NCBI GenBank assembly: GCA_030592635.1
Contig: JAUVIS010000003.1
Location: forward strand, 1 to 46,353
Reading direction: 5' to 3'
Length of the DNA: 46,353 bases
From: Candidatus Fermentibacteraceae bacterium
GTDB taxonomy: Bacteria; Fermentibacterota; Fermentibacteria; Fermentibacterales; JCC-6
Positions 1-46,353 of this stretch are shown one piece after another. How positions within the stretch are numbered: position 1 is the stretch's first letter; each line of letters starts with the position of its first letter. A program made the position numbers and the translations under genes. The notes under the pieces are model-generated. The model searched no databases and was not told the DNA's origin. It saw nothing but the letters and a program-made list of their open reading frames with translations.

Positions 1-19
1 GCTGCAATACTGTATTTCG

Positions 20-1513
20 TTACGGCAACCTGTGATGAATCCGAACAAGTTTCTCTGTCGCGCTCCTGTAAGCAGACCTGGCATACAGCAGGTAAACACC
101 GCCCGCTACCGGAGATCCACTGCTGTCGCAACCGTTCCACACAACACTGTGGTCACCTTCAGGCTGCACGCCGTCAATCAGAGAACAGACCATTCTTCCG
201 GTTATATCGTAGATCTCCAGAGATACGGGAAAACAACTCTCGTCCGCAGCAACAGAGAAACTGATCAGGGCCGTGGAAAGCATAGGATTCGGCGCAAAAG
301 ACAAGGGGATTGACCCCGTATCAGGGTTTTCAAGGGCATTCTCCGCTATACCGGCAGTTCCAAGAAGACCATCAATTATCCAGATGGTTGAAGAGGTTGA
401 GCAGAGCACTCCCACTTTGTTGTCAGGACCCAGAACCGTGAGGTAATTGGGTTGAGCATCCACAGGATAACGGGGCATGAACTGCTGCCCTGTGGACACA
501 TCGAAAGTGTAGATGTAATTACCGGGGTAGATCGCTGGAAACGCAGCTCTGCTGCCATCAGCGCTGAACGCGACTGTGGCACTTCCCTGCGGAGCAACTG
601 TTTCGCCAAAATTCGCATTCGAGATTAATGTCATCTGCGTCGGATCACTGACATCTATAAAACTCAACCCGCGGGAGTAGAGACAGGAAACGCTATTTCC
701 GCAGATAGCAACAGTGCCGCCAAGCTGCTGAGTTCCAAATACAATTCCGTCTGGATCAAGCAGCTCAAGATCTATGACATCAAAGGAATACAGAACGCGT
801 TCATTCGTTGAGATGAAACCGGTTCTACAGTCGTCCGCGAAAACAATATTGTTGTTTGATGAGAAGGTAAATGGTTGCGGCAGCGGAATACTCCCTGCTA
901 TGAGCATATTGGCCGGGTCGGAAACATCCACCACCATAATAGCATCATCACTGCATCCGGCAATGGCAATACGATCACCGGCAATAGCAATCTCATACGG
1001 GTTCGCAGGAAGACAAAGGCCATCCGGATCAACAAGACCCGTGGTCTGCACACTGAAGGAATGCAATTTATCATCGGTGAAAGATGTAATGTAACCGGTC
1101 TCCCCATCTGAATCCATAGCAACATTCTGACCTGAAATACAGCTGTTTGAATCCAGCGGAATCAGAACAACCTCCTGAAGCTGAGCGGGATCTGTAATAT
1201 CCACAATCAGAATTCCCCAGTACGAGTCCTCCGACTCGAAGTTACCCGGTATTGCCATAAGTGAATCAGTAAAAATGTAGAGATCCGAACACGGCCCGGG
1301 CACAACCAGTCCGTCCGGGTCAATCAAATCTCCGCTGGCAGGATCGAATGACCAGAGAATACAATCGTCGAAGCTTGCCACAAAACCTGTCGCCCCGCTT
1401 ATTATGAATGTGGAATTCTGATAGAAATAAGATGGTGGAGGCGGATCAAATACCACCGCAGTCTGGGCGGAGGCGAGGGAAAGACTCAAAAGAACAGTTG
1501 TTACCTGCTTCAT
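20..1513 (-). CDS. Secreted beta-propeller (LVIVD-type repeat) protein with C-terminal FlgD-like/T9SS type A sorting domain
   Basis: Signal peptide MKQVTTVLLSLSLASA; repeated 'VVDVSDPANM', 'FIDVSDPTQM' units; C-term 'SFAPNPMLSTALISFSV...LEIYDITGRMVCSL...GDHSVVWNGCDSSGSPVAGGVYLL'. Confidence 0.85.
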   Translation of the reverse strand: MKQVTTVLLSLSLASAQTAVVFDPPPPSYFYQNSTFIISGATGFVASFDDCILWSFDPASGDLIDPDGLVVPGPCSDLYIFTDSLMAIPGNFESEDSYWGILIVDITDPAQLQEVVLIPLDSNSCISGQNVAMDSDGETGYITSFTDDKLHSFSVQTTGLVDPDGLCLPANPYEIAIAGDRIAIAGCSDDAIMVVDVSDPANMLIAGSIPLPQPFTFSSNNNIVFADDCRTGFISTNERVLYSFDVIDLELLDPDGIVFGTQQLGGTVAICGNSVSCLYSRGLSFIDVSDPTQMTLISNANFGETVAPQGSATVAFSADGSRAAFPAIYPGNYIYTFDVSTGQQFMPRYPVDAQPNYLTVLGPDNKVGVLCSTSSTIWIIDGLLGTAGIAENALENPDTGSIPLSFAPNPMLSTALISFSVAADESCFPVSLEIYDITGRMVCSLIDGVQPEGDHSVVWNGCDSSGSPVAGGVYLLYARSAYRSATEKLVRIHHRLP

Positions 1514-1639
1514 TCTGCCACTCCTTTTCTCGTTCAGTGCTGTTTACCTGTCATAGCCTACCTGAACCTCATAAAACCCTTCATATTTTGCCCTCAGTAA
1601 GTTCCTATCATGCAGAGATTCACCCGGCAGTCAATACAT

Positions 1640-2283
1640 GCCGGATTCTCCTGTTTCAGAGACGGAGTGCCGTACAGCCTGATCTGCAGTACATTGAGCC
1701 AGCGGGTCGCGCAGCAGAATGATTGCGAACTTGAAGAGAACTTGCTCTGAGTATGAGTCTTCCCGGGCTGACCACGCTTCTATGGTTCTGGAGATATTCA
1801 GGGAAGCTCACAAAAATGGTATTTCCACCACAGTAAACAGCACCGTAACAGCACTGAACGCTCATGAGCTGAGAAATACGCTTTCTGCGGCGCTTCTGGC
1901 GGGAGCCGGACAATTGCTGATGAACAGATTTCTTCCGGACGGCAGGGAAACCCTGGTACGGAAATTCCTCTTTGTCTGGTTGTGGAGAAAGAGATTTCTT
2001 TGCCTGCTCCCTTTGATATAGTCGCGAGAACCTGATCAAATTCCCTCTGCAGCTCCGGTCTGTATCCCGGAAACACCGCCAGAGCCGCATCCCCTTCAAA
2101 TTCGGCTATAAAGCCCCCCTTGTTCTTAATGAATTCAGTAAAGGGGGAAAATGCCGCGCTGAGAGTGTCTGATATCCACTCGGCACCTCTCACTCCCTGA
2201 CGCATGGCTTTGTCTGTCAGGCTGGTAAACCCGCTGTTGAGATTATCCAGAATAAAGCTGGAGATAAGACTCTTTTCAGTCAT
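1640..2283 (-). pseudogene. Truncated/frameshifted class III adenylate/guanylate cyclase-like gene
   Basis: N-terminal 'GGFIAEFEGDAALAVFPG' resembles the cyclase metal-binding motif (compare 'GGTVDKFEGDAIIAFWGAP' at 8144-10189); afterwards plausible coding is scattered over different frames (ORFs 1798-2283 and 1656-2099). Confidence 0.55.
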
Positions 2284-2767
2284 TCTCCGCCTTCAAAAGA
2301 AAGTTTTTCATCATGGTTCCCCCCTGATAAGAACCAGTAGATCCGTCTGCCCTTACAACCCTGTGGCAGGGAATAATAAGTGGAAGTGGATTGGAAGACA
2401 GTACATTGCCCACAGCTCGAGCTGCACGGGGAAAGCCTGCTTTCCGGGCAAGTCCTCCGTATGAAATGGTTTGTCCTCGTGGAATGTCATGCATAGTATT
2501 GAGAACAATCTTTTTAAATTGAGAAGTGTTTCCAAGATCAAGAAACTCGCGAGAAACTTCACAGGGAATCCCGCTGGCCAGACCGGTGAGCTTCGCTGCC
2601 GTTTCTTCTGCAAAGCTGTTGTTGTTCCTCGCGGCGCCGGGAAAGCTTTTTTTTGCCTTTTGTTCTGCTGAAGTATCCAGCGAAGAAAGAAAAACACGAT
2701 AGATAAGATCTCTATCCCAGACAACACAGCCGGATCCAAAGGGAGTATCAAACTTGCAGAAATTCAT
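2276..2767 (-). CDS. ogt: Methylated-DNA--[protein]-cysteine S-methyltransferase
   Basis: Active-site motif 'IPCHRVVRADGSTGSYQGG'. Confidence 0.93.
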   Translation of the reverse strand: MNFCKFDTPFGSGCVVWDRDLIYRVFLSSLDTSAEQKAKKSFPGAARNNNSFAEETAAKLTGLASGIPCEVSREFLDLGNTSQFKKIVLNTMHDIPRGQTISYGGLARKAGFPRAARAVGNVLSSNPLPLIIPCHRVVRADGSTGSYQGGTMMKNFLLKAEND

Positions 2768-3267
2768 CTGATCGATTTGTTACTGAATATGAGGGCCTGT
2801 CCAGTCCAGTCCTCTGTTTCCGCTTCCAGCTTCCTGTACTGCCCGCGGGTTATCTCCGAAATTACCTTCTCCCAGAATTCCATGGACGGTATGTTCTCCG
2901 GATGCTGAACAACCTCCCATTTGCCTGGGAACATTTCAAAGACAGCCCTCGCTGCGGTTTCTCCGACTCCCATTCTCCGGTACTTCTTCATCACAAAGAA
3001 TTCCGAGATGGATCTGGCCTCCCCGGACTCACACATGTAGCAGAAATCACTCACCAGAACGAAACCTGCAAGGGAATCGTCCGCTGTTATGAAAAATGGA
3101 TGCCTGCCGGGTTCAGTCCAGTAATGATCGAGGTACCTGTACCCGTACAGCCCGTGACTGTTAACATCACCCTTATCAAATTCGCTGAAATCATACTGGT
3201 AAAGCTCAAGAAGATTCCTGAGAACCTGCTTGTCCTCAATCGCGACTTTTTTCAGAAGAACGTTCAT
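2764..3267 (-). CDS. GNAT family N-acetyltransferase
   Basis: 'SISEFFVMKKYRRMGVGETAARAVFEMFPGKWEV' acetyl-CoA binding region. Confidence 0.85.
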   Translation of the reverse strand: MNVLLKKVAIEDKQVLRNLLELYQYDFSEFDKGDVNSHGLYGYRYLDHYWTEPGRHPFFITADDSLAGFVLVSDFCYMCESGEARSISEFFVMKKYRRMGVGETAARAVFEMFPGKWEVVQHPENIPSMEFWEKVISEITRGQYRKLEAETEDWTGQALIFSNKSIR

Positions 3268-3386
3268 CGCAACTCCTCTGCATTTATTTCAGACTCACAT
3301 CTTCATCGAAGATATTCTTTTGTACAGAGCAAAGATAAAACTTTGTCAGCGAAAGCGGGCGGCACATCGAAAACCTGGCCCTGCGG

Positions 3387-3905
3387 TCAGCAAAGCAGTT
3401 CATAGGTCAGTCTGCCTCTGTCTCCTTCAACCGTGCAGCCACCGAGCTTGTCCCAGATTCCTCTTGAATGAACATTGTCTTCCGCTATTGTGCTGGTCAG
3501 CTTTGTTATTCCTCGATTAACAGCTTCATTTATCACAAGTTGAAATGCTCTGGTACAATACCCCTTTGAACGATACCGGCTGCCTATCCAGTAACCTATT
3601 CTCGCTGTCTTTTGCTCTTTATTGATATGGCTCAGAGAGATGATTCCTACCACCGTCATGCTGTTCAGAAGTACAATATAGGTTACGGCGTTTCTGCTCC
3701 TGCACCAGCCTTTTAACTTCTCCAGTAAATCATCAGCCGTCGGCTTATCACTGTCTCCGAACTTGAGATCTTCTCTGAGAATATTGTCATTGCAAAGCAT
3801 TGATGACAGTTGTGTCGCATCCTTGTATGACGGTCTTCGGATAGTAATCAATTCCTGAACATCCCCATCAAAAATACAAAGATTTTCCGGCGAAGAGCTT
3901 TTCAA
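3387..3905 (-). CDS. GNAT family N-acetyltransferase (RimJ/RimL-like)
   Basis: 'ARIGYWIGSRYRSKGYCTRAFQLVINEAVNRGITKLTSTIAEDNVHSRGIWDKLG'. Confidence 0.88.
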   Translation of the reverse strand: MKSSSPENLCIFDGDVQELITIRRPSYKDATQLSSMLCNDNILREDLKFGDSDKPTADDLLEKLKGWCRSRNAVTYIVLLNSMTVVGIISLSHINKEQKTARIGYWIGSRYRSKGYCTRAFQLVINEAVNRGITKLTSTIAEDNVHSRGIWDKLGGCTVEGDRGRLTYELLC

Positions 3906-3927
3906 ACCAGGATTAAATTTCGATTCT

Positions 3928-4029
3928 TCAGCTTTTAGCTTTCTTGGCTTTTTTCTCTCTGCGCTTCTCTTTCAGCGTTTTTTCAGGCTTTTTCTTTACA
4001 TTCTTCTGAGCATCTCTTCCCTTAGCCAT
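3928..4029 (-). CDS. Small lysine-rich basic protein (33 aa)
   Basis: ATG at 4029 (minus) preceded by 'aaaggagag'; translates MAKGRDAQKNVKKKPEKTLKEKRREKKAKKAKS*; below the size cutoff of the ORF track. Confidence 0.6.
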   Translation of the reverse strand: MAKGRDAQKNVKKKPEKTLKEKRREKKAKKAKS

Positions 4030-4185
4030 GGATCTCTCCTTTGTTTGAGTCAGTCAAATATAATAATTGATTCACCTGTGTTTTTGTATTACAGGTTTGC
4101 AGGTGATCAAATACTGCTTTTTCTTAACAAAATCAGTTTACATATTTGCATTACTGCCATATATATTTTGTTAGTGCTATTGCAG

Positions 4186-5400
4186 TTATTGAGATTTTTT
4201 GTCAAGTTTCCCGACGACCCTGAGACTTTTTATTCTCAGTGGGGGCATCTTTTTTGCGCCGAGCATGGAAATCGGGTAGAAGTTGTCCTGCCAGTGGTAG
4301 TCGGTGTCGTTGCCGGTAAGAGAGATTGAGAGAAGATAGTTACCGGGCTCAACTATTTCCGGGGTGATGGAAATTGATGCTTCCCCTGAGCCTGCAATGG
4401 TAAGAAGAGGTTCACCATTCTCCAGATTATTTGAAGCTAGAACTGTTTCACCGTCCGGACGGTGGATTGAAAAACCGAGAATGATGTTTTTTACTTCTTC
4501 AGCCTCCCGGGTTTCGATCAAAGCATTTACTTTAAGTGTATCGCCCTGTCTGAAAGTTCTGGATGGTACTCCGCTGCCGTTGGTAAGTGTAACGCGACTG
4601 AAGAATACCTCGCGGTTTCCCCACTCTCGCGGAGCGGCAGAGGCGGCTGTATTTATCAGTCTGCCAGTATTGGCATCAAGGTAGGCTCCCATAACATCAT
4701 CAACCGGCCCGTCCATTCGTACCCTGCCTGAATCAAGCCAGATTGCACGGGTGCAGAGTCTGCGCACCGCCTCCGGGTCATGACTGACGAAAACAATTGT
4801 TTTACCTGATTCGCGGAATCCGAATATCCTGTCATAACATTTTGCCTGGAAAGCCGCGTCTCCTACAGCGAGAACCTCGTCAATGAGAAGAATATCCGGG
4901 TTAACACTGGTTGCGAGAGCGAATCCCAGCCGCATGAACATTCCTGAAGAGTAGTACTTTACCGGTGTATCCATGAACCGTTCAAGCATGGAGAATTCAG
5001 CAATGCCGGGAATCAGTTCAACCATCCGCTTCTGATCAAAGCCCAGAAGAGCTCCGTTGAGAAAAACATTTTCCGCGCCTGTAAGCTCGGGGTGAAATCC
5101 CACGCCGAGATCAAGCAGAGAAGCAATTCTTCCGGAAGTTCTGACTTTGCCTGAAGTGGGGCTGTAAATACCCGCCAGAAGCTTCAGTGTGGTGGATTTA
5201 CCTGCGCCGTTGGATCCGACAAGGGCAACAGACTCTCCCGGCGATATCTGAAATGAGGCGTGATCCAGAGCTCTGAACCAGTCACGGCTGGTTCCTCTGC
5301 CGAAAACATTCATGAGGGTTTCCATAATGCTCACAGAACGATCACGGTAAAGCCTGTAATCAAGGCAGACATCAGAGAACTGAATCAGACCTTTCCGCAT
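4186..5400 (-). CDS. ABC transporter ATP-binding protein, polysaccharide/O-antigen export (Wzt-like with C-terminal carbohydrate-binding domain)
   Basis: Walker A 'GSNGAGKST', signature 'YSSGMFMRLGFA', Walker B 'DILLIDEVLAVGD'; long C-terminal extension; adjacent permease. Confidence 0.92.
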   Translation of the reverse strand: MRKGLIQFSDVCLDYRLYRDRSVSIMETLMNVFGRGTSRDWFRALDHASFQISPGESVALVGSNGAGKSTTLKLLAGIYSPTSGKVRTSGRIASLLDLGVGFHPELTGAENVFLNGALLGFDQKRMVELIPGIAEFSMLERFMDTPVKYYSSGMFMRLGFALATSVNPDILLIDEVLAVGDAAFQAKCYDRIFGFRESGKTIVFVSHDPEAVRRLCTRAIWLDSGRVRMDGPVDDVMGAYLDANTGRLINTAASAAPREWGNREVFFSRVTLTNGSGVPSRTFRQGDTLKVNALIETREAEEVKNIILGFSIHRPDGETVLASNNLENGEPLLTIAGSGEASISITPEIVEPGNYLLSISLTGNDTDYHWQDNFYPISMLGAKKMPPLRIKSLRVVGKLDKKSQ

Positions 5401-5401
5401 C

Positions 5402-6169
5402 CTACAGCTCCTTCACTACCGAGGGTTCCATGCGCTTGAAAACCAGGAGACCGGCAGCCAGGATAACCGCTGTCCATGTCACCAGTGAAACCCACGCCCA
5501 GAGTTCAGGCCAGGTGCCGTAATACATGGTGGAGTGAAAAATCTCCATGGCTCCGGCGACAGGATTGAATTTGATCACAGCTTCCATTCTCGCCGGGATG
5601 AGCCCCGCTCCCAGGGGGTATATAATCGGGCTTGCATAGAACCAGGCAAGAAGAATCACCTCAAGGAACTGTGATACATCTCTGTAATAAACATTACCTA
5701 CGGAGATCATCATCGCAAAGCCGCTTGTCATCGCGGCCAGCAGAACAATTGCAACAGGCAGAGTAATGATGGAAAGACCCGGGATATGCCCGAAAGCAGT
5801 CAGAAGAACTTCAAGAACCACCATAGCCATCAGCATGTGAACGGCATTGGCGATAACCGACGAAATCGGCAGAGCAACTCTGGGAAAGTAAATTGACCTG
5901 ATAAGTTTCTGATTATCAAGAAGGGTTTTAGCGGAAGCGGAGAGCGATGCAGCGAAGAAGTTCCACGGCAGAAGACCTGTTAAAAGAAAAAGTGAAAAGT
6001 GTTCAATAGCACCGCCGAAGCGGATAATCTTCGTGAACACAATTGTATAGACAACCATGCTGAAAAGAGGTTTGAGGAGAAACCAGAGGAAACCAAGAAA
6101 GCTTCTTTTATACCGAACCTTCAAATCCTTTTCAACAAGGCTCTTCATCAGAAGCATTCCGCCGGTCAT
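5402..6169 (-). CDS. ABC-2 type transporter permease (Wzm-like)
   Basis: 'LKVRYKRSFLGFLWFLLKPLFSMVVYTIVF' N-terminus, six TM segments, paired with Wzt-like ATPase. Confidence 0.92.
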   Translation of the reverse strand: MTGGMLLMKSLVEKDLKVRYKRSFLGFLWFLLKPLFSMVVYTIVFTKIIRFGGAIEHFSLFLLTGLLPWNFFAASLSASAKTLLDNQKLIRSIYFPRVALPISSVIANAVHMLMAMVVLEVLLTAFGHIPGLSIITLPVAIVLLAAMTSGFAMMISVGNVYYRDVSQFLEVILLAWFYASPIIYPLGAGLIPARMEAVIKFNPVAGAMEIFHSTMYYGTWPELWAWVSLVTWTAVILAAGLLVFKRMEPSVVKEL

Positions 6170-6753
6170 TTTTTACCGATCTTCCTTTCGGTGCCACTTA
6201 AAATCCTCTTGATATTGGCAGTGTGAGTCACAAGAATTGCAAAAGCTATTATGCCGAGAACTATTTCAGGATATATCAGTTCATGGAACAGGATTCCGAA
6301 AAACGGCAGGGATATCCCGGCGATGACACTGCCAAGAGAAACCATTTTAAACAGAGCAAGGAGCAGAATGAACAGCCCCAATGCGCACAAAACCGGGTAT
6401 GTGGAAAGAACCAGTAGAGCCCCAAGTGCGGTAGCGACACCCTTGCCACCCTTAAACCCGAACCACGGCATGAATACATGGCCGCACACCACTGCTACAG
6501 CAACAGCGCTTGGCAGCCATGCTGCAGGAGATGCATAGAAAGTAACTGCCAGCACCGGAGCGGCACCCTTTGCAGCATCAAGCAGCAGACCCGCGACGCC
6601 CATAGCTGTCCCGCTTGTTCTAAGAAGGTTGGTGGCACCGGGATTGCCGGAACCATGTTCACGGAGGTCAACACCTTTGAGCTTACCCAGAAGCCAGGAG
6701 AATGGTATCGAACCGGCCAGAAATCCGGCGAAGATGTACAGGGCGGCATTCAT
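6166..6753 (-). CDS. plsY: Glycerol-3-phosphate acyltransferase PlsY
   Basis: 'GSIPFSWLLGKLKGVDLREHGSGNPGATNLLRT', 'GHVFMPWFGFKGGKGVATALG'. Confidence 0.95.
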   Translation of the reverse strand: MNAALYIFAGFLAGSIPFSWLLGKLKGVDLREHGSGNPGATNLLRTSGTAMGVAGLLLDAAKGAAPVLAVTFYASPAAWLPSAVAVAVVCGHVFMPWFGFKGGKGVATALGALLVLSTYPVLCALGLFILLLALFKMVSLGSVIAGISLPFFGILFHELIYPEIVLGIIAFAILVTHTANIKRILSGTERKIGKK

Positions 6754-8051
6754 CAGTGCTCACGCTTTCTGTAGACGATCTTCAGCGGAACTCCGTTCAT
6801 GTTCAATTCCTCGTGCATCTTGTTCTCGAAGTAGCTTTTATAGTTATCCGGGATAAGGTCTGCCCGGGAGACAAAAGCAACGAGAATCGGGGGCGTATCT
6901 TTTACCTGAGTTATATAGAAAAACTTCAGCATCTTCCCCTTGGGGGACGGAGGCTGGATAGTATTCACAATATTTCTCATGATCTTGTTGAGCCTGCTTG
7001 TTGAAATAACAGTCCTGCGCCTGTCAGCCACCGACTGCACCATCGGAAGAAGCCTTCCCATTCCTTTGCCCTCCAGAGCACTTGTGAAGAAAATGGGTAT
7101 CCATCTGGCAAGGGGAAATCTCTGGATCACACTTCGTATCCACAGATGCCTGTCCAGCCCGAGGTCAACCTTGTTCACACAGATCAGTACACCCTTGCCC
7201 ATTTCCCAGGCCTTTGTAGCCAGCCTCAAGTCCTGGGTTGTGGGATACTCATTTCCGTCGAGAACCACTACAACCACATCAGCGCTGCCAACACTTTTCC
7301 AGGAACGGAGGGTGCTGTAGAACTCGATATCTTCCATCTTTTTAGACTTCCTGCGAAGACCAGCTGTGTCTATCAGACGAAAATTGGTATCCTTCCAGGT
7401 GAGATAGGAATCAATGGAATCTCTGGTGGTTCCGGCAACGGGGGTTACAATGTTGCGCTCATCATCAAGAAGCCGGTTCACGATGGAACTTTTGCCCACA
7501 TTTGGTCTGCCTATGACAGCCACGGATATTCCGTCAAAATCGGGATTCTCCACCGTCGGCAGATCACGGATAACCTCATCGAGAAGGTCTCCCACGCCCA
7601 GACCGTGGGCAGCGCTGACCGGCCATGGTTTTCCAAGACCCAGAGCTGCGAATTCGTGTTCCATACCCAGTCGACCCTGGGAGTCTATCTTGTTAACTGC
7701 GAGCAGGCATGGAAGGCCACTCTTTCTTACAAGCTCAACAGCGGCTTCATCAAAAGGGTGAATACCCTCAGTACCATCCACAAGAAGGATGATGATCTGC
7801 GCCTCCTGCATTGCGAGGTGTACCTGCTTTACGATAGCATCCTGAAAAGGATCGTCGCTGCCGGGAGAAAGACCCCCTGTATCAACAGCAATGAAATTAA
7901 CACCACCCCATTCCCCGGTACCGATCTTACGATCGCGGGTAACACCGGCTTCGTTATCAACAATGGCGGTTCTTCCACCGATAAATCTATTGAAAAGCGA
8001 AGACTTGCCCACATTCACACGGCCAACAATGGCCACTACCGGCAGATCCAT
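6753..8051 (-). CDS. der: Ribosome biogenesis GTPase Der (EngA)
   Basis: Two tandem G domains 'GRVNVGKSSLFNR' and 'GRPNVGKSSIVNRLL', C-terminal KH-like domain. Confidence 0.96.
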   Translation of the reverse strand: MDLPVVAIVGRVNVGKSSLFNRFIGGRTAIVDNEAGVTRDRKIGTGEWGGVNFIAVDTGGLSPGSDDPFQDAIVKQVHLAMQEAQIIILLVDGTEGIHPFDEAAVELVRKSGLPCLLAVNKIDSQGRLGMEHEFAALGLGKPWPVSAAHGLGVGDLLDEVIRDLPTVENPDFDGISVAVIGRPNVGKSSIVNRLLDDERNIVTPVAGTTRDSIDSYLTWKDTNFRLIDTAGLRRKSKKMEDIEFYSTLRSWKSVGSADVVVVVLDGNEYPTTQDLRLATKAWEMGKGVLICVNKVDLGLDRHLWIRSVIQRFPLARWIPIFFTSALEGKGMGRLLPMVQSVADRRRTVISTSRLNKIMRNIVNTIQPPSPKGKMLKFFYITQVKDTPPILVAFVSRADLIPDNYKSYFENKMHEELNMNGVPLKIVYRKREH

Positions 8052-8143
8052 CTCGCAGCACCTCCTGATTCTTCTTAATATTGGACTGGAATATACTTTC
8101 AGTACTCTGTTCCGTGTTAACTGCGGGGTTATATTAAGGAATC

Positions 8144-10189
8144 ATGAAAAAACCTATATTCATTATTGCCGGTATATCCACTCTGCTTTCAATGGCACTC
8201 ACACTCAGCAGCTTTGACCAGGGGCTTGAGCATCTCACTCTGGATCTCAGGTTCAACCTTTTTCCGGATACTCATTCCGTAAATGACAGCATAATAATTA
8301 TAAGTGTGGATAACGCATCTCTGGAATCCATGGACTGGCTGGGATGGCCGTGGCCCAGGCAGATATGGTCCGACATGACAACCTTCCTCTATGATGCCGG
8401 TGTGAAAGTCGTCTACTTTGATATTACCTTTTCCACAAGTTCAACCTTCTCCGCAAGCGAAGACAGCGTATTCGGCGCAGTGGCAGGAAGCGGCAGTACA
8501 GTTTTTATCACCGGACTGGGTCACGACGAAGGCCAGCCAATACCGGAGAACGCAGTTATTAATCTTCAACTGCCACCCGGAAGAACTGCTCCATTCAGAT
8601 TTGCTTCACCCCCGGTGTCTCATATAGCGGCAGGAGCCAGTTATCTTGCTTCACCGTATGCTTTCCCCGACCCGGATGGAATGTTCAGGCAGACCCCTCT
8701 GTTTTTTCCCTCGGAAACCGGTACAGTTCCCTCACCGGCACTGGCCATAGCAATGCTCTTCAGGGATAATCATTCTGTTTCACTCGAAGATGGAACACTG
8801 CTCTGGAACAGCACCAGGATACCCCTTACAGAAGACTATGAAATGCAGGTCAGATTCGCAGGTCCGACAGGCAGCTACAGAACAATCAGCGTTGCGGATG
8901 TTTTTTCAGCAATGACCGGTGACACAACAGCTCTTCAACCGTCATCCCTGGCTGGAAAAATCGCAATGATCGGCTACACGGCATCGGATCTAATGGATCT
9001 GAAACCAATGCCCTACTCCGCCAGATGCCCCGGTGTTGAAGTAATCGCAAACACTCTTGGCAATATCCTTCAGGGCAGACATCTGGCAACTCATGGCTTG
9101 ATGACAACACTGTTTCTTACAGTTTTCCTCAGTCTTGCAGTGGCCTCAGCCCTGGTCTTCATTCCCAGGGTAATACCGGCATCGCTTACAGGATTGTCTG
9201 CAATTCTCGCCTATGCGGCAGTTTGTCTCGTCGCTTTCAACTACCGGGATCTGTGGCTCACAGCAGTGCCGCCTCTTACCTCCGGCATGCTTACTCTGCT
9301 TGGCGGTTCGGTAATCGCTTATCAGTTCGCCACAAAAGATAAAAAGTTTTTAAAAGCCGCCTTTTCACAATACCTCTCTCCCGCTATCGTATCTCTGGTG
9401 GCAAAAAACCCCGAGTTGCTGAAACTCGGCGGCGAGAAAAAAGTAATGACTGCCTTCTTCAGCGATGTAGCGGGATTTACCACCATAAGCGAACAGCTTG
9501 ATCCTCAAGATCTTGTGAAGCTTCTCAACATCTATCTTACGGAAATGACTGACATTATCCTTGAATCCGGCGGAACCGTGGACAAGTTCGAGGGAGACGC
9601 GATAATTGCCTTCTGGGGTGCTCCTGTAGAGCTTGAAGATCATGCGCTGAGGGCAGTAACCTCCGCCCTTGAATGTCAAAAGATACACAGGGAACTCAAC
9701 ACGCGACTCAAGGAAATGAATTTCCCGGCACTCAGCACAAGAATTGGTCTTGCCAGCGGCTCTATGGTAGTTGGAAACATGGGCAGCAGCAAACGGTTCG
9801 ACTACACAATGATGGGCACTGATGTAAATCTGGCAAGCCGTCTTGAGGGAGTCAACAAAGTCTATGGAACACCAATCCTCATATCGAACAGCACCCGGGA
9901 ATTCCTTCCCGCAAGTGTTATCTGCCGGGAAATTGACACTGTTATGGTTATGGGTCAGAAAACACCGGTTACCATCTGGGAACCGGTGCTGAAACTGCCG
10001 GTATTCGCAGAGCAGTACAGCAAAGCGTTGAAACTCTACAGAAACGGAAATTTCCAGTCTGCTCTGAAATTGTTCATGGAAATTCCAGAGGATCCACCAT
10101 CCGGAACCATGGCAGCAAGATGCAGAGGGTTCATCGATAAAGGAACTCCACTGAATTGGAGAGGAACCTGGGTTCTGACATCCAAGTAG
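8144..10189 (+). CDS. CHASE2 domain adenylate/guanylate cyclase
   Basis: N-terminal CHASE2-like sensor, TM helices, cyclase catalytic domain 'TAFFSDVAGFTTISEQL...GGTVDKFEGDAIIAFWGAP'. Confidence 0.93.
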   Translation: MKKPIFIIAGISTLLSMALTLSSFDQGLEHLTLDLRFNLFPDTHSVNDSIIIISVDNASLESMDWLGWPWPRQIWSDMTTFLYDAGVKVVYFDITFSTSSTFSASEDSVFGAVAGSGSTVFITGLGHDEGQPIPENAVINLQLPPGRTAPFRFASPPVSHIAAGASYLASPYAFPDPDGMFRQTPLFFPSETGTVPSPALAIAMLFRDNHSVSLEDGTLLWNSTRIPLTEDYEMQVRFAGPTGSYRTISVADVFSAMTGDTTALQPSSLAGKIAMIGYTASDLMDLKPMPYSARCPGVEVIANTLGNILQGRHLATHGLMTTLFLTVFLSLAVASALVFIPRVIPASLTGLSAILAYAAVCLVAFNYRDLWLTAVPPLTSGMLTLLGGSVIAYQFATKDKKFLKAAFSQYLSPAIVSLVAKNPELLKLGGEKKVMTAFFSDVAGFTTISEQLDPQDLVKLLNIYLTEMTDIILESGGTVDKFEGDAIIAFWGAPVELEDHALRAVTSALECQKIHRELNTRLKEMNFPALSTRIGLASGSMVVGNMGSSKRFDYTMMGTDVNLASRLEGVNKVYGTPILISNSTREFLPASVICREIDTVMVMGQKTPVTIWEPVLKLPVFAEQYSKALKLYRNGNFQSALKLFMEIPEDPPSGTMAARCRGFIDKGTPLNWRGTWVLTSK

Positions 10190-10243
10190 CATCTTTACTT
10201 ATATTTACACATGCTTTGAATTGTGAATAAACAAGGAGGAACG

Positions 10244-10732
10244 ATGAGATTTTTAATTGTCCTCGTGACGATTCTTGCGGGAAGCGCAGTCGCCGGGGAT
10301 ACAGATATTGAAGTTGGTGGAAACGCCACTGTAAAGATCCGCGAGCAGCACATTTTTCCTACTCCGGTTTTCTATGCTCAGCCGGTTGGAGAACTTGCTT
10401 TCGGCTCTGTTGTAGAGATTACCGGAGAACAGGGTGACTGGTACAGCATTGAGGCCGATAATGGAATTAATGGCTGGGTTCATACAACCGCGTTAACCGG
10501 AGCTGTCCTTTCACAGGGCTCTCAAGGCACCGATGACAGCGACTTGATAATGCTTGCCGGTCGAGGGTTCAATGATGATGTTGAGAGCTCATATGCTGAA
10601 GGTAAGACTCTCCCCTGGGATGAAGTTGATGCCATAGAAGATATTACTGTGGAACCGGCAGTTCTTGAGGTTTTCCTGGTTGAAGGTCTTCTTCTCAAGA
10701 ACCTTCCTCCCGAAGAAGGAGGAAGACGATGA
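10244..10732 (+). CDS. Exported SH3-like domain protein
   Basis: SD 'aaggagga' before ATG 10244; signal peptide; 'VVEITGEQGDWYSIEADNGINGWVHTTAL'. Confidence 0.8.
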   Translation: MRFLIVLVTILAGSAVAGDTDIEVGGNATVKIREQHIFPTPVFYAQPVGELAFGSVVEITGEQGDWYSIEADNGINGWVHTTALTGAVLSQGSQGTDDSDLIMLAGRGFNDDVESSYAEGKTLPWDEVDAIEDITVEPAVLEVFLVEGLLLKNLPPEEGGRR

Positions 10733-11688
10733 TCGCAATTCTGCTGATCACAATGACTGCTTTCGGTCTTGGAGACATTACGGATGTTCTGGGAAGCGAT
10801 GAGCTTGAAAGCGCTGTTACTGTCTACCAGGCTTTTGACGAAGCCAACCGCGAGATTACTGAAACGGAAGAATACTACATAGGCAGGGCTGTAGCAGCCA
10901 ACATACTTGCTTCATCAACACCCATGTTCGACTGGGATGCCGTGTTCTATGTAAACGAAGTGGGAGCGGTTATTGCCGGTTTTTCTCCAAAACCCTTCAC
11001 CTACGGTGGGTGGCACTTCATGATTCTTGACGATCAGGGCATCAATGCTCTGTCGTGCCCCGGTGGAATAGTTCTTCTCAACAAAGGTCTCTGTGATCTT
11101 GCGGTAAATGAGGATGAACTGGCGGCAATACTGGCCCACGAAGCTGCCCACATTGCCCTGAGTCATGGAATTCAATCTGTCGAAAAAGCAAAGTTTTCAT
11201 CAGCCTGGACAACGCTTGGCCATGAAGGCGCACAGCACCTGGGCAGCGACGATGTACAGGAGCTTTCTGAAAACTACGGCGATGTTGTAGACGACATCAC
11301 AATGAACCTTGTCACACGAGGTTACAGCCGCGATTCCGAGCAGCAGGCCGACAGCCTCGCTGTCCATATTCTGGCCAGTGCAGGATACGATCCAATGGCA
11401 CTTGTAACGCTGCTGAACAGAATGGATGAACTTACAGAAACGAGCGGGCCGGGCTTCTGGCAGACACACCCTGCTCCTTCCGACAGAGTCCAGTGGATCA
11501 TGGATGAAATTGAGAACAGCTCTCTGGCTTCGCCCCCCTCAGGAGAAATTGCTGTAAGAACAGCGAGGTTCGCTGAAAGATACACAAACGCAGACATAAC
11601 CCAGCCCACCGAAACATCCCGCAGAACAAGCTCCGGAAGTACCGATACAGAATCCGGTGGCCGAGCATCTTCAGGAGGCAGACGGTAA
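10729..11688 (+). CDS. M48 family metallopeptidase
   Basis: HExxH motif 'AAILAHEAAHIALSHG', downstream 'SEQQADSLAVHIL'; ATGA overlap with previous gene. Confidence 0.92.
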   Translation: MIAILLITMTAFGLGDITDVLGSDELESAVTVYQAFDEANREITETEEYYIGRAVAANILASSTPMFDWDAVFYVNEVGAVIAGFSPKPFTYGGWHFMILDDQGINALSCPGGIVLLNKGLCDLAVNEDELAAILAHEAAHIALSHGIQSVEKAKFSSAWTTLGHEGAQHLGSDDVQELSENYGDVVDDITMNLVTRGYSRDSEQQADSLAVHILASAGYDPMALVTLLNRMDELTETSGPGFWQTHPAPSDRVQWIMDEIENSSLASPPSGEIAVRTARFAERYTNADITQPTETSRRTSSGSTDTESGGRASSGGRR

Positions 11689-12380
11689 TCTTTCCTCTGC
11701 TTCTTCTGCTTTCAGCCGCGCCCGGTGTCACGGGGATGGTTCCCCACGACCCGGGCGCTTTTACTCAGGGGCTTGAAATCAGATGCGGCTTTCTCTGGGA
11801 AAGCACCGGCACTTACGGTCGATCCACATTCAGGAAAACCGATATGGAGACCGGAGAGGTTCTGGATTTACTCCGGCTTCCAGACACCGTTTTCGCGGAA
11901 GGATTTACCTTTCTGGACGACTCCACAGTATGCCTTCTAACCTGGAAAGAGCATACAGCATTCCTGCTGAATCCCTGGACAATGGAGATAGAGGATGAAT
12001 TCTATCTGAATACAGAGGGCTGGGGTATCTGCCGCACGGGTGAGTTTCTTGCACAAAGTGACGGCACAGCTGTCCTGCGTTTCAGAGACACAGGTGATTT
12101 CTCAATTCGTGATTCCATATCCGTCACCCTCAACGGCGAACCTCAGTTCTTTCTTAACGAGCTGGAATACCTTAACGGACAGATACTTGCAAATCAGTGG
12201 CGCACAGGCAGGATTCTTTTCATAAATCCGGAAAACGGTCATGTAGAGCGGGTTCTCAATCTCCGTGATGTAATTCCCCGATCCGGTGGTGTCCTTAACG
12301 GAATTGCAGCAGGTGAAGATGAAACTCTCTACTGCACAGGGAAGAACTGGCCGATTACTCTGATTCTGGATAACCTGTAG
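11688..12380 (+). CDS. Glutaminyl-peptide cyclotransferase (bacterial beta-propeller type), exported
   Basis: 'VPHDPGAFTQGLEI...LWESTGTYGRSTFRKTDMETGEVL...LNELEYLNGQILANQW'; in-frame signal-like 'FPLLLLLSAAPG' lies upstream of the ATG at 11736, so the true 5' end is probably near 11688. Confidence 0.85.
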   Translation: MFPLLLLLSAAPGVTGMVPHDPGAFTQGLEIRCGFLWESTGTYGRSTFRKTDMETGEVLDLLRLPDTVFAEGFTFLDDSTVCLLTWKEHTAFLLNPWTMEIEDEFYLNTEGWGICRTGEFLAQSDGTAVLRFRDTGDFSIRDSISVTLNGEPQFFLNELEYLNGQILANQWRTGRILFINPENGHVERVLNLRDVIPRSGGVLNGIAAGEDETLYCTGKNWPITLILDNL

Positions 12381-12426
12381 GAACATCTGTATTGCTCTGC
12401 CTGATACACTATGTTATACCTTAAGT

Positions 12427-12442
12427 TTGTTTCCAGAAACAA
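12427..12442. promoter_or_regulatory. Inverted repeat TTGTTTC-CA-GAAACAA upstream of selenoprotein candidate 1
   Basis: 7-bp perfect inverted repeat with 2-nt spacer; similar GTTTC-TG-GAAAC at 13588-13599 upstream of copy 2. Confidence 0.4.
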
Positions 12443-12480
12443 CAATTCTGAATACATATCAGAACGAAAGGAAACTCATA

Positions 12481-13458
12481 ATGCCTAAACTACTGTTTGT
12501 TCTGCTTATCATTGCAACCGCTGCTTCAGCAAAATGGATTACCTCAACAATCGACTCCCCTGACGGAGATATATCAGGTCTCGCCTGGGGTGATGGTCAT
12601 CTGTGGGCAATGGATTCTGTTTCAGACAGCGTCTACAAGCTTGACCCGGCAACTGGCGACATTATCAGCAGTTTCTACTTCAACCATGCTGCAACAACGG
12701 TTCCTACCGGGCTTGCCTACTCCGAGAATCACAATATGGTGCTGTGCGGCGGCTGGTACATCTCCAACGGCTATGTATACAAATACTCTCCCACCGGTTC
12801 ATATCTGGGCATGGTGAACATGTGCGGCGGTTGAGGAAACCCTGTCTCGTCGGTGACGGGACTAAGCGTCAGCGGAAACTATCTCTTTCTTTCCTCCAGA
12901 TCACAGAAAAGAGTTTACCGGTACACACTTCCAGGTATAACCGGCAGACAGCTCCTTCTGTACATGCCTGCTTTCAATAAAACATGTGATATTGCCTTTA
13001 ATGCCGAAGACTCTCTTACATGGGCAGCCTCGGAAACCAGTGACCCTGCTGTCAAATGCTTTAATACTGAAAACGAAATGGTTGACTACATCAATATCAG
13101 CCTTATTCCAAATGCAAGAGGAATGACTCTTGATCCGGCGGGATTCCTCTGGATAAGCGACATTGATGCAGACAAAATTTATCAAGTCGATCTCTCTAAT
13201 GGTATCGAGGATGGCAACCAGCCCCCGGCAGGGCTGAATGTTATTCCCTCTTCAAATCCTTTCAGTGGCGCAGTTACCATTCAGGCACCGGGAATCCACG
13301 CTGAAATAACGGTGATTGATATGTATGGACGCCAGATAGAACATGACACTTTCCAGGAAAGCTGGACCTGGAATTCTTCAGCCCCGGCCGGCAACTACCT
13401 CTTTATCATCAAAGATGATCAGGGAGTATCTGCGATTCTGGACATGGTAAAGATTTAA
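12481..13458 (+). CDS. Candidate secreted selenoprotein 1 (325 aa, Sec at codon 118, TGA 12832-12834); beta-propeller-like with T9SS type A-like sorting domain
   Basis: ORFs 12481-12834 and 12853-13458 share one frame, separated only by TGA plus sense codons (CGG-U-GNPVSSVTGLS); signal peptide MPKLLFVLLIIATAASA; C-term 'PSSNPFSGAVTIQAPG...VIDMYGRQIEHDTFQESWTWNSSAPAGNYLFII'; bSECIS-like hairpin follows the TGA. Confidence 0.85.
12844..12862 (+). promoter_or_regulatory. Candidate bacterial SECIS element (copy 1)
   Basis: GTCTCGTC-GGT-GACGGGAC: 8-bp stem (one G-U pair), GGU apical loop starting 17 nt after the TGA. Confidence 0.82.
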
Positions 13459-13473
13459 CTGACTTCCCTCGGG

Positions 13474-13501
13474 AAACACCGGAGTATCTGCCCCGGTGTT
13501 T
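13474..13501 (+). terminator. Rho-independent terminator after selenoprotein candidate 1
   Basis: AAACACCGG...CCGGTGTTT followed by CTTTTT. Confidence 0.8.
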
Positions 13502-13540
13502 CTTTTTGCGGTATTCTACATCCTTATTCCGGATTTCCGC

Positions 13541-13599
13541 GTTTCTGGTAACGAAGTCCCTGAAACGGGGCACACTGGCCTTGCCGCGTTTCTGGAAAC
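13541..13599. promoter_or_regulatory. Two GTTTCTGG(T/A)AAC inverted-repeat motifs upstream of selenoprotein candidate 2
   Basis: GTTTCTGGTAAC at 13541-13552 and GTTTCTGGAAAC at 13588-13599, embedded in a repeated 12-mer CCGCGTTTCTGG (13537 and 13584). Confidence 0.4.
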
Positions 13600-13661
13600 T
13601 CTGTATCTTTCAAGTATCTTTCCCGCAATTGAGAATTTAATCGAATTCAAGGAGGTGCGCT

Positions 13662-14639
13662 GTGCGCAAAGTACTGCTGGTACTGCTTGTTATAGCAGCC
13701 GCAGCATCGGCCAAGGCAATAATAGCAACCCTGGATGCCCCTGATACCAACATATCCGGTCTTGCATGGGGTGAAGGTTCCCTTTGGGCTATGGATGCTG
13801 TTACTGATTATGTGTATGAACTTGATCCTGCGACAGGTGATGTGATCAACAGTTTCTACTTCGATCATATCACCACGATAGTTCCCACCGGCCTCGCCTA
13901 CTCCGAGAACCACAACATGGTTCTCTGCGGTGGCTGGTATAGTACTACCGGCTATGTTTTCAAGTACAGTCCCACCGGCTCATATCTGGGCATGGTGAAC
14001 ATGTGCGGCGGTTGAGGAAACCCTGTCTCGTCGGTGACGGGACTAAGCGCAAGCGGCAACTATGTTTTCCTCGGCTCAAGAAACCAGAATAGAGTTTACT
14101 ACTACACCCTTCCGGGAGTTAGCACAAGAAAAGACTTCACTTACATGACCGGGTTCGGTGCTACATGCGACATTGCAATGAATGCGGCAGACAGCCTTGT
14201 CTGGGTCGCTTCCGAAAATACAGGCCTGGCGGTAAAGTGCTATGATACCAACAATACAATGGTCGATTACATCAATGTGAGCCTGATACCAAACGCCAGG
14301 GGAATGGCTCTTGATCCCAGCGGCTATCTCTGGATCAGTGATATTGATGCCGACAAGATCTATCAGGTCGATCTTTCTGAAGGCATAGAGGAGGGCGATC
14401 AGGGCACTGAAGGATTCTCCGTTGTCCCCTCCGCCAACCCCTTCAGCGGTGCTGTTACATTCCAGGCACCCGGCGTGAATGCAACTGTTACCGTATTCGA
14501 TATGTATGGCCGTCAGGTTGAAAACGACAACTTCCAGGAATCCTGGACATGGAACTCTTCCGCCCCTGCGGGAAGCTACATATTCGTCATCACAGATGAT
14601 CAGGGAGAGTCAACAACCCTTGAATTGATGAAGATCTAG
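13662..14639 (+). CDS. Candidate secreted selenoprotein 2 (325 aa, Sec at codon 118, TGA 14013-14015); paralog of 12481-13458
   Basis: GTG start with SD 'aaggaggtg'; ORFs 13662-14015 and 14034-14639 in one frame; same length, same TGA position and same hairpin as copy 1; signal peptide and T9SS-like C-terminus. Confidence 0.85.
14025..14043 (+). promoter_or_regulatory. Candidate bacterial SECIS element (copy 2)
   Basis: Identical GTCTCGTC-GGT-GACGGGAC hairpin, loop 17 nt after TGA. Confidence 0.82.
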
Positions 14640-14658
14640 ACGGTTTCAAAACACAATG

Positions 14659-14686
14659 AAAACCCGGAGTTCAATCTCCGGGTTTT
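14659..14686 (+). terminator. Rho-independent terminator after selenoprotein candidate 2
   Basis: AAAACCCGGAG-TTCAAT-CTCCGGGTTTT. Confidence 0.85.
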
Positions 14687-14734
14687 CTATTGACAAACCT
14701 TAACAGGATTCCGATATTACCGCCTCGGCGCAGT

Positions 14735-14810
14735 GCCTCGATAGCTCAGTTGGCAGAGCGGGTGGCTGTTAACCACTAGGTCGGAGGTTCAAGTCCTCCT
14801 CGAGGCGCCA
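14735..14810 (+). tRNA. tRNA-Asn (anticodon GTT)
   Basis: GCCTCGA acceptor pairs TCGAGGC; D-arm AGCTCAGTTGGCAGAGC; anticodon loop CTGTTAA; T-arm GGAGGTTCAAGTCCTCC; encoded CCA. Confidence 0.97.
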
Positions 14811-14839
14811 AAGCCCCTTGACTTGTTTCAGGGGGCTTT
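14811..14839 (+). terminator. Terminator-like hairpin after tRNA-Asn
   Basis: AAGCCCC...GGGGGCTTT directly after the CCA end. Confidence 0.6.
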
Positions 14840-14980
14840 CATTCAGCAACCGCAAAAGCTCTGAAACTCTCTTGTTTTTCCAAATAATTAGAATAAGAGC
14901 TACTTTGGGGAAATGAAATCGATGCCTTTTTCCTTCCTCAGTGACAGCAGGTGGGTTTTCATACTTCATGGAGCATTTTT

Positions 14981-15259
14981 TCATGTTGCCTTCATCAGCC
15001 CGAGTTCAGAATCCAATCTTTCAGCAAGATACACCTTCAATAATGATTGATACGGAATATCCTTCTTGTTTGCCAGGAGCTTCAGCTCTTCGATCATGGA
15101 CTCCGGCAATCTGAGGGAAATTGTTTTTGTTGAAGGTTTGAGTTTAGAGAGGGTTACTCGCTCTGCACTCTTCCAGTCCAGATATTCTGCTGAATCGTGG
15201 GTCTGCCAGAACTGTCGTTCCTCTTCTTCTGTCTTAAAGCCGGGTATTTCTTTTTTCAT
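14981..15259 (-). CDS. BrnA-like / CopG-type antitoxin
   Basis: 'STKTISLRLPESMIEELKLLANKKDIPYQSLLKVYLAERL' ribbon-helix-helix-like; immediately downstream of BrnT-like ORF. Confidence 0.8.
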   Translation of the reverse strand: MKKEIPGFKTEEEERQFWQTHDSAEYLDWKSAERVTLSKLKPSTKTISLRLPESMIEELKLLANKKDIPYQSLLKVYLAERLDSELGLMKAT

Positions 15260-15558
15260 TATTGAAACCTTCGTTCTTCTGTTTGTGTCATGTCCCTTGC
15301 CGATATGATCCTGATCAGCTGGCTTCTGATAACGAAGACAACAAAAAGCATCCTGTTCATATCGGTCTGTCCCAGCACATAAAACCGAGGTTCATGTTCC
15401 GAATGTGAGCTATCCCTTTGCAGAACAAACGGACGGTTAAAGAACACCTGCTCACATTCTGACCGGGTAACACAATGCTTTTTCCAGTTCTTCACTGCAT
15501 TGCCTTCATCCCGTTCGAATCCAATACAATCCCTGAGCATATCTCTTGGTTTAACCAT
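15259..15558 (-). CDS. BrnT-like toxin
   Basis: 'IGFERDEGNAVKNWKKHCVTRSECEQVFFNRP...EPRFYVLGQTDMNRMLFVVFVIRSQLIRIISARDMTQTEERRF' matches the BrnT family pattern. Confidence 0.85.
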   Translation of the reverse strand: MVKPRDMLRDCIGFERDEGNAVKNWKKHCVTRSECEQVFFNRPFVLQRDSSHSEHEPRFYVLGQTDMNRMLFVVFVIRSQLIRIISARDMTQTEERRFQ

Positions 15559-15564
15559 ACTTAA

Positions 15565-15593
15565 TGTATATTACTATCATATACTTCTGTCAA
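15565..15593 (-). promoter_or_regulatory. Promoter/operator of the BrnT/BrnA-like module
   Basis: Minus-strand TTGACA-17 nt-TATACA, with inverted repeat GTATAT-7 nt-ATATAC (15566-15584) overlapping the -10. Confidence 0.55.
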
Positions 15594-15599
15594 GGTAAC

Positions 15600-15850
15600 A
15601 TCCTGCGATCAACAGTCCTGCGCAGCATTCTCTCCGTCACCAGCCTTCTCTCCCAGTAATCCCCCATCCTTTCAATCTCATCTTTCAATTCGTTCGGCAG
15701 CTTCAACAGATTCAGGAACTGAGTAACTCTTGCTCTAGAAATGCCGAGTTTTCTTGCAAGTCAGCCTTCGTCAGATTGTTCAACTCCATCTCCAGTTTCA
15801 TCTCTTTTGCCTGTATTATGGGGTTCCTGAAGATCTTTTTTGACTTTGGG
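15600..15850 (-). pseudogene. Degenerate HTH (ParB/recombinase-associated type) gene remnant
   Basis: Minus-strand fragments 'LGISRARVTQFLNLLKLPNELKDEIERMGDYWERRLVTERMLRR' with a frame break near 15760. Confidence 0.55.
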
Positions 15851-15917
15851 ATGAGCTTGTTACCGATGGTTGTATTGAACCGGAAAATAGTTCGCTGGGA
15901 GACACGGTCAAGGCGCC

Positions 15918-15948
15918 AAAGGCACCATGATTAGCTCATGGGGCCTTT
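15918..15948 (+). terminator. Terminator-like hairpin
   Basis: AAAGGC-A-CCATG...CATGG-G-GCCTTTTT. Confidence 0.55.
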
Positions 15949-16011
15949 TTCAGTCATCTTGTTTGTATTGCAATGTGGTATGTTGCATATTTTGCGGTAT
16001 GAAAACTTCTT

Positions 16012-17436
16012 CTACAACTTCACTACCATGGTCGTAGCAATTGCTCCCGCGCATGAACCACTAATGTTGTAGCCACCCGCAGGAAGTTCATTGCCTTCAG
16101 AGTCACAACCATCCCAGAGAAAAGTATTACCACTGCTGCTGGAAATAGTCCTGACAATTCGCCCTGAAAAATCGTAGACCTCCAGTTGAGCTGGTACAAC
16201 AACTCCCTGAACGGCGATAGTTACGCTCTCAGAAAAAGGATTAGCAGAACTCTGAAGAACAAAAGGGTCAGTGTCAACAGGGGATGTACTTGATTCCTCA
16301 ACCTCGACCCAGTCGTGGTCGAACCAGCCCATGACTATCCAGTACCCGCTGACTTCTACATCTCCCTGGCTCCAGATAGCAAAAACATCACCATCATCAT
16401 TCGTAGCAGCTTCAAGACTGGCAATCTGCTGAACTTCCTCATCACTGTAGTCATAGGCTGCGTATGGTTCTTCAATGAAGTTGCCATTCTTATCTATTAT
16501 GGCAAAATAGACATAGTGATCACTCTGGAAATAAGCCAGCCACATCAGGTACAGAGTGTCTCCATCAGGTCCAGGGAGAATATTCATATACCAAGCACCA
16601 AGATTGGGCATCTCAACCTCTTTTATAACCAGTACATCACCAGTTTCAGAATCAACCTTGACTAAAGAAAGAACACTATAGGGGATTCCTTCTCTCGAAT
16701 AATAAAAGAAACACCAAAAATTGCCATCAACATCGACAGTAACAGATGTAGTCGGACGAAAGAAATCAAGTCCCTGAACCAGTTCAACAGGTGGTATCAC
16801 GATGTTACCTTCAAGATCATACTGAATGTAGGCGGGAAGAGCAAAACCGGCAAGGTAAACCACATGCACCCTGTTACCATCAACACAGATATTTGAGATA
16901 TCATCCAGGCTACCTGGAACTGTGTCTCTGAATACCTCACCAACTCCAGGCTCGAACACTGCGTAGCAGACCCCACCGGAAATCTCAAAGGAAGCATGTA
17001 TACGCCCAAGACTGTCACTGGAAGCTTCCACTCTTGGGCGACTCACATAGGAATCGGGGATCAGAAGGCTGGTGGGTACAAGTTCTGCACCAGAGCTGTC
17101 CCGAATAGTGTGCCAGGCGGGAGCCCCTTCTCTCCAGAACAAAGCAACACTATCCTCATTCACCAAACAGCTGGTGGTATAGCCTGACCATACCTGATTG
17201 GAAATCATAGTCTCCGGAAAAATAACTGTGCCGTCTGAGAGATAAACCTTGTAACCTACCCTTGTCTCCTGATTGAGATATCCCCATACCTGATGCAGCG
17301 TGTCAGTACCTGTAACTTGAATGGATTTGTGCTGCTGGCTGCTGTATGACCAAAGATCCTCAGTGATTATAGGATCGCTCCACCCTGGGGCATGGGTCAT
17401 CAGAAACAAGCCGGACAAAATCATCGACGGTAACAT
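16012..17436 (-). CDS. Secreted protein with T9SS type A-like C-terminal sorting domain
   Basis: C-term 'SSANPFSESVTIAVQG...LEVYDFSGRIVRTISSSSGNTFLWDGCDSEGNELPAGGYNI'; start overlaps the upstream gene stop (TAATG). Confidence 0.85.
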   Translation of the reverse strand: MLPSMILSGLFLMTHAPGWSDPIITEDLWSYSSQQHKSIQVTGTDTLHQVWGYLNQETRVGYKVYLSDGTVIFPETMISNQVWSGYTTSCLVNEDSVALFWREGAPAWHTIRDSSGAELVPTSLLIPDSYVSRPRVEASSDSLGRIHASFEISGGVCYAVFEPGVGEVFRDTVPGSLDDISNICVDGNRVHVVYLAGFALPAYIQYDLEGNIVIPPVELVQGLDFFRPTTSVTVDVDGNFWCFFYYSREGIPYSVLSLVKVDSETGDVLVIKEVEMPNLGAWYMNILPGPDGDTLYLMWLAYFQSDHYVYFAIIDKNGNFIEEPYAAYDYSDEEVQQIASLEAATNDDGDVFAIWSQGDVEVSGYWIVMGWFDHDWVEVEESSTSPVDTDPFVLQSSANPFSESVTIAVQGVVVPAQLEVYDFSGRIVRTISSSSGNTFLWDGCDSEGNELPAGGYNISGSCAGAIATTMVVKL

Positions 17437-20400
17437 TAATCCTCCTCCAGAACTCCTGTTCTTGCAGCGTCATGCTGACACTGGGGCCATGGAGCATAAC
17501 CCGGTATACATCTGCCAAGTTCCCAGATATGAATGTAATTGTCCATGGTTCCAAAGACAACCTCTACCCTGCCGTCATTATCAATGTCGGCTATTACAAA
17601 ACCGCCCTGAACTGATGCAGGGAGGGTGTAGGGGAAACCAAGATTAGCCAGTGGTTCACTTGAACTGGAAATTCCAAAAACTACACCCTCTCGACTGGCT
17701 GTGATTACATCCGCATGTTCAAACAAATCATGATCATCCAGTTCACCAAGTGCGGGGAAGGGGGGCTTGCCTTCACCGGCAGAAGAATATTCAAAAGGAT
17801 AATTGTCCATATGAAACCCACCCTCATCCCACGCAAAGCACTGGTTTTCAGTATTGGCGATAATTCTGTCGGGACCTGGTGTCAGTGCTTCCCAGTCAGC
17901 CACAATGCAGTATGGAACATGGTTGGAGTTAAGACCGGGGTTGCTCTGACAGCTGGCAGTTGTTGTCAGATCTCCGGGATCAAGCAGTAACGCAGGAGAA
18001 TGGGTTGAAGTTGCCTGATCTGTGGGCATTGAAATTAGCTGCCCCTGAGGCAGAGTTCCAACTGCGGGAACAGTTCTCCAGGGAACACCTGACCAGTCCC
18101 TCTCTGAAGGGAACGAATCGGCATCGTAATCATACACAAAGCACTTTGAATTCTGTTGCATGAATTCATTCCAGTGGAGATTTACAATAATCTCCAAGCT
18201 GCCGGCACCGTTCAGATCCTCAAGTAATGGCCAGCTTGAGATCGTATTTGCATTTGCCGGGATGCCTGGTAATTGGACTGTTCTAATTGGTACAAGGGCA
18301 TCATTAACTATGTCGAAGACATAGATATCCCTACCGCGGGAAAGCACTATCTCATCCCTCTGTTCAAAACCTGCCTCATCCACAAAATCAGCCAGCGCAA
18401 CAGTATGATTCCCTTGCCAGAACCATTCGCCGGAATGTGTGTAACTGCAGATCGGCTCAGTCGAAGTTCTATCAAAGATCATCAGTTCATCCCGACCATC
18501 AACGATTATCTCTGAAAGACCGTTCCCTGCCACATTCCCGGTAACAGGTATGCTCGGATAGATATCTATTCCCTGGGGGGTGTAGAAGAACGGGTAAGGA
18601 TCGGATCCCCATACAGGTGCTCCCGGGGAATCACTCCGGAAAACACATATCTGACTTTCTGTAGCAATAACAATCTCCAGATACCCATCACCATCAAAAT
18701 CAAAAAGAACCGGCGGTACTATTATGGAATGTGCCGTTTGAGTTGGCCAGCCTGATTCATTGGGATAAAAGTCCAGTATATCCAGACTCGTTGCTGCTGA
18801 ATTGTTCGACATCCACGAATCAGGAGCAAGACCGCCGGGATCTACTGCGGATGCTGTCAGAAACAATGTTCCCGGAGGTGTGAACCAAGTGTTATTCCAC
18901 CGAAACTCCAGTGTTGTTTCATCACCTGCTGAAAGCCCTGAGCATTGCGCTGTGATAATATCGGGGATACTGTTGCCATCTGTCACCTCCATAGTAACCA
19001 CAAAGGGACCTGCGTCCTGCCAGCCTGCATTCCTGACAGTTACATAAATGACTGCCTGTCTTGATCCATTATTACTTATTGTGGGATAACTGTTTGTCTC
19101 AATGTCTGCAGAACTGATGATCAGATCGCAGCAGTTCCGGAACTTCATTCTGTCACCAATGTCTGCTGCAGGGTCTCCCAGCAGGTTAAACTGGGCTAAT
19201 CCCCTCAGTCCATAATTGGTGGATGTGAAAACATCAAGATGTTGAAGTCTCGCTGAAAGAATGGCATCTCCCATTCTTGTAATACCTCTTTCAAATACGG
19301 CAGTCAGTATCCCCTTTCCATAGTATTTGTAGATGTAAATGTATGAGGAGTTAGATCCGGCGAACACACCAATGGCTCCACACTCTGTGTGCTTTATGAA
19401 ATCTTCCGCAAGACAGTCAGTGGAAAAATCGTATGGAGGTGAAGCATTGTTATCGTAGCACAGGCACTGCCAGGTATTTATGCTCTCATGCTCAACTGCG
19501 GTGTGATTGAATGTTCCAGCAGTACAGCACAACATAAGTACAAATGGTGTCCAGTGATCCGGGTCAGGAGTAAGTGCCAGTACATCAAGGTTATTAAATG
19601 TAGAGTCCGGTACACCAAAGTTTTCTTCCTGCCAGTTCAGACCTGCTGAAAACATGTGGAAATCTCCATGATCGGAATAGAACGCGATCTGCGACCCTCG
19701 TTCAAATACGGTGTTGCAGGCATTCACCCAGTCTGCACTGGTCATGCTGCTGCCATCCGGATTTGGAGGATCAGTGTTGAATGTGTTCTCGCCGTCACCG
19801 CAGTAATAATTATCCCACTCATAACCCATCCATGTGCGGAGGGAGTCGATCCAGCCAGCTGAAGGTTTCCAATCGTCGTATGTAAATGCACCACTGTGAT
19901 CTGTACCGGCAAGCCGTGTGATTCGCCTGCGGTTAATCAGATTTCCCGGGTAGGGAGGTACTGCCTCTGACTCATATGACTCAATCAGATTGAACATGTT
20001 CTGGAGAGTCTCGATCTCTGTTACCGGGAGTCTGCCGACTATCATGTCTGGGAGACCGGAGATAACCTCTCTCGGTTCGTCGAAAAGAACAAACCACTCG
20101 TCGTTGCCGTACCCGTAATGTGAAAGGTATTCCATTGTAGGCAGGCAGTAGGTGTATGTGGTACAGCCTGGATCATCATGATCACCAATCAGAAGAAGGT
20201 AAGTTGGTCTGTCACCCGGACTACCCCAACTCCAGAGAGCTTCCGTGTAGTCTCGAATGATATCGGGACTTATAAAATAGTAATCAGAAGTTCCGTACCC
20301 CTCTATAATATCTGCAATATTTGCTATCAGTACATCGAAGCCGTTCAGAGAAGCCCGGTACGCTGCGAAATCGTCTACAAAGGTTCCATCAAGCCCCGGA

Positions 20401-21191
20401 GCGACAATTATCACATAGTCCGGTACAAAGGGTGGCGGATCCAGAGTGTCCTCGTGCCTGAACACACTTCCTGCGGGTAGCCCCATTGGAATCGGATCCG
20501 GGTCGGGTTCATACCCGATCAGCCTGTCATCAATGATCTGATCGTAATAGCCAAGCCCAGCCTGGTTCCAGACCGGATCTGTACCCTGGAAATTGACTTT
20601 TACTTCAATATCACTCCACACCCTCAACCTGTTTTCAGAAGCAAGGAACTGAACCGGGTACACATCAACTATCGCAACCCGCTGATCACGGAGTCTGAAC
20701 TCTCCTGATATTTCAGCGGTTACAGAAGGATACCATTCTAAAGAGGAATATGCTGCTGGATTCTTCTCGAAGAATTCATCTATGTATGTGATTCCCTGCT
20801 CATGAACCAGACTGTCATAAGGAGCCGGGCAGACTGGAAGACATGCAATCGTTTCTTCACAGGATGCGGAAAAAGAAAGATCAAGATCAACTCCATCAGG
20901 CACCGCGACGAAACAGGTTACAAACGGTACTTCAGGATAACCTGTTACATCCATGGGTACCGTTCCAGGACTTTGATTAAATCTGAGATATTGGGTACTG
21001 TCATGTGTCAGTGTCTCGGACAGAAGACCTTGCAGTTCAACATCAAAGGAGATGTAATCCGGTGCGGTTATCCCGTGTCTGACCAATGGAGAAGCCCCGG
21101 AAGGGCAGCCTGCATTAAATTCAAGCCAGTCGGCATAACACAATCCTGCAAACACCAGCAGAACTATCAGGAGCAATCCGAACTTCCTCAT
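17436..21191 (-). CDS. C25 (gingipain-like) peptidase with C-terminal FG-GAP/VCBS-type repeats
   Basis: Signal peptide; 'DRPTYLLLIGDHDD', 'DMIVGRLPVTEIETLQNMFNLIESYE', His motif 'QIAFYSDHGD', Cys motif 'FVLMLCCTAGTFNH'; C-terminal 'FVIADIDNDGRVEVVFGTMDNYIHIWELG'. Confidence 0.9.
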   Translation of the reverse strand: MRKFGLLLIVLLVFAGLCYADWLEFNAGCPSGASPLVRHGITAPDYISFDVELQGLLSETLTHDSTQYLRFNQSPGTVPMDVTGYPEVPFVTCFVAVPDGVDLDLSFSASCEETIACLPVCPAPYDSLVHEQGITYIDEFFEKNPAAYSSLEWYPSVTAEISGEFRLRDQRVAIVDVYPVQFLASENRLRVWSDIEVKVNFQGTDPVWNQAGLGYYDQIIDDRLIGYEPDPDPIPMGLPAGSVFRHEDTLDPPPFVPDYVIIVAPGLDGTFVDDFAAYRASLNGFDVLIANIADIIEGYGTSDYYFISPDIIRDYTEALWSWGSPGDRPTYLLLIGDHDDPGCTTYTYCLPTMEYLSHYGYGNDEWFVLFDEPREVISGLPDMIVGRLPVTEIETLQNMFNLIESYESEAVPPYPGNLINRRRITRLAGTDHSGAFTYDDWKPSAGWIDSLRTWMGYEWDNYYCGDGENTFNTDPPNPDGSSMTSADWVNACNTVFERGSQIAFYSDHGDFHMFSAGLNWQEENFGVPDSTFNNLDVLALTPDPDHWTPFVLMLCCTAGTFNHTAVEHESINTWQCLCYDNNASPPYDFSTDCLAEDFIKHTECGAIGVFAGSNSSYIYIYKYYGKGILTAVFERGITRMGDAILSARLQHLDVFTSTNYGLRGLAQFNLLGDPAADIGDRMKFRNCCDLIISSADIETNSYPTISNNGSRQAVIYVTVRNAGWQDAGPFVVTMEVTDGNSIPDIITAQCSGLSAGDETTLEFRWNNTWFTPPGTLFLTASAVDPGGLAPDSWMSNNSAATSLDILDFYPNESGWPTQTAHSIIVPPVLFDFDGDGYLEIVIATESQICVFRSDSPGAPVWGSDPYPFFYTPQGIDIYPSIPVTGNVAGNGLSEIIVDGRDELMIFDRTSTEPICSYTHSGEWFWQGNHTVALADFVDEAGFEQRDEIVLSRGRDIYVFDIVNDALVPIRTVQLPGIPANANTISSWPLLEDLNGAGSLEIIVNLHWNEFMQQNSKCFVYDYDADSFPSERDWSGVPWRTVPAVGTLPQGQLISMPTDQATSTHSPALLLDPGDLTTTASCQSNPGLNSNHVPYCIVADWEALTPGPDRIIANTENQCFAWDEGGFHMDNYPFEYSSAGEGKPPFPALGELDDHDLFEHADVITASREGVVFGISSSSEPLANLGFPYTLPASVQGGFVIADIDNDGRVEVVFGTMDNYIHIWELGRCIPGYAPWPQCQHDAARTGVLEED

Positions 21192-21329
21192 GATATTTCT
21201 CCCTTTGATCTGATTCTACCACAAACTAACTTCTCTCTCAAGACCCGTCAGCAGTAGTAACCTCCACTTTCAACCAAAATACAAGGGGGTTACTTCTGTG
21301 TACCAATGATGACAATAAGGCAAGAAGTT

Positions 21330-21475
21330 AAAAGTTCTCTTTTCTTGTCCTCAATGCTCTCTCTGTTACTAATTTCCTCCCCCGGTAATCCCACATTGCT
21401 TCAATCTCTTCCCTAAGTTCCTCCGGAAGTCTCAGTTTGCCTGTATGATGGGGTTCCTGAAATACTCTGTGAAGC
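21330..21475 (-). pseudogene. Second, internally deleted copy of the HTH gene remnant
   Basis: 'LPEELREEIEAMWDYRGRKLVTERALRTR' parallels 'LPNELKDEIERMGDYWERRLVTERMLRR' at ~15600-15720; also 'tttgcctgtatgatggggttcctgaa' parallels 'tttgcctgtattatggggttcctgaa' near 15812. Confidence 0.5.
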
Positions 21476-21648
21476 CGATGTGAACAAAAGGATGTTGTCA
21501 GCTGGACTGTGTCGGTCATATTATTGACCGAAGAAACTTCAGCGAGTATTGTTGCTTTCGGGCAGGAGACGGGTAATGTCAGGGAGGGAAGGAAACGCTG
21601 TGAGTAATATTTGTGAAACACTTGAAAGCCGGTTTCCTGTAATTCTCT

Positions 21649-22686
21649 ATGACTGAGAAACCGGTAAAACATACACGCCGGGTTCGCTATGCCGGAACCC
21701 ATCCCCGGAAATTCAGCGAGAAATACAAAGAACTTGATCCGGAAAAGTATCCGGGTGATGTGAAAAAAGTTAAAGAGCGGGGACAAACCCCGGCCGGGAT
21801 GCATCTGCCGATCTGTGTACATGAGATTTGTGAAGCTCTTAAACTGAAACAGGGTATGAGCGGAATAGACTGTACTCTCGGATACGGCGGACACAGCAGT
21901 AAAATACTGCCGCGTATCCTGCCTGGTGGCTTACTGATCGGGATTGATATTGATTCCACTGAGCTGGCAAAAACTGAGAAACGCATTCGTAATCATGGAT
22001 ACGATGAATCCATGTTTTTCACTCGGCACATGAATTTCTCACAGATAAGAGACTGTCTTGATGTGCGCCCTGAAGGATTTGATTTCATACTTGCGGATCT
22101 GGGTGTATCTTCAATGCAACTGGATACTCCCGGCAGAGGATTCTCTTTCAAGAACTCCGCTCCGCTGGATTTGCGGCTTGATAACTCTTCAGGAAAGACT
22201 GCGGCTCAATTGATCCTTCGCGTTACAGAGGATTCTCTTACAGATCTTTTAGCGGAAAACGCGGATGAGCCATACGCGGAGCTTCTTGGCAGGGCCATAC
22301 TCTCGAAAAAAATGGAATGTCAGACAACCACTGGTCTTGCGTCTGTCATTACCGGGATACTGCAGAGTAAAGGGCTTGAACCCGCAGAATGCAAACCGTC
22401 AATTCAGCGGGTATTTCAGGCACTTCGCATAGAAGTAAACAATGAATTTGAAGCTCTCGATCAACTGCTTCATTCGATTCCGGAATGCCTGAAAAGCGGC
22501 GGCAGAGTCGCAATTCTTTCATTTCACTCAGGTGAAGATCGCCGTGTAAAGAAAAGCTTCAAGGGATTTGTCGAACAGGGAATTTATTCTGAATGCGTGC
22601 GCCGCCCGGTTCGTCCCTCTTTTCAGGAAAAATACGACAATCCGCGTTCATCCAGCGCAAAACTGCGCTGGGCTGTAAGAAAATAG
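21649..22686 (+). CDS. rsmH: 16S rRNA (cytosine(1402)-N(4))-methyltransferase RsmH-like, N-terminally extended
   Basis: 'GIDCTLGYGGHSSKIL', 'FDFILADLGVSSMQLDTPGRGFSFKNSAPLDLRLD', 'VAILSFHSGEDRRVKKSFK'. Confidence 0.9.
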   Translation: MTEKPVKHTRRVRYAGTHPRKFSEKYKELDPEKYPGDVKKVKERGQTPAGMHLPICVHEICEALKLKQGMSGIDCTLGYGGHSSKILPRILPGGLLIGIDIDSTELAKTEKRIRNHGYDESMFFTRHMNFSQIRDCLDVRPEGFDFILADLGVSSMQLDTPGRGFSFKNSAPLDLRLDNSSGKTAAQLILRVTEDSLTDLLAENADEPYAELLGRAILSKKMECQTTTGLASVITGILQSKGLEPAECKPSIQRVFQALRIEVNNEFEALDQLLHSIPECLKSGGRVAILSFHSGEDRRVKKSFKGFVEQGIYSECVRRPVRPSFQEKYDNPRSSSAKLRWAVRK

Positions 22687-22829
22687 CATATTCGTTTGCT
22701 GGAAGACCCGCACGGGACATCGGGTATTGCATTCACAGTTCACAACTGAAGGCCGTGTGGCCTTGCCATCGGCGCTAATGCTTTTAATATTAGGGGAGAG
22801 ATTTCCGGAGGGGTCTGGAAAGGCTGGTT

Positions 22830-23615
22830 GTGTTTAAAAATATCCCGGATTCTTTTACGGAAACTGTTCTCTGCTCTATTTCAGAGCCTGCTTTAATCTT
22901 TGACAGCGATATCAGGGTGATCTGGGCAAATCCTTCTGCCGAATTGTTCTTCGGCCACAGTTCGGAATTTATGGCCGAAAAGAAATGCATGGAGCTTTTC
23001 GGAGGCGTACTGGAATGCTTCGATAACTGCCCTGTAAAAAAAGCCTTGACAACCGGAACAGATGAAGTGCTTGTGGTTGACGGTGTGGTTTGCCCGCACA
23101 AACTCATAGAGGCTATTCCGTACAGCAGAGGCCGGGAAACACTTATTCTGGCAATCGTTCACTCAGTACCGGAGGTGGACAGAAACAAAGCCCTTCGAAG
23201 GGATTTTGCCGCAAGGATGAACCTCTCAGTAACCCTGGAAGAAGCAGCGCCGGATATAGTTAACGCAATAAAGAGTCTCACTTCAGTACCAACCTGCGGC
23301 ATCTATGTAAAGCAGAATGACCAGTTTGATCTGCTTTACGGCGGAGGAGTTCCCAATGCCATTCCCTGCCGTTCCTCTGAATTTGACTTCAGCTCTCCCC
23401 TCTACCTGCCATCCGACAGGCTTCCCTTCACCTCTGACGATGAATTCCCCGATGGCGCTGCCATTGTTCCTGTTGCCGCTCCGGGCGGAGAAACCGGCGT
23501 CCTGCTTTTAGCCGGCAGAGGAACCATGAGTACAACAGCCAGAAACAGGCTGGAAATGATAGCCAGTGTACTCGGAAGCTGTATTATCAGACTTACTTCC
23601 GCGCCGGCATCGTAG
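22830..23615 (+). CDS. PAS domain (plus GAF-like) signalling protein
   Basis: 'EPALIFDSDIRVIWANPSAELFFGHSSEF...CPVKKALTTGTDEVLVVDG'. Confidence 0.75.
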   Translation: MFKNIPDSFTETVLCSISEPALIFDSDIRVIWANPSAELFFGHSSEFMAEKKCMELFGGVLECFDNCPVKKALTTGTDEVLVVDGVVCPHKLIEAIPYSRGRETLILAIVHSVPEVDRNKALRRDFAARMNLSVTLEEAAPDIVNAIKSLTSVPTCGIYVKQNDQFDLLYGGGVPNAIPCRSSEFDFSSPLYLPSDRLPFTSDDEFPDGAAIVPVAAPGGETGVLLLAGRGTMSTTARNRLEMIASVLGSCIIRLTSAPAS

Positions 23616-24750
23616 ACACTGTAAAAAAAGTTATCACGGCGACAAAACCTGCCATGGCAAAGACAGCCCATGGCCCGACCTTTACCCAGAGAACCCCGCC
23701 AAGCACAGGCACAGCCATTGATACTATGTGATCAATTGTTCCTCCCAGACCGATAGTGGGAACCATTTCAGAATCCTTCCTGATTATTCCGGACAGGTAT
23801 GTGGTTCTGGCCATGGACAGACTGAAAAGAAGCTCATCAAGAACGAAGAAACAGTAAAGAAGCGCAAGAGCAGTGCCGGGACCTGCCAGACTGGGAACCA
23901 CAGCATACGCGGCACTGAGTAACGCAATTAATGCCGCGTCAGCCATAAGGATGGTTCTTTCACCAAGCCTGTCAATAAGTTTACCGAACACCGGTTTTAG
24001 AAATATTCCGATAAGAGCGCTTGCCCCCATGGCAAGAGCAAGCTGCGGAGCCTTCTGGCCATAGACAGATACCAGAAGCCAGGGCGCGAATGTCAGAAAT
24101 ATCTGCTTTCTGGCACCGAAGAGCATGCACAACGCATAAAACAACCGGTATTTTTTTCTAAAAACAAATCTTCTGGCCGTGGCTCGCCCTGCTTCACCAA
24201 TGGAAGACGGAAGACTCATGGATATCAATATCCCGGGAACCAGAAGAACTGCTCCGACGATCCAGGTAATTTTGTAATCCGTCTTCAACTGACTCATCAG
24301 AAACCAGACAACTGCCGTGCCCAGTATTAAGCCGATTGACCTGTAAGCCCCGACCCGGCCAAGCACCCAGCCTCTTTTACCTGAACCGGCAAGCTCGATT
24401 GCCGTACTGTCTCTGAGAGGAATGAAAGCGTGCATGGCGGACGACCATACTACCATGATAAGAACAAATCGGAAGAGTGAATCGGCGAAGAAGGCAAACC
24501 CGAGAAATGCAGCGACTCCCACCACGAAAACCATGGTTACAGCTTTCCTCCGTTGAACCCTCACAAGGAATCCGGCGATGAACACCAGGAGGAATCCGGG
24601 AAGCTCTCTGGGAACTTCCAGGGCTCCGCGCACTTCACCGTCGATACCCAGCTCATTGCTGAGATAGTCAGGCATCACACTCATAAAAACTGTACTTGCC
24701 GCACCGAGTAGAATGACTGTTGCAAGCAATTTCACAAGTGGTGTTTTCAT
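23593..24750 (-). CDS. Major facilitator superfamily transporter
   Basis: Multiple TM segments, 'KPVFGKLIDRLGERTILMADAALIALL'; likely start ATG 24750 (MKTPLVKLLATVILLG). Confidence 0.85.
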   Translation of the reverse strand: MKTPLVKLLATVILLGAASTVFMSVMPDYLSNELGIDGEVRGALEVPRELPGFLLVFIAGFLVRVQRRKAVTMVFVVGVAAFLGFAFFADSLFRFVLIMVVWSSAMHAFIPLRDSTAIELAGSGKRGWVLGRVGAYRSIGLILGTAVVWFLMSQLKTDYKITWIVGAVLLVPGILISMSLPSSIGEAGRATARRFVFRKKYRLFYALCMLFGARKQIFLTFAPWLLVSVYGQKAPQLALAMGASALIGIFLKPVFGKLIDRLGERTILMADAALIALLSAAYAVVPSLAGPGTALALLYCFFVLDELLFSLSMARTTYLSGIIRKDSEMVPTIGLGGTIDHIVSMAVPVLGGVLWVKVGPWAVFAMAGFVAVITFFTVSTMPARK

Positions 24751-24870
24751 TCGACTTCTCCCCCCTTGAATCACGGAAGATAAACAATAGAGTGTATCGT
24801 TGCAAAACATGGCGATCAGATAACTATCGGCATATACTACTATAGTTTTCCCGCCAGCCAACCAGCCGAA

Positions 24871-26700
24871 ATGAATGGACGGACAATGATAAAAGAGCCT
24901 GTAAAAAGAGCCGATGTTCTCCGGGAAGATACATGGGATCTTACCGCAATGTACAAAACTGCGGAAGACTGGAATAAAGACCTGGAAGAAGCCTCAGAGA
25001 TACCGGAAAAGCTTGCGGCATACAGGGACGAAGCCATGAAGTCCCCGGAATCTCTTCTTGAAGTCATTGAGGCTATCCTTCACGCAAGTCGCAGGGCGGA
25101 GAAAATTTCAACTTACGCGCACATGATTCAGGATCAGGATCTCTCTGACCCCGGAGGCAGTGAGATGAACCAGAAGGCAATGGATCTTCTTACCAGGCTG
25201 GCGACATCTTTGAGCTGGTTCAATCCCGAGGTACTTTCCGTACCGGAGGAAATCATGGTCAAATGGATCAATGAAACTCCTCTTTCAACATACAGAGTAT
25301 GGCTGAAAAACATTCTCCGGAACAGGCCCTTCATTCTGTCCGCCGCTGAGGAAAAGATCATGGTTCTTGCCTCGGATGCCACAAGAGGGTTCAGCGGAAC
25401 CTTCGGCAAACTGAATAATGTTGAAATACCTGCCAGACTGCCTGAAATCGCGGGAGAGAGCGGGAAAAAGATAAAAATCTCACACGGAAACTTCGTCCCC
25501 CTTCTTCAGAGTCCCAACCGGGAAGTGAGAAAAAGCGCATTCACCGGTTTCTACAAAGAAATCCAGGGAAACACGGAAACCATGGCCTCACTGCTGGATG
25601 GCCAGGTAAGGACAAACATCTTTCAGGCGAAAGCCCGGAACCATCCATCCGCTCTTGAAGCATCTCTTTTTCATGACAGAGTAAACACGACTGTCTACGA
25701 ATCTCTTATCAGCTCGGTTCATGAGAGTCTTCCTGTGCTGCACAGGTACTACCGGATGAAAAAAAGAGTAATGGGACTGGAGAAGATGCACATCTACGAT
25801 GTTTACACCCCCACTGTACACGGTATCGATGTAAAGTACACTGTAAGCCAGGCTGAGGAACTGACTCTGGGAGCCGTTAAACCCCTCGGAAAGCTGTATG
25901 AAAATACCCTTCGTCAGGGCTTCAGGGATCGCTGGACAGATAAATATGAGAACATTGGAAAGCGGAGCGGCGCATACTCGGGCGGATGCTACGACAGTCC
26001 TCCGTACATGCTTTTGAACTTCGCGGGTACTCTGAATTCTGTATTCACCCTCGCGCATGAGGCCGGACATTCCATGCACAGCTGGTTCTCAAGAAAAAAT
26101 CAGCCTTACCACACATCCGACTACAGAATACTTGTGGCGGAAGTGGCCAGTATCACCAATGAAATGCTTCTGGCAAATCATCTCAGAGGCAGAACAGAGG
26201 ATCGTGATATTGTTGCATACCTGATAGACAGCCAGATAAATGACTTTAGAACAACACTGTTCAGACAGACCATGTTCGCCGAGTTTGAGTTGCTGATCCA
26301 CCGGCAGGTTGAGCAGGGCGGATCTCTTTCCGCAGACTGGCTGAACAAATCATACCTGAATCTCGTAGAACTCTACCATGGAGATGCCTTTGAGTTTGAT
26401 GCTGAAGACTCTCTGATTGAGACTGAATGGGCCAGAATACCACACTTCTACTACAACTTCTATGTGTACAAGTATGCCACAGGTCTGGCATCGGCAGCCT
26501 CGATCAGCAGTAGAATTCTGAATGGTGATGAAGGGATTGTTGAAGGTTATCTCAACTTCCTCTCCTCCGGCGGATCAAAGCCGCCCCTTGAGCTTCTTAA
26601 GAACACAGGAGTTGATCTTGAAACCCCTGTACCTGTTGGGGATGCCATGAAAAGACTGAGTGGTCTCGTGTCAGATCTGGAGAATCTGCTTGAAGAATAA
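24871..26700 (+). CDS. pepF: Oligoendopeptidase F
   Basis: M3 zinc motif 'FTLAHEAGHSMHSWFSRKNQPYHTSDYRILVAEVASITNEMLL'. Confidence 0.95.
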   Translation: MNGRTMIKEPVKRADVLREDTWDLTAMYKTAEDWNKDLEEASEIPEKLAAYRDEAMKSPESLLEVIEAILHASRRAEKISTYAHMIQDQDLSDPGGSEMNQKAMDLLTRLATSLSWFNPEVLSVPEEIMVKWINETPLSTYRVWLKNILRNRPFILSAAEEKIMVLASDATRGFSGTFGKLNNVEIPARLPEIAGESGKKIKISHGNFVPLLQSPNREVRKSAFTGFYKEIQGNTETMASLLDGQVRTNIFQAKARNHPSALEASLFHDRVNTTVYESLISSVHESLPVLHRYYRMKKRVMGLEKMHIYDVYTPTVHGIDVKYTVSQAEELTLGAVKPLGKLYENTLRQGFRDRWTDKYENIGKRSGAYSGGCYDSPPYMLLNFAGTLNSVFTLAHEAGHSMHSWFSRKNQPYHTSDYRILVAEVASITNEMLLANHLRGRTEDRDIVAYLIDSQINDFRTTLFRQTMFAEFELLIHRQVEQGGSLSADWLNKSYLNLVELYHGDAFEFDAEDSLIETEWARIPHFYYNFYVYKYATGLASAASISSRILNGDEGIVEGYLNFLSSGGSKPPLELLKNTGVDLETPVPVGDAMKRLSGLVSDLENLLEE

Positions 26701-28459
26701 AGAAGATCATCTGAGCCGGTATCTGGAGCTTGCCTTCAATCAGGCAAAGGAACTTGTCTATGTCAAAGACAGCAAACTGCGGTTCCTCACCTGCAACTGG
26801 TCTTTTGCTGATTTCTTCGGCATGGATACTCCGGAAAAAATCCACGGGTTGTGCTCAGGAGATATCATGCCCCCCCTGGCGGCCGAGGAAGACACCAGAA
26901 CTGACAAACTGGCGATGGAAAACAGTTTTTCACTGCGGACAGTGCTTTCTTTTGAAGAGGGTGATGGTAAAACCAGAGTTTTCAGCTGCCTGAAGGTACC
27001 CCTTATCGAGCTGGATCTGCCCATTGGCACTTTCTGCATTATGCGGGACATCTCCAGCGAAGAAGATCAGATGGAAGAGTACCGCAGTCGTGAAGCGGTC
27101 AACTCCGCGATAATACGCAATGCCCCTGTTGGCATTTCCGTCCGTGATTCCGTTGGCAATCTCCTCTCCTACAACAAAGCCTGGCAGAGAATATGGAACA
27201 ACAGTGCTGAAGATGTCAAAGCTGACATGAATCATACTCGAACTGAACTCCAGCTGGATAGCTCCGACTCTTACCTGGCCAATTATCATGACAAGCTCAT
27301 TGATGTGTACACTTCCGGAGAGGAATTTTTCGTTCCGGAAGTAAAAACGAGCAAGAAAAGAGACGGTCTGGATGTCTGGGTTTCACAGCACTTTTATGCG
27401 ATACTGAACCCGGATGACTCCGTGCAGCGGGTGGTGGTACTCACCGTTGATATCTCCGACCAGGTGTACAGCAGAAAAGCCCTGAAAACTACACAGCAGA
27501 ACTACAGGAAACTCTCTGAGACCATCCCGGTGGGGGTATTCAGGAGCGAGATCAGAGAAAACGGTCTGATCCTTTCTATGAATCCCGCCCTGAGAAGAAT
27601 GTTTGGATTTTCTGAACACAGAAGCCAGAATGTAAGAATCAGCGACCTCCCGGCAGACCCTTCGGAAGCGGGTAACATTATCAGTCTCCTGCAGCGTAAG
27701 GGAAGAATTGATGACCGCGAGATTCTCCTGAAAAAAACTGACGGTTCCACCTTCTGGGCATCATTTACAATGAGCACACTTACGGAAGCTTCTGTTTCCA
27801 TTGCCGAGAGCGTTGTTACTGATATAACAAGTAGAATGAACGCGTTCCAGCAGCTTCAGAAAACCATAGACGGTGTTGTTCTTGCAATGAGTCGACTGGT
27901 GGATATGAAAGACCCGTATACTTCCGGACACCAGAAAAGAGTGGCGGATCTTGCCTGCGCAATCGGAGAAGAACTTGGAATGAAGCGCCACATGATTGAT
28001 GGTCTTAGAATCGCGGGGATACTTCATGATATTGGCAAGATGGCAGTGCCTACTGAAATTCTCACAAAGCCGGGCTCTATCACAAGAAGTGAGATGCTCC
28101 TGCTCAGAGAACACGCGGAAGACGGATATGATATTCTCAAATCCATTGACTTTCCATGGCCTGTGGCAGACATAGTTCTTCAGCATCACGAAAGAATTGA
28201 CGGCAGCGGCTACCCGCTGGGTATCAAGGGAGCTGACACTCGACTTGAATCGAAGATACTTGCCGTGGCCGATGTTGTTGAAGCCATGGCCACAATGAGA
28301 CCATACAGGGCAAGTCTGGGGCTTCATGAGGCTCTTCAGACTATTACCGCAGGCTCGGGAATCTACTTTGACAGACAGGTTGTTGAAGCCTGTATGCGGC
28401 TCTTCATGGAAAAAAACTACCAGCTCTCCGAAGAAGATTCTCTGGTTTCAATCAGGTAG
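26690..28459 (+). CDS. PAS-domain HD-GYP domain phosphodiesterase
   Basis: Several PAS repeats then 'HQKRVADLACAIGEELGM...GILHDIGKMAVPTEIL...HHERIDGSGYPLGIKG'; likely TTG start overlapping the pepF end. Confidence 0.9.
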   Translation: MKNKEDHLSRYLELAFNQAKELVYVKDSKLRFLTCNWSFADFFGMDTPEKIHGLCSGDIMPPLAAEEDTRTDKLAMENSFSLRTVLSFEEGDGKTRVFSCLKVPLIELDLPIGTFCIMRDISSEEDQMEEYRSREAVNSAIIRNAPVGISVRDSVGNLLSYNKAWQRIWNNSAEDVKADMNHTRTELQLDSSDSYLANYHDKLIDVYTSGEEFFVPEVKTSKKRDGLDVWVSQHFYAILNPDDSVQRVVVLTVDISDQVYSRKALKTTQQNYRKLSETIPVGVFRSEIRENGLILSMNPALRRMFGFSEHRSQNVRISDLPADPSEAGNIISLLQRKGRIDDREILLKKTDGSTFWASFTMSTLTEASVSIAESVVTDITSRMNAFQQLQKTIDGVVLAMSRLVDMKDPYTSGHQKRVADLACAIGEELGMKRHMIDGLRIAGILHDIGKMAVPTEILTKPGSITRSEMLLLREHAEDGYDILKSIDFPWPVADIVLQHHERIDGSGYPLGIKGADTRLESKILAVADVVEAMATMRPYRASLGLHEALQTITAGSGIYFDRQVVEACMRLFMEKNYQLSEEDSLVSIR

Positions 28460-29114
28460 CGGATGTAAGTCGGCTTATAGTTTCTTCCACCGTGAGTATA
28501 TCTACCTGAGTATCCAGACAATCTCCTGCCGGTCTGGTGTTTTCCACACCCGCAACAGGAACCGGACGGGCATCCAGCATTCCCTGACCAAGATCTCTGG
28601 GGCAGGCCACCGCGACAACAGCAAGAGGTCTCAGCTCCCTGATGTGGCGTCTTGCCAGTGTTCCACCGGTTGCTATGGCGATCTTCACACCTGTACGGTC
28701 GGCCAGATCAAGCAGCGATCCCACAGGACACCCGCCGCACCTGATACAGTTGTATGGATTGAACGTTATTCTGCGATCGCAGTCGTGCCTCTGAAGACAA
28801 TGTGGAAGAAGAAGAAGAATTCTACCGGCAGGAACTGAGCCGCCAAGCTTTCGAAGTGTTTTATCCGATCCCAGAGAAATAACCATTTCCTCTGCCGCGA
28901 ACCCCTCCCCGCCGAGAATGCCGGCCATGGGTTTGAGAACATGAAAGGAAATAGCGAGAAACATGCCGGTTCTGAATAAGCCAAGAATGTTAACAAGAAC
29001 AACTGTTGCCGCAGCCCAGTACCACTGATGGGTTGTGAGGAAAACAATAACCGCCGGAAAAAAGGAAAAGACCGTTAACCCCAGATGATAATGAAAAATG
29101 TTGTTACTTCTCAC
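28452..29114 (-). CDS. DUF116 family protein
   Basis: 'LLLLPHCLQRHDCDRRITFNPYNCIRCGGCPVGSLLDLADRTGVKIAIATGGTLARR', adjacent to fmt. Confidence 0.85.
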   Translation of the reverse strand: MRSNNIFHYHLGLTVFSFFPAVIVFLTTHQWYWAAATVVLVNILGLFRTGMFLAISFHVLKPMAGILGGEGFAAEEMVISLGSDKTLRKLGGSVPAGRILLLLPHCLQRHDCDRRITFNPYNCIRCGGCPVGSLLDLADRTGVKIAIATGGTLARRHIRELRPLAVVAVACPRDLGQGMLDARPVPVAGVENTRPAGDCLDTQVDILTVEETISRLTSAT

Positions 29115-30021
29115 CCAGATGATCCCCCCTCTCTATCCTGTAGCCTCTCACATATTCATCAGCACTCATTCTGCGTTTCCCCTGTGGTTGCACTTCCTTA
29201 ATGGTAATGGAACCAGTGCCGCATCCGATAACAAGAGGCCTGGTCTCAAGCACCTTTCCCGGTGCGCCATGGAGCGTGGAGGGTTCCGCGGAATATATTT
29301 TTAGAATCTTTGGCCCGTTCATTGTTCTCGCTCCGGGAACAGGATTGAAGGCGAGGATCGTTCTTCCAACTTCTTCAGCGGGGCTCTGCCAGTTGATTAC
29401 CGATTCCTCCGGTGTAACCTTTTCCGCATAGCTTTCTGCTCCCGTCTGCGGTACAGGCTTCAATGTGCCGGCGGAGTATCCGGCAAGAACCTCGGGAAGA
29501 GCCAGAGCCGCAGCTTCCGCCAGGGATTTCTCCAGCTCACCGGCAGTTTCAGTGCCACCGATTTCCCGGTAGACTGTATAAAGAATATCGCCGGTGTCCC
29601 AGCCCTCATCCGTAAGCATGAAGCAGACACCGGTTGCTTTATCTCCTTCGAGAATGGTTCTGATAACAGGGGCAGCGCCTCTGTGTCCGGGTAGCAGTGA
29701 GGGATGAATGTTTACCACTCCAAGTGGCGCTATACCCAGAAGCCACCCGGGAAGCCAGCCTCCGTAGGATGCGCTGACCATCACATCAGGTGAAATCTCT
29801 CTGAGTACATCCCTTATATCCTTCAGCTTCTCGGGTTGCAGAAGGTTTATTCCCAGTTCATCCGCAAGAGCGGCCACTGGAGGTTTTGAGAATTTTCTTC
29901 CCCGCCCGGATCGTCTGTCCGGACGGGAAATAACAAGCGCGACCTCAATATTTTCAGAACTTTGAAGAGATCTTAAAGCCGGCAGCGCGAACACCGATGT
30001 ACCGAGAAAGATCAGTTTCAA
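29104..30021 (-). CDS. fmt: Methionyl-tRNA formyltransferase
   Basis: 'GVVNIHPSLLPGHRGAAPVIRTILEGDKATGVCFMLTDEGWDTGDIL'. Confidence 0.96.
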   Translation of the reverse strand: MKLIFLGTSVFALPALRSLQSSENIEVALVISRPDRRSGRGRKFSKPPVAALADELGINLLQPEKLKDIRDVLREISPDVMVSASYGGWLPGWLLGIAPLGVVNIHPSLLPGHRGAAPVIRTILEGDKATGVCFMLTDEGWDTGDILYTVYREIGGTETAGELEKSLAEAAALALPEVLAGYSAGTLKPVPQTGAESYAEKVTPEESVINWQSPAEEVGRTILAFNPVPGARTMNGPKILKIYSAEPSTLHGAPGKVLETRPLVIGCGTGSITIKEVQPQGKRRMSADEYVRGYRIERGDHLGEK

Positions 30022-30545
30022 TACACCCGCCCGCCCTCTCTCAGTTTTCTGAGTCTTCCCTTGAGAAGCTTTCGTTTGATCGGGCTCAGCTTATCCACAA
30101 ACAGAATCCCGTCAAGGTGATCAACCTCGTGAAGTATCAGCCTGGCTGCAAGTCCGCCGACATCAAGAGAAAAAATGTTTCCGCGTATATCCGCAGCCTT
30201 GATATTCACTCTGGATGACCGTGAAAGCATCTCATAAATACCGGGCACACTTAAACATCCCTCTTCTCTCTTTTCCATATCTCCGTAGGGATGTATTTCC
30301 GGATTGATGAACACCACATGTCCGTTCAGCTCATCAAGGTAATCCGGAATGGCTATAAACAGCCTGACGGATTCTCCCACCTGCGGAGCGGCAAGACCCA
30401 GCCCTTCAGCGGCTTCCAGAGTCTTTTCCATAGTTCCGACCAGGCTGACTATGTACGGCATATCATCAGGAAAGACCAGCGGTCTGCTTTTCCGCCTCAG
30501 TACAGGATCACCTATTATCCGAACTTTATTCAGCAGGTTTTGCAT
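30018..30545 (-). CDS. def: Peptide deformylase
   Basis: 'GLGLAAPQVG', 'EEGCLSVPG', 'LILHEVDHLDGILF'. Confidence 0.96.
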   Translation of the reverse strand: MQNLLNKVRIIGDPVLRRKSRPLVFPDDMPYIVSLVGTMEKTLEAAEGLGLAAPQVGESVRLFIAIPDYLDELNGHVVFINPEIHPYGDMEKREEGCLSVPGIYEMLSRSSRVNIKAADIRGNIFSLDVGGLAARLILHEVDHLDGILFVDKLSPIKRKLLKGRLRKLREGGRVY

Positions 30546-30925
30546 TTGGAAGACACTTCTTCCCCGAGAATGGTCAAAGCAGTACGGTCAACATCGATTT
30601 TTACGGAATCAGCAATCCTGATTGTAACAACATCTCCCTTGAGATTGGTAATTACACCGTGGATTCCGCCGTTTGTTACAACATTGTTTCCCTTCTGCAT
30701 GGATTCACGCATTTCAGCCATCCTCTTTGACTGCTTCTGCTGTGGTCTGATGATCAGGAAGTAGAAGATACCCACCATGGCAACTATGGGAAGAAGACCC
30801 ATGATTCCACCTCCGCCAAGACAGCTCGCGGGCGAGGCGGCCTCTTCCGCGCCTCCGGCTGTTTCCTGGGCCATGGCTGACACCGCGAGAAAAACCGGGA
30901 TTGTAACAATATTTCTGATTTTCAT
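30530..30925 (-). CDS. yajC: Preprotein translocase subunit YajC
   Basis: 'FYFLIIRPQQKQSKRMAEMRESMQKGNNVVTNGGIHGVI'. Confidence 0.93.
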   Translation of the reverse strand: MKIRNIVTIPVFLAVSAMAQETAGGAEEAASPASCLGGGGIMGLLPIVAMVGIFYFLIIRPQQKQSKRMAEMRESMQKGNNVVTNGGIHGVITNLKGDVVTIRIADSVKIDVDRTALTILGEEVSSKCKTC

Positions 30926-30927
30926 TT

Positions 30928-31788
30928 TTACCTTTCCTTTTCATATGAACCGGCAAGGGCACCAACAGTTCCGGTAACCGCGCCGAGTAAGATTACAAGA
31001 GTCATCCAGGACAGGGGCATAAACCTGTGAGTCACAGCACCGGAAAGTACTTCTGACAAAACAGCCGTCAGGGCAAGTCCGCAGGCGGAACCGGTCATCC
31101 CCATAAATACTCCCTCAACAACAAAGGGAACTCTGATGAACCACCATGGCGCGCCAACTGTTCTCATAATATTGACAGTGAGCGATCTGCGCACAACCGA
31201 CAATCTCACAGTATAGAAAACTACAAGAGAGATGCTTGATACAAGAACAATACCCAGAAGAATAACAAGTCGCCGGATTGTTATTACAGTTTTAATAAGG
31301 CCCGGAAGGTAATTCTCGCCGTATACCGCATCCTTCACTCCTTCAATGGCACCAATAGTCCGGGAAAGTTCCGACATTCTTTCCTGGCTCATGGCTTCCG
31401 TCTCAAAAGCGATCTGAAGAGACGCGGGAAGCCTGAAATCGCTGCCCATCACATCCAGAAGATCCGTCCTGCCGGGAAGTTCTGCTCTGAAGAGTGCCTC
31501 AGCCTCCTGCGGAGAAACATAGTAAACTGATTTGATGCCCGGCAGACTGCTTATAAGATCACCGACAACTCTGCCCTCTCCCGGTGAAATATCTCTCTGG
31601 AGAAATACTTCCATTCCCACAAGGTTTTCTTCTCTGTCCATTATGCTTTGAAGATTCCATGAAATGATCAGAAATGTGTTAAACACTACGAATGCCAGCG
31701 CCACCATAAGCAGTGTGATCAGGCGGGCGCCTGGTCTGAAATGCAGATTAAGGGTGATTTCCCGGACAGCAGATCGGATAAAGCTCAT
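30928..31788 (-). CDS. ftsX: Cell division protein FtsX
   Basis: FtsX topology, 'LPGIKSVYYVSPQEAEALFRAELPGRTDLLD', 'LTVNIMRTVGAPWWFIRVPFVVEGVFMG'; adjacent ftsE. Confidence 0.92.
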   Translation of the reverse strand: MSFIRSAVREITLNLHFRPGARLITLLMVALAFVVFNTFLIISWNLQSIMDREENLVGMEVFLQRDISPGEGRVVGDLISSLPGIKSVYYVSPQEAEALFRAELPGRTDLLDVMGSDFRLPASLQIAFETEAMSQERMSELSRTIGAIEGVKDAVYGENYLPGLIKTVITIRRLVILLGIVLVSSISLVVFYTVRLSVVRRSLTVNIMRTVGAPWWFIRVPFVVEGVFMGMTGSACGLALTAVLSEVLSGAVTHRFMPLSWMTLVILLGAVTGTVGALAGSYEKER

Positions 31789-32471
31789 GAGTCCTGATCC
31801 AGTTCTGTCCATCTGTCCGCTCCGCGGAGGACACCTCTATCGAGGAAAAGGAAGCGGCCTTTGCCTGCGGGAACCTGCCGGGGATCGTGTGTAGCCATAA
31901 CCACAGTGGTTCCACCCCGGTTGATTTCAAGAAGAAGCTCAACAACCTCCCTGGAAACTTCAGGGTCAAGGTTACCGGTGGGCTCATCGGCAAGGAGTAA
32001 CACCGGATGCGCGACCATAGCCCTGGCAATAGCCACCCTCTGCTGCTCGCCGCCGCTGAGTTCATGGGGAAATGAGTTTCTTCTGTGACTTAAGCCCATC
32101 CTTGCCAGAAGGGAAATCACTCTCTTCTGTACTGTTCTGTTCCGGGTTCCGGATACCTGCAAGGGCAAAGCCACATTATCGAACACAGTTCTGGTGTGCA
32201 GAAGCCTGAAATCCTGAAACACTATGCCGATCTTTCTTCTGAGCTGAGGAAGTTCTCTCCTCCGTATCCTGTCGGATCGGAATCCACCAACCTCAACAAA
32301 ACCCGAATCAGGCTTGTCTCCCATCCATATGAGTCTCAGCAGAGTTGTCTTCCCGGCGCCGCTGGCACCGGAGATAACAAGGAACTCGCCCCGCGTGATT
32401 TCCATATCAATTTTATCCAGAGCCGGCCATCTGCCGTAGCTTAACCGAACACCACTCATGGTTACCAGCAA
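31785..32471 (-). CDS. ftsE: Cell division ATP-binding protein FtsE
   Basis: 'SGASGAGKTTLLRLIW', 'ELSGGEQQRVAIARAMVAHPVLLLADEPTGNLDPE'. Confidence 0.94.
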   Translation of the reverse strand: MLVTMSGVRLSYGRWPALDKIDMEITRGEFLVISGASGAGKTTLLRLIWMGDKPDSGFVEVGGFRSDRIRRRELPQLRRKIGIVFQDFRLLHTRTVFDNVALPLQVSGTRNRTVQKRVISLLARMGLSHRRNSFPHELSGGEQQRVAIARAMVAHPVLLLADEPTGNLDPEVSREVVELLLEINRGGTTVVMATHDPRQVPAGKGRFLFLDRGVLRGADRWTELDQDS

Positions 32472-32731
32472 GGCGCCTCCTCATTAATCACTGAGTAAAG
32501 AGAGCTTCTGTCCTTTCTGGACACATTCTTCCCCGCAGGAACAACAAGCACCTTTATAGTAGTTCTGCTTCCGTCGGGTTTAATAAGGCTGATTACAGAA
32601 CCGGTTTCCACTGCGGATGACGCTTTCGCCCGGGAGCCATTCAATTCAACCGCACCCGCCCCAATTGCCTTCGAGGCGATAGACCGCGTTTTCAGCAGCC
32701 CGGTCACCTTAAGAAACAGATCAATTCTCAT
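32462..32731 (-). CDS. S4 domain RNA-binding protein (Hsp15-like)
   Basis: 'MRIDLFLKVTGLLKTRSIASKAIGAGAVELNGSRAKASSAVETGSVISL'. Confidence 0.88.
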   Translation of the reverse strand: MRIDLFLKVTGLLKTRSIASKAIGAGAVELNGSRAKASSAVETGSVISLIKPDGSRTTIKVLVVPAGKNVSRKDRSSLYSVINEEAPCW

Positions 32732-33987
32732 TATAAATTAATCACGACTGGGATGTCGGCTCTGAGAGATTCCACCATTTCCGAGTAGTATGTCTTCCAG
32801 TAAACAGATTGCAGCATGGAAGTGAGTTCGTCACTGGTAAAGACCGTCCAGTCAATATTCTGATCCTCGCCGGTTTTGAAAACAGCAACAGCCATATCCT
32901 GTTCAATGGCTACAGGTCGGGAAACTTCACCGGGGCTCAGATTAATAACAGCCTCCCTCATCTCACCTTCCCAGGCGCCGGCGTTCACTGTGCCCAGAAA
33001 GCCATCCGTATTATGCGGATCGGGATCAAAGCTGAATTCAGCCACTGCGTCGGCAAAGGCCATTCCGGCTTCCAAATCCTCAACCAGTTCCTCTGCCTGC
33101 TGAAAGGTTCTCTCCAGATCTGCCGGTGTAAGCTGAGCAATGATAATAATGTGACTTGCGCGGACACGCTCATCATCGCGGTCCGTCAGTTTGATCAGAT
33201 GAACACCGAAAGGAGTCAGGAAGGGACCGGCAATCTCGCCGGGTTCAAGGGCGTATGCCACACCTTCAAAAGTAGCGGTCATATCTCCCCGCTCGAACCA
33301 GCCCAGATCTCCCCCGACTGAGGCGGAGCCATCCTGCGAATAGGCTGCTGCCGCGGCGGAAAAGGTAATCTCGCCCGTCTCAATGAGAGTTCTTACTTCA
33401 GACAGCAGAACTTCAGCTTCCTCTGTGTCTGAAGGCAGAACAGGAAGGTATATCCAGCTGAGGTTTGTCGGAGCAAGCGCCTCCTGAACAATCTCCGGAT
33501 TGTCAGTAAAAAATGCCGCCGCGTCAGATGGCATGGTGGTCATAGCCCTTCCTGCCTTCAGGCGGACATAATTCTCGCTGGCGATCTTGTCTCCCATTAT
33601 GGAGTAGTAACTGTTTCTCAAGGTGGCTACGGTCATTCCTGTGGAAGCAAGAAATTCCATGAACTCCTGCTCGGAGTAGAATCCACTTCTTATTTCGGCC
33701 ATGACATTGTCCACAGAACTCTCAATTTCCACTCTTTCCGGATAGATACCTTCGCGTCTGGCGGCCTCCACTAGAAGTTTCTCTTCAATGAGCTGCTCCA
33801 CAGCAAGCTGATAGGAAGGACTGGACTGATCAATCCCGTAAGCTGTTTCCTCATCAATACCCGACTCAATCAACAATGATACCGCATCAGAGTGCAGTAC
33901 AGGTTCTGACCCCACAACAGCGATTACTCTCTCCAGTGTCATGGGTACCGAAAGCATCGCAGCAACGCACAATAGGATATTTATCAA
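32731..33987 (-). CDS. SurA-like periplasmic peptidyl-prolyl isomerase
   Basis: SurA N-domain plus parvulin 'AAYSQDGSASVGGDLGWFERGDM...PGEIAGPFLTPFGVHLIKLTD'. Confidence 0.93.
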   Translation of the reverse strand: MINILLCVAAMLSVPMTLERVIAVVGSEPVLHSDAVSLLIESGIDEETAYGIDQSSPSYQLAVEQLIEEKLLVEAARREGIYPERVEIESSVDNVMAEIRSGFYSEQEFMEFLASTGMTVATLRNSYYSIMGDKIASENYVRLKAGRAMTTMPSDAAAFFTDNPEIVQEALAPTNLSWIYLPVLPSDTEEAEVLLSEVRTLIETGEITFSAAAAAYSQDGSASVGGDLGWFERGDMTATFEGVAYALEPGEIAGPFLTPFGVHLIKLTDRDDERVRASHIIIIAQLTPADLERTFQQAEELVEDLEAGMAFADAVAEFSFDPDPHNTDGFLGTVNAGAWEGEMREAVINLSPGEVSRPVAIEQDMAVAVFKTGEDQNIDWTVFTSDELTSMLQSVYWKTYYSEMVESLRADIPVVINL

Positions 33988-34802
33988 TGAACTACCTCCA
34001 CGGATAATCTGTTTTCTGTCGCAAGAAGCACACTGTCAAGCGCAGCATCAATTCTGGAATTATACAAGTCCTCCGCGGCACTTCTCATGACCCGGAGAGT
34101 ATCTGTGACTGCCCGCGTCTCTGAGACCTTGAAGATATGCCATCCTATGCTGGAGTGCACAATCTCACTGAGCCCGTCAAGAAGGGCAATACCCATGGGA
34201 AGACCTTGAGCGAGCATCTCACCGCCTGTGACAAAGCCAAGATCTCCGCCTATTGCCGCTTTCTGACCAAGTGAAGAATTCTGTGCTGTTACCTGAAAAT
34301 TCTGACCCCAGCCCAGACGGGTATGCAGGGACTCGGCAATGGCGCTGTCAGCAGCGATAATCTGAAAGTAGTGCCTTTCAATAAGAAAAAGATCAGGATT
34401 CGCTATCATATAAGCCCGTACTTCCGCCTCAACTGGCGAGTTTACGGATCCAATAACATGCTCCACCATGAGATCACGAAGGTAGAGCTGCTTAGCTCTC
34501 TCCTGAACAAATCTGCTTATTGCCGGATTTTCCAGACCGGCTTCCTCCGCCGCGCAGGCAAGCAGCTGATCCTCAATCCATTCATCTGCCGCACCTTCGC
34601 CCGCCCTGACAAAGGCGGCATCAGAAGCGTAAAGAACATGTGTGCCCACGGAAGCAAGAATCTCTCTTTCCAGATTCCCGGGTTCAACAGCCGGAGGTGA
34701 ATCAGTTCTCACAGTTCCTGAATGCGAAACAAGAATAAACAGAGTAACTCCCGCAACAATGCCGGTGAGTATCCACAAAGCCAGGGGCACTGATCTTCCC
34801 AT
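33984..34802 (-). CDS. Parvulin-like (PpiC) PPIase, membrane-anchored
   Basis: N-terminal TM; 'AQNSSLGQKAAIGGDLGFVTGGEM...GLSEIVHSSIGWHIFKVSE'. Confidence 0.85.
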   Translation of the reverse strand: MGRSVPLALWILTGIVAGVTLFILVSHSGTVRTDSPPAVEPGNLEREILASVGTHVLYASDAAFVRAGEGAADEWIEDQLLACAAEEAGLENPAISRFVQERAKQLYLRDLMVEHVIGSVNSPVEAEVRAYMIANPDLFLIERHYFQIIAADSAIAESLHTRLGWGQNFQVTAQNSSLGQKAAIGGDLGFVTGGEMLAQGLPMGIALLDGLSEIVHSSIGWHIFKVSETRAVTDTLRVMRSAAEDLYNSRIDAALDSVLLATENRLSVEVVH

Positions 34803-34818
34803 TGATTTCCCCGTCCTT

Positions 34819-35634
34819 CTATATGTGATTCAGGAGACGCTCCGGCCACATGTTAACCACATGCTCCTCTCGCAGATTTTCAAGCAGATCAACCAGCAGT
34901 ATTTCCTGTTTGGCGGATACAAGTTCCATAGCGGCCAGCTCAATGATCTCGTCATCTGTGAACTGAGCGGCCATCTGCTTCTTTTCCATAAGCTGAACAA
35001 TGTGGTATCCGATCGAAGTCTCAACTACTCCGGATATCTCACCCGTAGAGAGTTGACACACAGCCTCCATGAAAGTCGGCGAGACCATGCCTCTGCTGAT
35101 CCACCCCAGGCTGCCCCCGGAGGAAGAGCTGGGATCCACAGAGAACTGGGCAGCCAGTGTAACAAAGGATTCGCCGGCATTCAGCCTGGAAAGTACAGAT
35201 GACGCCATAACTTCATCAGGCAGAAGAATGTGCCTGATGTTGTATTCAAGGGTATATGTTTCACCCCAGACATCAATGTAGTTTTCAACCTCCAGCCGCG
35301 ACACTTCAACATCCCCAAGAATATCTGTAATGTAGGCCTCAATAATTATCTGGTTTACAGTCTGCTCAATCACAGCCGCCACATCCGAGCGGGCAGCAAT
35401 GTTGCTCTCTTGTGCCGCAGTTAAAATAAGTTGCTCTCTTACCCATAGTTCAAGTACTTCGGAAGCAGCGGCTTCTGTGGTTATTCCCAGACCTGAAACA
35501 GCCTCCGGGCCTCCAACCATTCCAAGCAGATCCTCCCAGACAAGCTCACTGGAATCAACTGAAGCGAGCACATCCCCGACGGCGGTGCCGCACAGAACTG
35601 CTGTCAACATTATCATGTATACAAGGGTCTTCAT
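34819..35634 (-). CDS. Parvulin-like (PpiC) PPIase
   Basis: 'AAQFSVDPSSSSGGSLGWISRGMVSPTFMEAVCQLSTGEISGVVETSIGYHIVQLME'. Confidence 0.9.
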   Translation of the reverse strand: MKTLVYMIMLTAVLCGTAVGDVLASVDSSELVWEDLLGMVGGPEAVSGLGITTEAAASEVLELWVREQLILTAAQESNIAARSDVAAVIEQTVNQIIIEAYITDILGDVEVSRLEVENYIDVWGETYTLEYNIRHILLPDEVMASSVLSRLNAGESFVTLAAQFSVDPSSSSGGSLGWISRGMVSPTFMEAVCQLSTGEISGVVETSIGYHIVQLMEKKQMAAQFTDDEIIELAAMELVSAKQEILLVDLLENLREEHVVNMWPERLLNHI

Positions 35635-35651
35635 ATCAATTTTCCTTCCAT

Positions 35652-37250
35652 TTACCGTGTTCCGCCCCAGAGATCAATCTCCCGCACAGCGGCAGTATCT
35701 ATGGTTGCAGAGTATCTGGCATTAAGATCGTTCATCAGGCCCTCAAACCCGGAGGAAAACATCATGGAAGCAGCCATCAGCTCTGCCTGAGAATAAACAT
35801 CTTCCAGTGAAGCGATCCCCGGAGGAACAATCTCAACTACCTTGAACCATGCCGCAAGTTCCCCATCCAGTAATACCGGCCCGGAAAAGACTCCGGAATC
35901 AGCGGCGAAAATTGCGGATCCGAGTTCCCCGCCGAAAGCCCGCTCAACCTGAAGCGGTGTGGGCATCATTGTTCCACTCCGATCCTGAACAGTTTGATAA
36001 CCGGCCAGTTCATCAAAGCTCAAGGCAGTCTGAGAATCAAGAGTTGAGGAGCTGTCAGTGTAGCCGAGAAGAACAGAGCGTCTTTCCGGTAAGTGGAACA
36101 GCTCTCTGTTCTCTTCAAACCAGAGGACAACACCGGCGCTGTCAGGAATACTTGCCTCAAGCACACGACTTCTCATAACACACTCTGCTCTGGCGTAGTC
36201 AAGAGCGTTTTCCGGAAGGATAATCCCGTTTTCTACCGCCAGTTCGGCAAGTCCATACCTCTGTGCTATCGATTTGACATAAAACCAGAGGGTAGCTTCA
36301 GTGGTCATAAATATTTCAGGCGGTGAAAAAACCGCTATTTCCTCAGGCACCTCTCCGGGAAAGTTCACAGGATCCGCCATCATCATTACATCCACAATAT
36401 CCGCAACGGTAAGGGTGTCTCTGCCCAGAAGAACTACAGGCTCCCGAGTACCGGGCCCGTCTGGAACGATCCGGGTTCCACTTACTGTGCAATTGGCCGC
36501 AAGGGCGGAGATTCCTCTGGAAAGAATGGTGTCCGGTGTGATCACGGCAACAGTATTCATGAATCCCAGACTTGTAGCATTGTCCGCGGGTATCCATTCT
36601 CCCTCTGTAAGATTGAGAATGCAAACACACCACTCTCCATACATCGGCAGCACATGGGCGATTCCAGTCTCCATGGCCAGAAGAGGAAAAAAGGAAGGTG
36701 TGATTCTTTGAACCGGACCTGTAAAGCTTCTGTAGCTTGATCCATCCGGCAGGCTCCAGGGAGCAAACATAGAAGGAACGGAGACATCGTAGTTACCACT
36801 GTTCCACTTATCGTTCATCTCCAGTGCAGCAAGCGAATCATCCAGGAGAACAACACGAAGAGTAAAGTCGGAATATCCGCACGAGGCCATGGAATCAATA
36901 TAGCCCGGCTGATCGAATGCAAATCCAATGCGGTTGAACATGGAATCAGCAAGCATGGATACCCTGTAAAGATCTTCCCAGCCTTCGGAGACTGTTCTGT
37001 CCTCTTCCCAGGCGGAGAGAAGCATCCTCTTCACCATTATCCGGTTCATCAATTCCATTCTTCCGCCAGGTTCAAGAACCGCGACCTGCTCGTCTGCGGG
37101 AAGGTTGTTGAAAACAGCAAGATACTCTTCCGTGGTAACAGGAACTCCTCCCACAGAGCCCGGATCACCGGTTCTCCCGCAGGAAGAAATCAGGAAAATC
37201 ATAATCATAGCGACGAAAAGAATGTAAAGAAACACACGCATTGGTTCCAC
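35652..37250 (-). CDS. Probable lipoprotein related to SurA/PpiD-type chaperones
   Basis: Lipobox-like 'MIFLISSCG'; C-terminal degenerate parvulin-like 'VERAFGGELGSAIFAADSGVFSGPVLLDGELAAWFKVVEI'; in PpiC cluster. Confidence 0.65.
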   Translation of the reverse strand: MEPMRVFLYILFVAMIMIFLISSCGRTGDPGSVGGVPVTTEEYLAVFNNLPADEQVAVLEPGGRMELMNRIMVKRMLLSAWEEDRTVSEGWEDLYRVSMLADSMFNRIGFAFDQPGYIDSMASCGYSDFTLRVVLLDDSLAALEMNDKWNSGNYDVSVPSMFAPWSLPDGSSYRSFTGPVQRITPSFFPLLAMETGIAHVLPMYGEWCVCILNLTEGEWIPADNATSLGFMNTVAVITPDTILSRGISALAANCTVSGTRIVPDGPGTREPVVLLGRDTLTVADIVDVMMMADPVNFPGEVPEEIAVFSPPEIFMTTEATLWFYVKSIAQRYGLAELAVENGIILPENALDYARAECVMRSRVLEASIPDSAGVVLWFEENRELFHLPERRSVLLGYTDSSSTLDSQTALSFDELAGYQTVQDRSGTMMPTPLQVERAFGGELGSAIFAADSGVFSGPVLLDGELAAWFKVVEIVPPGIASLEDVYSQAELMAASMMFSSGFEGLMNDLNARYSATIDTAAVREIDLWGGTR

Positions 37251-37268
37251 CTCTGCCTTAATGTAGTA

Positions 37269-40200
37269 CTAACAATCCCCAAAGTATTGGGCGAATATAC
37301 GCAAAACGGCAAGCAACGCGGACATTCTTTCTTCAGGCGAATCATCTTTAAATTTTCTTGAAAGGATCACTCTTCCGGTCTTCTCCTCCAGCACCTTCCA
37401 CTTTTCTCCGGCCATCGCTCTTACTTTTTGTACCCGGGGGGTGCTGTCCGGTAGAAACACAAGCCTGGCCATGAAAGATGTAACAACCACATCCTCAATA
37501 TTCGCTCTCATGGCAAGGCTGTTTATCCTTGCTCTGTGAGCCACTCCTCTTACCGGCTCCGGAACTGATCCGAACCTGTCTTTTACATAGTCAAGCCACT
37601 TCTCCACACCGTCTTCTGTTTTTGAGCGCCACACCCACCGATACAGATTTACTCTTTCACCTGTGTCCGGCATGTATTCCTCGGGGATGAAAGCCTTTCC
37701 CGGAAGCTCTATACGGGCCTGCGGCCTGTTTATGCCGCCCTTCTCGCCCTTGAGCATACTGACTTCCCTGGAGAGAAGCTCTTCAAACATTGAATACCCT
37801 ACTGATTCCACCTGACCACTCTGGCCCGCTCCCAGGAACTCTCCGGCACCGCGCAGCTCGAGGTCACGCATGGCGATGTGCCAGCCGCTGCCCAGTCTTG
37901 TGTAGCGCTGAATTGCCTCAAGTCTGTTCCTGCCCTCGGGTTTCAATTTGCCCGGTCCTCCGGGAGTAATCATGTAGCAGTATGCCCTGTGATGGCTTCT
38001 TCCCACGCGACCGCGGAGCTGATAGAGTTCTGCCAGACCAAAATTCTGGGCGTTGTCTATGAACATGGTATTGACCCTCGGCAGATCAATCCCGGACTCG
38101 ATAATGCTGGTGGACAAGAGCATCTGGTACTTGCCACCCATAAAAGAGTGCATTACATCCTCAAGCTGCCGGGGACTCATCTGACCATGACCTGTAACGA
38201 TATCTATGTCCAGAAAGCTTTCCAGTCTGGTTTTTATTTTTTCAATAGTACTGATGCGGTTATGAACAAAGAATATCTGACCGTCTCTCTCCAGTTCTCT
38301 GGCCACGGCTCTGGCGATGATATCGTGGTTGAAAGTTGTTATCTCGGTTTGAATGGGATATCTGTCGCGGGGCGGAGTGGCAATGATTGAAATTTCCCGG
38401 AACCCGGAAAGGGCCATGTGAAGAGTTCTTGGAATAGGTGTGGCTGTCATTGTGAGAGTATCAACCGTTGTCTTCATCTCCCTGAGGTATTCCTTCTGTC
38501 TGACACCGAACCGCTGCTCCTCATCCACCACGAGAAGACCCAGATTGTTGAACCGGACATCCTTCTGAAGAAGCCTGTGAGTACCAACAACAATTGAAAC
38601 ATCTCCCTGCGAAAGATCTGTGAGCGTTTTTTTCTGTTCCCCCCTGCTCTGAAATCTGCTGAGTACCTCAACCCGCATGGGAAACTCCGCGAGTCTGTCC
38701 CGGAATGTGTTGTAGTGCTGCTCCGCAAGAACTGTGGTAGGAGCAAGAATCGCAACCTGGACACCGGCTTCAGCAGCTCTGAATGCCGCGCGAAGAGCCA
38801 CTTCAGTCTTCCCGTAACCCACATCACCGCAGATAAGTCTCTCCATGGGAGTATCTTTATTGAAGTCCGCCATCACTGCCTTAATGGCAGCAGCCTGATC
38901 CGGAGTTTCCTCGTAAGGAAAACTCTCTTCCATAGCCTTTGATAATCTGCCCAGTGATGGAAAGGGCGGTCGCTTTCTGACAGCTCTCTCAGCGTAAAGA
39001 ATCGCCAGTCTCCCTGCAATCTCCTGAGCTCTTTTCTTTACCCTTGAAAGTCGTTTGTTCCAGGCTGTTCCGCCAATTTTGTCCAGCTGCGGGTTGCCGC
39101 CTCCGGGGGTCAGATACTTCTGAACCTGACCAATCTGTTCAAGCGGGACAAGCAGCTTATCTCCATCGCGGTAAACCACTTCAAGGCAGTCAACATCCCC
39201 GTCCGCGATTGACAACCGCTTCAGTCCGAGAAACTGACCAATTCCGTAAGACTCGTGAACGATGTAGTTTCCCGGTTGAAGCTCTTCCCATGAAGCAAGT
39301 ATCTCGCCACCGCGGAACTTTCTTACCCTTTCAGGGCGCCTTCTTGTACTGAGCAGTCTTCTCTCGCAGAGAAATGCCACCCCGCCGCCATCGTCGGATC
39401 GCAGTATAAAACCGTCGGAAATAGAGATCACTTCAAGCTCTGCATACTCAAGAATATCTTCAGGAAGAAGGTCTCTGAAAGAACTCAATTCCGCGTTGGT
39501 ATCACATGCGACAGCTATCCTGAAACCGTTGTCCCGCCAGTACCTTATCTGTCTGAACATTTCATCCCTGTGATCCATGAATCCTGTCTGGGGTTCAGTG
39601 GGCAGGTAAATGTCAACACTCTCAGACGGAACAAGAGTGTGTTCCAGAACCCGCCTGCAACCGCCCATGCTCTTCTCAATCTCTTCCCATGAAGCAAAAA
39701 CTTCCGGAAAAGCAAAAGGCAGGTTCTTCGGGAAGGCAGTTCTTCTGGAGTCAATTGTCTCCTGTATCACCGAGTTCAGCCTCTGGGGCTCAACAAGAAT
39801 CAGTGTTCCTATTTCCGCGAGATAATCAAAAATTGTGGCTGACTTCCGGAAGAAAAGAGGAAGATGATGCTCTATTCCGGGAAAATCACTGGAGCCGTAC
39901 ATGTATTCTTCAAGGGGATGCCCTTCGGGTACCCGATCGGCTGCGGTGTTCCATTCCTCCGGTGTAAGAACAACCTCTCTTGCGGGCAGTATTCTCGCGG
40001 AACCGACCCGGTTGATGGTTCTCTGGGAATGCTGGTCAAAAATACGAACCGACTCAACCTCTTCCCCGAAAAACTCAATCCTGTAAGGGTTGTCTGTGCC
40101 GTAAGTTCCTATATCAATAATACCGCCTCTTCTGGACCATCTGCCCTGTTCATAAACAGAGGCTTCCCTGCTGTATCCCGCGGAAAGGAGCCAGCTTTCA

Positions 40201-40649
40201 AGTTCATCCGGATCCAGACGCATCCCTTTGTATACCGACAGTACCCTGAAGGAATCTGAAGGCGGCAGCCTTTTCACCAGAGCGCGGGCCGGAACAACCA
40301 CAAGGGTATCAGGTCTGGCGGAGTGGAGACCCGCAAGACATTCTATCCTGTCTGCGATAACGCTCTGATGGGCAGCTTCGCCCTGAAATGGCAGCGTCTC
40401 GTAGGCGGGGAAGTAAAGCACATCCCGTCCTGTAAATGATTTCATGTCGTCTCGAATGGACTCAGCAGTTGTTACTGTCGGTGCCACCACAATAGTTGGA
40501 CCTGCAAGTCTGTGGGCTGAAACAACTGCCAGAGAGAGCGATGCTCCACCGAGACCGCCCATTGTTGTTCGCGGTTTTTCCGAAAGTCCGTCCAGCATTC
40601 CGGAGAAAATTGAATCCCAGAAAAACTCATCGATTATCCGGGAATTCAC
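37269..40649 (-). CDS. mfd: Transcription-repair coupling factor
   Basis: UvrB-like N-domain, RID 'LQPGNYIVHESYGIGQFLGLKRL', helicase 'ICGDVGYGKTEVALRAAF', 'LLVVDEEQRFGVRQKE'. Confidence 0.97.
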   Translation of the reverse strand: MNSRIIDEFFWDSIFSGMLDGLSEKPRTTMGGLGGASLSLAVVSAHRLAGPTIVVAPTVTTAESIRDDMKSFTGRDVLYFPAYETLPFQGEAAHQSVIADRIECLAGLHSARPDTLVVVPARALVKRLPPSDSFRVLSVYKGMRLDPDELESWLLSAGYSREASVYEQGRWSRRGGIIDIGTYGTDNPYRIEFFGEEVESVRIFDQHSQRTINRVGSARILPAREVVLTPEEWNTAADRVPEGHPLEEYMYGSSDFPGIEHHLPLFFRKSATIFDYLAEIGTLILVEPQRLNSVIQETIDSRRTAFPKNLPFAFPEVFASWEEIEKSMGGCRRVLEHTLVPSESVDIYLPTEPQTGFMDHRDEMFRQIRYWRDNGFRIAVACDTNAELSSFRDLLPEDILEYAELEVISISDGFILRSDDGGGVAFLCERRLLSTRRRPERVRKFRGGEILASWEELQPGNYIVHESYGIGQFLGLKRLSIADGDVDCLEVVYRDGDKLLVPLEQIGQVQKYLTPGGGNPQLDKIGGTAWNKRLSRVKKRAQEIAGRLAILYAERAVRKRPPFPSLGRLSKAMEESFPYEETPDQAAAIKAVMADFNKDTPMERLICGDVGYGKTEVALRAAFRAAEAGVQVAILAPTTVLAEQHYNTFRDRLAEFPMRVEVLSRFQSRGEQKKTLTDLSQGDVSIVVGTHRLLQKDVRFNNLGLLVVDEEQRFGVRQKEYLREMKTTVDTLTMTATPIPRTLHMALSGFREISIIATPPRDRYPIQTEITTFNHDIIARAVARELERDGQIFFVHNRISTIEKIKTRLESFLDIDIVTGHGQMSPRQLEDVMHSFMGGKYQMLLSTSIIESGIDLPRVNTMFIDNAQNFGLAELYQLRGRVGRSHHRAYCYMITPGGPGKLKPEGRNRLEAIQRYTRLGSGWHIAMRDLELRGAGEFLGAGQSGQVESVGYSMFEELLSREVSMLKGEKGGINRPQARIELPGKAFIPEEYMPDTGERVNLYRWVWRSKTEDGVEKWLDYVKDRFGSVPEPVRGVAHRARINSLAMRANIEDVVVTSFMARLVFLPDSTPRVQKVRAMAGEKWKVLEEKTGRVILSRKFKDDSPEERMSALLAVLRIFAQYFGDC

Positions 40650-42115
40650 AGGGAAGGCTCCCCGCCCGCTGCCTCCGGCTCAACTTCAGGAATCGGCAGA
40701 TCCATTCCCGCAAGCATAGACCACTGCGCCTCAATCACCGGCATTTCAGCCAGGAACCTTTCCAGCTCATCTCCGTTGAGAGGGTCGGCAGGGGGCATTA
40801 TTTCCGTGGCAGGATTTACATAGGAGCCATTTTTTTTCATTTCAAAGTGTACATGAGGGCCAGTGGACAACCCGGTGGAACCCACATACCCGATTATTTC
40901 ACCCTGCCGTACATAGCTTCCCACACTCTGCCCGGAAGCATAGCCGTTCATGTGACCGTATCCTGTTTCGTAGCCGTTGGCATGCCTTATTCGCACCATG
41001 TTGCCGTACCCGCCGAGCCATCTCCGGACTGTTATGATTCCGTCTCCCACTGCATAGATCTCCGTGCCCATTGGTGATGCGTAATCAATTCCCCGGTGAG
41101 CCCGTGTGTATCCGAGAACAGGATGCATCCGGGAGCTGGAATAGCCGGAGCTGATCCGGCCGAAGGGCACCGGCATTTTCAGGAACATTGTTCTTAGAGA
41201 GGCACCGTCACGGTGATAATGATCAAGGATGATCTCCGCGGCATCAGCCTCCTCCGGCTGATGAAAGAAAGGAAACGCTTCTGCGATCCCCCCATACGCA
41301 AACTGGTATTTTGCTGCAAGAATTCTCCTGAAACCTGTCTCTCCGTCCATGGGATAGCGGTTCTCCTCAATGAGGATCCAGAGACTGTCTCCCACTCTTA
41401 CGTCGTAATAGAAGTCAATATCGTAAACGAACAATCTGTCAGTAAGAGCCCTCTGCAATTCTGAAATGTAACCAACTGCGCGCGATGAGTCTCTGTCGGT
41501 AACCAGCAGACCGGACTCTGTAAGATCCGGAGGCAGAGCAGTGTCCCAGAGGGCAGCCCATACTGTGGTTGAGACTTCGCATGAAACAGCCCTCTGACGA
41601 ATCCATCTCTCCTGAGGTACATACTCCCAGAAAGAGGGATTACCTTCATTGTAAGCAACCCGGTAAAAACCTCTTCTGTTACCGGGATGCGCCCGAAGTT
41701 CCGTCAGCTCTCCCCGGCAGTACATTGCGGTAAGGGTATCACCACTCCTCTGAACAGTCCACCCCAGACTGTCCATGAGTACTTCACATGTGACAAGGTA
41801 TTGACCTCCTGAAATGCCCAGCTCACGCACCGCTCCACCCAGAAATCCATCACCAACAGTGGATGTACAGATATCAATGGTGTCCGCAACCACTGTGAGT
41901 ATCTCCGTGCGGCAAACCTCCATCGCCTCTATGTTCCTGTGAAAACCCCATGGTTCACCGGCATTCTCATCACTTGAACCCGTGAAAAACATTGTAGCCG
42001 CCGCGGCAGCCAAAATCATTGCGACCGCGGTTCCGTTTCGTTTGTATCGAAGCAATTTCCCTCCGCTGAGCCGGTCAGATACCGTCTGAAAAGAGTCTGT
42101 CGCCAAAGTCTCCAA
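40646..42115 (-). CDS. M23 family metallopeptidase
   Basis: 'RMHPVLGYTRAHRGIDYASPMGTEIYAVGDGIITV...GPHVHFEMKKNGSYVNP'. Confidence 0.93.
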   Translation of the reverse strand: METLATDSFQTVSDRLSGGKLLRYKRNGTAVAMILAAAAATMFFTGSSDENAGEPWGFHRNIEAMEVCRTEILTVVADTIDICTSTVGDGFLGGAVRELGISGGQYLVTCEVLMDSLGWTVQRSGDTLTAMYCRGELTELRAHPGNRRGFYRVAYNEGNPSFWEYVPQERWIRQRAVSCEVSTTVWAALWDTALPPDLTESGLLVTDRDSSRAVGYISELQRALTDRLFVYDIDFYYDVRVGDSLWILIEENRYPMDGETGFRRILAAKYQFAYGGIAEAFPFFHQPEEADAAEIILDHYHRDGASLRTMFLKMPVPFGRISSGYSSSRMHPVLGYTRAHRGIDYASPMGTEIYAVGDGIITVRRWLGGYGNMVRIRHANGYETGYGHMNGYASGQSVGSYVRQGEIIGYVGSTGLSTGPHVHFEMKKNGSYVNPATEIMPPADPLNGDELERFLAEMPVIEAQWSMLAGMDLPIPEVEPEAAGGEPSL

Positions 42116-42695
42116 GTCCCGGTCTTATGTACCAGTTTGAATCAAGCTCTCTGTCGACACAAACGGTAATCACTGTGAGATTTTCAAATACTCTGAGTCT
42201 CGCAATCCCTTCAGGAGCTGCCACAACAGAGACAAGGATCGCCTCTGACGCTTTCTTTTCAAAGAGGTACTCCAGAACTGCCGCCGCAGTTCCACCCGTG
42301 GCCAGCATGGGGTCAAGAACTATAACCTTTCTGCCTGCCACATTGGGTATGGAAGAGTAATGCCAGACCGGCTCCGCGGTGGTCTCATTCCTGCTCATAC
42401 CTATAAATGCCACCTCAGAGTCCGGCAGCATATCCTGAAATGCTTCCAGCATCCCCAGCCCCGCCCGAAGAATTGGAACAATTATCGGAGGATCAACAAG
42501 CACCTCACCCAGTGTATTCTCAAGAGGAGTTTGTACCTCGGCGGGAACTGTGCGAAGATCCCGAGTTGCTTCAACCGCTAGCAGGTATGACAGTCGATTG
42601 GCGTAGGCTCTGAATCTGGCGGGAGAAGCGTCTTTTCTTCGCAATCTCGTAACGAAATCTCTGGCAACAGGATGCTCGAATTCTATCATTTCCAT
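42075..42695 (-). CDS. upp: Uracil phosphoribosyltransferase
   Basis: 'VPILRAGLGMLEAFQDMLPDSEVAFIGMSRNE', PRPP loop 'VIVLDPMLATGGTAAAV'; start ATG 42695, the longer ORF is an extension. Confidence 0.94.
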   Translation of the reverse strand: MEMIEFEHPVARDFVTRLRRKDASPARFRAYANRLSYLLAVEATRDLRTVPAEVQTPLENTLGEVLVDPPIIVPILRAGLGMLEAFQDMLPDSEVAFIGMSRNETTAEPVWHYSSIPNVAGRKVIVLDPMLATGGTAAAVLEYLFEKKASEAILVSVVAAPEGIARLRVFENLTVITVCVDRELDSNWYIRPGLGDFGDRLFSDGI

Positions 42696-42721
42696 AAAGT
42701 TTATTCCCCTTCTGTTGTTTG

Positions 42722-42750
42722 TTGACAAAATACAGAAAAACAAGTACACT
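42722..42750 (+). promoter_or_regulatory. Sigma70-like promoter for tyrS
   Basis: TTGACA-17 nt-TACACT upstream of tyrS, in the divergent upp/tyrS intergenic region. Confidence 0.75.
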
Positions 42751-42788
42751 CGCCAGATGCGCACACTAAACCCCGGGAGGAACTGACA

Positions 42789-44027
42789 ATGGAAGTGCTT
42801 CAAAGTCTGAATGACAGAAATCTTGTTTACCAGATGACCAATGAGGAAAGACTCAACGAACTCCTTAACGCTGGTTCTCTCTCTTTCTATATAGGCTTTG
42901 ACGCAACCGCGAGCAGTCTTCATCTCGGTCATCTGGTTCCTTTGATGATTGCAAGCCACCTTCAGAAAGCCGGACACAAGCCTCACATACTCATTGGCGG
43001 CGCTACCGCTCTTGTGGGCGACCCCTCGGGCAGATCCACAGAGCGCTCACTTGAGAGTCGGGACACCATCAACAACTGGGCAGTTGAGCTCAAGGTCCAG
43101 ATGACAAGGTTTCTTGATTTCGATGATGAAAATACCAACGGAGCTGTTCTGCTGAATAATGTCGACTGGCTCAACAAACTTAATTACATCAACTTCCTCA
43201 GGGACATCGGGAAACATTTCAGCGTAAACAGAATGCTGACAGCGGAGAGTGTGAAACAACGGCTGGAGACCGGTCTCTCATTTCTGGAGTTCAACTACAT
43301 GCTCCTGCAGTCCTACGACTTCCTGCATCTCTTCAGAGAGCGGAATTGCATCCTTCAGGTGGGAGGTGCCGACCAGTGGGGTAACATAGTAGCGGGCATT
43401 GACCTTATCCGCAGGAAGGAATCTGCCGAGGTGTACGGTTTTACCTGCCCCCTTGTAACAACTTCCACCGGTGAAAAAATGAGCAAGTCACAGCCCGGAG
43501 GCGCTATCTGGCTGGATCCGAACCTTACATCACCCTACCAGTACTACCAGTTCTGGATCAATGTTGATGACAGAGATGCAGCATACTTCATGAAGCTCTA
43601 CACATACCTTCCAGTCGAAGAGATCGCTGAATTCGAAAAACTCACTGGAGCCGACACAAGAAAAACCAAAGAGAAACTTGCTTTTGAAGCAACAGCAATA
43701 GCCCATGGCCTCGAAGAGGCTGAAAAGGCGCAGAATGCAGCAAAAGCTCTATTTGCAGGAAATGGTAATCAGAAAAATGTGCCATCCACGGATATTCCTC
43801 TTTCCCGTTTAGCAGATGGTGTCTCGGCCATCGACCTGTTCACGGAAACGGGACTGTGCCCAAGTCGCGGCGAAGTAAGAAGACTGGGCAGGCAGGGTGG
43901 TCTCTACATTCAGGGCGAAAGGGTATCGACACCGGAAGACAGGATCACTGAAAACATGCTGGAAGAATCCTCCCTGCTCCTGAGAGCCGGCAAGAAACGA
44001 TATCACAGGATAAACTTTACCGGCTGA
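42789..44027 (+). CDS. tyrS: Tyrosyl-tRNA synthetase
   Basis: 'YIGFDATASSLHLGHLVPL', 'TTSTGEKMSKSQPGGAIWLD' (KMSKS), C-terminal S4; ends with TGA. Confidence 0.97.
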   Translation: MEVLQSLNDRNLVYQMTNEERLNELLNAGSLSFYIGFDATASSLHLGHLVPLMIASHLQKAGHKPHILIGGATALVGDPSGRSTERSLESRDTINNWAVELKVQMTRFLDFDDENTNGAVLLNNVDWLNKLNYINFLRDIGKHFSVNRMLTAESVKQRLETGLSFLEFNYMLLQSYDFLHLFRERNCILQVGGADQWGNIVAGIDLIRRKESAEVYGFTCPLVTTSTGEKMSKSQPGGAIWLDPNLTSPYQYYQFWINVDDRDAAYFMKLYTYLPVEEIAEFEKLTGADTRKTKEKLAFEATAIAHGLEEAEKAQNAAKALFAGNGNQKNVPSTDIPLSRLADGVSAIDLFTETGLCPSRGEVRRLGRQGGLYIQGERVSTPEDRITENMLEESSLLLRAGKKRYHRINFTG

Positions 44028-44039
44028 TTCCGGTTAATG

Positions 44040-44450
44040 CTACAAGTCCCTCTTGAGTTCGTCATCGAACTTCTTCCGGCAGTCCGGACATATACCGTGA
44101 GTGAATTCCACCTCTGATCTGTCGCGAATGTATGCTTCCATTTGATGCCAGTGATCATTGCCGTCTCTTATTCTTTTGCATGAGGCGCAAATGGGCAGCA
44201 ATCCCTCAAGAATCTTTACTCTTTGAAGAAGTCTTTTTGTGTAGCCGATAATCGCCGTACCAACAACAATGATGATTATGCTTTCAGAGAGGGATTCCCT
44301 CCAGTTCACAGGCGTTGGTTCAGCTCCAAGAAGCACATGAGGTATATCAATTACCTCATCAAGCCAGATGAGCGCGATAACACACAGGAAAGCTATCACC
44401 TCACAGGCGATTAACCTTCTCCTGAAACTGCGCCCCCCCAGCCACTTCAT
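44040..44450 (-). CDS. Small two-TM protein with C-terminal CxxC...CxxC domain
   Basis: 'GLLPICASCKRIRDGNDHWHQMEAYIRDRSEVEFTHGICPDCRKKF', a module often seen at C-termini of signalling proteins. Confidence 0.7.
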   Translation of the reverse strand: MKWLGGRSFRRRLIACEVIAFLCVIALIWLDEVIDIPHVLLGAEPTPVNWRESLSESIIIIVVGTAIIGYTKRLLQRVKILEGLLPICASCKRIRDGNDHWHQMEAYIRDRSEVEFTHGICPDCRKKFDDELKRDL

Positions 44451-44612
44451 TTGTTAAACCACACCTCCTGTTCGATAATGCCGATGTTACGCCACTGTGT
44501 CAACCGCAGCAGGGTCGTTGGGCCACTTGACAAATAACTTTCGTATACTTCTGCGCAACAGGATGTTAGCAATTATCAACATATGCTGTTTGTGTGTGTC
44601 TATCTGAATTAA

Positions 44613-45782
44613 TTATCTGGCCCTCCGCCAGGCGTTCTCCGCTGGTTCCTCTATGCGGCTCCAGACTTTTTCGGGCGAGCCGTCTCCATCAATAACGGTC
44701 ATTTTGCCCTGCTTTCTGTAGTAATCCACCACAGGCAGGCAGATCTTCTCGTGCTGCTCCAGCCGGTGAACAATGGTTGAGGTCTCCATATCGTAATTCA
44801 TTCGCCGTTCGGTTTTACCCCGGGCATCCAGCCGCTTGATAAGCTCAAGTGTGGGACACTGGATATCCAGTGTAAAGGAGACCGAGGAGTTGATCTTGCG
44901 AAGCAGTCCATCAAGGATATAGGCCTGAACAAGGGTACGCGGGAAACCTTTAAAGATAAATCCGCTGGCCTCGGGATTTCGTCTGATGTGTTTTTCAATC
45001 AGCTTGATTACGATTTCATCAGGCACCAGATCACCTTTGTCGCAGATTGACTGTACGGTTCGTCCCACCTGAGACTTCTTCCTGATCTCTTCCTTAAGCA
45101 TCTCACCGGTTGAAAGGTAGACCAGATTGTACTTCTGCGCCAGCTTGCGCGCCTGGGTTCCTCGACCGGCGCCCGGATAACCGAGCAGCACAATGTTGAA
45201 GAGTACCTTGCGAAGTTCCTGATCAATTATTTCTTCCAGCTTCCGGTTGATTTCTTCAACGGAGCCGACTCCATCCACTGCGAAGAAAAGACCCTGATCC
45301 TTGTAGAACTGAGCTACCGGCGCCGTCTTTTCCTGGTATTCTTTAAGACGATTCTTTATGACAGCTTCGGTATCGTCACTGCGGCCCGAAGTTCTGGCTC
45401 GTTTCAGCAGACGCCTGAACGATTCCTCCGGTGATACATCCAGAAAAAGCAGGCAGGTCAAAGATGTGTGCATCTTCAGCAGCAACCCCTCCAGAATATA
45501 GGCCTGTACGAATGTTCGGGGAAAACCATCGAAGAGAAAGCCTGCCGCGTCGGGATTGGAGGAAATCTTCTTCTCAATTATCTGGACGATGATCTCATCA
45601 GAAACAAGACCGCCGGTCTCAATAATTGACTTTGCCGCAAGACCCAGTTCAGTACCGCTTCTAATCTCCTGGCGAAGAATATCACCGGTCGCAATATACA
45701 CAAGGTTGTGTTTCTTCATCAGCAGATCCGACTGAGTTCCTTTACCGGCGCCGGGTGCTCCAAACAACGCGATATTCAGCAT
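44613..45782 (-). CDS. adk: Tandem fused adenylate kinase (two AK domains)
   Basis: Domain 1 'GAPGAGKGTQ...FDGFPRT', domain 2 'GYPGAGRGTQ...FKGFPRT'. Confidence 0.92.
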   Translation of the reverse strand: MLNIALFGAPGAGKGTQSDLLMKKHNLVYIATGDILRQEIRSGTELGLAAKSIIETGGLVSDEIIVQIIEKKISSNPDAAGFLFDGFPRTFVQAYILEGLLLKMHTSLTCLLFLDVSPEESFRRLLKRARTSGRSDDTEAVIKNRLKEYQEKTAPVAQFYKDQGLFFAVDGVGSVEEINRKLEEIIDQELRKVLFNIVLLGYPGAGRGTQARKLAQKYNLVYLSTGEMLKEEIRKKSQVGRTVQSICDKGDLVPDEIVIKLIEKHIRRNPEASGFIFKGFPRTLVQAYILDGLLRKINSSVSFTLDIQCPTLELIKRLDARGKTERRMNYDMETSTIVHRLEQHEKICLPVVDYYRKQGKMTVIDGDGSPEKVWSRIEEPAENAWRRAR

Positions 45783-45822
45783 GGAACTATCCTCCCTCTA
45801 TTCCTGTCAGAAGTGCTCAGTT

Positions 45823-46347
45823 TTATCGCCTGGCTTCCTGTAGAAGATATTCATTCATATCACTCCAGTAGAAGAATAACTCTCCGTCGGGCTCCAGAGC
45901 TGCAGTTGCGTGAGGAAAGTTAAAATCGTAGTAAAACACAATTCCTCCGCGCCTGATTCCCAGCTGATCCAGGTTTTCCGCCGTGAAGGTGAATTCCTCT
46001 TCGATCTCGCTGCCTATCCTGTTCTGAAGCTCTGCGTTGCACATTTGAACAAGGTCCGGGATTCTGTCTTCCATGAACATATCTTCAGCAACAACTTCCT
46101 CTCCTGACTCGAGGTTAAAACAGTAGTTGAAAACCATTGAGGAGGGGTATGCACCAAGCGTTTCCACAGTGATGGTCAGATCAAAATACTCCGTGTCCAT
46201 CCAGTTAACCAGAAAATAGGCACCCACAATTCCTGAACCATGCAGTTTGTAATTTGCGCGGGTTTCCTCAAGTGTTTCTCCGGTTACATTCCGGTAATTC
46301 AGTATTTCTCTGATTCTTGCTACACCTGCAAAAGTACCGTTTACCAC
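45823..46347 (-). CDS. Hypothetical protein (DUF3298-like?), probably 5'-truncated by window edge
   Basis: 'VNWMDTEYFDLTITVETLGAYPSSMVFNYCFNLESGEEVVAEDMF...GIRRGGIVFYYDFNFPHATAALEPDGELFFYW'. Confidence 0.5.
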   Translation of the reverse strand: MVNGTFAGVARIREILNYRNVTGETLEETRANYKLHGSGIVGAYFLVNWMDTEYFDLTITVETLGAYPSSMVFNYCFNLESGEEVVAEDMFMEDRIPDLVQMCNAELQNRIGSEIEEEFTFTAENLDQLGIRRGGIVFYYDFNFPHATAALEPDGELFFYWSDMNEYLLQEARR

Positions 46348-46353
46348 AGGCCA

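Follow-up and report, generated by a model that had tools for sequence, protein, structure and literature searches.

Probable Selenoproteins with a Predicted β-Propeller Fold in the Phylum Fermentibacterota

The window, the whole stretch of 46,353 nucleotides analyzed here, carries two adjacent genes with an in-frame UGA at codon 118, and the family to which they belong very likely consists of translated selenoproteins, with a bacterial SECIS (bSECIS) hairpin directing the insertion of selenocysteine (Sec). The family is judged to be real, new, and, as far as is apparent, restricted to its lineage. The phylum as a whole conserves the UGA at codon 118, and purifying selection on both sides shows that translation proceeds through it. 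Just 3′ of the UGA lies a hairpin of bacterial SECIS type whose structure is conserved, and the genome encodes tRNA-Sec(UCA), SelA, and SelB. The proposal of the first-pass annotation that the UGA is read as Sec is supported in this way, without protein-level evidence of Sec from mass spectrometry or 75Se labeling.

The tandem genes and their internal UGA

The first gene, copy 1 (12481–13458), is an open frame with a single TGA; all features described for the two copies are on the forward strand. It begins with ATG at 12481, meets the TGA at 12832–12834 (codon 118), and continues in the same frame to TAA at 13456–13458. The first-pass annotation had reported this in-frame TGA, and its coordinates were exact. 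Read through, the gene would encode a secreted β-propeller selenoprotein of 325 amino acids. The inferred Sec lies in a C-G-G-U-G motif (context N-M-C-G-G-U-G-N-P), and all strong homologs from the phylum have TGA at this codon. A signal peptide, MPKLLFVLLIIATAASA (12481–12531), is predicted from a charged N terminus, a hydrophobic core, and an A-S-A site; this is a reading of features in the sequence alone, made without a signal-peptide tool.

Copy 2 (13662–14639), a confirmed tandem paralog with a GTG start, shares 72% amino acid identity with copy 1. Its UGA, again codon 118 (14013–14015) and again inferred to specify Sec, sits in the same C-G-G-U-G motif and is followed by a bSECIS hairpin (14025–14043) identical to that of copy 1. 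The two copies are identical over a run of 70 nt around the TGA, the next longest identical run being 14 nt. When only codons capable of synonymous change are considered, 20 of 20 are identical between the copies in the SECIS region, compared with 95 of 198 elsewhere (p = 1.3e-6). Two more family members with a SECIS were observed in the source genome, on contigs G000:C25 and G000:C182. A search of this genome for other selenoproteins, using a SECIS model that included family-specific flanks, returned only the propeller family, with four confident matches.

The earlier picture of a single gene has to be corrected: the family is spread over the phylum in multiple copies and uses two Sec motifs, CxxU and CU. 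A search of 42 Fermentibacterota genomes gave about 125 matches with an internal TGA (a hand count of the listed rows), distributed over 41 genomes with one to about seven in each; the matches without TGA were weak or partial ones. Among 95 distinct sequences inspected, TGA was present at the aligned codon in every one. A Cys was found at position −3 (CxxU) in 51 of these sequences and at −1 (adjacent CU) in 44, and the residue after Sec was Gly in 90. The sole genome without a TGA-containing member, G017, is 73% complete and is also without tRNA-Sec, SelA, SelD, or SelB above cut-off. In a scan of genome contigs representing 84,980 species, all 60 confirmed loci belonged to Candidatus Fermentibacterota (Hyd24-12), namely to Sabulitectum, Aegiribacteria, and Fermentibacter, and a scan of viral contigs yielded no relatives. 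The family is apparently specific to Fermentibacterota; the species scan rested on one N-terminal peptide pattern, and distant homologs elsewhere are not excluded. At one locus (L087, G007:C7:43060-45440), another in-frame TGA follows the Sec codon at a distance of 60 codons. No matching hairpin with a three-nucleotide GGN loop accompanies it, and it could reflect an additional Sec, gene decay, or an error.

The first-pass annotation had named three outcomes that would refute its reading: an assembly error, homologs carrying Trp or unrelated residues at this position, and the lack of Sec machinery in a complete genome. A sequencing or assembly error, or a pseudogene, might be suspected given that the window comes from a fragmented metagenome-assembled genome (MAG) of 235 contigs. 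Against this, both tandem paralogs carry the TGA, and so do about 125 loci in independently assembled sequences of 41 genomes, which rules this explanation out. Trp or unrelated residues were not seen among the strong homologs, and the Sec machinery is considered below.

A further alternative is that the UGA is a true stop, which would leave a secreted fragment of 117 amino acids, with the downstream ORF being a separate or decayed gene. In favor of this view, UGA ordinarily serves as a stop in this genome, as 7 of the 26 long ORFs of the window end in TGA, and release factor 2 (RF2) is present. However, dN/dS is similarly low on the two sides of the TGA (0.05–0.20 before it and 0.10–0.23 after it), both ranges being taken only from family gene pairs with measurable dS. 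The low values after the TGA indicate that the downstream part is under selection at the protein level and, therefore, translated. In addition, the propeller blades of the AlphaFold2 model described below span the TGA within one fold, and the TGA occurs phylum-wide together with a conserved SECIS hairpin. Termination at codon 118 is for these reasons very unlikely.

The hairpin 3′ of the UGA and the Sec machinery

In copy 1, the TGA is followed by 9 nt (12835–12843) and then by GTCTCGTC (12844–12851), GGT (12852–12854), and GACGGGAC (12855–12862). In RNA, the bSECIS hairpin (12844–12862) consists of the stem strands GUCUCGUC and GACGGGAC enclosing a GGU loop at UGA+17, and it is supported by folding, covariation, and synonymous invariance. 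The claim of an 8-bp stem beginning 9 nt after the TGA, with a GGU loop starting 17 nt after it, held. The hairpin also meets the published limits for bSECIS elements (PMC13188914), with a 3-nt GGU loop, a distance of 17 or 20 nt from the UGA, and a stem of 7–8 bp. RNAfold recovered the predicted hairpin of copy 1 from 44 nt at −14.5 kcal/mol. This stability is ordinary when taken alone (z = −1.1; 25 of 200 shuffles folded as well), and because the shuffles were not beaten, the energy of the hairpin was not by itself used as evidence.

Covariation was assessed in 94 distinct sequences. The six inner pairs were standard in 97.9% of cells, compared with 83.9% in shuffles; doubly changed cells numbered 49, compared with 7.7; and the covariation score was 0.366, compared with 0.119. 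None of 500 shuffles reached the observed values for pairing, double changes, or covariation, and sliding the hairpin partner by one to three columns destroyed all three. Compensatory change is illustrated by CUCGUC-GGU-GACGGG, CUGGUC-GGU-GACCGG, CCAGUC-GGU-GACUGG, and CCCAUC-GGC-GAUGGG. The loop sequence was GGU in 87 members, GGC in 6, and AGU in 1, and the loop was positioned only at UGA+17 or +20. The shuffles ignore the relatedness of the sequences, and the weight is therefore carried by the sliding control and by a codon test. Codons +4 to +9 (GTC TCG TCG GTG ACG GGA) were identical in all 44 members containing CGGUGNPVSSVTG; the residues at these positions have four or six synonymous codons each, yet no variation was observed. 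Codons from +10 onward and before −3 varied freely in the same members. Covariation and the synonymous invariance in 44 of 44 members together show that the hairpin is constrained at the RNA level.

The source genome is a Fermentibacterota MAG close to Candidatus Sabulitectum, with a size of 2.35 Mb and a completeness of 89%. A search for selA, selB, selC, and selD had been proposed as a check on the Sec reading. The genome encodes tRNA-Sec with a UCA anticodon (70 bits) and SelA (496 bits), which adjoins a SelB with winged-helix domains, so that the lack of Sec machinery is not seen; SelD was not found in this incomplete assembly. Across the phylum, tRNA-Sec is present in 36 of 42 genomes, with all nine genera covered, and SelD in 35 of 42. 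The SelD gene nearly always contains one TGA itself. In four such genes (L217, L218, L219, and L220), a C-A-G-U-A-G-K site is followed by a hairpin of 7–8 bp with a three-nucleotide GGU or GGC loop, located at about UGA+22. The Sec-containing SelD of the phylum thus provides an internal positive control for the decoding of UGA as Sec with the same style of hairpin. The selB and selA genes of the source genome lie in a selenium cluster (L221, G000:C55:1-6500, positions 1148–5305) and are followed there by a Se/S-carrier gene (PF11823) and a TusA-DsrE YedF-like gene.

It could be argued that UGA has been reassigned, genome-wide or locally, to an amino acid such as Trp or Gly, or that it is read through by a suppressor tRNA, in either case without selenium. 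The occurrence of in-frame TGA in otherwise intact genes is consistent with this possibility. However, UGA stops and RF2 are in use; the genome has tRNA-Sec, SelA, and SelB; a Cys at −1 or −3 invariably accompanies the residue; and a conserved SECIS-type hairpin follows the UGA. Recoding without selenium is accordingly very unlikely, and the statement of the first-pass annotation that global UGA recoding is improbable held, given the TGA-terminated ORFs of the window and RF2. In the preferred reading, SelB-GTP-Sec-tRNA would be recruited by the GGU hairpin and would insert Sec at the UGA.

Predicted fold, export and the Cys-Sec pair

An AlphaFold2 model obtained from 48 homologs (pLDDT 84, pTM 0.69) has 20 propeller strands followed by an Ig-like C-terminal domain. 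These were interpreted as five blades of four strands each, the last blade being completed by the N-terminal strand. A structure prediction from a single sequence was set aside (pLDDT 43). Foldseek matched the model to five- and six-bladed propellers, including bacterial glutaminyl cyclase 3mbr (TMt 0.73) and NHL domains, and sequence profiles detected DUF6923, NHL, SGL, and Vgb-lyase-like repeats and a T9SS tail.

The C-terminal Ig-like/Por_Secre_tail (T9SS-type) domain of copy 1 occupies 13255–13455. The claim that the downstream half ends in a sorting domain held in part: the match of copy 1 to TIGR04183 is weak (E = 7.5e-4, below the curated cut-off), and 21 of 25 family members match this model, with TIGR04183/PF18962 found in most members. 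SprA, the T9SS translocon, is encoded in the source genome, and the criterion for T9SS cargo (a sorting domain together with SprA) is met. Surface localization and export by T9SS are inferred from the signal peptide, the tail domain, and SprA. A secreted or cell-surface protein of the propeller type had been proposed, and the fold prediction, SprA, and the tail domain support this at the level of prediction. After export by means of the signal peptide and T9SS-like tail, the protein would fold into the five-bladed propeller.

The model places Sec118 on a loop (residues 114–126) that links the second and third blades and is predicted with low confidence, residues 117–119 included. The Cys-Sec pair, CxxU in the window and CU in sister groups, would be carried by this loop at one face of the propeller, and it may undergo reversible selenol/selenylsulfide redox chemistry on an extracellular substrate, such as a thiol/disulfide, a polysulfide, or a peroxide. 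The balance tips only slightly toward this redox role, which rests on nothing more than the invariant Cys-Sec motif; neither a substrate nor catalysis has been shown.

The main rival accepts the insertion of Sec and denies it a catalytic function. The exposed Cys-Sec pair could instead be a binding site for soft metals or metalloids (Hg, Cu, As, or Se/Te species) or, as a variant, could serve a surface adhesin or receptor propeller as a structural clasp sensitive to redox state; taken together, these remain a possibility. In their favor, profile searches including NCBIfam and Pfam gave no match to a domain of known catalytic function, the low-confidence Sec loop may be flexible, and vicinal Cys-Sec is found in the metal-binding MbdU and in the organometallic lyase SaoL (motif "CU"; PMC13188914). 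Against them, the retention of Sec by about 125 members, together with a partner Cys in 95 of 95 inspected, looks more like an active site, and neither a conserved His nor an extra cluster of Cys was seen in the family alignment.

On a tree of the homologs, the Sec-bearing rows group together, with twelve Sec-less propellers outside. Four Sec-less rows on long branches fall inside the Sec clade; their placement is unsure, and they might be Sec losses. Some of the Sec-less rows have Ser at this position, and the others have a shorter loop with only one Cys. Ser in place of the Cys-Sec pair was observed in the propellers L104, L112, L230, L231, L232, and L235, some of which nest in the Sec clade.

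Homologs with Cys or TGA at position 118 had also been suggested as a check. TGA homologs were found throughout the phylum, and none of the homologs from the phylum showed a CxxC or CC motif with a Cys in register with Sec. In the outgroup, the single Cys may match the partner Cys or, less simply, Sec; owing to this ambiguity, the absence of a Cys homolog covers only what was found in this phylum. Cys-containing homologs are held to exist for all known selenoproteins (PMC12013277). They are a usual correlate of selenoproteins, not part of their definition, and the propeller family does not meet it. A bolder reading is that the members are phylum-wide, multicopy surface β-propeller selenoenzymes that strictly require Sec and its partner Cys, and for which no form with Cys in place of Sec exists; it is preferred to its negation by a narrow margin.

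Relation to known systems and gene neighborhood

The decoding step has no known difference from the bacterial Sec insertion system (selA/selB/selC/selD and bSECIS, as in the fdhF and Sec-SelD types). The hairpin of the propeller family varies unusually little, and nearly every member has a three-nucleotide loop of GGU or GGC. The CxxU redox-type motif is shared with known selenoproteins (GrdA, the SelW-like and AhpD-like proteins, the CC/Se motif, and the FCYXU type of TonB-dependent receptor). The TonB-dependent receptor type is also located outside the cytoplasm, and exported selenoproteins are thus already known. In contrast to all of these, the present family has a β-propeller fold, and it matches no selenoprotein model in NCBIfam 2026 or Pfam. 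Adjacent Cys-Sec, as in the sister subfamilies, is known from SaoL, SaoC, MbdU, HgcA, and KCU-star, but these differ in fold and location, and there is no family match. The NHL, SGL, virginiamycin B lyase, and glutaminyl cyclase propellers have the repeat pattern and fold in common with the family (Pfam NHL, SGL, or Vgb_lyase in 6–8 of 25 members), whereas the long Sec-bearing loop is specific to the selenoprotein family. Sec is not known from any of those propeller families.

Of the 119 prokaryotic selenoprotein families and subfamilies in a 2026 review, none is named as a propeller or T9SS protein (PMC13188914). This agrees with the first-pass annotation, in which the fold and location were not recognized as those of a described selenoprotein family. 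Nothing relevant on Sec in Fermentibacterota, Aegiribacteria, or Hyd24-12 was found in the literature searched, with most subscription journals and preprints being outside its scope. The decoding is standard; what is new is the family, its fold context, its location, and the apparent absence of a Cys form.

The family adds to the current selenoprotein catalog a fold and a cell location that are absent from it, and it marks Fermentibacterota as a phylum with a multicopy, Sec-dependent protein family that is inferred to be exported. With standard annotation, each gene would be expected to break up at the UGA, leaving a shortened secreted peptide next to an orphan, and the protein would be overlooked. 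Reliance on Cys/TGA pairs is a stated limit of deep-Sep (PMC12013277), and since the family is apparently without Cys homologs, methods based on such pairs would discard it. The family makes it possible to test why these bacteria retain Sec rather than Cys outside the cell.

Several upstream neighbors of copy 1 recur in the 61 stretches compared, the window being included in the counts; no pathway is claimed from this synteny. The cluster of a glutamine cyclotransferase (PF05096, 215 bits; 11736–12380, forward strand) is found in 18 of the 61, that of an M48 metallopeptidase (10729–11688, forward strand) in 17, and that of an SH3-domain gene in 14. Farther upstream (8144–10189) lies the gene for a CHASE2 and adenylate/guanylate cyclase protein, whose cluster occurs in 12 of 61 stretches around homologs. 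Beyond copy 2, a tRNA-Asn (14735–14810) lies just upstream of the region of a BrnT toxin/CopG-type antitoxin pair (PF04365, PF12441), located at 14981–15558 on the minus strand.
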